A stretch of DNA of 64,000 nt, taken from Litoreibacter albidus. Lineage in GTDB: Bacteria; Pseudomonadota; Alphaproteobacteria; Rhodobacterales; Rhodobacteraceae. The notes below the pieces were generated by a model. The model searched no databases. It had not been told where the DNA came from and was given only the letters and a program-made list of their open reading frames with translations. The number at the start of each line of letters is the position of its first letter. The first letter of the stretch is position 1. Where the stretch lies: positions 124,001 to 188,000 of the forward strand of contig NZ_FNOI01000005.1 of NCBI RefSeq assembly GCF_900107015.1, given 5' to 3'. Below are positions 1-64,000 of this stretch, piece by piece. The position numbers were made by a program, and so were the translations under genes.

Positions 1-1051
1 CCATTGCATTATCCACGATGGAACTGGTCTGACGCTCCCGCGCCTTTAGCTCACGGGTTTTCTGCGCGACCAATATCCTCACCGCACGCTCCCGCTGCAA
101 AAGCGAGGCCGTCAGCAAGCCCACCAGCGCCGTGACCATGAGCCCTAGCGCCAAGGTGAACCACGTGGATAACTGCGCTTCGCCTGCCTCAAACTTTGGC
201 GTACTGCTCCAGACCATCAGCCATTCCTGACCCATCCCCGGCACGACGGCGGACCGCGTGAAAGCGGATGTTGCACCACCGTCAGGACTTTCGTCGTATA
301 TCACCATGTCATCGTCAGGCTCGGTGCCGTCGTAGACCGTCAACCAGAATTGCTCGGTCTGCGCTGCTGTCATGTCTTTCAGAGCTTCGCCACCAACGAA
401 CGGCAGGTACGACCAACCGATAAATACGTCGTTTGCACCGATAATCGGGTTGACCAAAAGGAACCCTGGCTGACTGGTCTCATCTTGGACCAGCAAAATA
501 CGTTCGGTAAGCTGAGGGGACTTCGTGTCACGTGCCTTGATGGCCGCCTCTCGCCTTCGTTTCTCGAACCCGATGTCCAAGCCAATCGCGGCGGCATTTA
601 CCGACATTGGTTCGATGTAGGTGATCACATAGGCGGTTTCACGATTGGACTCAGGCCGGACTTGAAAGTTCGGTTGCCCAAAATCACTGCGGCCCGCGCG
701 AAACTCGTCCATCTTCGCCGTCTCAACCGGCAGAATAATCCCAAGACCACTAACTCCCGGCAATGCTTCGGATATCGTCAACGCCTCTACGTACTTGCGC
801 CAGTCCTCTTGCGTCACCTTATCGGAGGCCATGTAAAAACCGGCTGCGCTAGTCAACGCTTGCCGGTAGTCCGATAAGCGACCGGACAGAGCATCCTTGT
901 TGTCTTCTGTTATCGTCTCAAAGACCGCGCTCGTGCGCTTCTTTTGGTCATTGTTGAACCATGAGGCCACGGCAAGCGTCGCCAACACACAAGCGGTCAT
1001 GATGGTTAATGGAATCCACCCAGTGTGTTTTTTAACAATAAAATCGACCAA
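1..1051 (-). CDS. CHASE-domain membrane sensor protein (partial, N-terminal part)
   Basis: This reading frame is open through the left edge, so only the N-terminal part (about 350 residues) is present. It has a first membrane segment near residues 12-30, then about 200 residues of extracytoplasmic domain resembling CHASE, then a second membrane segment encoded at about 108-170. After that comes a charged helical linker at the window edge. This is the layout of CHASE sensor histidine kinases or diguanylate cyclases; the output domain lies outside the window, so the enzyme type cannot be told. No ATG fits. I chose a TTG at 1049-1051 because GGGGA lies nine bases upstream; a TTG at 1111 is the longest option, with no clear ribosome site. 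The frame is certain, the start is not. Confidence 0.7.
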   Translation of the reverse strand, partial: MVDFIVKKHTGWIPLTIMTACVLATLAVASWFNNDQKKRTSAVFETITEDNKDALSGRLSDYRQALTSAAGFYMASDKVTQEDWRKYVEALTISEALPGVSGLGIILPVETAKMDEFRAGRSDFGQPNFQVRPESNRETAYVITYIEPMSVNAAAIGLDIGFEKRRREAAIKARDTKSPQLTERILLVQDETSQPGFLLVNPIIGANDVFIGWSYLPFVGGEALKDMTAAQTEQFWLTVYDGTEPDDDMVIYDESPDGGATSAFTRSAVVPGMGQEWLMVWSSTPKFEAGEAQLSTWFTLALGLMVTALVGLLTASLLQRERAVRILVAQKTRELKARERQTSSIVDNAM

Positions 1052-1244
1052 ATCCGAAGATCCCCAGTTTATAATTCCCACCACGTTCCGCAAACCGCAG
1101 AAGCAAACCAAAAACTAGATAACAGGCTCACCTATATTGCAGTCGCTTGGGCACTGACAGGGATGAAAGTAGGTCGATTGTTCAGACAGGCAACACTGTG
1201 CCTTATTCATCGCGGCAATGCTGGCTGCGAATAACTGTTCATTG

Positions 1245-1321
1245 TGGCGATCCCTGAAGGACTCGAACCCTCAACCTGCTGATTAGAAGTCAGCTGCTCT
1301 ATCCAGTTGAGCTAAGGGACC
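1245..1321 (-). tRNA. tRNA-Arg (anticodon TCT)
   Basis: A 77-base cloverleaf can be drawn on the minus strand. The 7-bp acceptor stem has GGTCCCT at the 5' end and AGGGATC at the 3' end. The anticodon stem GCTGA/TCAGC holds loop CTTCTAA, giving anticodon TCT. The T arm carries the usual GTTCGAGTC loop, and the 3' CCA is encoded. TCT reads AGA/AGG arginine codons, which are rare in GC-rich genomes. Confidence 0.95.
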
Positions 1322-1392
1322 GCTGACCGCTTATTGCGAAAGCCTGCGCGCAAACGCAAGGGCTTTGCTTATTTATCCGCCCTAGCTAAAGA

Positions 1393-1405
1393 TGAACGCA
1401 GTTCA
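1393..1405. promoter_or_regulatory. TetR operator candidate, site 1 (TGAAC-N3-GTTCA)
   Basis: The perfect palindrome TGAACGCAGTTCA ends 12 bases before the ATG of the TetR-family gene at 1418. The same half-sites with a three-base spacer recur three times just downstream of that gene. The position suggests autorepression. Confidence 0.7.
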
Positions 1406-1417
1406 AGTGAGGGGCCT

Positions 1418-2026
1418 ATGACCGGAAAAGTTCAGAAGAAACGTGAAGATCTCCGCGCGCGATTGATTGATATCGCTGAAGAGCGGATCAAGACGGATGG
1501 CATAGCTGGCCTGCGGGCCCGAGACCTTGCGAAGGAAGCAGGATGTGCGGTTGGTGCCATATACAACGTCTTTGGCGATATGAACGACTTGATCATGGCC
1601 GTGAACGCACGGACGTTCAAACGCGTCGGCGCGCAGGTTTCAAAGGCCGTCGCGGCACAGCCCCCCGGTCATCCGGTCAATTCAATGATCGCCATGTCGC
1701 ATGCCTATCTGCACTTCGCACGTGACAACACTCCCGCTTGGCGCACGCTGTTCGACTTGGAGGTTTCTACCGAAGAAAAGGTGCCAGCGTGGTATTTAGA
1801 GGAGCTGCAAAACGTCTTCTCCCTGATCGCTGATCCGTTGGTGCGAATCTTTCCGGATATGTCCGAGGAGGATGTGAATCTTATGACCCGCGGGCTGTTC
1901 TCATCCGTGCATGGAATCGTGCTTCTTGGGTTGGAGAAGCGAATATCAGGCGTTCCTATTGATAAGCTTGAACATATGATTTCTCTTGTTTTCAATCACT
2001 TGACGTCAACACCCTCAGAAAAATGA
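1418..2026 (+). CDS. TetR/AcrR family transcriptional regulator
   Basis: A 202-residue regulator with an N-terminal helix-turn-helix of TetR type (about residues 15-60; motif CAVGAIYNVFGDMNDLI) and an all-helical C-terminal ligand/dimer domain containing PAWRTLF. I take ATG 1418 because GTGAGGGG lies just before it; the frame stays open upstream to 1334, but that stretch reads like translated leader. The stop codon lies inside operator site 2. The downstream genes encode PspA-like and YiaAB-like envelope proteins, so it probably represses them and itself. The ligand is unknown. Confidence 0.88.
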   Translation: MTGKVQKKREDLRARLIDIAEERIKTDGIAGLRARDLAKEAGCAVGAIYNVFGDMNDLIMAVNARTFKRVGAQVSKAVAAQPPGHPVNSMIAMSHAYLHFARDNTPAWRTLFDLEVSTEEKVPAWYLEELQNVFSLIADPLVRIFPDMSEEDVNLMTRGLFSSVHGIVLLGLEKRISGVPIDKLEHMISLVFNHLTSTPSEK

Positions 2027-2036
2027 ACTTCGTTCA
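2024..2036. promoter_or_regulatory. TetR operator candidate, site 2
   Basis: TGAACTTCGTTCA is a copy of the TGAAC-N3-GTTCA palindrome. It overlaps the stop codon of the TetR gene. Its centre is 23 bases from that of site 3, about two helical turns. Confidence 0.75.
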
Positions 2037-2045
2037 AGTTTTTTA

Positions 2046-2073
2046 TTGAACGTCGTTCAAAAATCAGTATCTT
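2046..2073 (+). promoter_or_regulatory. Candidate sigma-70 promoter of the pspA-yiaAB unit
   Basis: A -35-like TTGAAC (2046-2051) and a -10-like TATCTT (2068-2073) are separated by 16 bases. Operator site 3 covers the -35 and site 4 lies just downstream of the -10, so a bound repressor would block polymerase. This is inferred from spacing only. Confidence 0.45.
2047..2059. promoter_or_regulatory. TetR operator candidate, site 3
   Basis: TGAACGTCGTTCA is a perfect copy of the palindrome. It overlaps the presumed -35 element of the pspA promoter. Confidence 0.75.
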
Positions 2074-2080
2074 GAATTCA

Positions 2081-2093
2081 TGAACAGCGTTCA
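2081..2093. promoter_or_regulatory. TetR operator candidate, site 4
   Basis: TGAACAGCGTTCA is the fourth copy of the palindrome. It lies between the presumed -10 element and the pspA start codon. Confidence 0.75.
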
Positions 2094-2119
2094 CACGCTA
2101 CCATGTAGGAGAGACCAAG

Positions 2120-2794
2120 ATGTTTTTGACATTGAAGACCCTGATGACCGGCGCAAATGCTCGGGCCGAAGAAAAGGTCCGCGACGTCTACGCCATCGAG
2201 TTGATTGAACAAAAAATCCGCGAAGCGACCAACAGCCTGACCGCTGCCAAGGCCACATTGGCAAGCTTGATCCAGCGCCATCGCGGTGAAGACCGCCAAG
2301 TGCGCTCCATCGAGGCCCGCGTCACTGACCTGACCGAGCGCGCGCAAAAGGCGCTTAATGATGACAATGAGACCATGGCCGCCGAGGCCGCGAATGCCAT
2401 CGCCCAGCTTGAGAACGAGCTTGAAGGCCGCCGCCAAACTTTAGGCCGGTTGGATCAGCGGATCATGCGCTTGCGCCAAAGTATTGAAACGGGAAACCGC
2501 CGCATCATCGACCTGAAGCAAGGCGCAATAACGGCTAAAGCGGTGCGCTACGAACAATCGGTGCAAGCCAAGCTGAACACCACACTTCAGGGTAAGTCCA
2601 GCGTGGCCGAGGCCGAAGAGCTAATCGCGAATGTTCTTCAAAAAGACGACCCGTTCGAGCAGGCCGAAATCCTCGCCGACATCGACCGCGATCTCACCCA
2701 CGAGACCCTCGCAGATCGCTTATCGGACGCAGGATACGGCGCAGCCACACGGGCCACGGGCGCGGATGTCCTCAAGCGCCTGAAATCCAAATAA
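2120..2794 (+). CDS. pspA: PspA/IM30 family membrane-stress protein
   Basis: A 224-residue, almost entirely helical and charged protein, close to the usual PspA length of about 220. The N-terminal stretch (residues 1-20) can form an amphipathic helix of the kind PspA uses to bind lipid. Long coiled coil follows (about 25-160), then a shorter helical C-terminal part. Known members bind and stabilise stressed inner membrane. GGAGAG precedes the ATG. It is the first gene after the operator array and is followed 39 bases later by a YiaAB protein. No pspF or pspBC homologue is nearby; control appears to be by the TetR regulator. Confidence 0.85.
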   Translation: MFLTLKTLMTGANARAEEKVRDVYAIELIEQKIREATNSLTAAKATLASLIQRHRGEDRQVRSIEARVTDLTERAQKALNDDNETMAAEAANAIAQLENELEGRRQTLGRLDQRIMRLRQSIETGNRRIIDLKQGAITAKAVRYEQSVQAKLNTTLQGKSSVAEAEELIANVLQKDDPFEQAEILADIDRDLTHETLADRLSDAGYGAATRATGADVLKRLKSK

Positions 2795-2833
2795 CCGACA
2801 GACACATAAAATTCTTTAGAAAAGGAACAGAAA

Positions 2834-3121
2834 ATGAATAACGCAATCAAATCCGACAATACCTTGATAATGATGGTAAACCTTGCAGGCGTGTTCATCG
2901 CCCTCGGGATGTTGGCCCTCTCCCTCTACATGTCGCCTGACGTGCCGCTGTCGACCAAAGGCTTCTGGGGCATCGGCGTGCTGATGCTGTCGCTGAGCTT
3001 GGTGAACTTCGTGAAGTACCGTTTTGACGAGCGCATCAGCGAAGACCGCATTCAACAGATTGAACGCGCACGGAACGAAAAACTGCTGGAAGACTATGTG
3101 ACGGTCGACAAAGCCGCCTAA
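2834..3121 (+). CDS. YiaA/YiaB family two-helix inner membrane protein
   Basis: A 95-residue protein with two hydrophobic helices (about residues 10-35 and 42-62) and a charged cytoplasmic tail (FDERISEDRIQQIERARNEK). This is the plan of the YiaAB two-helix family. An AGGAACAG ribosome site precedes the ATG. It probably shares a transcript with the PspA gene, and a terminator follows. The biochemical role is unknown; pairing with PspA suggests a membrane partner. Confidence 0.8.
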   Translation: MNNAIKSDNTLIMMVNLAGVFIALGMLALSLYMSPDVPLSTKGFWGIGVLMLSLSLVNFVKYRFDERISEDRIQQIERARNEKLLEDYVTVDKAA

Positions 3122-3140
3122 GACATTTCCAAGCCAGTTG

Positions 3141-3172
3141 CCGCGCCCTCCTCCCCGGGGGCGCGGTTTTCC
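3141..3172 (+). terminator. Rho-independent terminator after yiaAB
   Basis: CCGCGCCC (3141-3148) pairs with GGGCGCGG (3159-3166) and is followed by TTTT. It separates pspA-yiaAB from the acyltransferase/CdsA-like pair, so the latter may have its own promoter or depend on read-through. Confidence 0.7.
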
Positions 3173-3229
3173 TTGATTAAAGCCGCCAAAACCTGTCCCT
3201 TGAAGTAACTGTTTAATAAGAGAGCCGAA

Positions 3230-3868
3230 ATGCGCCGCTTTGCAGCTTCCATCGTAGGACAACTCCTGATTTTTGTAGGTCAGTTCATTACGGCAGCCCG
3301 CGCCGATTGGCGTGGGATTGAGCCGGTACCACGTCAACGCATCTACTACGCCAACCACTCCTCCAACGCCGATCTGCCGCTTATCTGGACGGTTCTGCCC
3401 GCCGCAATTCGGCGCAACACCCGCGCCGTCGCAGCGGCTGACTACTGGTTGAAGAACAAGCTCCGCGCGTTCATCGGGCGCGACGTTTTTCATGGGGTGC
3501 TGATCGACCGCCGCGCCGAGCACCGCACCGATGATCCCATCGCAAAAATCGTGCAGGCGCTCGACGATGGTTCATCCATTATCATTTTCCCTGAAGGTGG
3601 GCGTAACCGCACGGAAGACCCTTTGATGCCATTCAAGGCGGGGCTCTATAACATCGCGCAGCAACGACCAGAGGTTGATCTGGTCCCATGCTGGATCGAC
3701 AACATCGCCCACATAATGCCAACGGGGGAGGTGATCCCAGTGCCATTGGCCTGCACCGTGACGTTTGGCGCCCCTATCCATGTGGGCGAGACAGAACAGA
3801 AAGACGCGTTCTTGTCTCGCGCCTCTGACGCGCTGCTCGATCTGATCCCGTCCCGAGGGCAAGCCTGA
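3230..3868 (+). CDS. 1-acyl-sn-glycerol-3-phosphate acyltransferase family protein (PlsC-like)
   Basis: A 212-residue acyltransferase. The catalytic NHSSNAD motif (NHxxxxD) is at residues 42-48 and the substrate-binding FPEGGR at 120-125. An N-terminal hydrophobic segment (about 9-22) would anchor it to the inner membrane. Members move an acyl group onto lysophospholipid precursors. The stop codon overlaps the next ATG by one base (TGATG), so it is translationally coupled to a CdsA-like gene. A separate main plsC probably exists elsewhere; this copy may serve membrane repair with PspA (inference). Confidence 0.85.
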   Translation: MRRFAASIVGQLLIFVGQFITAARADWRGIEPVPRQRIYYANHSSNADLPLIWTVLPAAIRRNTRAVAAADYWLKNKLRAFIGRDVFHGVLIDRRAEHRTDDPIAKIVQALDDGSSIIIFPEGGRNRTEDPLMPFKAGLYNIAQQRPEVDLVPCWIDNIAHIMPTGEVIPVPLACTVTFGAPIHVGETEQKDAFLSRASDALLDLIPSRGQA

Positions 3869-4827
3869 TGGAAATGACCCAAACAAGCTCCGACCTGCTG
3901 TTCCTGTTCGCCGCGTGCTGCGGCTTGCTGATCATCGCGACACTTGTGGGCGAAGTCCTACAAGCGCGGCTTCACAAAACCCGTGCCAACCTGACGGTAG
4001 AGACCTACCTGACACGCGTTCACAGCTGGTGGGGCATGGTGTTTTTGTTCTCCATCGCGCTGCTGGTCGGTCCGGTGGGCATCATCACTCTGTTCGCCTT
4101 CTGCTCCTTAGCGGCATTGCGCGAATTTCTAACGCTGACAACGAAAACCAATGCGGATCATTGGTCCCTGATTGCCAGTTTTTATCTAATTCTACCGTTT
4201 CAATATGTTTTGATTTGGTGGGGTGAGGTCGGGCTGTTCTCCACCCTGATCCCCATCTACGCCTTCCTACTCCTCCCGATCCTCAGCGTTCTGCGGGGCG
4301 GCGAAGGGGCCGACAAAAACTTCCTCGCGCGAATATCGGAAACCCAATGGGGCCTGATGATCTGTGTGTTCTGCGCCAGCTACATACCCGCGCTCGTCAC
4401 CCTCGACATTCCAAACTACGGCGACCGCGCGCCACTGCTCATCGCCTATTTGGTATTCGTGATCCAGATGAGCGATCTCATGGAATATTTCACCGGCCGC
4501 CGCTTTGGCAGACGCAAGGTCGCTCCTGCCGTATCGCCCAAAACCCGCGAGGGTATCGCGTGCGGGGCCGCGTTTGCGGCGGCTCTAGGCCTGCTGCTAA
4601 CGTGGATGACGCCGTTCTCACCGCTCGCATCGATTGCGATGGCGGTCATGGCCTATCTCGTGGGTGTCGGCGGGTCTTTGGTTTTGGCGGCGATCAAGTC
4701 TGACCGCGGCATAAAGAACTGGGGCCACCTCATTCCCGGGCAAGGCGGGTTCGTGGATCAACTCGACTCCGTGGTCTTCGCAGCGCCCGTGTTCTTCCAC
4801 GTCACACGCTACTATTACGGCGGCTAG
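3868..4827 (+). CDS. Phosphatidate cytidylyltransferase family protein (CdsA-like paralogue)
   Basis: A 319-residue polytopic membrane protein with about eight hydrophobic helices. It ends in a CdsA-type signature (residues about 277-302). CdsA makes CDP-diacylglycerol from phosphatidate and CTP. The signature deviates from the usual form: GIKN where KD is expected, PGQGG where PGHGG is usual, and VDQLD for DRxD. From memory, similar changes and the FFHVTRYYY ending are seen in YnbB-type paralogues. It overlaps the acyltransferase gene by one base, suggesting joint production of lipid intermediates. Activity as a true cytidylyltransferase is not assured. Confidence 0.78.
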   Translation: MEMTQTSSDLLFLFAACCGLLIIATLVGEVLQARLHKTRANLTVETYLTRVHSWWGMVFLFSIALLVGPVGIITLFAFCSLAALREFLTLTTKTNADHWSLIASFYLILPFQYVLIWWGEVGLFSTLIPIYAFLLLPILSVLRGGEGADKNFLARISETQWGLMICVFCASYIPALVTLDIPNYGDRAPLLIAYLVFVIQMSDLMEYFTGRRFGRRKVAPAVSPKTREGIACGAAFAAALGLLLTWMTPFSPLASIAMAVMAYLVGVGGSLVLAAIKSDRGIKNWGHLIPGQGGFVDQLDSVVFAAPVFFHVTRYYYGG

Positions 4828-4843
4828 TTAAGGCGCGCCCTAA

Positions 4844-5155
4844 CTAGTGCGTCCACACACCGCGACGTCCGGTGGCAAAATTTTCACCGTAACCGCCCGG
4901 GCGGATCACCGGCTTGCGGATGTTGGGGCTGGTGACAGTCGCCTCAATCCCATTGTCTTTCGCGTAATCCAGCGCGGCTTCCTTGCTGTCGAAGGTCAGC
5001 TTCACCTGCGCCTGCGTGTCGGACGACGACGTCCAGCCCATCAACGGATCAACGTCGCGGCCCGTGCTGTTCACAAACTCCAAAACCCATCCTCTGGATT
5101 TTGCAGTGCCGGATTGCATGGCTGTCTTCGTCGGTTGGTAGATGCGTGCGCGCAT
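4844..5155 (-). CDS. Complex I NDUFS4-like subunit (ETC complex I subunit family)
   Basis: A 103-residue protein starting MRARIYQPTKTAMQSG and ending with an arginine/glycine-rich tail. It matches the NDUFS4 (18 kDa, AQDQ) accessory subunit family found in mitochondria and alphaproteobacteria. Motifs include GWVLEF, MGWTSSSDT and a KEAALDYA helix. The start at 5155 is supported by GGAGAAG; the frame is open further upstream but without a better start. It stands alone, away from a nuo operon, which is usual for this gene. Confidence 0.88.
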   Translation of the reverse strand: MRARIYQPTKTAMQSGTAKSRGWVLEFVNSTGRDVDPLMGWTSSSDTQAQVKLTFDSKEAALDYAKDNGIEATVTSPNIRKPVIRPGGYGENFATGRRGVWTH

Positions 5156-5237
5156 GGGGACTTCTCCAAAAACTCTGCCTATATATCGCGATCCTGACAC
5201 CCTATGGCAAGAGCACAAAACAGCACGGGTTGAAGCG

Positions 5238-5252
5238 GAACAAAAAAGGATC
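5238..5252. promoter_or_regulatory. Possible LexA (SOS) box upstream of uvrB
   Basis: The + strand reads GAAC-N7-GATC; on the other strand this is GATC-N7-GTTC. That matches seven of eight bases of the alphaproteobacterial LexA direct repeat GTTC-N7-GTTC. It lies 31 bases before the uvrB start codon. uvrB is a usual SOS gene, but a single mismatched site is weak evidence. Confidence 0.4.
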
Positions 5253-5283
5253 ATCTTAAGGGCAACCCAAGGAATCGCGCGAC

Positions 5284-7488
5284 ATGCATAATAACTCTCC
5301 TGAACAGATGCCTAAACAGGTTCCGATCCTGTCCAACCCTGCGCCGGATGTGAAAACCCGCGACAAGCTGGAGGGCGGGATTAAGTTCCGTCTGGAAACC
5401 GAGTTCGACCCCGCAGGCGACCAGCCCACCGCCATCCGCGAGCTGAAAGAGGGAATTCTGAACGGCGACCGTGACCAAGTTTTGCTAGGGGCCACTGGTA
5501 CGGGTAAAACCTTTACGATGGCTAAACTGATTGAGGAAACCAATCGCCCCGCGATCATCCTTGCGCCGAACAAAACACTCGCGGCACAGCTTTACGGCGA
5601 ATTTAAAGGTTTCTTCCCCGACAACGCCGTCGAGTACTTTGTCTCATACTACGACTACTACCAGCCCGAAGCCTATGTCGCCCGCTCCGACACCTTCATC
5701 GAGAAGGAGTCGCAGATCAACGAGCAGATCGACCGCATGCGGCACTCCGCGACCCGTGCGCTACTGGAGCGTGATGACGTCATCATCGTGGCCTCCGTGT
5801 CGTGCATCTACGGCATCGGGAGTGTCGAAACCTACGGTGCCATGACGCAGGATTTGCATATCGGTCAGGAGTACGATCAGCGCAAGGTCATGGCCGATCT
5901 GATCGCCCAAGCCTACAAGCGCAACGATCAGGCGTTCCAGCGCGGCACCTTCCGTGTACGCGGCGACAGCTTGGAGATCTGGCCCGCCCACCTTGATGAC
6001 CGCGCATGGCGCTTGTCCTTCTTCGGGGAGGAGCTGGAAGCCATCGCCGAATTTGATCCGCTCACCGGAACCAAAACCGACACGTTTGAGCGCGTGCGCA
6101 TCTACGCGAACTCCCACTATGTGACGCCGCGACCAACCATGCAGCAGGCCATTAAGGGCATCAAAAAGGAGCTCACGCACCGCTTGGCGCAGTTCAACGA
6201 TGAGGGCAAGCTGCTGGAGGCGCAGCGGCTAGAGCAGCGCGTCAGCTTCGACTTGGAAATGCTGGAAGCCACCGGTGTGTGCAGCGGGATCGAAAACTAT
6301 TCGCGCTACCTCACGGGTCGCGCCCCCGGCGAGCCGCCCCCCACCCTGTTCGAATTCATCCCCGACAACGCCATCGTGTTCGCCGATGAATCCCACGTCT
6401 CCGTGCCGCAAATCGGCGGCATGTATAAGGGTGACTTTAGACGCAAAATGACGCTGGCAGAGCACGGCTTCCGCCTGCCATCCTGCATGGACAACCGCCC
6501 CCTCAAGTTTGAGGAATGGGATGCCATGCGCCCGCAATCCGTCTTCGTGTCGGCCACCCCCGCCTCTTGGGAGATAGAGCAGTCGGGCGGCATTTTCGTG
6601 GAGCAGATCATCCGCCCCACCGGCCTTCTGGACCCGATGATCGAAATCCGTCCGGTGGAGACCCAAGTTGACGACGTCATGGACGAAATCCGCCTCGTCT
6701 CCGCCAAGGGCATGCGCACGCTGGTGACGACGCTGACCAAACGCATGGCCGAGGACCTGACGGAGTTCCTGCACGAGAACGGCATCAAGGTGCGCTACAT
6801 GCACTCCGATATCGACACGATCGAGCGGATCGAAATCCTGCGCGACCTGCGCCTTGGGGTGTTCGACGTGCTGATCGGGATCAACCTCCTGCGGGAGGGA
6901 TTGGACATCCCCGAATGTGGCCTTGTGGCCATTCTGGACGCCGATAAGGAGGGCTTCTTGCGCTCCGAGACGTCGCTGGTGCAGACCATCGGCCGCGCCG
7001 CGCGGAACGCCGACGGGCGCGTCATCATGTATGCCGACAAAATCACCGGCTCGATGGAGCGCGCGATGGGGGAGACCGAACGCCGCCGCGCCAAGCAGAT
7101 TGCCTATAACGAGAAGCACAACATCACCCCCGCCACGGTCAAGAAAAACGTCGAGGACATTCTGGCCGGCCTCTACAAAGGCGACGTTGACATGAACCGC
7201 GTAACCGCCACCATCGACGCGCCTGCGGGCGCCAACTTGCAGGCGGTGCTGGACGGTCTACGGGTCGACATGCGCAAGGCCGCCGAGAACCTAGAGTTCG
7301 AGGAAGCCGCCCGCCTACGCGACGAGGTGAAGCGCTTGGAAACCGTCGATCTCGTGGTCTCCGACGACCCCTTGGCGCGTCAATACGCGGTGGAGAAAGC
7401 CGTGCAAGACGGCTTGAAAAACGGTGGCCGTTCAACGGCTGGCAGGCCGGGTCAACGGGGTGGTGTTAAGAAGCGGGGGAAGAGGTGA
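5284..7488 (+). CDS. uvrB: UvrABC system protein B (excinuclease subunit)
   Basis: A 734-residue DNA repair helicase-like ATPase of full length. Walker A GATGTGKT is at residues 69-76. The beta-hairpin region with [11 protein letters not shown] follows, then the DEAD-like motif VFADESH, helicase motifs with QTIGRAAR, and a C-terminal UVR domain ([15 protein letters not shown]) that contacts UvrC. UvrB verifies DNA damage handed over by UvrA and recruits UvrC for incision. It has an N-terminal extension of about 25 residues before the conserved part. The stop codon overlaps the start of the next ORF (GTGA). Confidence 0.98.
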
Positions 7489-7979
7489 GCACTGTTAAAG
7501 AATTAGTAAATTTGGGCGACTATTTCGAACTCATAGTTCAAGAGGATTACACTGACTACAAGTCATCGATCTCACTGCGAAAATGCGTGCACCTTGCCCA
7601 AAGCCTATTCCACATGGCTGATTGGGCGTTTTCTCACGAGCGGGCCGCACTTGAATCCTTGGAAGGTCGCCGTTTTGAATCCGAAAAGGATATATACCCA
7701 CATTTAGCTCTGGGAAGTAGTTCTTTCGGACTGATCCGGGACATCGCGAATGCTTCCAAACACGTAAATCTGAGTGGAAAACCCAGTACCAACATCAAGA
7801 ACGTCACCGATTTGAAAATCGAAACCAGTGCATTTGGGGAAGGGACATTCGGAACCGCAAGGTATGGTGGGATAAACCCAATAGCTTTTGACGGAGATCG
7901 CGTCGTGTACTTAGACGAACACATGCACGAAGTTTTTCAGTATTGGTTAGATTTCACAAATACTATTAGTACTCGCTAG
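7485..7979 (+). CDS. Hypothetical protein, translationally coupled to uvrB
   Basis: A 164-residue protein starting at a GTG that overlaps the uvrB stop codon by four bases (GTGA). Visible features are a helical N-terminal half ([17 protein letters not shown]) and the motif [10 protein letters not shown], which recalls HEPN-like or SKH-type helical proteins, although I cannot place it in a family. No signal or membrane segment is seen. The base composition is clearly more AT-rich than uvrB, so it may be recently acquired. A link to DNA repair is suggested only by position. Confidence 0.7.
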
Positions 7980-8016
7980 CTTAACACTTCTCTATTTCTG
8001 AACCCATCGCCCCCCT

Positions 8017-8334
8017 CTAAAACCCCTCCGCCACCTCATACATCACCGGCTCGAAGCTCTTGCACAACCCGCTGATCACGCGGTTGCGTTTGCGCATCTC
8101 ATCCGTGCGCAGCATCGCCTGAAAGTCCTCGCGGCGGTCCCATTGCGAATAGTTGGCGATCCGCGTTTGCGCGTCGTTCACATGCAGCGCGGCAGATATA
8201 AAGCCTTGTTGCTTCGAGATGAATTCCGCATAGGCCGACGTCAACTCGTCCAACAAATCCTGACACGTCCCCGGCGTCATCTCGAAGGTGGTGATCACCG
8301 TCTGGCACTGCGCTTGTTTAGAAATCTTGGTCAT
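8017..8334 (-). CDS. Antibiotic biosynthesis monooxygenase (ABM) domain protein
   Basis: A 105-residue single-domain protein of the dimeric alpha/beta-barrel ABM type. A beta strand near VITTFEMTPG is followed by a helix (CQDLLDELTSAYAEF), the segment QQGFISAALHVN, then NYSQWDRREDFQAML. Such proteins are small oxygenases or stress proteins, often without cofactor; the substrate is unknown. The start at 8334 is supported by GGAGGG seven to eight bases upstream; the frame extends ten residues further without a ribosome site. Confidence 0.75.
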   Translation of the reverse strand: MTKISKQAQCQTVITTFEMTPGTCQDLLDELTSAYAEFISKQQGFISAALHVNDAQTRIANYSQWDRREDFQAMLRTDEMRKRNRVISGLCKSFEPVMYEVAEGF

Positions 8335-8431
8335 ATCAAATCCCTCCTGCGTACAGCTTAGCACATCAGGTCTGGGATTTGGGGCGGTCCTTTTAACAAA
8401 GCCGAAACCCGAATCCCTTCAACATGAGTGC

Positions 8432-8761
8432 ATGACAGATCATACGGTAGACCCACTTGCCCTGCGGCACGGCCCCCTTATCGCCCAAGTCTGGGACCAA
8501 ATCGCGCTCGCCCGCGACGCCGCGCGCGCTTCGCCAACCCAAGACCGCGCCGCCTTCTGGCTGCGCCGCATCCGCCACTTACGACGGCAGGTTTTAACGG
8601 CACACCGGCATGAAATGGCGCGCCACGACGCCTCAACCCCCGCCATCGACGGCTGGTTTCATCCCGTCACATCCACGCTAGACCGTGCCGCAGCACATTT
8701 CGCGGCTAGCCTTGCCGCCAATGCTTTGGCCCAAAAACAAAAAGCCGCCACAGCCAGATAA
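8432..8761 (+). CDS. Hypothetical small protein
   Basis: A 109-residue, mostly helical protein rich in Ala, Arg and His (for example AAFWLRRIRHLRRQVLTAHRHE). I do not recognise it. It lacks a signal peptide and membrane segment. Its last codons overlap the terminator of the convergent universal stress gene. The start at ATG 8432 has no strong ribosome site, so the call rests on codon pattern and length. Confidence 0.5.
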   Translation: MTDHTVDPLALRHGPLIAQVWDQIALARDAARASPTQDRAAFWLRRIRHLRRQVLTAHRHEMARHDASTPAIDGWFHPVTSTLDRAAAHFAASLAANALAQKQKAATAR

Positions 8762-8771
8762 CTGTAGCGGC
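8733..8771 (-). terminator. Rho-independent terminator of the universal stress gene
   Basis: On the minus strand GCCGCTACAG and CTGTGGCGGC form a 10-bp stem with one mismatch and an eight-base loop. It is followed by TTTTTG and TTTTT. It overlaps the 3' end of the convergent small ORF. Confidence 0.8.
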
Positions 8772-8794
8772 GAGTTGGGAAACACCCGTACTGT

Positions 8795-9202
8795 TTAGCG
8801 AACGACGTGAACCGCGCATTGCGCATACCGCACGACGCGTGCAGCGGTGCCACCAAGGAAGTAATCCTGCACACCGGGCTTGTGCGACGACACGATGATG
8901 CAGTCGTTCCCATGCGTGTCAGCCCACTCCAGAATAGTGCGGGCGGAATGGCCGGTAACCACCATAGCCTCCCCGCCCGGAACCATTGCGGCGATCTGGT
9001 CCAAACGGGTCATCACGTCCTCGCGGCTCTTCTCGATAAACTCACCAGAGACGTAGCGCGCGGCGTAGCTTGGCAGCTCCTCGATGACGTGCAAGATCGT
9101 GACCCGCGCCCCGTCGGCGGCAATAGCGCGGGCCACCTCCAGCGCGGCGTCCGGCGTATGGTCAGGGTCGAAGACAACTGGAACAAGAATTTTAGAATAC
9201 AT
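8795..9202 (-). CDS. Universal stress protein (UspA family)
   Basis: A 135-residue single-domain Usp protein. The N-terminal strand KILVPVVFD with HTPDAALEVA and the C-terminal strand CAVHVV are typical. The nucleotide-loop region reads SSHKPGVQDYFLGGTAARV, near the G-x2-G-x9-G(S/T) pattern of ATP-binding members. The start at 9202 has GGAGAAGG upstream; a longer frame to 9265 lacks one. It is monocistronic with its own terminator. Confidence 0.9.
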   Translation of the reverse strand: MYSKILVPVVFDPDHTPDAALEVARAIAADGARVTILHVIEELPSYAARYVSGEFIEKSREDVMTRLDQIAAMVPGGEAMVVTGHSARTILEWADTHGNDCIIVSSHKPGVQDYFLGGTAARVVRYAQCAVHVVR

Positions 9203-9293
9203 GAAACCTTCTCCTTTAGTTGCCCCCTTAATACCCGTTAACGCAGCCCATCCGCTTTGATCCACGTCAATACGTCGCCACCCCGTCCGGCGG

Positions 9294-11585
9294 TCAGTAT
9301 GGGTTGTCGACGCGCGCCGTCACATTCACCCTGCCCTTCACCGCCGTCCCCCAGATGACATCAACCGCCCCTTTGGAGGCCCCCTCCTCGGGGTCGGTGT
9401 AATGGGTGACAAACTGCTTTACGTTGCCAGCATTGCGCAGCGCACCCACTGGTGTGACATCGGTGACGTTTCTGGCACGCCCGCCGAAAGGCAGCCAATC
9501 CGTGAAGTCACAGCGCCATGTCTCCGCCGCGCTGGTCTCACTAAATGACAACATGACAGGGCTCTGTGTCCATTGGTTCACCGCATGGTAGGTATTGCCC
9601 GTCCAGTTGATGTTGCGGAACCGCCCCGCATCCAGCGCGGCAACGCTGTCATCTACCTTGTCCACACGGTCGATGTTGCCGTTCGTAACCTTGAACGTAT
9701 TGCCAGAGACGTTCAGCCCATTGATAAAGTGCCCCGCCCCGTAAGGTTTGATCACGATAAACCGGAAGTACGACGCCGCGCCGATTGCCGTGAAAATATT
9801 GCCAACAATCGACAAGGCCCCAAAACTCAGCTCGCTGGAAAAGTTCGGCAACGCGTCATGCTCGTTGTTCCACTCGATGTAATTGTTGTCGCTGTAGTTG
9901 CCGTTGATCACGATTTTTGAGGACGGCTTGGTCAGGATCAGCCCCGCAACGCGCGGCGCCCCGCTCAGGTTGTCGCCGTGGAACCAATGGTTCCCCAGCA
10001 GCATGTGGCCAGACCCGTGGATGACCGCGAAGGCGCCCATACGAATACAGCGATTGTCGCGGATTTTGCTGTCGTTCGCGTTGATGTTGAAGCCGATCGA
10101 CGCCCGCTCCGTCGCCGCTAGGGCCTGCTCGTTCGAGATGAACTGACACCGATCAATCATCATCCCCTGACACGCCAGTCCGATGGATGTCACCGCGCGG
10201 TCCAACGGCTGGTTAAAAAAGCAATCCCGCAGGTGCCAGATCAGACCAGCAGGCGGCAGCATGACACAGCTCGCCAACCCGTCGGCCTTCATGTCCACGT
10301 CAGAGATGTTGAACTGCGACAGCTTCTGAAAGCCGCTGAAATCCAACATGTAGCGGAAGCGTTTGAAGCTGTAAGTCTGCGTCCCCACCGCGTCATAGAG
10401 TTGCTGGCTCAGCGTTAGCGTCTGGGCACCCACATTCTTGCTGGTCACATAAACCTCACGCCCGACGCCATTGCCCTGCACCAAGCTACCGACTTCGATG
10501 TTTGCCACATTGGTGACGTTGCTTAGGGTATAGGGCTGCGACGTGGCGTAAGTAGCGGCGGAACTGGCGGTGCCAGTGGCCCAAGCCGGATCCGCAATCG
10601 CATCCAGCTGCCCGTTTCGGATCACACGCCGCGCGGTAAACGATGTCACATCCGGCACCGCCGCCTGCATGTCAATCGGCCCTCGCAACCCGATGGAGCG
10701 CCCGCACAGGTCCAAGCTTTCATGGCTGGATTGCTTTAGCAGCGCCTGAAACGCCTTGCGAAGCGCCAGTTCTTCATCCCCAAAGGCCGCCGCATAGTGG
10801 TCGAAATCGAAGTTCTGAGAGAGCGCCAGATACTTTTCTGCGGGCATCGTCACCGTACCTTGGAACCGCACGCGGCTTTCGAAGGTGACGTTGTTGGCAA
10901 GATGGTAAACGCCGTCAGACACAAGTACCTCGCGCCCACCCGCCGCCGCATCCGCGGCTTCAAAGGCTGCAGTGTTGTCGGTGACACCGTCACCCACCGC
11001 ACCGAAGTCCTTCACGTCGACCCAGTCCATCATCGTGCGCAGGAACGCCGATGTAACGTCCCCAATCTGCACGTCGTCAATGCGCACCACCCCGCCATTT
11101 GCGCCGGTCAGATCAATGCCGAAGTGGCCGTACAAAGCCTCCCGCCCCCAGTTTAGGTCCACACCCGTACGCGCGCCGCCGCCGACGATGGCGGTGATTT
11201 CCACGACCTCGCCGTAGCCCGTCAATGTGGCGGCCGCCCCTTGCGTGGTCACGCCAGCGACCGCAACACCGCCCGCGCCGCCCGCAAAGCCACCAACACG
11301 GACCGTCGGAAGGTTTCCCGAAATCGCCTTAACGCGAACCTTGATCTGCAAGTAGCATCCCGGCAGCAACGGCGTCTCACCCATGTAGCGCAAGGATTGG
11401 ATGTTTTCGGTCTTCTGCAATTCGAGACAGCCACCGAAATCCTGATCCGCCGGCACATATGCCGCCGAGGCAAAGCCATCATAGGTCGCCGTTCCGGGGG
11501 TCCCGTCGCCGCGGGACCACACATCCAGACCGTTCGCAAATGGGGGCGGCGTAAGCACCAGCCCGTCAGTAATCGCCTTGTTCAT
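9294..11585 (-). CDS. Large beta-helix (pectate-lyase-superfamily) protein, possibly spike-like
   Basis: A 763-residue protein with no signal peptide or membrane segment. Residues 1-185 look like a beta-rich carbohydrate-binding module (glycine-rich, GGFAGGAGGVAVAG). Around residue 190 comes the pectate-lyase-superfamily start VDVKDFGAVGDGVTDNTAAF. Repeated strand-turn units with many Asn follow (NDSKIRDNRC, IVINGNYSDNN, LNVSGNTF), typical of a right-handed beta-helix. This architecture occurs in phage tailspikes and in glycoside hydrolase 28-related proteins. The absence of an export signal fits a virion-type or gene-transfer-agent spike better than a secreted enzyme. No other phage gene is nearby. 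The substrate is unknown. Confidence 0.75.
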   Translation of the reverse strand: MNKAITDGLVLTPPPFANGLDVWSRGDGTPGTATYDGFASAAYVPADQDFGGCLELQKTENIQSLRYMGETPLLPGCYLQIKVRVKAISGNLPTVRVGGFAGGAGGVAVAGVTTQGAAATLTGYGEVVEITAIVGGGARTGVDLNWGREALYGHFGIDLTGANGGVVRIDDVQIGDVTSAFLRTMMDWVDVKDFGAVGDGVTDNTAAFEAADAAAGGREVLVSDGVYHLANNVTFESRVRFQGTVTMPAEKYLALSQNFDFDHYAAAFGDEELALRKAFQALLKQSSHESLDLCGRSIGLRGPIDMQAAVPDVTSFTARRVIRNGQLDAIADPAWATGTASSAATYATSQPYTLSNVTNVANIEVGSLVQGNGVGREVYVTSKNVGAQTLTLSQQLYDAVGTQTYSFKRFRYMLDFSGFQKLSQFNISDVDMKADGLASCVMLPPAGLIWHLRDCFFNQPLDRAVTSIGLACQGMMIDRCQFISNEQALAATERASIGFNINANDSKIRDNRCIRMGAFAVIHGSGHMLLGNHWFHGDNLSGAPRVAGLILTKPSSKIVINGNYSDNNYIEWNNEHDALPNFSSELSFGALSIVGNIFTAIGAASYFRFIVIKPYGAGHFINGLNVSGNTFKVTNGNIDRVDKVDDSVAALDAGRFRNINWTGNTYHAVNQWTQSPVMLSFSETSAAETWRCDFTDWLPFGGRARNVTDVTPVGALRNAGNVKQFVTHYTDPEEGASKGAVDVIWGTAVKGRVNVTARVDNPY

Positions 11586-11778
11586 CCGTAGCCCTTTTCA
11601 ACTTGGTTGGAGCGGGCGTGTCGGATCAAAGCGCGGCACGCGGCAAGCCCCGTGCGCCCCCGAGATCGGGGTGGAAGTGATGCTCAAATTGGGAAATGCC
11701 GGACACGCCGTCCTGACGGAGGGCGGTTTAGTTGGAAACTGTTAAGGCTAGCCTAATTCGCACCGTACGCAGGGGGCA

Positions 11779-12183
11779 TCAGGCACCGACCGGTGGTGCG
11801 GCAAGGTACTCCACACCGTCGATCAGCCAGCCCTGCTCGACCTGCATCATGTTGTATTCCAACACGTGCGGCGCGCCGTTTTCGTCAATGATGAGCACCT
11901 TCTGGAAGAGCAATGCGCCCTGCCGCCGCAACTCCAAGAACCGGATCTCGGACGGGGCCCAAACCATAGGGTAGCCGTTCTGAACCATTTGGCCGAACCG
12001 TTCCGGCGTGCCGAACAGGCGTTTCAGACCGGGGGACGCATAGGAGAACGCCGTTGTCGTGTCCTGATCCAGAAAGGCGTCAACTTGGCTCTGGATGATT
12101 GTCTCAATATCGGCGATGCGCTCCTCGGCAATCGCCGACTGCGCCACGAACATCGAAAATATCACCGCAAACAAAACCCGCAT
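11779..12183 (-). CDS. Exported DUF4864-family protein
   Basis: A 134-residue protein with a signal peptide (about residues 1-19, cleavage after AIA) and a compact domain of NTF2-like plan: IIQSQVDAFLDQDTTTAFSYASP at the start and a C-terminal QVEQGWLIDGV strand. It matches the DUF4864 family of alphaproteobacteria. The ATG at 12183 is favoured over the overlapping GTG one codon upstream because AGGAG is better spaced. The function is unknown; it likely acts in the periplasm. Confidence 0.78.
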   Translation of the reverse strand: MRVLFAVIFSMFVAQSAIAEERIADIETIIQSQVDAFLDQDTTTAFSYASPGLKRLFGTPERFGQMVQNGYPMVWAPSEIRFLELRRQGALLFQKVLIIDENGAPHVLEYNMMQVEQGWLIDGVEYLAAPPVGA

Positions 12184-12242
12184 CACGCTCTCCTTGTTAA
12201 ATCCAAGGTAGCGCAGATGCGGGTCAGGTCAATTTTCGGACC

Positions 12243-13820
12243 TCAGGCGACCAAATCACCAGCCAACGCGGCATCAATCAGCGCGATCGTTTCGTCCACG
12301 CCGTACAGGGCGATAAAGCCCCCGAAACGCGGGCCTTGCGACGCGCCAAGCAGCACTTCGTAAAGCGCCTTGAACCAGTCACGCAGCGGGTCAAACCGCT
12401 CCCGACCGCAGGCAAACACGACCGATTGCAGCGCTTCCGCGTCCAAACCACCGTCCCATGCCGCCAACTGCCCACGCAGGTCCAACAGCGCTTCGCGCTC
12501 CAACTCGCTTGGCAGGCGGAACACCTTCGCCGGTTTCACAAAGTCGTTGTAATAGCGCACGGCATAACCCGCCGCTTGGTCCAGGTCGCCGTGGGTTTCA
12601 GGCGTGGCGTCAGGCGCATAGCGCTGGATGAAGCCCCAAAGCTGGTCTTTCTCCTCCGCATTCGCCACCGAGGCCAAGTTGAGCAGCATAGAGAACGGCA
12701 CAACCATTTTGCTTTCCGGCACATCGGCACCGTGGATGTGGAACACCGGATTGTTGGCGCGTGCGGTGGCGTCTTGGCCCACGTAAGCGCGCAACTGCTG
12801 ATGGTATTCATCCATCGCTTTCGGGATCACATCAAAATGCATCCGTTTCGCCGTCTTTGGCTTCAGATACATAAAGTACGACAGCGATTCCGCGGAGGCA
12901 TAGGTTAGCCATTCGTCAATCGACACGCCGTTGCCGGACGTTTTGGAAATCTTGTGGCCTTCAGCATCAAGAAACAACTCATAGGTGAAGTGCTCCGGCT
13001 TCTTGCCGCCCAGAATTTCGCAAATACGGTCGTAGATCGGCGTGTTGGTCGAATGGTCCTTGCCGTACATCTCGAAATCAACGTCCAGCGCCGCCCAACG
13101 TGCACCGAAATCCGGCTTCCATTGCAACTTCACGTTGCCGCCAGTCACGGGCAGCGTCCACTCGCGACCATCTTCATCATCGAAGGTAATTTCGCCCTTC
13201 TCTGCATCCACGTTTTTCATAGGCACATACAGTACCCGACCGGTTTCCGGATGGATTGGCAGGAAGATCGAATAGGTCCCGCGACGCTCTTCGCGCAGGG
13301 ATTTCAGCATCACTTTCATGATGTCATCATACTTTTCACACGCCCGCAGCAGCACCGCATCAAACTTGCCAGAGGTATAGAATTCCGTCGCCGAATAGAA
13401 TTCGTAGTCAAACCCGAACGCATCAAGGAACCGACGCAACATGGCGTTGTTGTGGTGGCCAAAGCTCTCGAATTCACCGAACGGATCAGGCACCCGTGTC
13501 AGCGGGCGTTGCAAATGTTCTTCCAATTTTTCGGGGTTCGGTACGTTGCCCGGAACCTTGCGCATGCCGTCCACATCGTCAGAGAAGCAAATCAGCCGCG
13601 TCGGAATGTCCGAAATGACTTCGAACGCACGCCGCACCATCGTGGTTCGTGCGACTTCGCCAAATGTGCCGATATGGGGCAGGCCTGAAGGGCCGTAACC
13701 TGTCTCGAACAGCACGTAACCCTTTTCTGGAGCACCCTTTTCGTAACGTTTAAGCAACGACCGCGCTTCTACAAAGGGCCAAGCTTTAGAGGTTAATCCA
13801 GCGTCACGCATATCCGTCAT
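12243..13820 (-). CDS. lysK: Lysine--tRNA ligase, class I
   Basis: A 525-residue class I lysyl-tRNA synthetase, found in archaea and in alphaproteobacteria in place of the common class II enzyme. The HIGH-type motif PHIG is at residues 48-51 within [13 protein letters not shown]. The KMSKS-type motif KISKT is at 290-294, followed by the helical anticodon-binding part. It charges tRNA-Lys in the cytoplasm. The symbol lysS is also used for this gene. The upstream gap to the TerB-like gene is a divergent promoter region. Confidence 0.96.
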
Positions 13821-13939
13821 CGGAGCACATCCAGTTTTATCCGCGGCACACCATATGACACGGCAAGCCCGCTACCTATTGTGTGCGCTGCCTCAGGTCA
13901 ATATTCTGCACCGCAACAATACCATCACCGGAGCAGGCT

Positions 13940-14362
13940 ATGACCCTCGACGCAGCATCCCTTTCCCCGCAAGACGCGCTGGTCGCCATCATGATCGCCG
14001 TGTCGATGTCCGATCAAAACATGCGCACAGCTGAACTCGTTGCGATCCAACAGGCGGTGACGTCCCTGCCCATCTTCAACGATTACGATGTTGACCGCAT
14101 CAAAGAGGTGTCGACCATCACAACCGATTTGTTCGAGGAAGAAGAAGGGCTGGATGCCCTTTTTGAGATCGTGCGTGCGGCCTTGCCAGAGCACCTTTTT
14201 GAAACGGCATACGCCTTCGCATGCGATGTCGCCGCCGCCGATGGCGCCCTCTACCAGCCTGAACTGCGACTGCTGGAAGAAATCCGCTACGAGCTACAAA
14301 TCGACCGCTTGCACGCCGCCGCGATTGAGCGCGGTGCAAGAGCCCGCCACCTCAAAGGCTAG
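13940..14362 (+). CDS. TerB-like (tellurite resistance TerB family) protein
   Basis: A 140-residue, all-helical cytoplasmic protein with the TerB-type core: a first helix ALVAIMIAVSMSDQ, an acidic middle (FEEEEGLDA) and CDVAAADGALYQPELRLLEEI, which carries the acidic metal-binding residues typical of the family. The start at 13940 has GGAGCAG upstream. Its stop shares CTAG with that of the convergent dacB. Function in tellurite resistance is not implied; many genomes have lone TerB proteins of unknown role. Confidence 0.85.
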   Translation: MTLDAASLSPQDALVAIMIAVSMSDQNMRTAELVAIQQAVTSLPIFNDYDVDRIKEVSTITTDLFEEEEGLDALFEIVRAALPEHLFETAYAFACDVAAADGALYQPELRLLEEIRYELQIDRLHAAAIERGARARHLKG

Positions 14363-15846
14363 GCCCCGTGTAGCACCGCCCAACGGTTGATCAGTTCCGA
14401 TTGCAGCCGCTTGGCGCGCCCGTTCCACGACCGTGATCCACGAGGTGACTCGCGCTCCGACTTTTTCAGGGCACGCCTGCGCGGCACGTCCGCCATAAAG
14501 ATCGCAAACGCCAAATCGCGCCCGTCCGGCGTGCGGATATATCCGGCAAGGGCGCTGACAAAGTTCAACGTCCCCGTTTTCGCCACAACTTTGGTGGCGC
14601 TATTCTGCACGACCTTGTTATCGCCGTCCCGCACAGGAATGGATTTCAAGATGGAGCGCAGCTGGCTATTCGCCCCTGCACCCACCAGCGCCTTTACCAT
14701 CTCTTGCGCGCTGATCTGCGACGCGTCCCCAAGGCCGGAATGGTCGACAAACTTGGCCTTTCTCATTCCGTAGGTATCGCCCAGCCACTGGCTCATCGCG
14801 CGCGCAGAGGCCTTCAGGCTGCCCGCTCCACTTGCTTGCAGGCCCAGCACTTCCGCCGTCAGGTTCGTCGAGAACCGCAGCATGTCGCGGGCGACCACCC
14901 GTAAATCCTGACTAACATGTTCCACCAAGACAGTGCCGCGCGGCGCGCCGGACGCCTTCACAGGGAACGGCAGTTTGATCCCGTGGGACCGCGCCACCGT
15001 CTGCAACACGTCGCCCGCGTAGATCTCTGGTCGGCGCACAGGCAACCAGCGCCCGCCGCCCTTGCCCAGCGCTTTGTTTGCCACGCTCCAGTTGTCCCGA
15101 CCGCCCGCGCCGGAGTATTTGAAAATCGGCAAACTGCGCGCCGCAACGGTGGTCTTGGCAAAGCCGACACCAGGCCTGATCTTGTTGGACCGCGCATCCA
15201 TCGTGACGGAATAGCCGCCGCTGCTGCGCTTCCACTCAAGATAGACACGGTTGAAATTCAGGTTTAGCCCCGCAACAGCGGGGTTGTACCCAACGTGCTC
15301 CGGCTGGTCGCGATCAATCTGGTCGATCACGCTCATCCCCCCGTAGACCCGCAGCTTGCCCTTGACCGAGGTCACACCCGCCGCTTTCAGCCGCCCTGCC
15401 ATCTCGAACAGATCATCCGTGCTCAGCGTCGGGTCCCCGCCACCTTTTAACACCAGATCCCCCGCCAAAACGCCATTTTGGATAGGGCCAGTCGCCAAAA
15501 GCTGCGTCTTGAACCGCTTGCCCGCGCCCAAGCGATCCAGCGCAAACAGTGTAGTTAACGCTTTGGTGACGCTTGCAGGCGGCTGGGCAGCTAGCGGGTT
15601 ATAGGATTCCAGCACCGCGCCGCTTCGCGCATCGGCGACGACAAAGCTCACTTTGCCGCCCAAGTTGGCATCAGCCACCAAAGACGTCACGCCTTTGACC
15701 GACCGCTTCACTGCATCAGCAGGCTTGCGCACGGGGCGCAGCGACACCGCAGGCGCACCGGCGAGTGCCACGTCGGCGACGCCAAACATCAAGAAACCAA
15801 GGACAGCGCGCCGTCCGAATTTTGTCACGATAGGATCTCTACTCAT
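14359..15846 (-). CDS. dacB: D-alanyl-D-alanine carboxypeptidase/endopeptidase (PBP4, S13 family)
   Basis: A 495-residue penicillin-binding protein. The active-site SVTK is at residues 92-95, the STN (SxN) motif near 330 and KTG near 425, in the order of the S13 family. An N-terminal export signal includes FGRRAVLGFLMFG and ends near ALA; the double arginine might indicate Tat export. The enzyme trims or opens peptidoglycan cross-links in the periplasm. The gene is divergent from the DMT transporter. Confidence 0.93.
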   Translation of the reverse strand: MSRDPIVTKFGRRAVLGFLMFGVADVALAGAPAVSLRPVRKPADAVKRSVKGVTSLVADANLGGKVSFVVADARSGAVLESYNPLAAQPPASVTKALTTLFALDRLGAGKRFKTQLLATGPIQNGVLAGDLVLKGGGDPTLSTDDLFEMAGRLKAAGVTSVKGKLRVYGGMSVIDQIDRDQPEHVGYNPAVAGLNLNFNRVYLEWKRSSGGYSVTMDARSNKIRPGVGFAKTTVAARSLPIFKYSGAGGRDNWSVANKALGKGGGRWLPVRRPEIYAGDVLQTVARSHGIKLPFPVKASGAPRGTVLVEHVSQDLRVVARDMLRFSTNLTAEVLGLQASGAGSLKASARAMSQWLGDTYGMRKAKFVDHSGLGDASQISAQEMVKALVGAGANSQLRSILKSIPVRDGDNKVVQNSATKVVAKTGTLNFVSALAGYIRTPDGRDLAFAIFMADVPRRRALKKSERESPRGSRSWNGRAKRLQSELINRWAVLHGA

Positions 15847-15910
15847 ATCAAACTAATCCCCCATGCCGTTGGCGCTGGCAAGCACAGTTACGCCCTGATA
15901 CGCAGCAGTA

Positions 15911-16768
15911 ATGGAACGCTCAATTCTTTTTGCCGTCACAATGATGTCGCTTGGAATGCTGCTGATCCCGCTTGGGGATACCGCAGGCAAGCTGATGACA
16001 TCCACGGGAATAGCCCCCTTTTTCGTGGCATGGTCGCGCTATCTTGTTGGTTTACTTGTGCTATTGCCGTTCGCACTGCACAAAGATGCCTTCGGATTGC
16101 TGAAGAACTGGCGCATATGGGTGCGCAGCGCCATTCAGGCGATAACAATCACGACCATCCTGACCGCCCTAAAGACCGAACCTATCGCAAACGTGTTCGC
16201 GGCGTTCTTCCTTGGCCCTATGGTCAGCTACATCCTGTCGGTGACCCTGCTTAAAGAGGTCCCCAGTACGCTGCGCCTTATCCTGTTGGCAATTGGCCTC
16301 ATCGGCGTGTTCTTGGTCGTCAAGCCCGGCTTCGGGATGACAACGGGCCTTGCGTGGGCTGCATTCTCGGGGATTTGCTACGGCGTCTTTCTTACGGCGT
16401 CCCGCTGGGTGTCGCCGTACGGAAAGCCCGTGCACCTTATGATGACACAGCTTTTCATCGGTGCACTTCTGCTCACCCCCCTTGGGTTACTGAACCTCCC
16501 CACCGTCACCCCCGCCGTGTCCGGCTTGGTGCTGTGGTCCGGTGTCGCGTCGATGTTTGGTAACCTGTTGTTGATTTTCGCATACGCGCGGGCGGGCGCA
16601 TCCGTTCTTGCGCCGTTCGTTTATGTCCAACTCATAGGCGCAACCGCCTACGGCTGGCTGGTCTTCGGGAATCTGCCGGACGGGCTGTCCACCCTTGGTC
16701 TGGTGGTGATCTTCCTGTCCGGCTTCGCCACACTGTTTATCCCGAAGTCCAAGCGCCCGACGCTCTGA
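15911..16768 (+). CDS. EamA/RhaT-type (DMT superfamily) transporter
   Basis: A 285-residue membrane protein with ten predicted helices arranged as two EamA repeats of five. It begins [23 protein letters not shown] and ends in a short basic tail. Such proteins export metabolites or amino acids; the substrate cannot be read from sequence. Its 3' end overlaps that of nadD on the other strand by 32 bases. Confidence 0.88.
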
Positions 16769-17324
16769 TTTCGCTTGAGGACGCATCGCTGAGCGGCAGG
16801 TTGATGTAGCACCAGCGCGGTGCGCCCTCTCGCGCCAAAAGCTGGGAGGCCACGCCAGGCAATCGGGCGTGGGCATAAGCCTGCGCCGCAACTGACCGAC
16901 GGGCGGAAATCCGATCCCCTGGTCGCGCCAGCACACCGATCGGCACGTTCTCCATGATCCACCGCCAGTCCTGCCACTTATGGAAGCTGGCGAGGTTGTC
17001 CGCCCCCATCAACCACACGAAATTCACCGTAGGATAGCGCGCACGAAGCGCCCTTAACGTCTGCGCCGTGTAGCGCGTGCCAAGCTGAGTCTCCAAATCG
17101 GTCACACGCACTTTGGGATGGTCCATGACCGCGCGCGCGCGCGTCATTCGCGCCGCCATAGGGGCCGGACCGCGCTCTTTCAGCGGGTTTCCGGGGCTCA
17201 CCAGCCACCATACGAAATCCAGCCCGAACCGTTTTATCGCCTCGCGGGTGATATGGGCGTGGCCCGCGTGGGCAGGGTCAAACGACCCGCCCAGCAGTCC
17301 AACAGTTTGTCCGGCCTGTGCCAT
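16737..17324 (-). CDS. nadD: Nicotinate-nucleotide adenylyltransferase
   Basis: A 195-residue nucleotidyltransferase of the NadD family, which makes nicotinate adenine dinucleotide from nicotinate mononucleotide and ATP. The N-terminal motif [11 protein letters not shown] (residues 12-22) and the C-terminal SSSEIR match the family. [14 protein letters not shown] is also typical. ATG 17324 is chosen because the conserved domain starts directly after it; the frame runs on upstream to 17489 over the aldo/keto reductase gene end. It lies 22 bases after that gene and may be co-transcribed. Confidence 0.93.
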
Positions 17325-17346
17325 AGGCCAGCCCGCGCGGAGACAG

Positions 17347-18414
17347 TTAGTCGGTTTCAGAGGACTTCGCCCATAAGTTGATTTCTTCCTCGGAAGAAAT
17401 GCGGTCGATCTCCGCCAACTCGCCCGCCGTGAACTCCAAATTCGCCACGGCGCCCGCGCAATCCTCAATCTGGCTTGGCTTGGATGCACCGATCAACGCA
17501 GTCGTCACCCGACCGCCACGCAGCACCCACGCCAGTGCCATCTGGGCAAGCGTCTGCCCGCGGGCCTCTGCCACGTCGTTCAGCGCACGCACGCTGGCCA
17601 GAGATCGCTCGTTGATCATGCCGTCCAGCAGTGACTTGCCCTGCGTCGCGCGGCTGCCTTCGGGGATCCCGCCAAGATACTTCTTGGTCAAAATTCCCTG
17701 CGCCAGCGGTGTGAACGCGATTGAGCCGACGCCCAGATCATCCAATGTGTCCAGCAAACCATCATGCTCCACCCAACGGTTCAGCAAGTTGTAAGACGGC
17801 TGGTGGATCAACATCGGCGTGCCCAAATCCTTCAGGATTCCGACAGCTTGGCGGGTCCGCTCGGAGTTGTAGCTGGAAATGCCCGCATAAAGCGCGCGGC
17901 CAGAGCGCACGATGTAATCCAACGCGCCCATGGTTTCCTCAAGTGGCGTGTCCGGATCGAAGCGGTGCGAATAAAAAATATCCACATAGTCCAGCCCCAT
18001 CCGCGCCAAAGACTGGTCACAAGATGCCACCAGATACTTGCGGCTTCCCATCTCGCCGTAGGGCCCGGGCCACATGTCATAGCCCGCCTTGCTGGAGATA
18101 ATCAGCTCGTCACGGTAGCCCGCGAAATCGGTCTTGAGAACCTCGCCGAAGGCCGTCTCAGCAGACCCCGGAGGCGGGCCGTAGTTGTTGGCCAGATCGA
18201 AATGCGTAATCCCGTGGTCAAACGCAGTACGGCACAGCTGGCGCTTCAACTCATGTGGTGTGTCGCCGCCGAAGTTGTGCCACAGCCCTAGGCTGACGGC
18301 GGGAAGTTTTACACCGGATTTGCCGCAGCGGCGGTACACCATGCGGTCATAACGGTCATCTGCGGGGCGGTAGTGAATGGGGCGGGGCTTTGGGGGGCGT
18401 TGTGGTTTTGTCAT
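17347..18414 (-). CDS. mgrA: Aldo/keto reductase (MgrA/YghZ-type, L-glyceraldehyde 3-phosphate reductase)
   Basis: A 355-residue NADPH-dependent reductase. Catalytic tetrad segments are visible: [10 protein letters not shown] (Asp, Tyr), [14 protein letters not shown] (Lys) and FYSHRFD (His). The phrase [15 protein letters not shown] is characteristic of the YghZ/MgrA branch, which reduces L-glyceraldehyde 3-phosphate and methylglyoxal. The ATG at 18414 is the most likely start; the protein has an extra basic N-terminus ([10 protein letters not shown]) before the usual first residues. It is divergent from ettA. Confidence 0.88.
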
Positions 18415-18533
18415 GCGGCGCAATCTGCGCTCAATCCGTGCCGCCGTCAAATCAAAGCGCCGCGATTGCTCTTAGCCCCAAGCCCGATTAAACACCCCAC
18501 AAAGCAATCTCATTCTAGTCCGGAGTTCATCCC

Positions 18534-20189
18534 ATGGCAGCCAATCAATTCGTCTACTTCATGGACGGCGTTTCCAAGCAGTATCCTGGCGGCAAGAAGG
18601 TGTTCGAGAACATCCGCCTCAACTTCCTGCCCGGTGTGAAAATCGGTGTCGTGGGTGTTAACGGCTCGGGTAAATCCTCGCTGATGCGCATCATGGCCGG
18701 TCAGGACAAGGACTTCACCGGTGAAGCATGGGCTGCCGAGGGCGCGCATGTCGGCTACTTGCCGCAAGAGCCGAACCTCGACGAAGCCCTAGACGTGCGC
18801 GGCAACGTGATGCTGGGCGTGAAGGCTAAGAAGGACATTCTTGACCGCTACAACGAGCTGGCGATGAACTACTCCGACGAGACCGCCGAGGAAATGGCGA
18901 AGCTCCAAGACGAGATCGACGCCCAAAACCTTTGGGATCTCGACGCGCAAATCGACGTCGCGATGGAAGCGCTGCGCTGCCCACCAGATGACGCCGCCGT
19001 CGAAAGCCTGTCGGGCGGTGAAAAGCGCCGCGTGGCCTTGTGCAAACTGCTGCTCGAGGAACCAGACATGCTGCTCCTCGATGAGCCGACCAACCACCTT
19101 GATGCGGAAACCATCGCGTGGCTGCAAAAGCACCTGATCGACTACAAGGGCACGATCCTGATCGTGACCCACGACCGCTACTTCCTTGATGACATCACCG
19201 GCTGGATTCTGGAGCTCGACCGTGGTCGCGGCATTCCTTACGAGGGCAACTATTCCAGCTGGCTGGAACAGAAAGCCAAGCGTCTGGAGCGCGAGGCCAA
19301 GGAAGACAAGTCGCAGCAGAAAACCCTGCAAAAAGAACTCGAATGGATTCGCGCTGGCGCCAAAGCCCGCCAAGCCAAATCCAAGGCCCGTATCAACGCC
19401 TATAACGAGATGGCCAACCAGTCAGAGCGTGAAAAGCTCGGCAATGCCCAGATCATCATCCCCAATGGCCCCCGTTTGGGCAACAAGGTGATCGAGGTCG
19501 AAAACCTCACCAAAGCCTACGGCGACAAGCTGCTGGTCGAAGACCTGTCTTTCTCCCTGCCTGCGGGTGGGATCGTCGGGGTGATCGGCCCCAACGGCGC
19601 GGGTAAATCCACGCTGTTCCGCATGCTGACAGGGCAAGAACAGCCCGACAGCGGTTCCGTCACTTACGGCGATACCGTGCAGCTTAGCTATGTGGACCAA
19701 TCCCGCGATGCCCTGGCGTCTGACGCCACCGTTTGGGAGGAAATTTCCGACGGTGGCGAGATCATCCAACTGGGTGATGCGCAAATGAACTCCCGCGCCT
19801 ACTGCTCCGCCTTCAATTTCAAGGGCGGCGACCAGCAGAAGAAAGTGGGCCTGCTGTCTGGCGGTGAACGCAACCGTGTGCACATGGCGAAACTCCTCAA
19901 ATCCGGCGGCAACGTGTTGCTGCTCGATGAACCTACCAACGATCTAGACGTGGAAACGTTAAGGGCGCTTGAAGATGCGATTGAGGATTTCGCCGGTTGC
20001 GCCGTGGTCATCTCCCACGACCGCTTCTTCCTCGACCGCCTCTGCACCCACATCCTAGCCTTTGAGGGCGAGGCCCATGTGGAATGGTTCGAAGGCAACT
20101 TCGAGGCCTACGAAGAAGACAAAATCCGTCGTCTTGGGCCGGATTCTGTGGAGCCGAAGCGGGTGAAGTACAAGAAGTTCACGAGGTAA
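18534..20189 (+). CDS. ettA: Energy-dependent translational throttle protein EttA (ABC-F)
   Basis: A 551-residue soluble ABC-F ATPase with two nucleotide-binding domains. Walker A motifs are GVNGSGKSS and GPNGAGKST; signatures are LSGGEKRR and LSGGERNR. LLLDEPTNHLD and LLLDEPTNDLD are the Walker B segments. The arm insertion in domain 1 and the charged linker between domains fit EttA, which binds the ribosomal E site and gates the first peptide bond according to ATP/ADP level. The length matches E. coli EttA (555). A GC-rich hairpin follows the stop codon. Confidence 0.96.
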   Translation: MAANQFVYFMDGVSKQYPGGKKVFENIRLNFLPGVKIGVVGVNGSGKSSLMRIMAGQDKDFTGEAWAAEGAHVGYLPQEPNLDEALDVRGNVMLGVKAKKDILDRYNELAMNYSDETAEEMAKLQDEIDAQNLWDLDAQIDVAMEALRCPPDDAAVESLSGGEKRRVALCKLLLEEPDMLLLDEPTNHLDAETIAWLQKHLIDYKGTILIVTHDRYFLDDITGWILELDRGRGIPYEGNYSSWLEQKAKRLEREAKEDKSQQKTLQKELEWIRAGAKARQAKSKARINAYNEMANQSEREKLGNAQIIIPNGPRLGNKVIEVENLTKAYGDKLLVEDLSFSLPAGGIVGVIGPNGAGKSTLFRMLTGQEQPDSGSVTYGDTVQLSYVDQSRDALASDATVWEEISDGGEIIQLGDAQMNSRAYCSAFNFKGGDQQKKVGLLSGGERNRVHMAKLLKSGGNVLLLDEPTNDLDVETLRALEDAIEDFAGCAVVISHDRFFLDRLCTHILAFEGEAHVEWFEGNFEAYEEDKIRRLGPDSVEPKRVKYKKFTR

Positions 20190-20190
20190 C

Positions 20191-20214
20191 CGTCGCGCCG
20201 CTTGCGGCGCGACG
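20191..20214 (+). terminator. GC-rich hairpin directly after ettA
   Basis: CGTCGCGCCG and CGGCGCGACG form a perfect 10-bp stem around CTTG, beginning one base after the ettA stop. There is no T-run directly after it, so it could be a weak terminator or an mRNA 3' end protecting element. Confidence 0.5.
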
Positions 20215-20299
20215 AGCGCGAGGCAGCGTTTTCTTTGAAACGCGTTCGCGCCCCGTTGAAATCTAGAAATAAAGCCCCCCAGTAACATTTTCTTGAGGA

Positions 20300-20552
20300 G
20301 GTCAGCGGATGCTGGCCGTAGGGCGGGTGAGCAACTCCTGTGGAGCACGGCAAACCCCGCCCACGAACCTTGAAGTGCTTAGCGGTGCTATGTCGAAACC
20401 TTCGCGGGGATTAGGCTAAGGTGGTCCGACTGGGCGACACTCAGCGGGTGCCCGCCGAAGGTAGGTTCGAGTGATCATAGGACCATGCCAAACCGCCGAT
20501 CGTGGGGCGGGATACAAATACGGAGTTACTGTAGTAGCTCATCTGGATGAGC
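20300..20552 (+). ncRNA. Candidate structured RNA of unknown class
   Basis: No convincing ORF covers this stretch, but it is packed with pairings. GGTCAGC/GCTGGCC (20300-20306 with 20311-20317) and GGGCGGG/CCCGCCC (20321-20327 with 20356-20362) are 7-bp stems. CCCGCCCACGA (20356-20366) can alternatively pair with TCGTGGGGCGGG (20500-20511). ACCTTCG/CGAAGGT (20398-20404 with 20456-20462) crosses TGGTCC/GGACCA (20422-20427 with 20480-20485), giving a pseudoknot. GCTCAT/ATGAGC (20537-20542 with 20547-20552) closes the 3' end. It is followed by a 31-codon ORF and a terminator. The class is not recognised; a riboswitch-like leader or a HEARO/omega-RNA-like relic are options. Confidence 0.4.
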
Positions 20553-20571
20553 GTTGTTAAGGATCACTCCA

Positions 20572-20667
20572 ATGCAATTTTCATTCAAGTTGAAAGGGCG
20601 AGTGCGTTATTCCGACGTTGTTGGAACAATTTCACTCTTGCTGGCGATTTTGAGCTTCGTGCTCTGA
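20572..20667 (+). CDS. 31-residue hydrophobic membrane peptide
   Basis: A short ORF with AAGGA eight bases before ATG. The peptide starts MQFSFKLKGRVRYSD (net positive) and continues VVGTISLLLAILSFVL, a single hydrophobic segment of 16 residues that ends the protein. It is placed between the structured RNA candidate and a strong terminator, which supports a real transcript. The size and shape recall small membrane proteins or type I toxins; no homologue is recognised. Confidence 0.5.
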   Translation: MQFSFKLKGRVRYSDVVGTISLLLAILSFVL

Positions 20668-20672
20668 TTGTT

Positions 20673-20699
20673 GGGCGGTCTTCGGACCGCCCTTTCCTC
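20673..20699 (+). terminator. Rho-independent terminator after the 31-residue ORF
   Basis: GGGCGGTC and GACCGCCC form a perfect 8-bp stem closed by the stable TTCG tetraloop, followed by TTTCC. It sits a few bases after the small ORF's stop codon. Confidence 0.75.
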
Positions 20700-20709
20700 C
20701 CCATCCAAC

Positions 20710-20847
20710 CTAAGCCCCCTGCTCGATATCCTCCGGTGCCGGATCGCTGTACCTGTCCATGGTCTGCTCAATAGACTGGTGGAAATTCTTCTCAACCGTC
20801 AGGCACTCCTCGATCTTCGCCACGCCTCGGTCGACGCGCAGAGTCAT
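20710..20847 (-). CDS. Possible small protein (45 residues)
   Basis: A short minus-strand ORF beginning MTLRVDRGVAKIEECL and ending EDIEQGA. The codons resemble those of the neighbours (GAG, AAG, CTG, ATC) and the product is a plausible charged helix. GGAGA lies very close to the ATG. The terminator of the upstream small gene lies between them, so it would need its own promoter. Uncertain. Confidence 0.35.
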   Translation of the reverse strand: MTLRVDRGVAKIEECLTVEKNFHQSIEQTMDRYSDPAPEDIEQGA

Positions 20848-20885
20848 CTTCTCCGACCGTGGCAGACGCCCTTTGGCCAGGGGTA

Positions 20886-20926
20886 AAAACAAAAAAATCG
20901 CCCAGGTTTCCCTGAGCGATTTCTTG
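20886..20926 (-). terminator. Rho-independent terminator of the 61-residue small gene
   Basis: On the minus strand ATCGCTCAGG and CCTGGGCGAT form a 10-bp stem (one G-T pair) with a GAAA loop, followed by a run of T broken by one G. This strong terminator supports transcription of the small gene at 20998-21183. Confidence 0.85.
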
Positions 20927-20997
20927 GGAGGAGGTCCGGTTAAATCGGCCCTAGGTCGGAGCGCAAAACGTGTAGCGAGCGGCGCCCCTGTCGCGAT

Positions 20998-21183
20998 TTA
21001 GGCCGCGACGAATGGGCGAGGTTGGGAGGCGTGTGCCCGACGGGACGCGAACATGATCTGCGTGGCATCGCGGTCAACCGTTGGGAACAACGTAACGCGG
21101 TCAGAGCCGGATTTGCGGATTTGCAGGGCGCGCAGTGCGGTCAAACGGTTGCTGCGGGCTTTTTCGATCAGGGTCACAGTCAT
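20998..21183 (-). CDS. Small basic hypothetical protein
   Basis: A 61-residue basic protein (starts MTVTLIEKARSNRLTALRAL; ends QPRPFVAA). AGGAG lies six bases before the ATG, and a strong terminator follows the gene, so expression is likely. There is no membrane segment. I do not recognise the family. The upstream 21184-21330 stretch is AT-rich, suiting a promoter. Confidence 0.6.
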   Translation of the reverse strand: MTVTLIEKARSNRLTALRALQIRKSGSDRVTLFPTVDRDATQIMFASRRAHASQPRPFVAA

Positions 21184-21614
21184 GACAGTCTCCTAAAGGT
21201 GTTTAACAGAGGGGGAAGAGCTGGTTTATGCATTAATTAGGGCTAAAAATGCACCAATCTCGCAAGTATGTTTCTCCATACCTTAATTTTTTGACATTAA
21301 ATTACCTCAATTCGCGCTCGCAGATGACATGATTTAGGCTCAATTGGCCCAGTTTTGTGCCGCCAAGGGCCAATTCGTCTCAATGTTGACGCCTTCTGGC
21401 GGCGCCGGACCGGAAAAAACTTATGACCCGTCAAACTTTCGTCGGATTTGGCGCGGTTTTCGCCCGCTACAATGCGCCGCTTTCCTGCTTTCTCCGCCGG
21501 AAGCATGACCTTTTGCACGATGCCACCCTATTCCGCGCGCCGTTTGACCCACATCAAAGTCGCGTATTGCTGCATGCCCATACTGGCGCCAAGCGACACA
21601 CTATGGAGCCCCCG
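21184..21614. other. Intergenic stretch, AT-rich, no supportable gene
   Basis: This 430-base gap lies between the divergent 61-residue gene and the DUF465 gene. Its left half (about 21200-21310) is AT-rich and probably holds both promoters. The DUF465 frame is open upstream to 21423, but that part reads like non-coding sequence (Cys/His/Arg-rich, no ribosome site). The only clear structure is the inverted repeat at 21342-21375. Confidence 0.5.
21342..21375. repeat. 9-bp perfect inverted repeat
   Basis: AATTGGCCC (21342-21350) and GGGCCAATT (21367-21375) are perfect inverted copies separated by 16 bases. It may be an operator or a hairpin in the leader of the DUF465 gene. No T-run follows. 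Confidence 0.5.
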
Positions 21615-21845
21615 ATGTCTCATACCCCGCACGAGCTTGCCGAAGAGTTCCCCGACAAGATCAGCCAAATCCATGTCCTGAAAGAAGGGGACGCCCATTT
21701 TCGCAAACTGTTTGACGAATACCACGAGGTGAACCGCGCGGTGCACCGCGCCGAAACCAATGTGGAGCCGACCGACAGCCTGCATGAGGCCGAGTTGCGC
21801 AAGCAGCGTCTGGCGTTGAAGGATTTGATTGCAGCCCTGCTGTAA
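21615..21845 (+). CDS. DUF465 (YdcH family) protein
   Basis: A 76-residue helical protein typical of YdcH/DUF465: ELAEEFPDKISQIHVLKEGDAHFRKLFDEY followed by HEVNRAVHRAE and the C-terminal LRKQRLALKDLI (here listed as separate motifs). Members are small, cytoplasmic and of unknown role. ATG 21615 is chosen because the family starts here; GGAG lies about nine bases upstream. Confidence 0.82.
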   Translation: MSHTPHELAEEFPDKISQIHVLKEGDAHFRKLFDEYHEVNRAVHRAETNVEPTDSLHEAELRKQRLALKDLIAALL

Positions 21846-21862
21846 CCGAAAAAGCTTTACTT

Positions 21863-21915
21863 GTGGGTCGAACCATGCCAAACGCGCCTTGCAACGTTTG
21901 CCTCTTTCGACCCAC
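21863..21915 (+). other. Two-tier hairpin between ydcH-like gene and cspA-like gene
   Basis: GTGGGTCGAA (21863-21872) pairs perfectly with TTCGACCCAC (21906-21915). Inside it CAAACG (21879-21884) pairs with CGTTTG (21895-21900). No T-run follows. It could end the DUF465 transcript or be part of the cold shock mRNA leader, where structured leaders control translation by temperature. Confidence 0.5.
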
Positions 21916-22008
21916 TGTCTTCCCTAATACGGCCGCCAGTCTATCGTCACAGACCAATCGAGCCGGGTTGCCGCGATCATGCGGGCAGCATAATTAAGGA
22001 ATACTACG

Positions 22009-22215
22009 ATGGCTAATGGCACCGTAAAATGGTTTAACTCCACTAAAGGCTTCGGCTTTATCGCTCCAGAAGGTGGCTCCAAGGACGTGTTCGTGCACAT
22101 CTCCGCACTGGAACGCTCCGGTCTGTCCACACTGGACGACAACCAAGCTGTAACTTTCGACATCGAAGCTGGCCGTGACGGCCGCGAGAGCGCAGTGAAC
22201 ATCGCACTGGCATAA
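22009..22215 (+). CDS. Cold shock protein (CspA family)
   Basis: A 68-residue single cold-shock domain. RNA-binding motifs KGFGFI (RNP1) and VFVHIS (RNP2) are intact, as are the KWFN residues near the N-terminus. It binds single-stranded RNA/DNA as an RNA chaperone. AAGGA precedes the ATG, and a strong terminator follows. A structured region lies 90 bases upstream. Confidence 0.95.
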
Positions 22216-22236
22216 GCCACCGCGATACAGAATTTT

Positions 22237-22274
22237 GGGGCGTGCGAAGGAAACTTCGCGCGCCCTTTTCTTTT
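22237..22274 (+). terminator. Rho-independent terminator of the cold shock gene
   Basis: GGGCG-TGCGAAG and CTTCGC-CGCCC form a long stem around GAAA with one bulge, followed by TTTTCTTTT. Confidence 0.85.
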
Positions 22275-22278
22275 GTCG

Positions 22279-22794
22279 CTACTTCTTCTTCACGAACTCG
22301 GTCAGGATCACGATCCGCTGCCCCTCAACGCGCCCTTCGATGTGACCGGCATTATCTGCAACCAGTGAAATCCCGCGCACAGCCGTCCCGCGCTTGGCGG
22401 TAAATCCCCCGCCCTTCACGGGCAAATCCTTGATCAGCACAACGTTGTCCCCCGCCGACAACAATGCCCCATTGGCGTCGCGGTGCTCCACCGGGACGTC
22501 AGCAGCCCACGCCGCCACATCATCATCCAGATAAACCATATCGAGTGCCTCTTGCGCCCACGCCGCGTCAAGCGTGCGCAGCTGACGGACTGCCTGAACC
22601 TGCACCGCCGGCACCTCGGACCACACCGCCCCTTGCAAACAGCGCCAGTGACTGTCGTCTGCGTCGCCCGACGCACATGTCGCGCAGAGGGCGATAACGT
22701 CGTCACGCGGGTTCACGGCAGACCCGACGCTCGCCTCAGCGCCGCATAGCTCACACGCGCCATTGCTACGCGCCAAAACAGTCTCTGGTATCAT
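22279..22794 (-). CDS. PhnA/YjdM family protein
   Basis: A 171-residue protein with an N-terminal zinc-ribbon-like part (Cys pairs in CELCG and CATC) and a C-terminal SH3-like PhnA domain containing GDNVVLIKDLPVKGGG and KRGTAVRGISLV. The name PhnA is historical; the family is widespread without phosphonate genes and its role is unclear. ATG 22794 has GGGGA upstream. No phn genes are nearby. Confidence 0.88.
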   Translation of the reverse strand: MIPETVLARSNGACELCGAEASVGSAVNPRDDVIALCATCASGDADDSHWRCLQGAVWSEVPAVQVQAVRQLRTLDAAWAQEALDMVYLDDDVAAWAADVPVEHRDANGALLSAGDNVVLIKDLPVKGGGFTAKRGTAVRGISLVADNAGHIEGRVEGQRIVILTEFVKKK

Positions 22795-22911
22795 GTTCTT
22801 ATCCCCATACTTGTCGCTCCGACCTAGCCGAAACCCACCCAAGACACCATCACACATTGGCAGTGCAGGTAGCGCATTGGCAGGGCCATCGCGATCGCCT
22901 AAAAGTCACGC

Positions 22912-24078
22912 ATGTTAGAATATGATATCATAGTCGTCGGCTCCGGCCCCGCAGGTTCCGCCGCTGCAACCACCGCCGCTAAGGCCGGACTGCGGGTCGC
23001 AGTCGTCGACAAGGCCAGCTTCCCGCGTGACAAGCTGTGTGGCGGGTTATTCACGGGTCGCAGCCAAAAGGCGATGCGTGCTATTTTCGGTTTGGAGGTC
23101 AGCGACGATCTGTTCGTGACCACAGACCACATGCGTTTCATGTCCAAGGGGCGCGTGCTGGCAGACATCCCGAATGCCCCGCCCGTCCACCTGACGATGC
23201 GCCGCGACTTTGACGCGATGCTGCACGCAGCAGCCGTTGACGCGGGCGCGGTTCCCCATGTGGGCCAACCCATCACCGAACTGAATGAGCACACCCTAAC
23301 CCTGAGGGACGGCACCGAGCTGGGCTTTCAAGCCTTGATCGGCGCAGACGGGGTGAATTCATTCGTCGCGCGCACATTGTTTGGCCGCCCGTTCGACCCC
23401 GAAAAGATCGGCTTCGGCCTTGAGATAGAAACCCCGCGTACGCCGTCACGCGACGGCGCCGTAGAGATCGACTTTGACGCCGCAAGCTGGGGCTACGGGT
23501 GGTCCTTCCCCAAGCGCAAAACCGTGACGGTCGGCGTCGGGGGTATCAACGTCAAGAACGCTGACATGAAGGCCAATATGGCCACCTATGTGACCCAAAC
23601 AGGCAGCGACGAAGACCTGCGTTACAAAGGGCAGTACCTGCCGTTCGGTGACTACAAACGTAGACCGGGGCGCGCGCATGTATTGCTGGCAGGTGACGCC
23701 GCTGGCCTTGTGGATCCGATCACGGGCGAAGGCATCGCGCTCGCCATGGAAAGCGGCCACCACGCGGCCACCGCCGCCATAGGGGCGTTGCGCGCGGGAC
23801 AGGCGAACGTTGCGCTGGATGAATACATGCGTTTGGTGAAACCCATCCAACGCTCGATTGACCAAGCCAGATTGTGGCGGATGATCATGTTCCCGAAGGC
23901 CACCGAGGGCTATTTCAGAAAAGCGTTCGAGCGGGGAAGCTCGCTGCAAATGAAGTATCTGGAGCTTTTGGCGGGGGAGGCAGAATACGCCGACCTGCGC
24001 GGTGCGCTGTTGCGGCGTATTCCAAAACTTGGATGGCGGCTGTTGAAACACCGCCTTGGATTCAAGGGCCCCGCTTAG
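22912..24078 (+). CDS. Geranylgeranyl-reductase-family FAD-dependent oxidoreductase
   Basis: A 388-residue flavoprotein. The FAD-binding GSGPAGSAAA is at residues 10-19, RDKLCGG follows, and the second FAD motif GDAAGLVDPITGEGI is near residue 265. These fit the geranylgeranyl reductase / digeranylgeranylglycerolipid reductase family (FixC-like). Members reduce isoprenoid chains or related lipids; no bacteriochlorophyll gene is nearby, so the substrate is open. The stop shares TTAG with the convergent dodecin gene. Confidence 0.87.
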   Translation: MLEYDIIVVGSGPAGSAAATTAAKAGLRVAVVDKASFPRDKLCGGLFTGRSQKAMRAIFGLEVSDDLFVTTDHMRFMSKGRVLADIPNAPPVHLTMRRDFDAMLHAAAVDAGAVPHVGQPITELNEHTLTLRDGTELGFQALIGADGVNSFVARTLFGRPFDPEKIGFGLEIETPRTPSRDGAVEIDFDAASWGYGWSFPKRKTVTVGVGGINVKNADMKANMATYVTQTGSDEDLRYKGQYLPFGDYKRRPGRAHVLLAGDAAGLVDPITGEGIALAMESGHHAATAAIGALRAGQANVALDEYMRLVKPIQRSIDQARLWRMIMFPKATEGYFRKAFERGSSLQMKYLELLAGEAEYADLRGALLRRIPKLGWRLLKHRLGFKGPA

Positions 24079-24278
24079 TCTTCAAGTACGAAGGTTACTT
24101 TCAAGATCACGCGGTATTCAGAGATCTTGCCGTCTTTGACTGTGCATTTTTGATCTTGGACCCAAGCGCCCTCTACGTTCTTCAGGGTTTTGGACGCCCG
24201 CTCAACGCCTTGCTGGATCGCATCCTCAAAGCTTTTTGTTGAGGACGAAATAACTTCTGTAACGCGTGCAATCGACAT
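24075..24278 (-). CDS. Dodecin family protein
   Basis: A 67-residue protein of the usual dodecin size. It starts SIARVTEVISSSTKSFEDAI and includes GAWVQDQKC, where the tryptophan stacks on flavin in known dodecins. Dodecins form hollow dodecamers that store flavin or CoA. It ends in the conserved YRVILKVTFVLE strand. Confidence 0.93.
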   Translation of the reverse strand: MSIARVTEVISSSTKSFEDAIQQGVERASKTLKNVEGAWVQDQKCTVKDGKISEYRVILKVTFVLED

Positions 24279-24363
24279 TTTGACTTCTCCGGTTTGAATA
24301 TGGACCTTGGTTATACCCCAAACTCAACTTGTGCTGGCGGGGAAAATCCGGTCAAGTCCGGCC

Positions 24364-24933
24364 ATGCTTGATCCATATTTCTTCGGGTACGGGTCGCTGG
24401 TAAACGCCGCGACGCACACGTACCGCTCCACCCATCCCGCGCAACTGAATGGCTGGCGGCGCGTATGGCGCCACACCTCCCTGCGCGACCAAGCGTTCCT
24501 AAGCGTGACCCCCGCAGAGGGCGCACAGATTGACGGGTTGATTGCAGAGGTGCCGAATTCCGACTGGCAAGTGCTCGACTTGCGCGAAACAGGCTACTTC
24601 CGCAGCAACCTTGACGCGACGCAGCTAAAGCACAGCGCAGGTGCGGTTGATGTGCAAATGTATCAGACCCAGCCGGAGCTTCAGGCCACGCCAGACGTGC
24701 GCCACCCCATCCTGCTCAGCTATCTCGATGTAGTCGTTCAGGGCTTTCTGGAGGTATTCGGTGAAGACGGCGCCGAACGCTTTTTTGAGACGACTGATGG
24801 TTGGGACACGCCCGTATTGAACGACCGTTCAAATCCGCGCTATCCCCGCAGTCAAATTCTGACCACATCGCAGACTGCGTTGGTCGACGCAAAGCTCGCC
24901 CACATCGGCGCACAGATCATCACACCCCGCTAA
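24364..24933 (+). CDS. Gamma-glutamylcyclotransferase (AIG2-like) family protein
   Basis: A 189-residue protein. The N-terminal FFGYGSLVN is the substrate-binding loop of the gamma-glutamylcyclotransferase fold. [12 protein letters not shown] and [18 protein letters not shown] are also typical, the latter near the catalytic acidic residue. ATG 24364 is preferred over 24307 because the family starts just before FGYGS. Its stop shares CTAA with the convergent glpK. Confidence 0.78.
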
Positions 24934-26414
24934 ACGGCCATCGTTGCGGCCACTGCTCGCTTCCAGCCGGCATATTTTGCGTCGCGGGTCGGGTCGTCCA
25001 TATTCGGCTCAAACCGATGCTCCAACGCCCAGTTTTGGGCAAAGCCTTCCATGTCGGGGTAAAGTCCGGCCCGCCACCCAGCCAGCCAAGCCGCACCTAA
25101 TGCCGTCGTTTCCAACACCTCTGGGCGGTCCACTTGTGCACCGATGATATCGCTGAGGAATTGCATCGCCCAGTCGCTAGCCGTCATTCCGCCGTCCACG
25201 CGCAACACATCTTTGCCGTCCCCGCCCCAATCGTCTTTCATGGCCTCTAGCAGGTCGCGGGTCTGATACCCCACGCTCTCAAGCGCAGCGCGGGCGAACT
25301 CCTCTGGGCCGGTGCCCCGCGTCAGCCCGAAAATCGCGCCGCGACAATCAGCATCCCAATAGGGCGCGCCTAGGCCGGTGAATGCTGGGACCATGATCAC
25401 ATTCTGGCCAGTATCGGCCTTCTCAGCGAGCGGCTGTGTTTCCCCAGCCTCGCGAATGATCTTGATCCCGTCGCGCAGCCATTGGACGACCGCGCCCGCG
25501 ATGAAAATAGATCCCTCCAACGCGTAGGTCGGCTTGCCATCGAATTGATAAGCGATGGTCGTTAGCATCCGGTTCTTTGACGCCACCGGCGTCTCTCCGG
25601 TGTTCAGCAGCGCAAAGCACCCCGTGCCGTAGGTTGACTTCATCATGCCAGGTTGGAAGCAAGCCTGCCCGACCGTGGCCGCCTGCTGATCGCCCGCCAC
25701 GCCCAAGATGGGCAACGGCTTGCCAAACAGATCCGCGCGGCACATGCCGAAATCGTCAGAGCAATTCTTTACCTCCGGCAGCATACCCATCGGAATGCCC
25801 AGCATATCGCAGATGGACGTGCTCCAGCGGCCTTTTCGGATGTCATAAAGCAAGGTCCGCGCCGCGTTGGTCGCGTCGGTCACATGTGCGGCGCCGCCTG
25901 TCATCTTCCAGATCAGGAAGCTATCAACCGTCCCGAACAGCAGCTCACCCGACTCGGCACGGGCCCGCGCGCCCTCCACGTTCTCCAGTATCCAGCGCAG
26001 CTTGGTGCCGGAAAAATACGGGTCCAAAAGCAGTCCCGTCCGTTCGGTGAACATCGCCTCATGACCTGCATCGCGCAGTTCACGGCAGTAGTCCGAGGTC
26101 CGCCGATCCTGCCAAACAATAGCGTTGTACACCGGCTCGCCGGTAGTCTTGTCCCACACCAGCGTGGTTTCGCGCTGGTTGGTGATCCCGATGGCCGCGA
26201 TCTGTTCAGCGGTGAGCCCCGCGCGTTCAATCGCCGAGCGGCAAGTCCCCGCCGTTGTGGACCACAGATCGGCGGGGTCGTGCTCCACCCAGCCCGACTT
26301 CGGGAAATGCTGGGTGAACTCTTCTTGAGCGGTGGCGACAATCTTCATGTCTTGGTCGAAAATAATGGCGCGACTTGATGTCGTTCCCTGATCAATCGCT
26401 AGAATATGGTTCAT
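24930..26414 (-). CDS. glpK: Glycerol kinase
   Basis: A 494-residue FGGY-family kinase of usual length. The N-terminal phosphate loop [15 protein letters not shown], the glycerol-binding [10 protein letters not shown] and WQDRRT, and the C-terminal [16 protein letters not shown] are all present. It phosphorylates glycerol to glycerol 3-phosphate in the cytoplasm. No glpF or glpD lies next to it here. Confidence 0.97.
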
Positions 26415-26503
26415 TGATCTGCTCCTTATGTACCACCGCCTCAGGCGCGCCCATTAGCTACCGCATACTTCATGCCGTCAAGGCCGCGCCATAAGGTGTG
26501 CGG

Positions 26504-27334
26504 TCAGTCGTCTTCAGGGATGCCCATCAACGCCATCGGGCTAACACCCAATGTGGCTGACGCAAACGGCCCACCGTGGCATGTCAGCCCCAAATCGTTC
26601 AAATCCGCAGGCGGGGTGTCGGCCAGTATCTCTTCAGCGAACACTTCGGCGTTGTCCTTCGGGCGGTAGCCCAGATGGGACGCCGACGAATTATCTACGG
26701 GCGAGCGGTCATTGTTGGACACGCCGTAAATCACCGAGAAGCCGACGACGGGTGTATCAATAGCACGCGTCACCACTTGGACCAGATCATCAGGGCTCAA
26801 CCATGAGCCCAACGCGCGGGCGTTGCCGGGGCGCGATGTGGCCGACAGGATGCGGATGTGGACGGATTCCACCCCTTCCTTCTCCCAGAACATTCGGCCT
26901 AAATCTTCCGTGAAACACTTGGCGAGACCGTAATACGTATCTGGACGGTGCGACATATCGGGCGTGATCGCGACGGTTTTGGGATACATGCCCATCGCAT
27001 GGATCGAAGACGCATAGACCACACGGCGCACGCCGTGCTCCTTGGCTGATTGCCAGATATTGTATGAGCCTACGAAGTTCGGGCCCCAGATTTCCTCAAA
27101 CGGAACCTCATCCACCAATGCGCCGAAGTGCACCACCATATCCGCGCCCTCCAGCAACGGGCGGATGTCATCCATCTTTGCCAAATCAGCCTGCACAAAG
27201 GTCTCGTTCGTGGCCAAATCGCCAACGCTTTGCGCGATGTCCGTCGACAGCAACTCGTCACACATCGCCGCCAATGGCGCGCGCAAAAGTTTACCAAGGT
27301 TGCCAGCCGCGCCTGTCAGCACAATTTTCTTCAT
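26504..27334 (-). CDS. NAD-dependent epimerase/dehydratase, uronate dehydrogenase-like
   Basis: A 276-residue Rossmann-fold protein of extended-SDR type. TGAAGNLGK (residues 7-15) binds NAD; YYGLAK provides the catalytic Tyr and Lys. The overall run (VYASSIHAMGMYP, RPDTYYGLAKCF, VSNNDRSPVDNS, LGYRPKDNAE) parallels bacterial uronate dehydrogenases that oxidise D-galacturonate or glucuronate to the aldarolactone, as I recall the Agrobacterium enzyme. It lies between sdaA and glpK, 30 bases after sdaA. No aldarate pathway genes are next to it, so the substrate is inferred. Confidence 0.78.
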   Translation of the reverse strand: MKKIVLTGAAGNLGKLLRAPLAAMCDELLSTDIAQSVGDLATNETFVQADLAKMDDIRPLLEGADMVVHFGALVDEVPFEEIWGPNFVGSYNIWQSAKEHGVRRVVYASSIHAMGMYPKTVAITPDMSHRPDTYYGLAKCFTEDLGRMFWEKEGVESVHIRILSATSRPGNARALGSWLSPDDLVQVVTRAIDTPVVGFSVIYGVSNNDRSPVDNSSASHLGYRPKDNAEVFAEEILADTPPADLNDLGLTCHGGPFASATLGVSPMALMGIPEDD

Positions 27335-27364
27335 GATGTGATCTCCTGATTAATCAGCCAGACC

Positions 27365-28768
27365 TCAACACTCTGGAATGTTGACTGCAAGTCCCCCGAG
27401 TGACGTTTCTTTATATTTTGTGCTCATGTCGATGCCGGTTTGGCGCATGGTCTCGATGCAATTGTCCAACGGCATGAAATGTGTGCCGTCGCCGCGCAAA
27501 GCAAGTGACGCCGCCGAAACGGCTTTAATCGCCCCCAAGCCGTTGCGTTCGATGCACGGCACCTGAACCAGCCCCGCGACTGGATCGCACGTCATACCCA
27601 AGTGATGCTCCAACGCGATTTCCGCCGCGTTCTCAATTTGTGTATTGGTGCCACCAAGGGCAGCACACAGCCCCGCCGCCGCCATCGCGGATGCGGACCC
27701 CACCTCACCCTGACAGCCGACCTCAGCGCCAGAAATGGACGCGTTGTGCTTGATCAACCCGCCAATCGCAGCGGCCGTCAGCAGGAAATTGCGCTGGCCC
27801 TGCTCCGTCGCGCCGACGCAGTGATCCTTGTAATAGCGCAGCACCGCAGGGAGAACGCCAGCCGCCCCGTTGGTCGGTGAGGTCACGACCTTGCCGCCGG
27901 CCGCGTTCTCCTCATTTACTGCCATGGCATAAACGCTCATCCAGTCATTGATCGTGTGGGGCTGGCTTCGGTTCATACCTTGCTCCGCGATCAGCTGGTC
28001 GTGAATGCGCTTGGCGCGACGCTTCACGTTCAGCCCGCCGGGTAGCACACCGTCCATACGCATCCCTCGGTCGACGCAGTCAAACATCGCATCTCGAATG
28101 ACGGTCAGGTTTTGGTCAAGGTGCGCGCGGGACATGGTGGCTAACTCGTTGGCCTCCTTCATCTGCGCGATGGTTTTGCCGCTGGCCGCGCCCATTTGCA
28201 ACATCTCTGCGGCGGAGCCGAAGGGGTACGGGAAACCGGCTTGTTCTTTTTGCGCGTGCAGGTCTGGTTCTGCGCCCGCCAACTCTTTCTCGGTCAGGAC
28301 AAATCCGCCACCGACAGAGTAATACGTTTCTTGCATATACAGATTGCCCGCCGCGTCCCACGCCTTCAGGATCATCCCGTTAGCGTGGCCGTCCAGCGTC
28401 AGGTCGTAATCGAACACCACATCCGTCGCGGGATCAAACGCCAGCGCTGGCAGGCCTTCAGGCCTCACGGTCTTTTCGACCTTTAGCGTTTCAATCAAGT
28501 CTTCCACGGCATCAGGGTCCATCGTCGCGGGCAGGAAGCCCATCAGACCAAGCATCACCGCGCGGTCCGTCGCGTGTCCCTTGCCGGTAAACGCCAGCGA
28601 CCCGTGCAAGGATGCCGACACAGCCGCAAGCTTCCCCGCGCCCGGTTCTTTTTCACGCCCCCCGCGCAGGTCGTCCAGAAAGCGCCCCGCAGCCGTCATC
28701 GGCCCCATGGTGTGGGAAGACGATGGGCCGATGCCCACCTTGAAGATATCGAAGATACTTAAAAACAT
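27365..28768 (-). CDS. sdaA: L-serine ammonia-lyase (single-chain, iron-sulfur type)
   Basis: A 467-residue serine dehydratase that deaminates L-serine to pyruvate. The N-terminal [16 protein letters not shown] is diagnostic. Cysteines in [17 protein letters not shown] and [12 protein letters not shown] can hold the 4Fe-4S cluster. Both domains are fused, as in most proteobacteria. The gene starts 81 bases after the tauC stop, with a terminator between. Confidence 0.96.
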
Positions 28769-28785
28769 GCCGCCACCCTCTGCCC

Positions 28786-28825
28786 AAACGAAAACTGCCG
28801 CCTATCGAAACAAGACAGGCGGCAG
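28786..28825 (-). terminator. Rho-independent terminator after tauC
   Basis: On the minus strand CTGCCGCCT and AGGCGGCAG form a perfect 9-bp stem with a 13-base loop, followed by TTTTCGTTT. It ends the tauABC transcript before sdaA. Confidence 0.75.
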
Positions 28826-28849
28826 CGTATTCACGACATAAGCTGGGTT

Positions 28850-30115
28850 TTAGCTTTTGCCTTTCCAAGGCACCAAGATCCGCTCCGCCCAACGCATCAG
28901 CACGTCGATGCTAAAGCCGATGACGCCAATCAGAATGATACCCATGAGCACGATGTCGGTGTTCTGGAATTTGGAGGCCACCATGATCATCATGCCCGCC
29001 CCCTTTTCCGCCGCGACCAACTCCGCCGCCACAACCGTGCCCCAGCAGACCCCCATCGCAACACGCGCGCCGGTGAATATCTCCGGCAGGCTGTTCGGGA
29101 TGATCACGTGGCGCATGATCTGCCACTTGGATGCACCCAAGGAATAGGCCGCGTGGACCTTGGTAATATTCACCCCCGACACGCCGGAGCGTGCGGCGAT
29201 TGCCATGATCCATAGTGCGGCGAGGAACAGCAGGATTATTTTGCCCGTCTCCCCGATGCCAGCCCAGATGATCACCAGCGGGATCAGTGCCAGTGGTGGC
29301 ACAGGGCGCATGAATTCCACAATCGGGTCAAACCAGCCACGGAACCAGTTGGATAGCCCCATCGCATACCCCAGCGGAATGCCGATCAAGGCCCCGAAGA
29401 AGAACCCGACGACCACACGGAACAAGGAGAACCCTAGGTGCTCCAGCAACGTGAAGTTGCGGAAACCGTCCGTGGCAATATCGCTCACGCGCTTGGCCAC
29501 ATCCTCCGGCGGTGGCAGCCAGATAGGCTCCATCTGCCAACCGGTTTTGGGCACGATGTTCAGCGTCCCCTTCGGTGTCATGGCAACCCGCGCGAAGTCC
29601 GTCATGACTTCGCCGCCGGGTGTGATGGCTTGGCCGTTGACGGCGACGATTTGCGCGCCGCTGTCACGGCCTTGCTCGTCGTTTTGGTCCACGCGTAACA
29701 GCTTGGAGCGGTATTTCACGATGGATGTGCTGTCGTTTTTGGCAAAGCCGTCGCCCAATGCGACGTCGGGTACAGTCCCATCCGCGTCTTTGTCGTGGAC
29801 GTTCACCGTTACCGTGGCGTCGTCTGTCTCGCCGCCAGCCTCTACTGTGTAGGTAAATTCGCCCGTGCCGGTAAAAGCGCCCGGCGCATGCAGGAATGAC
29901 GGGATCAGGCTTGATCCGGTGAAGGCCGCCCAGAGCAAAAAGATGCTGACCACCGAGATGATCGACGCGGCGCGGCTTGGCCGCACAGCGCTTTCGTCCC
30001 CGAAGGTCACCGTCTTCAGGGACGTGTAGTCTTTCGGCGTCGTTGAGGCCGCGACGTATTTGACGGCGAAGAATGCGCCGACGAAAATAGCGACGTAAAT
30101 CAGCAGAATAATCAT
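28850..30115 (-). CDS. tauC: Taurine ABC transporter permease TauC, with extra N-terminal region
   Basis: A 421-residue inner-membrane permease; TauC is usually about 270. The C-terminal 220 residues are a standard BPD permease domain with the EAA-type loop (AAYSLGASKWQIMRHVIIP). The N-terminal 180 residues are extra: two membrane segments (about 1-20 and 48-66), then about 120 residues of hydrophilic, beta-rich sequence (TGTGEFTYTVEAGG, DKDADGTVPDVA) likely outside the cytoplasm. ATG 30115 overlaps the tauB stop (ATGA), so the two are translationally coupled. The longer frame to 30160 is inside tauB. Confidence 0.9.
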   Translation of the reverse strand: MIILLIYVAIFVGAFFAVKYVAASTTPKDYTSLKTVTFGDESAVRPSRAASIISVVSIFLLWAAFTGSSLIPSFLHAPGAFTGTGEFTYTVEAGGETDDATVTVNVHDKDADGTVPDVALGDGFAKNDSTSIVKYRSKLLRVDQNDEQGRDSGAQIVAVNGQAITPGGEVMTDFARVAMTPKGTLNIVPKTGWQMEPIWLPPPEDVAKRVSDIATDGFRNFTLLEHLGFSLFRVVVGFFFGALIGIPLGYAMGLSNWFRGWFDPIVEFMRPVPPLALIPLVIIWAGIGETGKIILLFLAALWIMAIAARSGVSGVNITKVHAAYSLGASKWQIMRHVIIPNSLPEIFTGARVAMGVCWGTVVAAELVAAEKGAGMMIMVASKFQNTDIVLMGIILIGVIGFSIDVLMRWAERILVPWKGKS

Positions 30116-30918
30116 GCGCTTTCCTCCGTGCGGCCCATAATTTCCTCTTCCATGTCCCAAATCATGGCGAGAATTTCTTCGCGGGTTTTGCTGTAGTCTG
30201 GATGTTTCTTCACTTCACGCAAATCCTGACCGACGCCAAGATCGGCAAACGGCAGGCGGTATTCTTTGTGGATGCGGCCGGGACGCGGCGCCATCACCAG
30301 CAACCGCTCGCCCAGAAGCAATGCTTCCTCCACCGAGTGGGTGATCAGAATGATCGTCTTGCCGGTTTCTTTCCACAGCTTCAGCACAAGGCTTTGCATT
30401 TTCTCGCGGGTCAACGCGTCCAGCGCGCCCAGAGGCTCATCCATCAAGATGACGTCGGGATCATTCGCCAGACAACGGGCCAGCGCCACACGTTGCTGCA
30501 TGCCGCCCGACAGTTCGTAAATGGCTTTCTCTTTGAAATCCTGCAAACCGACCACATCCAGAAGGTGATCGACGTTGGCGGCGTATTGCGCCTCTTTCTC
30601 GCCCTTCATACGCGGCCCGAAAGCGACGTTCTCACGAACGCTCATCCACTCAAACAGCGCGCCTTGCTGAAACACCATGCCCCGCTCCGCGTCGGGGCCG
30701 GTGACCGTGTGGCCGTTCATGGCGATGCGTCCTTCGGTGGGCGCTAAAAATCCTGCAGCGATATTCAGAAGCGTTGTCTTTCCGCAGCCCGATGGCCCCA
30801 GAACGCTCATCAATTCGCCCGGTTGAATGTTGAGTGTGACGTCTTTCAACGCCTGCACTGATCCGCCGTTTGGCAGGTCAAAGCGCATGGAAATATTTTC
30901 AATTGATAGGCCCGACAT
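30112..30918 (-). CDS. tauB: Taurine ABC transporter ATP-binding protein
   Basis: A 268-residue ABC ATPase. Walker A GPSGCGKTT, signature LSGGMQQRVALARCL and Walker B VILMDEPLGALD are intact; ITHSVEEALLLGERL is the switch-His region. It powers taurine import with TauA and TauC. It overlaps tauC by four bases and lies downstream of tauA past a strong hairpin. Confidence 0.95.
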   Translation of the reverse strand: MSGLSIENISMRFDLPNGGSVQALKDVTLNIQPGELMSVLGPSGCGKTTLLNIAAGFLAPTEGRIAMNGHTVTGPDAERGMVFQQGALFEWMSVRENVAFGPRMKGEKEAQYAANVDHLLDVVGLQDFKEKAIYELSGGMQQRVALARCLANDPDVILMDEPLGALDALTREKMQSLVLKLWKETGKTIILITHSVEEALLLGERLLVMAPRPGRIHKEYRLPFADLGVGQDLREVKKHPDYSKTREEILAMIWDMEEEIMGRTEESA

Positions 30919-30954
30919 AGCTGCCCCACTCCTTGTGTGTACGGGTATGGAAGT

Positions 30955-30989
30955 GAAAGGGGTGGCGCGAGATCAATCGCGCCACCCCC
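30955..30989 (-). terminator. Hairpin between tauA and tauB (partial terminator or stability element)
   Basis: GGGGTGGCGCG and CGCGCCACCCC form a perfect 11-bp stem with an eight-base loop, followed on the minus strand by only TTT. Such hairpins between a binding-protein gene and its transporter genes commonly keep the binding protein in excess. Confidence 0.65.
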
Positions 30990-30997
30990 AGTCGGCT

Positions 30998-32002
30998 CTA
31001 CATTTTGGACGCAGCTTCCAGCGGACCCGTGTTCACTGTCGCGCTGTAGCTATCCAGTGCTGCGTCGATGGACTTCGCGCCCACGAAGACGTCAGCGACA
31101 CCCTTCATGAAGCTTTGCGCGCCGCCGCCGAGCCACTTTTCGCCCAGCTGCTCGTCAATAGACGGGAAGGAGAAACCGGCCAACGTGGATTTGGTCGCAT
31201 CTTCGTCCATACCCGCGTCTTTAGCGATCACTGGCAGCATCTTCGCTTGGTTGGCTTCGTCAGCCCACATCGCGTTTGCATCTGCGGTGACTTTCAGGAA
31301 CTTGGCTACCATCTCAGCGTTCTCAGCCACGTAAGCGGCAGGCGCCGATGTGACGTCGAACACAAGAATGCCCAGCGCTTCTTTTTCAGCGCCCGTCAGC
31401 AAGACGTTGCCGGACTCGAGCATACGGCGAAGACCGCCGCCCCAACCGCACGCCATGTCAACATCACCCTGCGCCAGCGCAGCAGCACCTTCGGCGGGGG
31501 CCATATCCACCACGGACATGGACGCAACATCAACGCCAAAATGGTTCATCTGGCTCAGGAAGCCGTAGTGCGCGGCGGTGCCCAATGGAACGGCAACTTT
31601 CTTGCCTGCCAGCTCGCCTGCGGAGTCTTTGTCGATCTCCAGACCGGACGAGACAACGCAGTTGTCGTTGTCAGAATAGGACACTGCAACGTCAAGGATT
31701 TGCAAATCTTGCCCAGCGGAAGCCGCAACGACGAATGGTGGCACACCTTGCGATACCGAAATATCAACGTCACCGGACGCCATAGCAGCCGACATCGCCG
31801 TGCCGGTGTCGAAGGACACCCAAGTCACGGGCGCACCCAGCGCCTCGTCGTAGGTGCCGTTAACTTTGGCGTATTCGAATGGCATTGGCCATTCCAGGAA
31901 ATAACCAACGGTCAGCCCGTGGCCATCCGCCATTGCGCCAGTCGCGCCGGTCAGCATGGCAACACTCGCAGCGGCGCTCATCAATTTGGTGGTAAGTTTC
32001 AT
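30998..32002 (-). CDS. tauA: Taurine ABC transporter substrate-binding protein
   Basis: A 334-residue periplasmic binding protein. The signal peptide covers about residues 1-24 (MKLTTKLMSAAASVAMLTG, cleavage after AMA). The mature part starts GLTVGYFLEWPMPFEYAK and contains VTWVSFDTGTAM and VSQGVPPFV, matching TauA of taurine importers. ATG 32002 has GGGAGA upstream; the longer frame to 32080 precedes the signal peptide and is unlikely. Confidence 0.95.
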   Translation of the reverse strand: MKLTTKLMSAAASVAMLTGATGAMADGHGLTVGYFLEWPMPFEYAKVNGTYDEALGAPVTWVSFDTGTAMSAAMASGDVDISVSQGVPPFVVAASAGQDLQILDVAVSYSDNDNCVVSSGLEIDKDSAGELAGKKVAVPLGTAAHYGFLSQMNHFGVDVASMSVVDMAPAEGAAALAQGDVDMACGWGGGLRRMLESGNVLLTGAEKEALGILVFDVTSAPAAYVAENAEMVAKFLKVTADANAMWADEANQAKMLPVIAKDAGMDEDATKSTLAGFSFPSIDEQLGEKWLGGGAQSFMKGVADVFVGAKSIDAALDSYSATVNTGPLEAASKM

Positions 32003-32067
32003 ATGTTCATCTCCCATGTCGAACAATGTGCGCCTGACGACGCGAATATTTCCTTCAGTGTTGCTAG

Positions 32068-32081
32068 CTTGGTTATCCAAG
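32068..32081. promoter_or_regulatory. Perfect palindrome upstream of tauA
   Basis: CTTGGTTATCCAAG is a perfect 5-4-5 palindrome 66 bases upstream of the tauA start. On the minus strand it contains TTGGATAAC, close to the TTGGATATAC half-site seen before xsc. It may bind TauR. Confidence 0.4.
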
Positions 32082-32322
32082 TCTCACGCCGCACCTAGGG
32101 CTGGTAGAACAAATCACACGGCGAACAAGATGCCAGTGAAGTCTGTCCATGCAGGCGAAGTTTCATGATTTCTCACGTCCCAATCCTGCTTTTCCACACG
32201 CAAGCTAGGCGAATAGGAGTGGGTCACGTCAATGAATTTAATCAGGGACCGTTGATCCATCTCATATCACAACTGCACCGATTACTAATCACTAAGCCCA
32301 TGATAAGAAACCACTTAGCGCA

Positions 32323-32340
32323 GAAAAGTTCCTACTTTTC
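32323..32340. repeat. 7-bp inverted repeat in the tauA-tpa intergenic region
   Basis: GAAAAGT and ACTTTTC are perfect inverted copies around TCCT. The stretch from 32003 to 32500 holds no supportable gene and serves as the divergent control region; this is one of its clear elements. Confidence 0.45.
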
Positions 32341-32359
32341 CTGCTTGACGACAGCGAAT

Positions 32360-32392
32360 CTGGCGCTACGCGTGAGTAACTTCTGGCCCTAT
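32360..32392. promoter_or_regulatory. Candidate TauR direct repeats upstream of tpa
   Basis: CTGGCGCTAC (32360-32369) and CTGGCCCTAT (32383-32392) are direct repeats starting 23 bases apart. They resemble the R. capsulatus TauR half-site, which I recall as CTGGACTTAA in direct repeat. A similar pair, 22 bases apart, precedes xsc. Confidence 0.45.
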
Positions 32393-32500
32393 TGCGCGTC
32401 CAGATTCCGTGCAGCTTTGATTTTAGCGCTATACTAAGCGTACCCTCTATAGAATCGCCGGAAAATGCGTCCGGCCCCCTGCACATATTGGAGCAAGCCG

Positions 32501-33913
32501 ATGGACGGTAATCTGCAAAGCAATGATCTCTCCGGCGTTGTCGAAGCCGACCGCGCGCACGTTTGGCATCACCTCAGCCAGCACGCTGGCTACATGTCCG
32601 AAGACAACCAGACCGACCCCAAAATTATGGTCGAAGGTAAAGGTATGCGCATCTGGGACCAACATGGGCGCGAGCATCTCGATGCCGTCTCCGGTGGCGT
32701 CTGGACCGTCAACGTAGGCTATGGGCGCGAAAGCATCGCCGATGCGGTGCGTGACCAGTTGGTGAAAATGAACTTCTTTGGCGGCACTGTGGGGTCTATC
32801 CCTGCCGCCATGTTCTCCGAACGCCTGATCTCCAAAATGCCAGGGATGAGCCGCGTCTACTACGCGAACTCAGGCTCCGAAGCCAACGAGAAGGGCTTCA
32901 AAATGGTCCGTCAAATCGCGCATAAGCGCTACGGCGGTAATAAGCATAAGATCCTGTACCGCGACCGCGACTACCACGGCACCACAATCGCCTGCCTGTC
33001 CGGCGGCGGACAAGACGAACGCAACGCACAATACGGCCCCTTCACTCCCGGGTTCATCAAAGTACCGCATTGCCTAGAGTACCGCGCGATGGACCAAGGT
33101 TTGGGCGACCTGTCGGGCGAGGCCTACGGCAGCGCCGCCGCCAACGCGATCGAGGAGGTCATTCTGCGTGAAGGCCCCGACACTGTCGGCGCCCTGTGCC
33201 TTGAGCCCATAACAGCAGGCGGCGGCGTCATCGTCCCGCCTGAAGGGTACTGGCCGCGCGTTCAGGAAATCTGCAAGAAGTACGACATCCTTCTGCACAT
33301 CGACGAAGTCGTTTGCGGCATGGGGCGCACCGGCACATGGTTCGGCTACCAACATTACGGCATCCAACCAGATATCGTGACGATGGCAAAAGGTGTGGCC
33401 TCCGGCTACGCGGCAATCTCGTGCTGCGTCACCACTGAAGCGGTGTTCAACATGTTTAAAGACGACACCTCCGACCACCTGAATTACTTCCGCGATATCT
33501 CCACTTTCGGCGGCTGCACTGCTGGTCCGGCGGCGGCGCTTGAGAACATGCGCATCCTTGAAGATGAGAAACTGCTCGAGAATACCACCGCAATGGGCGA
33601 CTACATGCTCGATCAACTCGAAGCACTGAAGGACAAGCACAAAGTCGCAGGCGAAGCGCGCGGCAAGGGGCTGTTCCTTGGGCTGGAGCTGGTCGCCGAC
33701 CGCGACACGCGCGAGCCACTGGCGGAAAAGCTGGTCGCGCAAGTCGTCGGTCACTGCATGGCAAAGGACGCCGTCATCGTTGGCATGACGAACCGCTCTG
33801 TGCCGGGCTTCAACAACACGTTGTGCTTCTCGCCCTCCCTGATCGCGACGAAGGATGACATCGACACAATCATCACCTCCGTCGATGGCGCCCTAACGGC
33901 CGTTATGGGCTAA
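32501..33913 (+). CDS. tpa: Taurine--pyruvate aminotransferase
   Basis: A 470-residue class III PLP aminotransferase that converts taurine and pyruvate to sulfoacetaldehyde and alanine. The PLP lysine is in VTMAKGVASGYAA; the metal-free DEVVCGMGRTG segment is typical of the class. RAHVWHHLSQHAGY near the N-terminus is characteristic of Tpa. ATG 32501 has GGAG upstream. It is divergent from tauABC, and a terminator follows. Confidence 0.95.
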   Translation: MDGNLQSNDLSGVVEADRAHVWHHLSQHAGYMSEDNQTDPKIMVEGKGMRIWDQHGREHLDAVSGGVWTVNVGYGRESIADAVRDQLVKMNFFGGTVGSIPAAMFSERLISKMPGMSRVYYANSGSEANEKGFKMVRQIAHKRYGGNKHKILYRDRDYHGTTIACLSGGGQDERNAQYGPFTPGFIKVPHCLEYRAMDQGLGDLSGEAYGSAAANAIEEVILREGPDTVGALCLEPITAGGGVIVPPEGYWPRVQEICKKYDILLHIDEVVCGMGRTGTWFGYQHYGIQPDIVTMAKGVASGYAAISCCVTTEAVFNMFKDDTSDHLNYFRDISTFGGCTAGPAAALENMRILEDEKLLENTTAMGDYMLDQLEALKDKHKVAGEARGKGLFLGLELVADRDTREPLAEKLVAQVVGHCMAKDAVIVGMTNRSVPGFNNTLCFSPSLIATKDDIDTIITSVDGALTAVMG

Positions 33914-33939
33914 TACCCTCGGCCAGATGCTACGCCTGA

Positions 33940-33977
33940 ACGCCCGCGCCTTTATCAAGGTAGCGGGCGTTTTCTTT
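33940..33977 (+). terminator. Rho-independent terminator after tpa
   Basis: ACGCCCGC (33940-33947) pairs with GCGGGCGT (33963-33970), followed by TTTCTTT. It isolates tpa from the zinT-like gene. Confidence 0.8.
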
Positions 33978-34068
33978 GCATCATACGCATCCGACCAATC
34001 TTCGCCGAGCGTCCTGATCGCAGCTGCTTCCGGTTGCCAAACCCAGCTGGCAAACATAAAAACAGTAA

Positions 34069-34087
34069 TCATTATATTATAACATAA
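34069..34087. promoter_or_regulatory. Possible Zur box upstream of the zinT-like gene
   Basis: The core TTATA-T-TATAA (34072-34082) is a perfect palindrome and the right half extends to TATAACAT, as in the alphaproteobacterial Zur site ATGTTATA-N-TATAACAT. The left flank matches poorly. It lies about 30 bases before the start codon. Confidence 0.45.
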
Positions 34088-34112
34088 CGAATCAACGGAA
34101 GCTGGAAATTCA

Positions 34113-34760
34113 ATGAAACAGACGATCTTTACAAAGGCTGGCGTCATCGCTGCCGCTGCCCTTTTCGCCCTTGCAACTCAGACTACAGCCCAGACAACTA
34201 AGACAGAGACGCATAACCATTCACACGCCGCCTCCGAGCCGTCCTTGATCAACAAGGCCGACGTGCAGGACCGCGAGCTTTCCGATTGGGCTGACGACTG
34301 GCAGTCGCTCTATCCGCTCCTTCAAGATGGCACACTAGACCCAGTCATGACACACAAAGCCGAAAGCGGGAAAAAGACCGCCGAGGAATACCGCGCCTAT
34401 TATGAGGTTGGCTATAAAACCGACGTGGAGCGCATTCTGATTGACGACTCAACTGTGACCTTCTTCCAAGACGGCCAACCGCTTTTGGGGCAGTATACTT
34501 ACGACGGGTATGAAATCCTGACCTACGAGTCCGGCAACCAAGGCGTGCGCTACGTGTTCAAGAAGATGGGGGGCGACGCCGCCGCGCCACAGCTCATCCA
34601 ATTCAGCGACCATGAGATCGTACCAACCAAGGTAGATCACTATCACCTCTACTGGGGCAACGATCGCGCTGCGTTGCTGAAAGAAGTTACCAACTGGCCG
34701 ACTTACTTCCCCGCCAACCTAAGTGGCGATGAAGTTGCTGCAAGAATGATGGCACATTAA
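34113..34760 (+). CDS. zinT: ZinT/YodA family periplasmic metal-binding protein
   Basis: A 215-residue exported protein. A signal peptide covers about residues 1-26 (cleavage near TTAQ), then comes the His-rich HNHSHAA. The ZinT domain follows with LSDWADDWQSLYPLLQDG, EEYRAYYEVGYKTDVE and DHYHLYWG, which carries metal-binding histidines. ZinT binds zinc or cadmium and helps zinc uptake during starvation. It sits between tpa and tauR without an obvious metabolic link, and a possible Zur box precedes it. Confidence 0.9.
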   Translation: MKQTIFTKAGVIAAAALFALATQTTAQTTKTETHNHSHAASEPSLINKADVQDRELSDWADDWQSLYPLLQDGTLDPVMTHKAESGKKTAEEYRAYYEVGYKTDVERILIDDSTVTFFQDGQPLLGQYTYDGYEILTYESGNQGVRYVFKKMGGDAAAPQLIQFSDHEIVPTKVDHYHLYWGNDRAALLKEVTNWPTYFPANLSGDEVAARMMAH

Positions 34761-34904
34761 GCTGAGGCCTTCGCAGCGGCACGCCCTTTCCGACCATAGG
34801 CGTGCCGTTGCACCGCAGTTTGACTATTCTCCACCACACGAGACCTCTTCCGCCGCGGCGGGCTTTGCGATATAGCCAAATCATATCCGATTTAAGGCCA
34901 GCCA

Positions 34905-36368
34905 ATGCCCATCGCAGTTGAAACCTTTTTTCTAGACCCCGCATTTGAGGGCACTTTGCAGCAGCAAATCCAGCAAATGGTTGCGGGCGGCATACTGTCC
35001 GGTCGCTTTCGTCCGGGTGAAAAACTCCCCTCATCTCGCAAGCTGGCACAACACCTCGGCGTGAGCCGCATCACCGTGACACTCGCCTATAACGAGCTGA
35101 TGGCCGATGACTATCTGTCCTCCGCCGGTCGCTCGGGCTACTTCGTCTCAGAGAACGCGCCGGAGCCGCCACAGATAAGCCCGCGATCATCGTCCGACAC
35201 CGTCGACTGGTCCCGCGCTATCGGGAACAGGTTCTCCGGCGGGTTGCAAATCTCCAAGCCACTCGACTGGCGGAAATACAAATACCCTTTCATCTATGGC
35301 CAGGTAGACCCCGCCTTATTCGACCGTCAAAACTGGCGTCTCTGCGCCCTGCGCGCCCTTGGGCAACGCGATTTTGACAGCCTCACCGCAGATCAGGTCG
35401 ACCGCGATGATCCTCAGCTGCTGGAATTCATCGCCCGAAATACGCTGCCCCGCCGTGGCATCCTCGCCAATTCGGACGAAATACTAATCACCGTCGGCGC
35501 GCAAAATGCGCTGTGGCTGGCGGCGCAAGTCCTGCTCACCCAGCGGCGCACCGCAACTCACGAAGACCCGTGCTACCCCGGCTTGCGTTCTATCTTGCAC
35601 CAATCGCGCTGCCACCGCGTGGAGGTTCCCGTCGATGGCGACGGCTTGCCGCCGCACCTGATCCCACCTGAAACGGATGTGGTTTTCACGACCCCCAGCC
35701 ACCAGTGCCCTACCGCATCCACGATGCCGCTTGCCCGCCGCAAGGAGCTGTTGCGCCGCGCCTCCCAAGACGACTTCCTTATTGTGGAGGACGATTACGA
35801 ATTCGAGATGTCGTTCTTGAAACCCCCATCCCCCGCTTTGAAATCGCTTGATGAGGAGGGCCGCGTTATCTACGTGGGGTCATTCTCCAAGTCGCTGTTT
35901 CCGGGGTTGCGCCTTGGCTACCTTGTCGGCCCCGCGCCTTTCATCCGCGAAGCCCGCGCCCTTAGATCAGCGGTGCTGCGCCACCCCCCGGGCCACATGC
36001 AGCGCACTGCCGCATATTTTCTGTCCCTTGGCCACTACGACGCGCTCGTGCGCCGTCTGCGGAACGCCTTCCACGATCGGCGCCGTATCATGGATGGGGC
36101 GCTTGCCGAGTACGGGCTGACTGTCGCGGGTGCGGGGGCTTTCGGGGGATCCAGCTACTGGATGCGCGCGCCCGACGGCGTCGACACGAAAGAACTCGCC
36201 GACCGCCTTCGCCAGAAGTCCGTCCTAATTGAGCCGGGAGCTGCTTTTTGCGAGGGCGAGCAGCGCGAATTCAAGCATTACCGGCTGGCGTACTCATCAA
36301 TCGGCGCGGCTCAAATCTCCCCGGGGGTGGCGCTTATCGCCAAAGAGATAGATGAAATGCAGCGTTGA
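34905..36368 (+). CDS. tauR: TauR, MocR-type (GntR/aminotransferase) taurine regulator
   Basis: A 487-residue regulator. Residues 10-80 form a GntR winged helix-turn-helix (GEKLPSSRKLAQHLGVSRITV). The rest is an aminotransferase-like domain with the PLP lysine in VGSFSKSLFPGLRLGY. In R. capsulatus TauR activates the taurine genes in a taurine- and PLP-dependent way (established for that species). Its place between tpa and xsc supports this role here. Confidence 0.92.
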   Translation: MPIAVETFFLDPAFEGTLQQQIQQMVAGGILSGRFRPGEKLPSSRKLAQHLGVSRITVTLAYNELMADDYLSSAGRSGYFVSENAPEPPQISPRSSSDTVDWSRAIGNRFSGGLQISKPLDWRKYKYPFIYGQVDPALFDRQNWRLCALRALGQRDFDSLTADQVDRDDPQLLEFIARNTLPRRGILANSDEILITVGAQNALWLAAQVLLTQRRTATHEDPCYPGLRSILHQSRCHRVEVPVDGDGLPPHLIPPETDVVFTTPSHQCPTASTMPLARRKELLRRASQDDFLIVEDDYEFEMSFLKPPSPALKSLDEEGRVIYVGSFSKSLFPGLRLGYLVGPAPFIREARALRSAVLRHPPGHMQRTAAYFLSLGHYDALVRRLRNAFHDRRRIMDGALAEYGLTVAGAGAFGGSSYWMRAPDGVDTKELADRLRQKSVLIEPGAAFCEGEQREFKHYRLAYSSIGAAQISPGVALIAKEIDEMQR

Positions 36369-36444
36369 ATTAGCGTATTTTTGAGACTCTTGGAAAATCG
36401 GAACGCATTCATACCAAAGGGCAATCGCGACTGCGACGCTTATT

Positions 36445-36476
36445 TTGGATATACAAACCAGATAAACTGGTCATAA
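36445..36476. promoter_or_regulatory. Candidate TauR direct repeats upstream of xsc
   Basis: TTGGATATAC (36445-36454) and CTGGTCATAA (36467-36476) are direct repeats 22 bases apart. The second forms an ACCAG-N5-CTGGT palindrome with flanking sequence (36457-36471). The pair resembles that upstream of tpa. Confidence 0.45.
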
Positions 36477-36566
36477 CACAACGTTGCCCGTCGGCATAAC
36501 TTCCGTCCAGACATCTGCAAAACGGGCACCTGCGCCCGCATTTCACCACATTGGGAGTTCGCCACC

Positions 36567-38336
36567 ATGAAGATGACGACCGAAGAGGCCTTCGTAAAAA
36601 CGCTGCAAATGCATGGCATCCGCCACGCCTTCGGCATTATTGGCTCTGCAATGATGCCAATTTCGGACTTGTTCCCGACCGCTGGCATCAAATTCTGGGA
36701 CTGCGCCCACGAGATGACCGCCGGTATGATGGCAGACGGCTACACCCGCGCGACTGGTGAAATGTCCATGATGGTTGCCCAAAACGGCCCCGGCATCACG
36801 AACTTCGTGACCTCGGTGAAGACCGCCTACTGGAACCACACGCCGCTGCTGTTGGTCACGCCACAGGCTGCCAACAAAACCATCGGCCAAGGCGGCTTCC
36901 AAGAAATGGAACAGATGAACCTGTTCAAAGATTGCGTCGCCTACCAAGAAGAGGTCCGCGACCCTAGCCGCATCGCGGAAACTTTGAACCGCTGCATCAT
37001 GCAAGCGCACCGCGCGTCCGCGCCTGTTCAGATCAACATCCCACGTGATTTCTGGACCCAAGTGATCGACATCGAACTGCCCGTCGCAGTCGAATTCGAA
37101 CGCCCAGCAGGCGGCCAAGAGGCCGTTGCAAAAGCCGCAGAGCTTCTGTCCTCCGCGAAATTCCCTGTGATCCTGAACGGCGCTGGCGTTGTTCTGGCTG
37201 GCGGCATCGAGGCCTCCCAAAAGTTGGCAGAAGCGCTTGATGCGCCCGTGTGTGTTGGCTACCAGCACAATGACGCCTTCCCGGGCAATCACCCGCTGTT
37301 CGCAGGTCCGCTCGGCTACAACGGCTCCAAGGCCGGTATGGAGCTGATCTCCAAAGCTGACGTTGTGCTTGCGTTGGGCTCTCGCTTGAACCCGTTCTCG
37401 ACCCTGCCGGGTTACGGCATTGATTACTGGCCAACAGACGCAAAGATCATCCAAGTCGACCTGAACCCCGACCGCATCGGCCTCACCAAAAAGGTCACCG
37501 TCGGCATCGTGGGTGACGCCAAGAAAGTAGCGGAAGGCATCCTGTCGCAACTGAGCGATGGCGCTGGTGACGCTGGCCGCGCCGATCGCAAGAACCTGAT
37601 CGCGCAAACCAAATCCGCTTGGGCGCAGGAATTGACCTCCCTTGACCACGAGGACGACGATCCGGGCACCACATGGAACGAACGCGCCCGTTCGCGCGAG
37701 CCGAACAAGATGTCCCCCCGCCAAGCATGGCGCGCCATCCAATCGGCCCTGCCGAAGAACGCGATCATTTCGTCCGACATCGGCAATAACTGCGCTATCG
37801 GCAACGCTTACCCATCGTTCGAGGATGGCCGCAAGTATCTGGCACCCGGCCTGTTCGGCCCCTGCGGCTATGGCTTCCCCGCCATCGCCGGCGCGAAGAT
37901 CGGCTGCCCAGATGTTCCGGTTGTAGGCTTCGCCGGTGACGGCGCGTTCGGCATCTCGATGAACGAAATGGTATCCGTCGGGCGTGGTAACTGGCCTGCC
38001 ATGACCATGGTGATCTTCCGCAACTACCAATGGGGCGCAGAAAAGCGCAACACGACGCTTTGGTTCGACGATAACTTCGTCGGCACAGAGTTGGACACCA
38101 ACGTCTCCTACGCCAAAATTGCCGATGCGTGCGGCCTGAAAGGCGTACAGGTCGACAGCATGGAAGGTTTGACCGACGCGCTGAACACAGCAATCAAAGG
38201 TCAGATGGAAGGCAATGTAACCACTTTCATCGAGGTTCTTTTGAACCAAGAACTGGGTGAGCCCTTCCGCCGCGATGCAATGAAGAAACCGGTTGCAGTT
38301 GCAGGCGTAACAGCATCCGATATGGCAGCCGAGTAA
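36567..38336 (+). CDS. xsc: Sulfoacetaldehyde acetyltransferase
   Basis: A 589-residue thiamine-diphosphate enzyme. The activating glutamate is in DCAHEMTAGMMADGYTRATG (near residue 50) and the metal/diphosphate motif is GFAGDGAFGISMNE. Xsc cleaves sulfoacetaldehyde with phosphate to sulfite and acetyl phosphate. It has the three-domain plan and length of Xsc and is followed by pta, which uses the acetyl phosphate. GGGAG precedes the ATG by several bases. Confidence 0.97.
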   Translation: MKMTTEEAFVKTLQMHGIRHAFGIIGSAMMPISDLFPTAGIKFWDCAHEMTAGMMADGYTRATGEMSMMVAQNGPGITNFVTSVKTAYWNHTPLLLVTPQAANKTIGQGGFQEMEQMNLFKDCVAYQEEVRDPSRIAETLNRCIMQAHRASAPVQINIPRDFWTQVIDIELPVAVEFERPAGGQEAVAKAAELLSSAKFPVILNGAGVVLAGGIEASQKLAEALDAPVCVGYQHNDAFPGNHPLFAGPLGYNGSKAGMELISKADVVLALGSRLNPFSTLPGYGIDYWPTDAKIIQVDLNPDRIGLTKKVTVGIVGDAKKVAEGILSQLSDGAGDAGRADRKNLIAQTKSAWAQELTSLDHEDDDPGTTWNERARSREPNKMSPRQAWRAIQSALPKNAIISSDIGNNCAIGNAYPSFEDGRKYLAPGLFGPCGYGFPAIAGAKIGCPDVPVVGFAGDGAFGISMNEMVSVGRGNWPAMTMVIFRNYQWGAEKRNTTLWFDDNFVGTELDTNVSYAKIADACGLKGVQVDSMEGLTDALNTAIKGQMEGNVTTFIEVLLNQELGEPFRRDAMKKPVAVAGVTASDMAAE

Positions 38337-38360
38337 CCCTCGCACCATACGAACACCCTA

Positions 38361-38388
38361 CCCGCCCCAAGAAATTGGGGCGGGTTTC
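38361..38388 (+). terminator. Hairpin between xsc and pta
   Basis: CCCGCCCCAA and TTGGGGCGGG form a perfect 10-bp stem around GAAA, followed by only TTT. It may act as a partial terminator that lowers pta and soe expression relative to xsc, or as a 3' end protecting element. Confidence 0.65.
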
Positions 38389-38424
38389 GTGGTGAAAAGC
38401 CGTGTTTTTGGGAGAGAGACCGCT

Positions 38425-39372
38425 ATGACCACCAACAATCCATTCTTGTCCCAACGCGAGGCCGCTTGCCCCGATTGGCTCTTGGACATGGCGCAAAAAG
38501 CCGCCACCCCCCGCGTCGCCATCGCACGCGCCGGTGCCCCCCTCCCGATGGAGGCCGCGCGCGATGCGACGCAGGCTAACATCATGGAGCCGGTTTTCAC
38601 CGGTGAGCGCGCATTGATCGAAGCAGAAGCCGAAAAGCTGGGCTGGGACATTTCACAGTTCCAACTCATCGAGGCCGAAGGCGAACAGGAAAGCGGCATG
38701 GCCGCCGCGATGGCCTGCGGCGAAGGCCGCGCCGACGTCATGATGAAAGGCCAACTGCATTCCGACACTTTCATGCGCGCCGCTTTGGCGCGCGACGCGG
38801 GGCTGCGCACGGGGAACCGTCTGGTTCACATCTTCCACATCACCCACCCGGACGGCGGGAAGTCCATCACCATCTCCGACGCAGCTGTGAACGTGTCCCC
38901 CAACATTGAGACCCGCAAAGACGCTACGCGGGAAGTCGTAAACCTGCTTCAAACACTGGGGACTGACCGCCCGAAAATCGCGTTCTTGTCTGCGACGGAA
39001 AGCGTACTGCCAGCGGTCCCGTCCTCCGTTGAAGCCGATGAACTCGCCACATGGGCCAAGGCGGAGATAAGCGGCGCGGACTTCTCCGGCCCCCTCGCGC
39101 TTGACCTGATTTTGTCACCCGCCGCCGTTGCCACCAAGAAAATGACAGCTGATCCCGTGGCAGGTCAGGCCGACGCCATCATCGTGCCGGACATCGTGTC
39201 AGGAAACTCGCTGTTTAAATCGCTCGTCTACCTCACCGGCGGGTGCGCCGCCGGTATCGTCATGGGGGCCAAGGTTCCTGTGCTGTTGACCTCCCGTGCC
39301 GATCCGCCTGCCGCGCGCATGGCATCGTGCTGCCTCGCCGCCATCGTCAACGCCGCCCACCGCAACAGCTGA
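38425..39372 (+). CDS. pta: Phosphate acetyltransferase
   Basis: A 315-residue short-form Pta that turns acetyl phosphate into acetyl-CoA. Motifs include DVMMKGQLHSDTFMRAAL, VFHITHPDG-like segment and AIIVPDIVSGNSLFKSLVYLTGG near the C-terminus. Only the catalytic PTA_PTB domain is present. Being next to xsc, it most likely handles Xsc product. ATG 38425 has GGGAGAG upstream; the longer frame to 38389 overlaps the hairpin. Confidence 0.92.
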   Translation: MTTNNPFLSQREAACPDWLLDMAQKAATPRVAIARAGAPLPMEAARDATQANIMEPVFTGERALIEAEAEKLGWDISQFQLIEAEGEQESGMAAAMACGEGRADVMMKGQLHSDTFMRAALARDAGLRTGNRLVHIFHITHPDGGKSITISDAAVNVSPNIETRKDATREVVNLLQTLGTDRPKIAFLSATESVLPAVPSSVEADELATWAKAEISGADFSGPLALDLILSPAAVATKKMTADPVAGQADAIIVPDIVSGNSLFKSLVYLTGGCAAGIVMGAKVPVLLTSRADPPAARMASCCLAAIVNAAHRNS

Positions 39373-39386
39373 CCGGAGCCAATTCC

Positions 39387-42197
39387 ATGAACCAACCCGT
39401 GATCGACCTGTCCCCGAAAGTCAGCGACGAAATCCGCAAAACCACTTGCTACATGTGCGCCTGCCGTTGCGGGATCAACGTGCACATGAAGGAAGGAAAA
39501 GTCGCCTATATCGAGGGCAACCGCGACCATCCCGTCAATCAGGGTGTGCTCTGCGCCAAGGGCTCTGCTGGCATCATGCAGCACAACGCGCCCTCACGCT
39601 TGAAGGCCCCGATGAAACGGGTCGGCCCGCGTGGCTCCGGCGAATTCGAGACGATCACATGGGACGAAGCCTACGACATCGCGACCAACATCCTGAAACC
39701 GATCCGTGAAACGGCCCCTGAGAAGCTGGCCTTCTTCACCGGCCGCGACCAGTCGCAAAGCTTCACCTCCCTCTGGGCGCAGGGTTTTGGTACGCCCAAC
39801 TACGCAGCCCACGGCGGGTTTTGTTCCGTCAACATGGCTGCGGCTGGCATCTATACAATGGGCGGGGCGTTTTGGGAGTTCGGCCAACCCGACTGGGACC
39901 GCACCAAAATGGTGATGATCTTCGGCGTCGCGGAGGACCACGACAGCAACCCGATCAAAATGGGTCTCGGCAAGGTCAAGGCGCGAGGCGCGAAGGTTTA
40001 CGGCGTGAACCCGATCCGCTCCGGCTACAACGCCGTTGCCGATGAATGGGTCGGCATCACACCGGGCACGGACGGGCTGTTTATCCTGTCCCTCATCCAT
40101 GAACTGTTCAAAGCGGGCAAACTGGACCTCGACTATTTGGCGCAATTCACCAATGCGCCCGTGCTGGTGAATGGCGATGAGAAATCCGAAGACTTCGGCC
40201 TGTTGATGCGCGACGCAGATAACAAGCTAATGGTTATGGACCGCGCCACCGGAAAGCCTGCCGCCTATGATGCGATGGGTGTCAAACCTGATCTGGCGGG
40301 CTCTTTGCGCGAGGCGGGCGTTACCCACCGCTCTGTCTTCCAGCACATGGCAGAAAAATATCTGGACCCACAGTACGCCCCCGAAGCCGTGGCAGGCCGT
40401 ACCGGTCTCGCCCCAGAGCGTATCAAGCGCATCGCCGCCGAACTCGCCGATGTGGCGTTCAACCAAGCGATTGAGCTGGACCGTGAGTGGATTGATTTTC
40501 GCGGCCACAAACACACTAAAATGGTCGGTCGTCCGGTGTCGTTCCACGCAATGCGCGGAATTTCCGCACATGCCAACGGCTTCCAAACCTGCCGCGCTTT
40601 GCACGTGTTGCAGATCATCCTTGGAAGCGTGGAGACCCCCGGCGGCATGCGCTTCAAGCCGCCCTATCCCAAACCCCCAGAGGCGCACCCAAAGCCGCAC
40701 TACGGCGTAACGCCGGGTCAAGCCCTTGACGGTCCGCATCTGGGCTTCACCCACGGCCCAGAAGATCTTTGCCTGCGCGAAGACGGCTCCCCCGCACGGA
40801 TCGACAAGGCCTTCACATGGGAAAACCCCATGTCCAGCCACGGCATGATGCATATGGTCATCTCCAACGCGCATGCGGGCAATCCCTACAAGATCGACAC
40901 GCTGTTCATGTATATGGCGAACATGTCGTGGAACTCCTCGATGAACACGCGCGGTGTAATCGAGATGCTCACAGACACGGATGACGACGGGAATTACGTA
41001 ATCCCCAACATCATCTACTCGGACGCCTATAGCTCGGAGATGGTCGCCTACGCAGATCTGATCCTGCCCGATACGACGTACCTCGAACGCCACGATTGCA
41101 TCAGCCTGCTGGATCGCCCGATCTGCGAAGCCGACGCCGTGGCCGACGCCATCCGCTGGCCCGTAGTGGAGCCTGACCGCGACGTAAAAGGCTTCCAGTC
41201 TGCGCTGTGTGATCTTGGCGGCCGCCTTGGCCTACCCGGCTTTGTAAATGAGGACGGCTCGCAGAAATACAAAGATTACGCGGACTATATCACCAACCAC
41301 ATCCGTCGTCCCGGCGTCGGCCCATTGGCAGGTTTCCGTGGCAACGGCGACGATCACGGGCGCGGCGATAGCAACCCCGCGCAACTTGATCGCTACATCG
41401 AAAACGGTGGCTTCTGGGTGGAGCACGTCCCTGAAGAGTCTGCGTTCTACAAGCCGTGGAACATGGCTTACCAAGACTGGGCTGTGAAGAAGTCCTTTTT
41501 CGATAAACCCATGCCCTACCTCTTCAACCTCTATGTTGAACCCATGCGCAAATTCCAGCTCGCCGCGGAAGGCATCGGCACCCGCCAACCTCCAGAGCAC
41601 TTGCGCGCTCGGATCAAGGCAACAATGGATCCGCTGCCGATCTGGTATTCTAACGAGGATGATAACAAGGCCGACGAATACCCGATCACCGCGCTGACAC
41701 AGCGCCCGATGGCAATGTATCACTCGTGGGGCTCGCAGAACGCGTGGTTGCGCCAAATCCACGGGCACAATCCCCTCTACGTTCCTCAGAAAATCTGGGA
41801 CGACAACGACTTTTCGGAAGGGGATTGGGCACGCGTTACATCCCCCCATGGGGAGATCACCGTGCCAGTGGCTTTGCAGAAAGCGTTGAACGACAACACC
41901 GTTTGGACATGGAATGCGATCGGCAAGCGCAAAGGCGCTTGGGCCTTGGAAGAAGACGCGCCGGAAACGACCAAAGGCTTCTTGCTGAACCACCTGATCC
42001 ACGAATTACTGCCGCCGAAAGGTGACGGGCTCCGTTGGGCGAACTCCGATCCGATCACGGGGCAGGCCGCTTGGTTCGACCTAAAGGTTCGCATCGAGAA
42101 GACCGCCGCACCCTCTGAAAGCCAACCAAACATGCCCGCGCAAAAGTCGCCGGTTGGCACGGGCCCATCCCACCTAGAATGGAAGGTCGGAAAATGA
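39387..42197 (+). CDS. soeA: Sulfite dehydrogenase molybdopterin subunit SoeA (DMSO reductase family)
   Basis: A 936-residue molybdopterin-guanine-dinucleotide oxidoreductase. The N-terminal 4Fe-4S motif is C-x2-C-x3-C-x27-C starting at CYMCACRCGINV (about residue 20). There is no Tat signal, so it should act in the cytoplasm, as known SoeA does. The C-terminal molydopterin-binding domain is present. With SoeB and SoeC it would oxidise sulfite to sulfate and pass electrons to quinone. Its position directly after xsc-pta, which yield sulfite, supports SoeA over other family members. ATG 39387 has GGAG upstream. Confidence 0.88.
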   Translation: MNQPVIDLSPKVSDEIRKTTCYMCACRCGINVHMKEGKVAYIEGNRDHPVNQGVLCAKGSAGIMQHNAPSRLKAPMKRVGPRGSGEFETITWDEAYDIATNILKPIRETAPEKLAFFTGRDQSQSFTSLWAQGFGTPNYAAHGGFCSVNMAAAGIYTMGGAFWEFGQPDWDRTKMVMIFGVAEDHDSNPIKMGLGKVKARGAKVYGVNPIRSGYNAVADEWVGITPGTDGLFILSLIHELFKAGKLDLDYLAQFTNAPVLVNGDEKSEDFGLLMRDADNKLMVMDRATGKPAAYDAMGVKPDLAGSLREAGVTHRSVFQHMAEKYLDPQYAPEAVAGRTGLAPERIKRIAAELADVAFNQAIELDREWIDFRGHKHTKMVGRPVSFHAMRGISAHANGFQTCRALHVLQIILGSVETPGGMRFKPPYPKPPEAHPKPHYGVTPGQALDGPHLGFTHGPEDLCLREDGSPARIDKAFTWENPMSSHGMMHMVISNAHAGNPYKIDTLFMYMANMSWNSSMNTRGVIEMLTDTDDDGNYVIPNIIYSDAYSSEMVAYADLILPDTTYLERHDCISLLDRPICEADAVADAIRWPVVEPDRDVKGFQSALCDLGGRLGLPGFVNEDGSQKYKDYADYITNHIRRPGVGPLAGFRGNGDDHGRGDSNPAQLDRYIENGGFWVEHVPEESAFYKPWNMAYQDWAVKKSFFDKPMPYLFNLYVEPMRKFQLAAEGIGTRQPPEHLRARIKATMDPLPIWYSNEDDNKADEYPITALTQRPMAMYHSWGSQNAWLRQIHGHNPLYVPQKIWDDNDFSEGDWARVTSPHGEITVPVALQKALNDNTVWTWNAIGKRKGAWALEEDAPETTKGFLLNHLIHELLPPKGDGLRWANSDPITGQAAWFDLKVRIEKTAAPSESQPNMPAQKSPVGTGPSHLEWKVGK

Positions 42198-42205
42198 CCA
42201 GAAAC

Positions 42206-42267
42206 CAAATTTTCAAAGAAAATTTGCCTGCAGAGTTTCTAAGAAACTCTGATGTTGCCTTTGGCAA
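42206..42267 (+). repeat. Three tandem perfect hairpins in the soeA-soeB gap
   Basis: The 82-base gap holds three hairpins, each with a three-base loop. CAAATTTTC/GAAAATTTG (42206-42214 with 42218-42226) and CAGAGTTTC/GAAACTCTG (42231-42239 with 42243-42251) are 9 bp each. TTGCC/GGCAA (42255-42259 with 42263-42267) is 5 bp. They end just before the soeB ribosome site. They may slow nucleases or set the SoeA:SoeB ratio. Confidence 0.7.
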
Positions 42268-42279
42268 AGAGGTGTCGCA

Positions 42280-43023
42280 ATGACAACACTTCCTACGCAT
42301 ACCGAAAAGAAGCTGGGGCTCGTCATCGACCTCGACACATGTGTGGGCTGCCACGCCTGCGTGGTATCCTGCAAAGGCTGGAATACGGAAAACTACGGCG
42401 CGCCCCTATCGGATCAAAATCCTTACGGTGCGGACCCGTCCGGCACCTTCCTGAACCGAGTCCATTCCTACGAGGTGACGCCGGACGAAGGTGCGGCGAT
42501 GACCGTCCACTTTCCCAAGTCCTGCCTGCACTGCGAGGATGCGCCCTGCGTCACAGTGTGCCCAACAGGGGCCAGCTACAAACGTGTAGAAGACGGCATC
42601 GTTCTGGTGAACGAAAGCGACTGCATCGGCTGCGGGTTATGTGCTTGGGCTTGCCCCTACGGCGCGCGGGAGATGGATCAAGCCGAAGGCGTGATGAAAA
42701 AGTGCACCCTTTGCGTGGACCGCATCTACAACGAAAACCTGCCCGAGATTGACCGCCAACCCGCCTGCGTGCGCACCTGTCCCTCAGGCGCGCGCCACTT
42801 TGGAGACCTGGGGGATGCAACCTCCGATGTGTCAAAGCTGGTCGCAGAGCGTGGTGGTATGGATTTGATGCCTGAACTCGGCACAAAACCCGTCAACAAG
42901 TACCTGCCTCCCCGCCCGAAGGATGAGCAAATCGACATCTTGGCCCCATTTCTAGACCCCGTCGCCGCGGAGCCAACGGGCTTCCTCGGTTGGCTCGACA
43001 AAACACTTGAAAGGATCGGCTGA
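42280..43023 (+). CDS. soeB: Sulfite dehydrogenase iron-sulfur subunit SoeB
   Basis: A 247-residue ferredoxin-like electron transfer subunit. Four cysteine clusters are visible: CVGCHACVVSC, CLHCEDAPCVTVCP, CIGCGLCAWACP and CTLC with CVRTCP, enough for four 4Fe-4S centres. It would link SoeA to the membrane subunit. AGAGGTG precedes the ATG. The stop overlaps soeC by one base (TGATG). Confidence 0.9.
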   Translation: MTTLPTHTEKKLGLVIDLDTCVGCHACVVSCKGWNTENYGAPLSDQNPYGADPSGTFLNRVHSYEVTPDEGAAMTVHFPKSCLHCEDAPCVTVCPTGASYKRVEDGIVLVNESDCIGCGLCAWACPYGAREMDQAEGVMKKCTLCVDRIYNENLPEIDRQPACVRTCPSGARHFGDLGDATSDVSKLVAERGGMDLMPELGTKPVNKYLPPRPKDEQIDILAPFLDPVAAEPTGFLGWLDKTLERIG

Positions 43024-43898
43024 TGCATCCGGCTCCCTCAATCATCTTTTTCACGGTGTTCTCTGGCTTGGGCTTTGGCCTGCTAACATTCCTTGGCTTC
43101 GGGAAACCAGACTACTCGGGGTTCACGGCATTCATTTTCTTCCTGATTGCCTATGTCTTTGCCGTCGGCGGGCTGGTCGCCTCCACCTTTCACCTTGGCA
43201 ATCCGCAGCGCGCCCTTAAGGCGTTTACGCAGTGGCGCACCAGCTGGCTTTCACGGGAGGGCTGCCTTGCCGTCGCAGCGCTCACCGTGATGGGGTTCTA
43301 TGCCATCGGCGTGGTGTTTCTTGATACGCGCTGGACACTCCTTGGCCTCTTGGGTGCGGCGCTGAGCCTCGCGACGGTGTTTGGCACCTCCATGATCTAC
43401 ACCCAGATTACGACGGTCCCACGGTGGAACCACTGGACAACCCCTGTGCTGTTCATCGGTTACGCCCTCACCGGCGGCGCATTTCTCGCGGGACAAACCT
43501 CCATCGCGGCCCCAATGCTGCTCGCCCTCGGGGTGCTTCAATGCGTCGTCTGGATGGTCGGGGACAAGCTGTTCGCGACCTCTGGGTCCACCATAGAGAC
43601 CGCGACGGGGTTGGGCGCGATGGGCAAGGTTCGCATGTTCGAGGCACCACACAGCTCGAAGAACTATCTGATGAAGGAAATGGTCCACGTCATCGGCCGC
43701 AAGCACGCGCGCAAGCTGCGCATTATCGGCGTTTTATGCCTGTCGCTGCTGCCCTATCTTCTGTTGGTCATCCCGCCATTTCACCACCTCCTGTCGCTGT
43801 TCGCGCTGCTGTTGCACATTGGCGGCGCGCTGACCCTGCGGTGGCTATTCTTCGCAGAGGCGGAGCACACAGTGGGCCTCTACTACGGCCAGCGCTAA
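43023..43898 (+). CDS. soeC: Sulfite dehydrogenase membrane anchor SoeC (DmsC/NrfD-like)
   Basis: A 291-residue polytopic protein with about eight hydrophobic helices, starting MHPAPSIIFFTVFSGLGFGL. It matches the DmsC-type anchors that pass electrons to the quinone pool. RALKAFTQWRTSWLSREG and VFGTSMIYTQITTVPRWN are family-like segments. It is translationally coupled to soeB and is the last gene of the rightward run. Confidence 0.88.
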   Translation: MHPAPSIIFFTVFSGLGFGLLTFLGFGKPDYSGFTAFIFFLIAYVFAVGGLVASTFHLGNPQRALKAFTQWRTSWLSREGCLAVAALTVMGFYAIGVVFLDTRWTLLGLLGAALSLATVFGTSMIYTQITTVPRWNHWTTPVLFIGYALTGGAFLAGQTSIAAPMLLALGVLQCVVWMVGDKLFATSGSTIETATGLGAMGKVRMFEAPHSSKNYLMKEMVHVIGRKHARKLRIIGVLCLSLLPYLLLVIPPFHHLLSLFALLLHIGGALTLRWLFFAEAEHTVGLYYGQR

Positions 43899-43913
43899 TC
43901 CTCGCCTGTATAC

Positions 43914-43950
43914 ACAAAAGGGGCCCAACCAGTGATGGTGGGCCCCTTCT
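43914..43950. terminator. Bidirectional terminator between soeC and psd
   Basis: AAGGGGCCC and GGGCCCCTT plus inner ACCA/TGGT form a long stem with a GTGA loop and one bulge. The minus-strand side ends in TTTTGTGT, so it serves psd best; the plus side has CTTCTCT. Confidence 0.75.
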
Positions 43951-43973
43951 CTAATCCAGCAGGTTGCCAGTGA

Positions 43974-44666
43974 TCAGATATTAACGCTTTGAACAGGAGT
44001 TTGGTCCGCGCGCAGGTCAGCCAGAAGTGTCTCCCCCGCAACGGCTGTGGTGCCGACTGACACGGCGGGCAGGATCCCCTCCGGCAGATACACATCCAGA
44101 CGGCTGCCGAACCGGATCAGGCCGAAGCGTTCGCCGGTTTGCAGCGCATCACCAATTTTGACAAAGCACACGATGCGGCGCGCCACCAAGCCCGCGATTT
44201 GCACGACGCCGATGCGGTGGCCCTCCGCGCCCTCAATCGCTAGGCCGTTGCGCTCGTTATGCTCGCTCGCTTTGTCCAGCGACGCATTCACAAACTTGCC
44301 CTTATGGTACGCGATCTGTGTGACCTTGCCGTCCATTGGCGACCGGTTCACGTGGCAGTTGAACACGTTCATGAACACCGAAACACGGTACACGGGGGTA
44401 TCGCCCAGACCCAGCTCAGGGGGCGGGGCCACCTCAGAGATCAAAGACACAACGCCGTCCGCCGGAGACATCACCAACCCCGCGCGTTGCGGCACCGTGC
44501 GCACCGGATCGCGGAAAAAGTAGTAGCACCATACGGTAGCCCCCAATCCCAACCAGAAAAGCGGCTCCCAAACGAGAGCGAGCAGCACGGCGATGATGGC
44601 GAATATCGTTACAAATTTGCGGCCTTCGGGGTGCATTGGCACCGCCACAATCTTGAGCATGTTCAT
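43974..44666 (-). CDS. psd: Phosphatidylserine decarboxylase (short form)
   Basis: A 230-residue inner-membrane enzyme of the archaeal/alphaproteobacterial short Psd type. Two hydrophobic stretches lie at the N-terminus (about 18-45). The self-cleavage and pyruvoyl-forming site is the GS in [12 protein letters not shown] near residue 190. FNVHVNRSP-like [12 protein letters not shown] is conserved. It makes phosphatidylethanolamine from phosphatidylserine. pssA follows it upstream on the same strand (68-base gap). Confidence 0.95.
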
Positions 44667-44734
44667 TTCTAAATCCTGTCCTTTGCGGGGCTGGCACGGT
44701 CAGTGACAGTAAAGCAGGCGCAGGGCAAGTGCGC

Positions 44735-45523
44735 CTAAGGGTTAGCGGTCCGCGATTTACGCTCACGCATATAGGACACGGGCAGCGACCCCAGATACAT
44801 CAAGTTTGCGAAAATGAAGGTGTGCCACGGGTAAACCATTAGGCAAATCACCAAAATGGCGGAGCCAATCGCGATCATTGGCAGCAGGTTCCTGTTCACC
44901 GAGGCGTGCTTGATGGAGAACGTGGGGACTGTACTCACAGCCAAAAGCGCGATGGCGATCACATAGATTGCAATAACATGAGAGTGTTCCCCGAGGTCAC
45001 GCCAGCCGACAAGGCTGATGAACACCGGCATCAACGCCAAGGACGCCAAGGCGGGGGCCGGAACCCCCACGAAGTAGTCTTTTTGACCCACAACAGGCGG
45101 CAACGACAGCCCCACGTTAAAGCGCGCCAGACGCAAAGCGCAGCAAATCGCCAGAACGAGACAGCTTAACCAGCCTAGGTTCTGGTAGTCTGACGCATGG
45201 TAGAACGCGTTATAGATCAGCAATCCCGGCGCGATGCCGAAGTTGAAGAAATCCGCGAGCGTATCCAACTCCGCGCCGAACGGGCTGGCGGTATCCAGAT
45301 AGCGGGCGATTTTGCCGTCAGCAGCGTCAAGAAATACCGCCAGCATGATCAAATACAGCGCTGCCGAAATATTACCCTCGATGCTCATGCGCAGCGACGT
45401 CAGGCCCGCACAGATTGCGAACACCGTCACAAGGCTTGGCACGATGTGGCGTATCTTGATGCGCCGTTCCGTCGTGACCGGTGCTAGGGAGGCTTTGTTT
45501 TTCTTGTCTTGCTTAACGCTCAT
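44735..45523 (-). CDS. pssA: CDP-diacylglycerol--serine O-phosphatidyltransferase
   Basis: A 262-residue membrane enzyme of the CDP-alcohol phosphatidyltransferase family. The signature DG-x2-AR-x8-G-x3-D-x3-D is intact, starting DGKIARYLDTASPFG, and several membrane helices follow. It forms phosphatidylserine from CDP-diacylglycerol and serine. With psd it completes phosphatidylethanolamine synthesis. Confidence 0.95.
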   Translation of the reverse strand: MSVKQDKKNKASLAPVTTERRIKIRHIVPSLVTVFAICAGLTSLRMSIEGNISAALYLIMLAVFLDAADGKIARYLDTASPFGAELDTLADFFNFGIAPGLLIYNAFYHASDYQNLGWLSCLVLAICCALRLARFNVGLSLPPVVGQKDYFVGVPAPALASLALMPVFISLVGWRDLGEHSHVIAIYVIAIALLAVSTVPTFSIKHASVNRNLLPMIAIGSAILVICLMVYPWHTFIFANLMYLGSLPVSYMRERKSRTANP

Positions 45524-45661
45524 GTCTTCTACGGTCTCAACCTAGGAGGTTCAAAATCCATGCGAGTTCTACTTGTAGCATGGCAACGGGTTGCAGGTCA
45601 TTAGCATTGCACTCGCTCCGCGCCTAGCGCTGAGTGACCGCAAACTAACACAGCCGCAAAA

Positions 45662-45690
45662 CCAAAAACACCGGCGCGCTGGCCGGTGTT
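45662..45690 (-). terminator. Rho-independent terminator of the hisD-like gene
   Basis: On the minus strand AACACCGGC and GCCGGTGTT form a perfect 9-bp stem with a short loop, followed by TTTGGTTTTG. Confidence 0.8.
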
Positions 45691-45714
45691 GTACAATTCG
45701 TGCTGAAAGAGTGC

Positions 45715-47022
45715 CTAGTCAACGCGCTCCTGATGCGCGACCTCAAAGCCCCAGTCGTCGGTTTTACCAAACTTCTGAAGCCGCCAGTCACACGCCCGCG
45801 CGTGGGCGTCCATTCCCTCTGTCCGCGACAACCGCGAGGCGACGCTCGACATCATCGGATCGGCGTCTGTCCTGATTTCCTGCCACGTCAGAACCTTCAG
45901 GAACTTCATCACGTTCAGCCCGCCTGTGTAGCGGGCGGCTTGCCGTGTCGGCAAAATGTGGTTGGTGCCAGAGCATTTGTCGCCATGCGTCACGGTGGAG
46001 CCTTCACCAAGGAACAGCGAGCCATAGTTGCGCAGTCGCGTTTTCCACCACTCCAAGTCTTCCGCCTGCACCTGCAAGTGTTCGCACGCATATCTGTCCG
46101 ACACTTCCGCCATCTGCTCACGGTCGTCGCATATCACGATTTCGCCGTGGTTCGCCCACGCCTCTGCCGCGACTTCGCCCGTGGGCCAGTCCTTGGCGAT
46201 CTGCGGCAGGATACGGTGTACCGTCTCGGCCAGCTCTGCCGAGGTTGTGAACAGCCACACCGGAGACGTCGTGCCATGCTCCGCTTGCGATAACAGATCA
46301 ATCGCCACCGTCATGGGGTCTGCTGTGTCATCTGTAATGACCGCGCTTTCGGTGGGGCCCGCGAACAAATCGATGCCAACACCGCCGAACAACTGAAGCT
46401 TCGCCTCTGCCACGAACGCATTCCCAGGTCCGACCAGAATATCTGCGGGCTTGGCCCCGAACAGCCCCATTGCCATAGAAGCCACCGCCTGTACGCCGCC
46501 CATCTCCAAGATCAGGTCAGCGCCCGCCAAATCCATCGCATAGGCGACGGCGGGGTCGATCGCGTCGCCCCGCGGTGGCGATGCGGCCACGACAAACGGC
46601 ACACCTGCGGCGCGGGCCGTCGCCACGCTCATCAACGCGGAGGCCACATGCGCATACCGTCCACCCGGCACATAGCAGCCCGCGCAGTCCACAGGCACAC
46701 AACGCTGGCCAAGGGTCACACCCGGCTCTGTGTCGATCTGAAAGTCGGTCAGGCTGGCGCGCTGCGCTTTCGCGAAACGCATGATCTGGGTGTGAGCGAA
46801 CTGGATGTCCTGCTTGGCTTGCTCGGACACCTGCGCGATCAGCTTGGCTTTCTTCTCATCCGATAGGGCGAAGTCCTGCGTCCACCCGTCAAGGTCTTTG
46901 GCGTAGCCACGCACGGCGCTTTCACCGTTCTCGCGGATGTTCGCCAGCATGTCTTCAACAATGGCACGTGTTTTGCGGTCAGCGTCCAGCTTGTCCACTT
47001 GCGGGGATTTGAGATGTTGCAT
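45715..47022 (-). CDS. hisD: Histidinol dehydrogenase family protein, probably HpsN-type sulfopropanediol dehydrogenase
   Basis: A 435-residue HisD-fold NAD dehydrogenase. Zinc and catalytic residues of the family are kept: SQAEHG, CEHLQ, GDKCSGTNHILPT and EGMDAHAR. However, motifs differ from biosynthetic HisD: VPGGRYAHVASALMSV for VPGGxAxYPSSVLMN, and GDKCSGTNH for GDYxxGPNH. These are shared with HpsN-like paralogues that oxidise 2,3-dihydroxypropane-1-sulfonate to sulfolactate in Roseobacters. No his genes flank it, while organosulfonate genes lie 2 kb away. The symbol is given at family level only. Confidence 0.8.
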   Translation of the reverse strand: MQHLKSPQVDKLDADRKTRAIVEDMLANIRENGESAVRGYAKDLDGWTQDFALSDEKKAKLIAQVSEQAKQDIQFAHTQIMRFAKAQRASLTDFQIDTEPGVTLGQRCVPVDCAGCYVPGGRYAHVASALMSVATARAAGVPFVVAASPPRGDAIDPAVAYAMDLAGADLILEMGGVQAVASMAMGLFGAKPADILVGPGNAFVAEAKLQLFGGVGIDLFAGPTESAVITDDTADPMTVAIDLLSQAEHGTTSPVWLFTTSAELAETVHRILPQIAKDWPTGEVAAEAWANHGEIVICDDREQMAEVSDRYACEHLQVQAEDLEWWKTRLRNYGSLFLGEGSTVTHGDKCSGTNHILPTRQAARYTGGLNVMKFLKVLTWQEIRTDADPMMSSVASRLSRTEGMDAHARACDWRLQKFGKTDDWGFEVAHQERVD

Positions 47023-47139
47023 CGGTGCGGCCTCGCTCTTGTGATCGTTAGATCAAGGCATGTTGCAGCGCCGCACGTCGCGCAAACAATAATCGGAGAA
47101 TCTGCGCAACTTTCAAGAAACCCGAAGGCAAGGTTTCAT

Positions 47140-47691
47140 CTAGCCCGTCCCCTCAGCGTCGGGAGCATCAACGGCCAGCACTTTCAGGCGGGCCAAGGGT
47201 ATCAACGGAACCGGCTGCGGCGCAGCCAGCCGCGCCATCCCCGTGGCGGTTTTAGACACCATAACCGTATGCGCATCCGGTCGGCTGACCTGCGACGCAA
47301 AGCCGTAAACCTGCTCTATACGCAGCAGCAGCGGCCACAAAAGCTGCGGCCACGCCAGCCCGTGCAGGACAACCCGCGTGGCCCCGTCTACAAATGCCGC
47401 ACTAAGCTGCGGGGCCGCCATCACGATGCTCGCCCCGTCGATGACTTTATGCTCCAGCGTACCTTCAACGCGCACCGGCAAATGTGGGCCTTCCAGCGCC
47501 GCCACAGCCATCGCAAAAAGTGACGGGTCACTCATCAACAGCGCCGCCATACCCGCAAAATCCGCTGCGATGTCCAACGGCAACTTCACACCTAGGCCTG
47601 CGCGCAGCAGTAAGTCTTGGATGTCCTGAACCGAACGGGCTTCAGCCACGTACTCGGGACCATCCGCCAAAAACTCGTCGATCCAGCTCAT
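47140..47691 (-). CDS. Hypothetical protein
   Basis: A 183-residue cytoplasmic protein that starts MSWIDEFLADGPEYVAEARS. The middle is rich in hydrophobic strands and helices (MAALLMSDPSLFAMAVAALEG; VVLHGLAWPQLLWPLLLRIEQV). I do not recognise the family. It ends 51 bases before the aldehyde dehydrogenase stop codon region on the same strand and may follow it in a transcript. The reading frame is clear from codon pattern. Confidence 0.65.
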   Translation of the reverse strand: MSWIDEFLADGPEYVAEARSVQDIQDLLLRAGLGVKLPLDIAADFAGMAALLMSDPSLFAMAVAALEGPHLPVRVEGTLEHKVIDGASIVMAAPQLSAAFVDGATRVVLHGLAWPQLLWPLLLRIEQVYGFASQVSRPDAHTVMVSKTATGMARLAAPQPVPLIPLARLKVLAVDAPDAEGTG

Positions 47692-47742
47692 GACGCGTCA
47701 GCACAGGGCGGCAGCGCCGCCCCATGTTGGTTTTCCAGCAGC

Positions 47743-49185
47743 TTAAAAATCCACCGCCGTGTATTTGACGTCCATATAGTCGGCCAGCCCTTGGCTGCCG
47801 CCCTCCTTGCCAAGCCCGCTTTCCTTCACGCCACCAAACGGCGCTTCCACGGTGGTGATCAAGCCGGAGTTCACGCCGATCATCCCGTATTGCAGCTTCG
47901 CGTTGAGCTTGAAAATCCGGCCCACATCGCGCGTGTAAGCATAGGACGCCAATCCGAAATCGGTGTCATTGGCCCACGCAATCGCGTCGTCTTCATCCTC
48001 AAAGCGAAAGACCGGCGCGAGTGGCCCGAAAATCTCTTCCTTGGCGAATTTCATGTCTTGCGTGGCCTCGGTCACAACCGTGGGTTCAAAGAAGCTATGC
48101 CCCTTCCCGTGGCGGCTGCCACCGGTCACAACCTTGCCGCCTTTTGCGGTGGCGTCGGCCACGAATTCTTCCACCTTGGCGACTGCGTCCATGTCGATCA
48201 GCGGACCCTGCTCCACGCCGTCCTCGCGGCCGTCACCGACCTTCAGGTTCTCAACAGCGACCTTCAGCTTTTCCACGAACTCATCGTAGACGCCGGATTG
48301 CACATAAATACGGTTCGCGCAGACACAAGTTTGGCCAGAGTTGCGGAACTTCGACACCATCGCGCCCTTCACGGCGGCGTCCACATCCGCGTCGTCGAAC
48401 ACCAAGAACGGCGCGTTGCCGCCCAACTCCATCGACACTTTCTTCACCGTATCGGCGGACTGGCGGATCAGCTCTTTGCCCACTTCGGTAGAGCCGGTGA
48501 ACGTCACCTTGCGCACGCGCGCATCGTCCATAATCGCGCCGCCGATCTTGCGCGCGGAGCCCGTCACCACGTTAACGGCGCCTTTAGGATATCCGACCTC
48601 TTCGGCCAAAGCCCCCCACGCCAAACCGCTGTAGGGCGTCGCGGTGGCGGGCTTCGCCACGACCGTACAACCAACAGCCAGCGCCGGTGCAATCTTGCGC
48701 GCCAGCATCGACGACGGGAAGTTCCAAGGTGTAATCATACCCACGACCCCCACCGGATGGTTGGTCACCAAGAACCGGCGACCGTTCGTCGGCGCGGGTA
48801 CAATCTCCCCCTTGGCGCGGCGCACTTCTTCCGCGAACCAGCGCACATACTGCGCGCCGATCCCGATCTCGCCCATAGCCTCCGCCATTGGCTTGCCCAT
48901 CTCCACGGTCAGCAATTCCGCCAGCGACTTCTGGTTGTCCATCAACGCGTCGTGCAGTTTCCAAAGCAGGCCGACCCGCTCCATCAGCGCCATGCCCGCC
49001 AACCCGTCAAACGCAGCCGACGCCGCATCAATCGCGCGGCGCGTCTCAACGTCGCCGCAGGCAGGAACCGTGCCAATCACTTCGCCCGTCGCGGGGTTGG
49101 TCACGTCGATAGTGTCGCCACTGTCCGCGCCGACCCATTCGCCGTTGATGAAGTTGGCTTCTTTCATGTATTTTGCGTAGCTCAT
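47743..49185 (-). CDS. gabD: NAD(P)-dependent succinate-semialdehyde dehydrogenase
   Basis: A 480-residue aldehyde dehydrogenase of class 5 type. The catalytic cysteine is in [15 protein letters not shown] and the general-base Glu in [19 protein letters not shown] is the cofactor loop. [10 protein letters not shown] is typical of succinate-semialdehyde dehydrogenase. The gene ends seven bases before the start of galM's stop region, and the nearby sugar-acid genes leave alpha-ketoglutarate semialdehyde as an alternative substrate. Confidence 0.88.
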
Positions 49186-49191
49186 ACCCTG

Positions 49192-50178
49192 TTATCCTTT
49201 AGAAATCGCGAATTGCGTATGTTGTATGTAGGTCTCGCCCGGGTGCAAAACAGCCGTGGGAAACCCTTCGTTGTTGATAGCGTCGGGCCAGACTTGCGGC
49301 TCCAGCGCCACGCCGGCATTCGCGCCGTAGCGCCGCCCGCCCAGCCCAACCGGCTCAACCGCCATTTTGAAGGCATCATAGACCTGAAGCCCCGCCTCGG
49401 TCGAGCGCATCTCCATCGACACCCCCGACATGAGCGACCGTAGCGACCCGATCCGCCGCAACGGTCGGCGCGCATCAGACAGGCACAGGTTGTGGTCAAT
49501 GAAAACGTCGTCATGGATCGGGCGTTCTGTGCGGAAATCATAGCGGGAGCCGGTGACGTCCCGCGCCTCCCCCGTTGGGATAAACCCCTCGTCCACCACG
49601 CTCATCCGGTCCGCGTCAACCTGCATTACATGCGCGGCAGTGGACGGCGCGCCGTCCAAGTTCCAGTAGCTGTGATGCGCAAAATTGCACAAAGTCGGCG
49701 CGTCCGTCGTGGCCTCGATCTTGATATCCAACACCCCGCCCGCAAGGCAGGCGTAGGTGCAACGCACGGTCATATTTCCGGGGTAGCCCATTTCGCCGTC
49801 CGCCAGATCAAGGCGCAGCGTGATCCGGTCCGGCTGCACGTCCGCCACCGTCCAATTGCGTTTTCCGGCCCCCAATGCGCCGCCGTGCAGGTGGTGGCGT
49901 CCCTCAAAGTTCCGGTCCAGTTGATAGGTCACGCCGTCCAGCTCGAAGCGTCCCTCGCCCGTTCGATTGGCGCTGCGCCCGACAATCGCGCCAAAGTAGG
50001 AGCTGTCCGTCAGGTAGGGCGCGAAGCTGTCGAACCCCAGCACCAGTGGCGGCGCGTGCCCGTCCAGCCGCAAGTCCTGCAATGTCGCCCCGAACGACAT
50101 CACATGCGCAACCAATCCGCCGCCTTCAATGCGGTGGCGCGATACCGCGCTCCCGTCCGGCATTTGTCCAAAACTCAA
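49192..50178 (-). CDS. galM: Aldose 1-epimerase (galactose mutarotase)
   Basis: A 328-residue beta-sandwich mutarotase. Catalytic His segments are visible (GRHHLHGG-type EGRHHLHGG and NFAHHSYWNLDG), with FIPTGEARDVTGSRYDFR near the middle and a C-terminal Glu in HPGETYIQHT. It interconverts alpha and beta sugars. It precedes the aldehyde dehydrogenase by six bases and is divergent from dgoK. Confidence 0.9.
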   Translation of the reverse strand: MSFGQMPDGSAVSRHRIEGGGLVAHVMSFGATLQDLRLDGHAPPLVLGFDSFAPYLTDSSYFGAIVGRSANRTGEGRFELDGVTYQLDRNFEGRHHLHGGALGAGKRNWTVADVQPDRITLRLDLADGEMGYPGNMTVRCTYACLAGGVLDIKIEATTDAPTLCNFAHHSYWNLDGAPSTAAHVMQVDADRMSVVDEGFIPTGEARDVTGSRYDFRTERPIHDDVFIDHNLCLSDARRPLRRIGSLRSLMSGVSMEMRSTEAGLQVYDAFKMAVEPVGLGGRRYGANAGVALEPQVWPDAINNEGFPTAVLHPGETYIQHTQFAISKG

Positions 50179-50333
50179 CAGATCGATCCTCTTTGCTTTG
50201 ACGCGCAGTCAGTGTTCCGACGCACCAAAGCCGACCCTGCGGCAAGCTGCAAGCAACGTTCCGGTATGTGACCCTGTTTTGATCCGCTCAGGGGGGGCTT
50301 GGCCCGCGCCATTTGTGTGCTACTAACCGATGC

Positions 50334-51245
50334 ATGTCAGAACAGCTTACATTTCCCGATTGGATTGCCGTCGACTGGGGCACCTCCAGCCTAAAGGTTT
50401 GGGCTATGGGCGCGGACGGCACCGTTTTGGCACAAAACCACTCGGGGCAAGGCACGGATGACACCGCGCCGGATGACTTCGAGGTCACGTTGCTGACCCA
50501 CATCGCCCCTTGGCTTGGCCGTGACCACACGCCTGTGATTGCTTGCGGCATGGTCGGGGCTGCGCACGGTTGGGCGCAGGTGCCCCACCGCGCGGTGCCC
50601 TGCGCGCCCCTGGGCACGCCACAAACGGTAACTTGCCGCGATGCCCGCATCTCCATGCACATTCTGCCCGGGTTAATGCAGGAACGCTCCGCCGATATTA
50701 TGCGCGGGGCAGAGACGCAGATCGCGGGTTTCCTCGCGCAGAATGCGGATTACGACGGCATCATTTGTCTGCCCGGAATTCACACGAAATGGGCGCACAT
50801 CAGCGCCGGTGAAATCGTGTCGTTCCAGACCTTCATGACCGGAGAACTCTTCGACCTGCTCAGCCGCGCCTCAATGTTGCGCCACTCCATCGGTGAGGGC
50901 GGCGGCATCGACCAGGAAGCCTTCACCGGCGCGATAGCAGACACCATCAGCCGCCCCGAAGCCGTGGCCACGCAGCTCTTCAAAATTCGCGCTGTGGATG
51001 TGTTGCACACCGCACAGACATCCGTATCCCGCGCGCGCCTGTCCGGCATCTTGCTGGGGTTGGAACTGGCCGCCGCACGACCCTATTGGCTAGGTCAGCC
51101 GGTCGCCCTGATGGGTCCGCCCGCCGTGACCGCCCTTTATGACAAAGCCCTGTCCGCCCAAGGCGTCGCCCCGACGCACCACGACATCGACACCGCGACC
51201 CTGCAAGGTCTCGGTCTCGCTTACAAAACCCTTTCCACGGGATAA
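50334..51245 (+). CDS. dgoK: 2-dehydro-3-deoxygalactonokinase
   Basis: A 303-residue sugar-acid kinase. The N-terminal AVDWGTSSLKVWAM is the phosphate loop of the DgoK family, and CLPGIHTKWAHI and FMTGELFDLLSRASML are conserved. It phosphorylates 2-keto-3-deoxygalactonate in the DeLey-Doudoroff galactose path. The usual dgoA partner is not in this window; a lactonase gene follows. Confidence 0.9.
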   Translation: MSEQLTFPDWIAVDWGTSSLKVWAMGADGTVLAQNHSGQGTDDTAPDDFEVTLLTHIAPWLGRDHTPVIACGMVGAAHGWAQVPHRAVPCAPLGTPQTVTCRDARISMHILPGLMQERSADIMRGAETQIAGFLAQNADYDGIICLPGIHTKWAHISAGEIVSFQTFMTGELFDLLSRASMLRHSIGEGGGIDQEAFTGAIADTISRPEAVATQLFKIRAVDVLHTAQTSVSRARLSGILLGLELAAARPYWLGQPVALMGPPAVTALYDKALSAQGVAPTHHDIDTATLQGLGLAYKTLSTG

Positions 51246-51289
51246 CACATGCGCGCGTCTCACCGCGCGCCAAGAAAAATGGTAACGTT

Positions 51290-52150
51290 ATGAGTGCAAC
51301 AATCCACGACGATCGCGCCTGTATTCTGGGCGAAGGGGCTTTCTGGCACCCGCTGTTGAACAAACTGTTTTGGGTCGACATCATTGGTCGCCGCATGTTG
51401 TGCGACGATGGCCGCGCGTGGCAGTTCAACGAACATGTCTCCGCGATCGGCTGGGTCAGTGAAACGGTGTTGCTCATCGCGACAGAGACCGCGTTGATCA
51501 CGTTCGATCTCACGACGGAGGCCCGACAAACCGTGTGCCCGCTGGAAGCCGACAATCCCGCCACCCGCTCCAACGACGGGCGCGCGGACCCATACGGCGG
51601 TTTCTGGATCGGCACGATGGGTAAGAACACGGAGCCGGACGCGGGCGCTATCTACCGCTACTACAAAGGGGAGCTGCGTCGCCTGTTCGCGCCCATCACC
51701 ATCTCCAATGCCATCTGCTTCACTCCCGACGGGGCCTACGCCTATTTCACCGACACCTATTACGCCCGTGTGATGAAGGTCGCGCTTGATCCTGACGGTT
51801 GGCCCTGCGCCCCGCCCTCGCGGATTCTGGACCTCAGCAAAGAAGGCTTCAACCCAGACGGGGCAATCACGACCGCCGATGGCGAACTGCTGATTGCGCA
51901 GTGGGGGGCGTCGAACGTTGCTCACTACGGCCCCTTCGGCAACCTGCGCGGCACCTTCGATTTGCCAACGGCGCATATCACCTGCCCCGCCCTTGGCGGC
52001 CCCAAGCTATCAACACTATTTGTGACAACGGCGCAGCAAGGCCTCTCACCGGAAGCCCGCGCGGCCCAGCCGGACGCCGGAAAAACCTTTGCCATTGAGA
52101 CGCCTCTGCGCGGTACGCCTGCGCCGCAAGTCCTTCTGCCCGACAGCTAA
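51290..52150 (+). CDS. SMP-30/gluconolactonase (regucalcin-like) family lactonase
   Basis: A 286-residue six-bladed propeller lactonase. Metal ligands are in LGEGAFWHP (Glu), RSNDGRADPYGGFWIGTM (Asn) and NPDGAITT-type FNPDGAIT (Asp). Such enzymes open sugar lactones; beside galM and dgoK a galactonolactonase role is likely. A terminator and a tRNA follow. Confidence 0.88.
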   Translation: MSATIHDDRACILGEGAFWHPLLNKLFWVDIIGRRMLCDDGRAWQFNEHVSAIGWVSETVLLIATETALITFDLTTEARQTVCPLEADNPATRSNDGRADPYGGFWIGTMGKNTEPDAGAIYRYYKGELRRLFAPITISNAICFTPDGAYAYFTDTYYARVMKVALDPDGWPCAPPSRILDLSKEGFNPDGAITTADGELLIAQWGASNVAHYGPFGNLRGTFDLPTAHITCPALGGPKLSTLFVTTAQQGLSPEARAAQPDAGKTFAIETPLRGTPAPQVLLPDS

Positions 52151-52157
52151 ATGCGCA

Positions 52158-52198
52158 ACAAAAAACCCGCGGAAGCTTTGAAGCGACCGCGGGTTTAT

Positions 52199-52199
<1 letters not shown>
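52158..52199. terminator. Bidirectional terminator after the lactonase gene
   Basis: AAACCCGCGG and CCGCGGGTTT form a perfect 10-bp stem with T-rich sequence on both sides. It lies between the lactonase gene and the convergent tRNA. Confidence 0.8.
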
Positions 52200-52275
<76 letters not shown>

Positions 52276-52386
52276 AATGGGCGGGGGATATGAAAACACG
52301 GCGTCGGGGTCAAGCGCGAATATTGGGTTTAGCGCTTGCCATTGCGTCCTTTGCGAGAGAACTTCGCGCAAAATACGGAGGATCTC

Positions 52387-53793
52387 ATGACACTGCTGAC
52401 CAAATTGCGCGAAATCGTGGGTGATTCCCATGTGCTTACGGATGCCGACACCGGCAAATACGACCACGACTGGACTGGAAAATATAAAGCCACGCCAATC
52501 GCCGTCATCCGTCCCGCCTCCACGCAAGAGGTCAGCGACGTCGTCAAAGCCTGCGCCGCGTCCAAAACCGCTATTGTGCCCGTGTCCGGCAACACCTCCC
52601 TCGCGGGCGGCACCTACGCCAAAGACGCCGTCATGATCTCAATGGAGCGCTTGAACGATATCCGTGAAATCCGCCCTGACGCCCGTATCGCCATCGTTGG
52701 TGCGGGGGCGGTTCTGTCGTCGATTCATGACGCCGCCGACGCGCATGATCTGGTATTTCCACTGACCTTCGGGGCCAAAGGCTCCGCGATGATCGGCGGC
52801 GCGCTCAGCACCAACGCGGGTGGCTCTAACGTGGTGCGCTATGGCTCCACCCGTGGCCTTTGCCTTGGCCTAGAGGTCGTGTTGCCCGACGGGCAAATCA
52901 TGAACCTGATGAGTGAGCTGCACAAAGACAACTCCGGCTATGATCTGAAAAACCTGATGATCGGGGCCGAAGGCACCCTTGGCCTGATCACTTCCGCCGT
53001 GGTGAAGCTGTTCCCGAAGCCCCGCGCCTATGCGACGGCCATGGTCGCGGTCCCCGCCCTGACGGACGCGCTGACGCTGCTCAACGACCTGCAAGCCGCC
53101 ACTGGCGGGCTGGTCGAGGCGTTTGAATACATGGATGCGCTCTACATCACGGACTACCTGACGATGTATCCCAAAGCCCGCACGCCCTTCGCCGACGCCC
53201 ATGACATCAACATCATGGTCGAGATTGGCGCCACCGCGCCCAGCCTGACGGATGTGCAACCCGACGGGACCGTACCGCTCATATCGCTGCTTGAAGAAAC
53301 GCTTGCCCCGATGATGGAAGACGGGCGCATTCTGGATGCCATTGTCGCCCAAAACGAGACCCAGCGTCGCGAGATGTGGGAGCGCCGCGAGGCCGCTGGC
53401 GAGGTCATGCTTTTGCGCAAACCGATGATCAACAACGACATCTGCCTGCCCGTCGATAAGGTCGCCACCTTCTTTGAACGCATCGACCTGCGCTTGGCGG
53501 ACCTCGACCCGAAGGCGCTCTATTCTTCTGTCAGCCACCTTGGCGACGGCAACATTCACTTCTTGGTGTTCCCCACCAAAGATGATGCCGGTCTTGTCGA
53601 TCTCCTGACCGAGGCCGTGGAGGAAGTCGTTCTGTCTCTCGGCGGCAGCTTCTCTGCAGAGCACGGGATCGGGCTGACCAAGAAGCCGTCCATGGCGCGG
53701 CGCAAAGACAAGGTGGCCCTTGGTGTGATGCGGGCGGTGAAGGCCGCAATCGACCCCGATAACATCATGAACCCGGGCAAGGTTTTGCCCTAG
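52387..53793 (+). CDS. FAD-binding oxidase, GlcD/D-lactate dehydrogenase-like
   Basis: A 468-residue flavoprotein with an N-terminal PCMH FAD-binding domain (PVSGNTSLAGG; ALSTNAGGSNVVRYG; GAEGTLGLIT) and a C-terminal FAD-oxidase domain (HLGDGNIHFLVF; AEHGIGLTKK). It oxidises a D-2-hydroxy acid such as D-lactate, glycolate or 2-hydroxyglutarate. No glcE/glcF are adjacent. ATG 52387 has GGAGG upstream. The stop shares CTAG with the convergent HAD gene. Confidence 0.88.
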   Translation: MTLLTKLREIVGDSHVLTDADTGKYDHDWTGKYKATPIAVIRPASTQEVSDVVKACAASKTAIVPVSGNTSLAGGTYAKDAVMISMERLNDIREIRPDARIAIVGAGAVLSSIHDAADAHDLVFPLTFGAKGSAMIGGALSTNAGGSNVVRYGSTRGLCLGLEVVLPDGQIMNLMSELHKDNSGYDLKNLMIGAEGTLGLITSAVVKLFPKPRAYATAMVAVPALTDALTLLNDLQAATGGLVEAFEYMDALYITDYLTMYPKARTPFADAHDINIMVEIGATAPSLTDVQPDGTVPLISLLEETLAPMMEDGRILDAIVAQNETQRREMWERREAAGEVMLLRKPMINNDICLPVDKVATFFERIDLRLADLDPKALYSSVSHLGDGNIHFLVFPTKDDAGLVDLLTEAVEEVVLSLGGSFSAEHGIGLTKKPSMARRKDKVALGVMRAVKAAIDPDNIMNPGKVLP

Positions 53794-54491
53794 GCCAACT
53801 CGGCGACCAACGCCTCCAACTCGCTCAGGTCTTTCATCACCCGAAACTTCGGGTGATCGACCGGCGCGTCGGCACGTTCCATTTCCCACTCGTATTTCGA
53901 CGGGACATGCACGCCCCAGCCGCCCGCCTCAATGGCGGGCACGACGTCCGATTTCATCGAATTCCCCACCATGATGGCGCGGTCCGGCCCGTGCCCGTGG
54001 CGCATGAAAGCGCGGATATATGTGCGCGGGGTTTTGTCGGCGACGATCTCAACGGCGTCAAACATCTCTCCCAAGCCCGATTGCGCCAGCTTGCGTTCCT
54101 GATCTAGCAAATCCCCCTTGGTGATCAGCACCAATCTGTAGTCGCGCCCCAAGGCCTCCACCGCCTCCTGCGCGTGGGGCAGCAGGTTCACCGGATGGCG
54201 CAGCATCTCCTGCCCAGCCTCGATAATGGTCTGGATAACCGTCGCAGGCACCTTTTCATCCGTCACCTCAATCGCGGTTTCGATCATGGACAGCATAAAG
54301 CCCTTGATGCCAAACCCGTAGTGGCCAAGGTTCTTGCGCTCCGACTGCAGCAGGCGCGCCGCAAGGTGGTCGGGGTCGGCATAGTCGCGCAGCAGATCGT
54401 AGAAAATATCTTGCGTCAGGCGGAAGAATTCCTCGTTCTGCCAAAGCGTGTCGTCAGCATCGAAGCCGATCGTGGTGATATTGTGACTCAT
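53790..54491 (-). CDS. HAD-family hydrolase
   Basis: A 233-residue HAD phosphatase-like protein. Motif I is [11 protein letters not shown] (DxDxT), motif II is VLITKGD, and motif III/IV are in [10 protein letters not shown] with a following acidic stretch. A helical cap (about 20-95) precedes motif II. The substrate is unknown. ATG 54491 is chosen because the domain starts directly after it. Confidence 0.88.
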
Positions 54492-54583
54492 TTCACGCAG
54501 CGTCCCCCTTTTCTGGACTCGAGTGTCGCTTATATAGTAGGCCTCGCCAATCGAAAGTCTGTCGCCGCAAGGGAAAGCCAAAA

Positions 54584-54925
54584 GTGACCCCGTTTGAGAC
54601 CATCATGTCTGACAAGGATGACGACGCCGAGGGGGATACCTCCGTTGTCACCAAGACCAAGCCAAAGACCAAGCGGCCACCGATGTATAAGGTGATGCTG
54701 CTGAACGACGACTACACACCGATGGAGTTCGTTGTCTTGGTGCTGGAAAAATTCTTCGGGATGAACCACGCCCAGTCGGTCGAGATTATGCTGACAGTCC
54801 ACAAAAAGGGGCTGGCCGTTGTTGGCGTGTTCGCCTTTGAAATTGCCGAAACCAAGGTTGCGCAGGTGATGGAATCCGCACGCCGCAACCAACATCCACT
54901 GCAATGCACGATGGAGAAAGAGTAG
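54584..54925 (+). CDS. clpS: ATP-dependent Clp protease adaptor ClpS
   Basis: A protein of 106-113 residues with the ClpS core: [19 protein letters not shown], then the helix [17 protein letters not shown] and the ending [11 protein letters not shown]. It delivers N-degron substrates to ClpAP. The start could be GTG 54584 (AGGGAA upstream) or ATG 54605 (no clear ribosome site); I keep the longer form. Confidence 0.94.
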
Positions 54926-54947
54926 GCCCCGCGCCTGCCAACCCCTT

Positions 54948-55958
54948 ATGACAGATACCCGTTTTTCACTGGCTTTGGACCAAGACCTCCTGAGCCTACC
55001 CGAAGGTGACGTCGCCGTGCTAAATCCCGCAGGCGACATGGACCTCAGCTTTGCCGATGCGGGCAAGCTGCATCTGAACCAAAGCTTCTATCCGGACCAC
55101 CAAGCATTGGCCTCGCGTGGCTTCAACGTCAGCGTTGATACGCCCGCGTCCGTCACGACCAGCCTTGTGATGTGCCACCGCGCCAAACCCGCCACCTTCG
55201 ACCTGATCGCCCGCGCCGTAGAGCAAACCGCCACCGGCGGCATCGTCGCTATTGAAGGCGCCAAGACTGATGGCGCGGAATCGGTATTGAAAGCCGTGCG
55301 CGCACGCTTTGATGGTGTAGAGGTTTATCCCAAAGCCCACGGCAAGCTGTTCTGGTTCGCCCGCCCCGAAACCCTGCCCGACATGTCGGATTGGGTCGCC
55401 AAACCCATCGCGCTTGAGGGCGGCTTTAGCACCTATCCGGGTGTGTTCTCAGCCGATGGCATCGACAAAGGCTCCGCGCTCTTGGCCGAGCATCTGCCGG
55501 ACCTCAAAGGACCTGTTGCCGACCTTGGCGCGGGCTGGGGCTATCTGGCACGCAAAATTCTCACCTCGGACGGGGTCAAATCGCTTGATCTGGTCGAGGC
55601 TGACCACCACGCGCTGGAAGCCGCCAAACGCAACATCACAGACCCGCGCGCGGCGTTCCATTGGGGCGATGTGACCTATCATGTTGGCAGTAACTACGCC
55701 GCCGTGGTCTCGAACCCGCCTTTCCACATCGGCCGCAAACCCGCGCCGGAGCTGGGGCAAATGTTCATCCGCCGCGCCGCTGATATGCTGATGCCCAAGG
55801 GCCAGTTCTGGATGGTTGCCAACCGCAACCTCCCCTATGAGCAAACGCTGAACGAACGGTTCGGGCAGGTAGACACCATCGCCCAAACCGCAGGCTTCAA
55901 AGTGATCTGTGCCCGCCGTCCGATGACTGCGGCGCAAAGCGCTCGCTCGAAACGCTAA
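54948..55958 (+). CDS. rsmC: Class I SAM-dependent methyltransferase, RsmC-like (16S rRNA m2G1207)
   Basis: A 336-residue protein with two related halves; the C-terminal one is catalytic. ADLGAGWGYLARKIL is the SAM motif and VVSNPPFHIGR the NPPF motif of N2-guanine methyltransferases. The N-terminal half is a degenerate copy, as in RsmC. Length matches RsmC (about 340). It follows clpS by 22 bases. Confidence 0.86.
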   Translation: MTDTRFSLALDQDLLSLPEGDVAVLNPAGDMDLSFADAGKLHLNQSFYPDHQALASRGFNVSVDTPASVTTSLVMCHRAKPATFDLIARAVEQTATGGIVAIEGAKTDGAESVLKAVRARFDGVEVYPKAHGKLFWFARPETLPDMSDWVAKPIALEGGFSTYPGVFSADGIDKGSALLAEHLPDLKGPVADLGAGWGYLARKILTSDGVKSLDLVEADHHALEAAKRNITDPRAAFHWGDVTYHVGSNYAAVVSNPPFHIGRKPAPELGQMFIRRAADMLMPKGQFWMVANRNLPYEQTLNERFGQVDTIAQTAGFKVICARRPMTAAQSARSKR

Positions 55959-55997
55959 AGCACCCTAGTTTGACCCTAACCAACCGGAGGCATGCCA

Positions 55998-56804
55998 ATG
56001 TCATTTTCCCTTTCTGGTAAGACCGCCATTGTTACCGGCGCCGCAAACGGGGTCGGCCTCGCTATCGCCCGCCACTTCATCTCCGAGGGCGCGAACGTCA
56101 TGATGGCGGACCGCGACGAGGATCAGCTCCGCGCCGAGATGGGCGACGTCGCTGGTGAAGACGGCCCTGCGCGCCTGTTCTCCTGTGATTTGCGCGAAAA
56201 GCTGTCTCAGGCAAACCTGCTGTCCGCAACCATCGACGCCTTTGACCGCGTGGATATCTTGGTCAACGCCTCCCGTCAGGTGCTCGCCACGGACCCGATG
56301 GACGACGAAGACGACTCTATTGAGCAGCTTTTGCAACAGAACCTGATGTCCGGCTTCCGCCTCAGCCAGTTGATTGCCAAGCGGATGATCAAGCAGGCCG
56401 AAGACGCCGAAGAAGGCGAAATGGCAGGCTCCATCGTCAACCTCTCGTCCATCGCCGCGCGGCGCTCGCGTCCGGGGCTGATGGGCTATTCAATCTCCTG
56501 CGCGGCGCTGGACCAGATGACGCGCACCATGGCCATCGCATTGGCGCCCCAACGTATCCGCGTGAACGCAGTCGCGTTCGGCTCCGTGATGAGTGCCAGC
56601 TTGAAGAACTCGCTCAAGGAAACCGACGACCTGCGCGAAGACATCGTGGCCCACACGCCCATGGGCCGCATCGCCCCCGCGTCAGAGGTGGCCGAGGCCG
56701 TTCAGTTCCTCTGCTCCCCCGCCGCGAACTTTATCACCGGCGAGATCATGACAGTGGATGGTGGCCGTGCGCTGCTCGACCCTGTGGGCACAGCAGCGCA
56801 CTAA
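55998..56804 (+). CDS. SDR-family oxidoreductase with altered catalytic motif
   Basis: A 268-residue short-chain dehydrogenase. TGAANGVG binds the cofactor; the catalytic serine is in NLSSIAARR. The usual YxxxK reads YSISC, so the lysine is replaced by cysteine. The C-terminal FITGEIMTVDGGR is standard. ATG 55998 is chosen because GGAGG lies seven bases before it; an ATG at 55992 is too close. The function is unknown; activity may be changed. Confidence 0.88.
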   Translation: MSFSLSGKTAIVTGAANGVGLAIARHFISEGANVMMADRDEDQLRAEMGDVAGEDGPARLFSCDLREKLSQANLLSATIDAFDRVDILVNASRQVLATDPMDDEDDSIEQLLQQNLMSGFRLSQLIAKRMIKQAEDAEEGEMAGSIVNLSSIAARRSRPGLMGYSISCAALDQMTRTMAIALAPQRIRVNAVAFGSVMSASLKNSLKETDDLREDIVAHTPMGRIAPASEVAEAVQFLCSPAANFITGEIMTVDGGRALLDPVGTAAH

Positions 56805-56813
56805 CCCGCGCTT

Positions 56814-58772
56814 CTACAGCGCGATACGGAACCGCGCAAAACCGTCGGGGCCGTCACCAGCGGCCTCGATCTTCACGCTTGTAACATCACCGATGTATTT
56901 GGTCGCAGCTGGTCCCGTGTCGAACAGCACGGACGTGCCCTCCAGCGGCGCAAACGTCCAGTTGGCATCCGCACGCGGGCTAACCGTGCCCTTATCAACG
57001 ATGTAGCGCACGATCACGTCACGGTTGGTGTCCGGCCCCTCAAACACAATGGTGTCGCCAGTGCCTGGGAAGCTGCCCCCACCCGATGCGCGGTAGTTGT
57101 TCGTCGCAATGATGAACTCCTGCGCGGGGTCAATCGGCTTGCCCTCAAACGTCAGGTTCACGATCCGGTTCGCGCCCTCGTTCAGCGGCTCCCCTTTGGC
57201 CGTAAACATCGACGGTTGCGACAGGTCGATCTGGTACTCCACCCCGTCGATCACATCGAAGTTGTAGCTTGGGAATTCCGGATCAAGCAGCACCTGATCC
57301 GCTTCACCTGCGGTCACTTGGTTGAACATCCCCGCAGAGCGTTCCAGCCAGCCTTTTACCTGCGCCCCCGTCACACGCACCGCGCGGACCGTGTTGGGGT
57401 ACAGATACAGGTCAGCCACGTTCTTGATCGCCACATCGCCCACGGGAACATCGGTAAAATACTCCGGCCCGCCACGGCCACCAGCCTTGAACGGCGCGGC
57501 GGCGGACAGGATCGGCAAGCCCTCGTGCTCCGTACCCTTCAGCTGCTCTTGGATGTACCAGATTTGCGCGTTGGACACGATTTGCACCGACGGGTCATCC
57601 GCCACCAAGGCAAAGTAGCTGTGCAAGGCGGCGTCCGTCTTGCCCACGGCGCGGCGCACATAGGCCAGCGTTTCTTCGTGCTCTTTGTTGACGGAGGCCA
57701 GAACCGCGTCGTCGCTTTCCACCAGCGCGGTGGTGGAGCGGTCTTCATTGCGCTTGGAGATCGGGCGCGCCTCCGACATATGCGACACGATTTTCCATTC
57801 GTTGCCGGAGCGTTCCAGCATCAGGTCGATCACCCCAAGGTGCGACCCCCAGAACCCGCCCATTGCAGCGGGCTTGCCGTGGATCGTGCCTTTTTCGGCG
57901 TCAACGCCGCCGATGTCCGCAAACTTCGGACCGGGGAACACAAGGTGGCTATGGCCGGTCAGGATCGCGTCGATCCCGTCCACCATTGCCAACGGAACTG
58001 AGGCATTCTCCATCCCGTCCGTGTGGTCCGCCGCCCCGATGCCGGAGTGGCTAAGTGCGATGATAATATCGGCGCCCTGCTCTTTCATCAAAGGCACATA
58101 CGCCTTGGCAGTATCCACGATGTCACGCGCCTGCACGTTGCCTTCCAGATGCTTGCGGTCCCAGTTCATCACCTGTGGCGGCACGAACCCGATAAGGCCT
58201 ACCTTGATCGGGTGGCTGTTGCCGTCCCCGTCCGTGACCGTGCGGTCAAGGATCACGAACGGCGGCAGCAAGGTTTTGTCCTTGGTCGGCTCCGCGCCCA
58301 TTTCCTTGACGATATTGGCGGACACCACAGGGAAGTTCGCGCCAGCCAGCGCCTTGTTCAAAAACTCCAGCCCGTAGTTGAATTCATGGTTGCCCAGCGT
58401 GGAGGCATCAAACCCCACGGCATTCATCGCTTGGATGACAGGGTGCATATCCCCGTCCTTCATCCCGCGCTCATAGGCGATGTAGTCGCCCATCGGGTTG
58501 CCTTGCAGGAAGTCGCCGTTGTCGATCAGCATGGAGTTCGTCGCCTCGGCACGGATCTCCCCGATGATGGACGCAGTGCGCGCCAACCCGACAGTGTCGA
58601 CCGGCTTGTCGGCGTAGTAATCATAGGGGAACACATGCACGTGCAAGTCAGTCGTTTCCATGATCCGCAGGTGGGCCTGATTGCCAGCCGCGCGGGCAGA
58701 AAACGGATGCACCGCAATCAGTGCGGCGGTCCCCATCAAGAAATGGCGGCGGTCAAATGTCAGCTTGGTCAT
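56814..58772 (-). CDS. cpdB: Bifunctional 2',3'-cyclic-nucleotide 2'-phosphodiesterase/3'-nucleotidase
   Basis: A 652-residue periplasmic nucleotidase. The signal peptide carries a Tat motif (DRRHFLMG). The metallophosphatase domain has [32 protein letters not shown] and [11 protein letters not shown]. The C-terminal nucleotide-binding domain contains [13 protein letters not shown]. It scavenges phosphate and nucleosides. A Tat signal is unlike the Sec signal of E. coli CpdB. Confidence 0.93.
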
Positions 58773-58871
58773 ATCGGTCTCCCCGTTGTGTTTGCCTTAT
58801 TGAGCAACAGTTTACCCGAGTCCCACAACAGAATTCTAACAAAGAATACTTTCTCCTCCGAAAGAGGCACC

Positions 58872-58908
58872 AACAAAAAACGCCGCCACCCAAAGGGCAG
58901 CGGCGCAT
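58872..58908 (-). terminator. Rho-independent terminator of trcR
   Basis: On the minus strand CGCCGC-CCC and GGG-GGCGGCG pair with small bulges around TTT, followed by TTTTTTG. Confidence 0.75.
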
Positions 58909-58930
58909 CAATCATAAGCCTTAAGACAAC

Positions 58931-59686
58931 TTAATCGTCGTCTTCATCCGCGCTTGGGGCGTCGGGCAGGTTGAACAGGCTGTCGGCGTCAACCAGCAGG
59001 TTGTCGTCCTCTTCCTCGTCGTCATCCGCGTTGCCAGACAGCGTGAAGGTTTCCAGACCCGAAATCGCGGTTGGCAGTTCAGGCTCCTGCGGCAGGCCCA
59101 GCGATTGCTCTGTGGAGACCAGCTTGCGGCGCTCTTCGTCGCTCAGCGCGGTGCCCTCTTTCAGGCGCTTGGCGTTGGCTTTTTGGACAGCGGCGTCCAG
59201 CTCGGACTGCTTACACAGGCCCAAGGCAACCGGATCAATCGGCTGGATGTTGGCAATGTTCCAGTGCGTGCGCTCACGAATCGCGTTGATCGTCGGCTTG
59301 GTCGTACCCACCAGCTTGGACACCTGACCGTCGGTCAGCTCTGGGTGGAATTTCACCAGCCACAGGATGGACGCAGGGCGGTCCTGACGTTTGGACAGCG
59401 GCGTGTAGCGTGGGCCACGGCGCACTTCCTCGCCTTCGGCGGCAGCGTTGAATTTCAGTTGCAAGCGGTGCTTGCGGTTTTGCTCGGCTTTGTCGATCTC
59501 TTCTTGCGTCAGCTGGTTGTTCGCAATCGGGTCGAAACCCTTCACACCTTGCGCAACATCGCCGTCGGCGATGCCTTGGACTTCCAACTCGTGCAGGCCG
59601 CAAAACTCGGCGATCTGCATGAAGGTCAATGTGGTGTTATCCACGAGCCAGACGGCGGTGGCTTTCGCCATAATGGGTAGTGCCAT
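58931..59686 (-). CDS. trcR: Cell cycle transcriptional regulator TrcR (DUF1013)
   Basis: A 251-residue protein of the alphaproteobacterial DUF1013/TrcR family. A helix-turn-helix-like region lies at LTFMQIAEFCGLHELEVQGIA and a second one near DGQVSKLVGTTKPTINAIRE. The C-terminal tail is very acidic (DDDEEEDD). ATG 59686 has AGGAGAAAG upstream. Family members are essential-like regulators in several alphaproteobacteria. Confidence 0.9.
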   Translation of the reverse strand: MALPIMAKATAVWLVDNTTLTFMQIAEFCGLHELEVQGIADGDVAQGVKGFDPIANNQLTQEEIDKAEQNRKHRLQLKFNAAAEGEEVRRGPRYTPLSKRQDRPASILWLVKFHPELTDGQVSKLVGTTKPTINAIRERTHWNIANIQPIDPVALGLCKQSELDAAVQKANAKRLKEGTALSDEERRKLVSTEQSLGLPQEPELPTAISGLETFTLSGNADDDEEEDDNLLVDADSLFNLPDAPSADEDDD

Positions 59687-59826
59687 TGTGCTTTCTCCTA
59701 ATTGCCGCAACTGCGGACACAACTTCCCCGTCACCCGGCTTAGGGGCTGTCCCGATTGGAACAAGTTCGTGATGTTGGGGAACTTGGACGCTATATAGAG
59801 GCGGATTGAGCGTAGGGGAAGAGAAA

Positions 59827-60459
59827 ATGCGAAAGTTGTTACTTGGGCTGATGCTGTGGGCCGCTCCGGTTTGGGCCAAGGGGGAGCGCGCAGGCGCCTT
59901 TGACTACTACGTTCTGGCGCTCAGCTGGTCGCCCACGTGGTGCGCTTTGGAAGGCGATGCACGCGGCGCAGATCAATGCGACGACCGCCACGACTACGGC
60001 TGGACGCTACACGGCCTGTGGCCCCAAAATGAACGCGGCTGGCCGTCCTACTGCCGCACATCCCACCGCGATGCCTCCCGTGGGCAAACGGGCGCTATGA
60101 CAGATATCATGGGGTCCGGCGGGTTGGCGTGGCACCAGTGGAAAAAGCACGGGCGCTGTTCCGGCCTGTCCGCTGCGGACTACTTCGACGCATCCCGCGC
60201 CGCCTATACGTCGGTTAAGCGCCCTGCGGTGTTTCGCAAACTCCAAGATGCGGTGAAGCTCCCCGCCAAGGTCGTGGAGGAGGCATTCCTCGAATCGAAT
60301 CCCGATCTCGTCGCCGATATGGTGACCATCACCTGCAAGAATCGCCGTATCCAAGAGGTGCGAATCTGCCTGACCAAGGATTTGGACCCCCGCCGCTGCG
60401 GAAAAGACGTGATAAATGACTGTTCCATGAGCAATGCCCTCCTTGATCCAATCCGTTGA
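59827..60459 (+). CDS. Ribonuclease T2 family protein
   Basis: A 210-residue exported RNase T2. The signal peptide covers about residues 1-18 (cleavage after VWA). The first active-site box is GWTLHGLWPQ (catalytic His) and the second is WHQWKKHGRC. In the usual HEWxKHG the glutamate is catalytic; here it is Gln. Cysteine pairs for disulfides are present. It may act in the periplasm, but catalytic rate may be reduced. Confidence 0.87.
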   Translation: MRKLLLGLMLWAAPVWAKGERAGAFDYYVLALSWSPTWCALEGDARGADQCDDRHDYGWTLHGLWPQNERGWPSYCRTSHRDASRGQTGAMTDIMGSGGLAWHQWKKHGRCSGLSAADYFDASRAAYTSVKRPAVFRKLQDAVKLPAKVVEEAFLESNPDLVADMVTITCKNRRIQEVRICLTKDLDPRRCGKDVINDCSMSNALLDPIR

Positions 60460-60749
60460 AAACACGGATAAAAACCGAAAAATGGGACAAAACTCATTTA
60501 AAATTGAGCCAACTTTTTCAAGTTTCCCCTCAAAATTGCCGCAAAGGTAGGGTATTCCTTACCTGTGCGGTACTTCCTGGGGGAAGGAAGCATATGTGTT
60601 TGTATCAGTCGGATTAGGCAAGTTGCGCTCGTGTTTAGCGCAGGTCCCATGTCCGACGCCTGATAGCTGATATCGGGCGGGGTCACGAGTTTGTAGTTTG
60701 CATTACCAGTAAATAGTTAGAGCCGGGTCGCCCCCGACCCGGCTCACTT
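60460..60749. other. Intergenic stretch with an inverted repeat and a 7-codon ORF
   Basis: No gene of normal size is seen. CCGCA-A-AGGTA and TACCT-G-TGCGG form an inverted repeat around 60538-60570. It is followed by AGGAAGCAT and a seven-codon ORF (MCLYQSD). At 60720-60745 there is a perfect 11-bp hairpin without a T-run. This may hold a small RNA or leader; support is weak. Confidence 0.3.
60720..60745. terminator. GC-rich hairpin downstream of the quinone oxidoreductase gene
   Basis: GAGCCGGGTCG and CGACCCGGCTC form a perfect 11-bp stem around CCCC. Neither side has a good T-run. It lies five bases from the stop codon of the minus-strand gene and may end its transcript. Confidence 0.5.
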
Positions 60750-61739
60750 CTACTCCACCTTCAGAACAATTTTCCCGATATGGGTAGAGCTTTCCATATG
60801 CGCGTGCGCCCGCGCCGCGTCTTCTAACGCGAACTCGCTATCCATCACTGGCGCGATCTTGCCGTCGTCCAGCAACGGCCAGACGACACGCCGCAACTCC
60901 TCAGCAATACCTGCCTTCGCCGCGTCACTTTGCGGGCGCAGGGTCGATCCCGTGATCGTCAGGCGACGCATCATAAGCTGGGCAAAGTTCAGCTCCACCT
61001 TCGGACCTTCCAGAAAGGCGATCTGCACCAGTCGCCCGTCGTCCGCCAACGCCTTGACGTTGCGCGGCAGATACTCCCCGCCCACCATGTCCAAAATCAG
61101 GTTCGCGCCGCCCTCGGCTTTGATCACGTCGACAAAATCCGCCTCGCGGTAATTTATCGCCTGCTCCGCGCCAAGGCGCAGGCACGCCGCGCATTTCTCG
61201 TCTGAACCGGCGGTGGTAAACACCCGCGCGCCCATCGCTTTGGCCAGTTGGATCGCGGTTGTCCCGATGCCCGACGATCCGCCGTGCACCAAGAACAATT
61301 CCCCCGCTGTCAGCCCGCCGCGCATGACCACGTTCGAGTAGACGGTAAAGAATGTCTCCGGCAGCGCCGCCGCTTGCGCCATGCTCATCCCCGTGGGTAT
61401 TGGCAAACAATGCGCGGCGGGGGTGCGGACGTATTCGGCATAACCACCGCCCGGCAACAGGGCGCAAACATCGTCGCCGACCGCCACCCCCGTGACACCG
61501 TCACCGATCGCGGCCACCGTTCCCGCCCCTTCCAAGCCGGGCAAGGGCGACGCACCTTCGGGCGGGTTGTACAAGCCCGCGCGCTGCAAGGCATCAGGGC
61601 GGTTCACCCCAGCATAGGCCAGCTTTATCAACACCTCCCCGCGCCGCGGGGCGGGCACTGGCGCGGTCGCCGCTTGCAATACATCTGGGGCACCGGGCGT
61701 GGTGATTTCCACCGCCCGCATCATCTGTGGAAGCGCCAT
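60750..61739 (-). CDS. NAD(P)H-quinone oxidoreductase (Qor/PIG3-type, MDR family)
   Basis: A 329-residue zinc-free medium-chain dehydrogenase. PGLEGAGTVAAIGDGV and the NADPH-binding HGGSSGIGTTAIQLAKA (Rossmann) are present. Zinc-ligand cysteines are absent. NPPEGASPLPGLE fits PIG3/TP53I3-like quinone oxidoreductases. The start codon is nine bases after the COQ9 stop codon, so they are likely co-transcribed. Confidence 0.9.
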   Translation of the reverse strand: MALPQMMRAVEITTPGAPDVLQAATAPVPAPRRGEVLIKLAYAGVNRPDALQRAGLYNPPEGASPLPGLEGAGTVAAIGDGVTGVAVGDDVCALLPGGGYAEYVRTPAAHCLPIPTGMSMAQAAALPETFFTVYSNVVMRGGLTAGELFLVHGGSSGIGTTAIQLAKAMGARVFTTAGSDEKCAACLRLGAEQAINYREADFVDVIKAEGGANLILDMVGGEYLPRNVKALADDGRLVQIAFLEGPKVELNFAQLMMRRLTITGSTLRPQSDAAKAGIAEELRRVVWPLLDDGKIAPVMDSEFALEDAARAHAHMESSTHIGKIVLKVE

Positions 61740-61748
61740 GACTGATCC

Positions 61749-62432
61749 TTATTTAGAGTTCGTGTGCCCCGGCAAGTCGGAGGAAAACCCCGACCCCGGT
61801 GCTTTGAGCTGCGACAAAAGCCAGTTTGGCCCCGCCATCAGCTTGGACGCCAATGGGTTTGCGTTCACCTGCGCCTTGACCTTTTCCACCTGCATCACGT
61901 TGTCGATGCGGCGATCCAAGAACGCCCATGTCGCCGCGTGGTCTTCGCTGTCGTCGCCCAGCCAGAACAGCACGGTGGCACCGTAAACCGCCGATAGGGT
62001 CGCGCGCTTTGTGTACCAGTTGTGATCTTGGGAGTCGTCACCCAGCGCCGTCCAGATGGCGTCCGCAGTGCCCCAGATAAGTTTCGCACCTTCCGCCGCA
62101 TGGGTCGGCAGTGCAAACAGCGACGTGCCACGGCGCACCGCGTCCTTGTCGCCCGCCACGGCCTCCAGCCGGTAGCGCACACCAGCGGCGATCCGGTCCC
62201 GAAAGCGCATCGACAACAGGCTTGCAGATGTCAGGCGCTCCACCATCTGCGCATCACCGCGTTTGTGGAAGGCTACCGCCAAATCAACCGCGCCGCGCGG
62301 GTATATGGCCTGCGCTTGCGCCGCCGAGATACCGGTGTCGCGAACGGCCGCATCAAAGGTTTCCTTGGACCATCCGTCGAAGGTCACATGCGGCAGGCTC
62401 GCGTCAAGAATTTTGGTCTTTGCATCGTCCAT
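61749..62432 (-). CDS. COQ9-family ubiquinone biosynthesis protein
   Basis: A 227-residue protein with a TetR-like fold and a COQ9 C-terminal lipid-binding domain (WGTADAIWTALGDDSQDHNWYTKRATLS; DHAATWAFLDRRIDNVMQ; each typical). COQ9 presents ubiquinone precursors to COQ7. It is upstream of a quinone oxidoreductase gene. It is divergent from rpsU. Confidence 0.92.
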   Translation of the reverse strand: MDDAKTKILDASLPHVTFDGWSKETFDAAVRDTGISAAQAQAIYPRGAVDLAVAFHKRGDAQMVERLTSASLLSMRFRDRIAAGVRYRLEAVAGDKDAVRRGTSLFALPTHAAEGAKLIWGTADAIWTALGDDSQDHNWYTKRATLSAVYGATVLFWLGDDSEDHAATWAFLDRRIDNVMQVEKVKAQVNANPLASKLMAGPNWLLSQLKAPGSGFSSDLPGHTNSK

Positions 62433-62463
62433 GTCAGGCTCCTTTCGGGGGCTTTCTTCATGG

Positions 62464-62492
62464 TAGACAAGTTAGGACGGCTTTGCTATACG
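62464..62492 (+). promoter_or_regulatory. Candidate sigma-70 promoter of rpsU
   Basis: TAGACA (-35-like, 62464-62469) and TATACG (-10-like, 62487-62492) are spaced by 17 bases. They lie 50 bases before the rpsU start. Confidence 0.5.
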
Positions 62493-62543
62493 GCGACCTC
62501 CTGCAATCTTGCAAAATCTAACCTAGGAAGGTGGTGACACCAC

Positions 62544-62750
62544 ATGCAGGTAAGCGTTCGCGACAATAACGTCGATCAGGCTCTCCGCGCACTGAAGAAG
62601 AAACTTCAGCGTGAGGGCGTTTTTCGTGAAATGAAGCTCAAGCAACATTTCGAAAAGCCGTCTGAGAAGAAAGCACGCGAGAAAGCCGAAGCAATTCGCC
62701 GTTCCCGCAAGCTGGCTCGCAAAAAGCTCCAGCGCGAAAACGGCGGTTAA
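62544..62750 (+). CDS. rpsU: 30S ribosomal protein S21
   Basis: A 68-residue, very basic protein. [25 protein letters not shown] is the S21 start (shown in part), followed by the Arg/Lys-rich helix [20 protein letters not shown]. It helps mRNA binding on the small subunit. AGGAAGGTGG precedes the ATG, and a strong terminator follows. Confidence 0.97.
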
Positions 62751-62779
62751 GTCCGGGTTTTCAAGCACGAAATAAATTA

Positions 62780-62809
62780 CCCCCGCAGCGCAAGCCGCGG
62801 GGGTTTTTT
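62780..62809 (+). terminator. Rho-independent terminator of rpsU
   Basis: CCCCCGC and GCGGGGG form a perfect 7-bp stem, followed by TTTTTT. Confidence 0.9.
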
Positions 62810-63040
62810 GTTGGCCGGGAACCAACAAGGTACTGATAATATTGGGGGGCGTCGGAAGACCTTGCACAAAAGGCCCGCCATCTAAGCTGCAGAAAATCCG
62901 GAAACTAAACTCACTAAATCCACGTACTCGTTGAAGCGCTTTGCAAACATCCCCCAGGGTACTCGCTACTTCGTTTGTGAAGTCAGTATACGTTCTTACG
63001 CTGCGTCATGCGCGTGCATAAACCGTGAAAAACCCGTTCC

Positions 63041-63634
63041 TCAGCCGCCGGCAGGCAGCTTCGCAGAGTTATCATCGGGATCATTGTCGAACACTTTGCG
63101 GGTTTTCACCCCTGGAAACTTGGCAAACGCATCCATCGTCCGCTTCGGGAAGAATGTGGCGTTTATGCTCTCAAATCCCGGCAAGCGGCTTAGAATCGTG
63201 CTGGTGGACTGCGAGCACGCGGCCTTGGACACCGCCCCGTAGGCCGCCGCCTCTTTCAGCGCCAGCTCCGCCACTTCCGGCGGGACTTGAAGTTCTTGCA
63301 GCACCGTGTGGTAAGTTTCGCGGGTGTGGTAGTCGACATAGACGTCAACCATGCGGTCGGTCATGCCGTAGTGCAAATCGTTCCGCTCCGGCGCGTTCGG
63401 GCTGTACCAAGAACCCGCGGGATCCCACACAACACGTTGCGATCCATTGATAAGCAGGCCCGTGTGCCCGCCCGCGCCCGACCGGTTGCTGATCACGGTG
63501 ATCAGCGTCAACGACGCGGGGCCGTTGTGGCGGTAGGCTTTGGCGCGAATGTCTTCGTCCGGCGCCCAAACAGACTCCGCCCCGCAAGCTGACAACAGCG
63601 CGACCATCCACAGTGACAACAACAGCCGCGCCAT
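63041..63634 (-). CDS. Lipoprotein, hypothetical
   Basis: A 197-residue protein with a lipoprotein signal (lipobox LSAC at residues 14-17). The mature part has SNRSGAGGHTGLLINGSQRVVWDPAGSW, where the His in a glycine-rich loop recalls papain-like/NlpC folds, though I cannot confirm a family. It ends in a charged tail. It lies 12 bases after the oxidase subunit IV gene and is likely co-transcribed. Confidence 0.75.
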   Translation of the reverse strand: MARLLLSLWMVALLSACGAESVWAPDEDIRAKAYRHNGPASLTLITVISNRSGAGGHTGLLINGSQRVVWDPAGSWYSPNAPERNDLHYGMTDRMVDVYVDYHTRETYHTVLQELQVPPEVAELALKEAAAYGAVSKAACSQSTSTILSRLPGFESINATFFPKRTMDAFAKFPGVKTRKVFDNDPDDNSAKLPAGG

Positions 63635-63646
63635 CGAAGAAACCGC

Positions 63647-63781
63647 TTAGCCGTTTACCAGTGCCAAAAGCACCAGAAACACGATGATGCCGATCACGGC
63701 GTAGGTTGTGAATTTTGCAAAGCCAGCGAACATCTTTTCGTGCTCGGTGACGTCCATGGACCCGTGTTTATGCTCAGCCAT
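63647..63781 (-). CDS. aa3-type cytochrome c oxidase subunit IV
   Basis: A 44-residue ORF on the minus strand. It starts MAEHKHGSMDVTEHEKMFAG and continues through one membrane helix (YAVIGIIVFLVLLALV). This is the small bacterial aa3-type oxidase subunit IV. GGAGAG lies six bases before the ATG. The other oxidase subunits are not in this window. Confidence 0.9.
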   Translation of the reverse strand: MAEHKHGSMDVTEHEKMFAGFAKFTTYAVIGIIVFLVLLALVNG

Positions 63782-63869
63782 GATGTCTCTCCATTGTTGG
63801 CGTTTGGGGTGACCTAGCGGATTCTTTTCCCGCTGTCACGCGTCAGGGGGACGCGGGGGCGCGCAATAT

Positions 63870-64000
63870 CTAGGTCTCGTTTAAATCCTGCACCAGTCGG
63901 AAGCCGATGCGGTTCGGCTCTGGCTGGTCCACGTGCTTGGGCAAGGTACGAAGCTGCACGTTCAACTGGCTGACATGCTGTATCTGCTGCGTCCGCGATC
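63870..64000 (-). CDS. Partial gene, C-terminal end (possible formylglycine-generating-enzyme-like domain)
   Basis: A reading frame enters from the right edge and stops at TAG (63870-63872). The last residues, RIGFRLVQDLNET, resemble the end of sulfatase-modifying-factor (FGE/SUMF1) domains (IGFRLVRD). Only 43 residues are visible, so the family is a guess. Confidence 0.45.
   Translation of the reverse strand, partial: SRTQQIQHVSQLNVQLRTLPKHVDQPEPNRIGFRLVQDLNET

Follow-up and report, generated by a model that had tools for sequence, protein, structure and literature searches.

A TetR regulator gene, four palindromic sites and a candidate TetR-controlled pspA operon in Litoreibacter albidus

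The window, a stretch of 64,000 nucleotides from Litoreibacter albidus, carries a tetR gene that is followed on the plus strand by pspA and three further genes. The tetR gene (1418..2026, plus strand) encodes a protein of 202 amino acids with the domains TetR_N and TetR_C_33, both over their Pfam cut-offs. Its start is most likely the ATG at 1418, which is shared by the orthologues; a TTG start at 1334 was rejected on the same grounds. A tRNA-Arg gene (anticodon tct; 1245-1321, minus strand) lies just 5' of the tetR promoter region. The product of pspA (2120..2794, plus strand) is a PspA/IM30-family protein of 224 amino acids (PF04012, 65.6 bits against a cut-off of 33.9) that scores 19 of the 243 bits asked for by the enterobacterial PspA equivalog TIGR02977. 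In most orthologous loci the gene next after pspA is, as here (2834..3121, plus strand), one for a YiaA-like two-helix membrane protein, which in the window has 95 amino acids and a YiaAB match below cut-off (19.3 versus 26.6 bits). Between this gene and the next lies a terminator-like hairpin (3140..3167, plus strand) of 11 pairs, nine of them G-C. It may end the pspA transcript; the region holds three terminator-like sites versus 2.5 in shuffled sequence, a number within chance. The genes beyond the hairpin encode a PlsC-like acyltransferase (3230..3868, plus strand; PF01553 over cut-off) and a CdsA-like cytidylyltransferase (3868..4827, plus strand; PF01148 over cut-off). A second CdsA-family gene lies at G000:C2:946503, beside what we take by eye to be uppS and frr, which gives the genome a copy outside the operon as well. 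Neither Pfam nor NCBIfam recognised PspF, PspB or PspC beside pspA among the locus neighbours, which are the TetR, YiaA-like, PlsC-like and CdsA-like genes and not pspF with pspBC.

The preliminary description of this DNA had reported four perfect copies of the palindrome TGAAC-N3-GTTCA, and all four are exact 13-mers at the positions it gave. No further exact copy occurs in the genome (3,576,820 bases in 12 contigs). Putative operator site 1 (1393..1405) lies 5' of tetR, with 12 bases between its end and the ATG, and has the centre GCA. Site 2 (2024..2036; centre TTC) begins with the TGA (2024-2026) that ends tetR and is thus partly coding, so that the earlier placement of one site before tetR and three between tetR and pspA holds by position, except that site 2 overlaps the end of tetR. 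Site 3 (2047..2059; centre GTC) covers the putative -35 element of pspA and site 4 (2081..2093; centre AGC) the expected transcription start, both at conserved spacing. From centre to centre, site 2 is 23 bp from site 3, and site 3 is 34 bp from site 4. The former distance had been taken to place two dimers on one face of the DNA. The distance itself is right and conserved at 22-23 bp, but it corresponds to about 2.2 helical turns; a common face is therefore approximate only, and as exact geometry it is ruled out.

This arrangement recurs in related genomes. The exact triplet is found in 28 of the 198 family genomes, with none for the reversed control. Of 35 distinct triplets, 34 keep the first two sites 22-23 bp apart and 33 keep the last two 33-35 bp apart. 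In the loci where tetR and pspA are divergent (L049-L052), the order of the triplet relative to pspA is unchanged. A class-wide search for the triplet matched 3 of 385 genomes, one of them outside the family, from which we conclude that the TetR-PspA system is narrow in distribution. A comparison of six Litoreibacter-group loci shows how unevenly the region varies: no variation is seen at 39 of 40 half-site positions, the sole exception being an alignment gap with every site exact, versus 2 of 12 centre positions and 101 of 154 other compared flanking positions.

The triplet also appears to have the pspA promoter built into its sites 3 and 4. A putative promoter (2046..2073, plus strand) consists of TTGAAC (2046-2051), 16 nucleotides and TATCTT (2068-2073), and its position is conserved. 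After leaving out five near-copy Litoreibacter loci, all 30 triplets have a T directly 5' of site 3, which yields TTGAAC each time, and in 27 of them TAT or TAC follows 16-19 nucleotides later. When the bases between sites 3 and 4 were shuffled 2000 times, the latter count averaged 6.9 and reached 18 at most. The stricter pattern TAnnnT occurs in 12 of the 35 triplets. The promoter presumed earlier to lie under the sites is supported by these conserved elements, though a strict sigma-70 scan of 1300-3250 returned no promoter.

Apart from the half-sites, the three central bases distinguish the two genes. They read R-N-Y in 87 of 90 sites at pspA versus 10 of 34 at tetR, where about 25% is expected by chance; these counts drop the five near-copy Litoreibacter loci, with which they become 102 of 105 and 10 of 39. 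Site-1 counts exclude the divergent loci. Of the four sites in the window, only 3 and 4 have R-N-Y centres; site 2 thus breaks the rule for pspA sites. The split suggests strong operators at pspA and weak ones at tetR. We infer that TetR would bind better to R-N-Y centres and hold its own gene less tightly than pspA, with a correspondingly weaker control.

Orthologues of the regulator were sought in the same 198 genomes. TetR matches occur in 60 of them at E values up to 1e-10; at an identity of at least 34% there are 43 hits in 42 genomes, and the remaining matches show 24-33%. A separate search gave five further Litoreibacter loci (88-90%) and one from an uncultured Jannaschia (L040), which has the pspA triplet and lies outside the 43-locus count, a number that belongs to the 198-genome search only. 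The 200 bp upstream of tetR contain an exact site in 38 of the 43 loci, including four divergent ones where it is a pspA site, and the 1.3 kb downstream do so in 32. Three of the 43 (L048, L053 and L080) have no exact site in either interval; L048 (by name) and L053 (by the identity limit) are omitted from the locus-site listing and are counted among the 43. In a tree of TetR proteins, these three fall with 47 rows labelled as site-bearing into one group of 50 rows (support 98/93). The preliminary description had set recurrence of the motif upstream of orthologous tetR and pspA genes as a test, which the locus passes: the site recurs before tetR and the triplet before pspA across genera.

The two proteins travel together. 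PspA is found in 37 of the 198 genomes (E up to 1e-5), and 35 of these have TetR as well; 7 genomes have TetR only, 2 have PspA only and 154 have neither (p about 2e-29, a value without kinship correction). One PspA-only genome, G089, has a TetR of 29% identity plus the triplet, and the other, G095, holds remnants of tetR and pspA beside an NDUS4 gene and uvrB (L188), as if both genes were decaying together. The 7 of 42 TetR genomes without a PspA match (G171, G026, G079, G134, G185, G112 and G166) indicate that PspA is not the only role of TetR; G166 is 71% complete and its contig ends beside a triplet.

Several of the other site-bearing targets are membrane or lipid genes, among them an unlinked pspA: in G132 pspA and tetR lie on different contigs, and two exact sites stand upstream of pspA. 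In the PspA-less G026 and G079, site pairs precede the gene of a membrane protein of about 400 amino acids, for which no family scores over cut-off (best NCBIfam match PspM, 16.4 versus 80 bits). Present in 22 of the 198 genomes, it has one to three palindromes just upstream at L155, L156, L150, L153, L160 and L163. Its gene has at least two sites in the preceding 300 bp in 6 of 12 TetR genomes versus 1 of 10 others (p 0.07), and any site in 7 of 12 versus 1 of 10 (p 0.03), which is suggestive only of its membership in the TetR regulon. Elsewhere, a site pair precedes a VIT/VWA protein gene in G171, which also has a single site between tetR and plsC-cdsA, a small protein and DUF2145 gene in G134, and a ketoacyl-ACP synthase III-like gene in G190. 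The pairs in G054 and G063 precede genes without a clear link, the pair in G185 has no clear target, and G112 has no pair. Outside the family, G427 has a TetR gene divergent from the triplet, pspA, a YiaA-like gene and an acyl-ACP phospholipid O-acyltransferase gene (over cut-off).

A small protein and DUF2145 gene with palindromes upstream were also seen at L054, L060, L161 and L164, in three cases followed by a distant TetR; at L164, in G089, the two genes lie behind pspA and the YiaA-like gene. The DUF2145-linked TetR proteins branch outside the 50-row group on long branches of their own, so that the operators they share may be old or convergent. G200, which belongs to another family, has a distant TetR and a fatty-acid hydroxylase related to OlsE with two palindromes between them, 35 bp apart (L194). 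A different pattern is found in G112 and G153, with 64 and 69 palindromes (reversed control 1 and 1) and at most 10 in each of the other 196 genomes. Each of the two carries a TetR of the group without a nearby operator (loci L053 and L048). In a sample of their dispersed sites (L095-L110), 14 of 16 lie inside long mechanical ORFs and the centres are free, a pattern that recalls SlmA-like dispersed sites. A search for the dispersed motif in relatives of G112 returned no other member of its genus.

The regulator itself has the domain and the fold of its family. The TetR_N helix-turn-helix scores over its cut-off (PF00440, 27.9 bits versus 24), and the all-helical fold with a C-terminal ligand domain is seen in the match to PF13305, over cut-off, and in a structure model built from a 36-row alignment of TetR proteins (pLDDT 93.8, pTM 0.88). 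The best structural match of the model is 3cjd, a putative TetR regulator from Jannaschia sp. CCS1, with 51-52% identity and a TM-score of 0.87 by query length; 3on2, Rv0078, FasR, Rv1816, KstR and EthR2 follow far behind. The close fold and identity suggest that 3cjd is probably an orthologue. We know of no function or operator for it, and a literature search for '3CJD' returned no papers. Assignment to FabR, KstR, FasR, PsrA, FadR, BetI or AcrR was rejected: the protein stays below the curated NCBIfam cut-off of each equivalog that it hits, with BetI as the best equivalog (26.3 versus 201.3 bits) and 20.7 of 151 bits for FabR and 19.8 of 280 for KstR. Within the C-terminal part, Y97, W108, H165 and G166 are invariant in the 36-row alignment. 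FasR binds acyl-CoA, and by their titles the KstR structure entries carry cholesterol CoA-type ligands, by analogy with which a lipid ligand is plausible for this TetR as well. Taken on its own, the lipid signal is a tentative proposal, drawn from the gene neighbours and from these resemblances.

The sites, their conservation and spacing, the co-occurrence of the genes and the overlap with the promoter point to a TetR that is quite probably a one-component repressor of its own gene and of the pspA operon. TetR dimers would bind the four palindromes and repress two promoters, that of tetR through site 1 and that of pspA through sites 2-4, of which site 3 covers the -35 element and site 4 the start. 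When the membrane is in trouble, a signal bound in the C-terminal domain, most likely a lipid-type molecule, would release TetR and turn on PspA and the YiaA-like protein, perhaps together with the acyltransferase and the second CdsA beyond the possible terminator. Membrane repair and phospholipid supply would thereby go up together.

Repression rather than activation is very probably the mode of action. In an activator or dual regulator, site 2 would help to recruit the polymerase and sites 3 and 4 would tune its activity; site 2 does lie upstream of the putative -35 with a conserved spacing to site 3, and the structural neighbour FasR is named an activator in NCBIfam. The position of sites 3 and 4 on the -35 and the start nevertheless favours blocking, and most local TetR proteins are repressors, which leaves activation unlikely.

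That the palindromes belong to another, unlinked DNA-binding protein, with tetR merely one of its targets, we consider quite improbable. The three TetR loci without nearby sites would fit such a protein, as would some distant TetRs with a similar recognition helix that also lie near such sites and the triplet of G089, whose TetR is so divergent. Against it stand the joint occurrence of TetR, PspA and triplet and the site that precedes tetR even in the PspA-less G171, G026, G079 and G134. A chance cluster, finally, deserves almost no credence. By a first-order Markov model of the window, a genome of this size should contain about 3.3 exact copies, so that four is an ordinary number. A count with up to one mismatch gives 5 matches in the window, where 1.55 are expected. 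The unusual feature is the clustering, since all four exact copies lie within 701 bp, where 0.0006 are expected (0.059 per 64 kb), and chance was rejected because the layout is conserved across genera.

With a repressor as the preferred reading, the locus offers a precise, testable regulon for an unnamed group of regulators that has a crystal structure (3cjd) and for which no function was found. With pspA next to lipid synthesis genes, the locus also bears on the way in which PspA protects the membrane and on the signal that induces it. Our literature searches, with subscription papers and regulon databases outside their scope, found no paper on TetR control of pspA. The main texts of two surveys of the PSP response (PMC11237479 and PMC9239133) use the word 'TetR' 0 times, and the TetR-controlled PspA membrane-stress response to which the locus points goes unnamed in the same texts. 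A TetR repressor is ordinary as such; as a control of PspA it seems to be a new form. It is a genuine if tentative possibility that the PspA stress response of Roseobacteraceae and a few relatives makes up a class of its own, in which TetR and not PspF would read the membrane lipid state and tie PspA repair to inducible phospholipid synthesis or re-acylation. Its order and depth would be governed by strong operators with R-N-Y centres at pspA and relaxed operators at tetR, and the regulon would include the unnamed membrane protein and the DUF2145 operon.

Two known types of control come closest to that proposed for this locus. As in the enterobacterial Psp response, the main target is a PspA/IM30-family protein (PF04012 over cut-off); unlike there, a TetR-type regulator lies beside pspA and no neighbour is recognised as PspF, PspB or PspC. 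FabR, DesT, PsrA, FasR and KstR have palindromic operators over promoters beside their target genes, a layout like that in the window, and the window TetR shares their fold class, but unlike theirs its targets centre on pspA.
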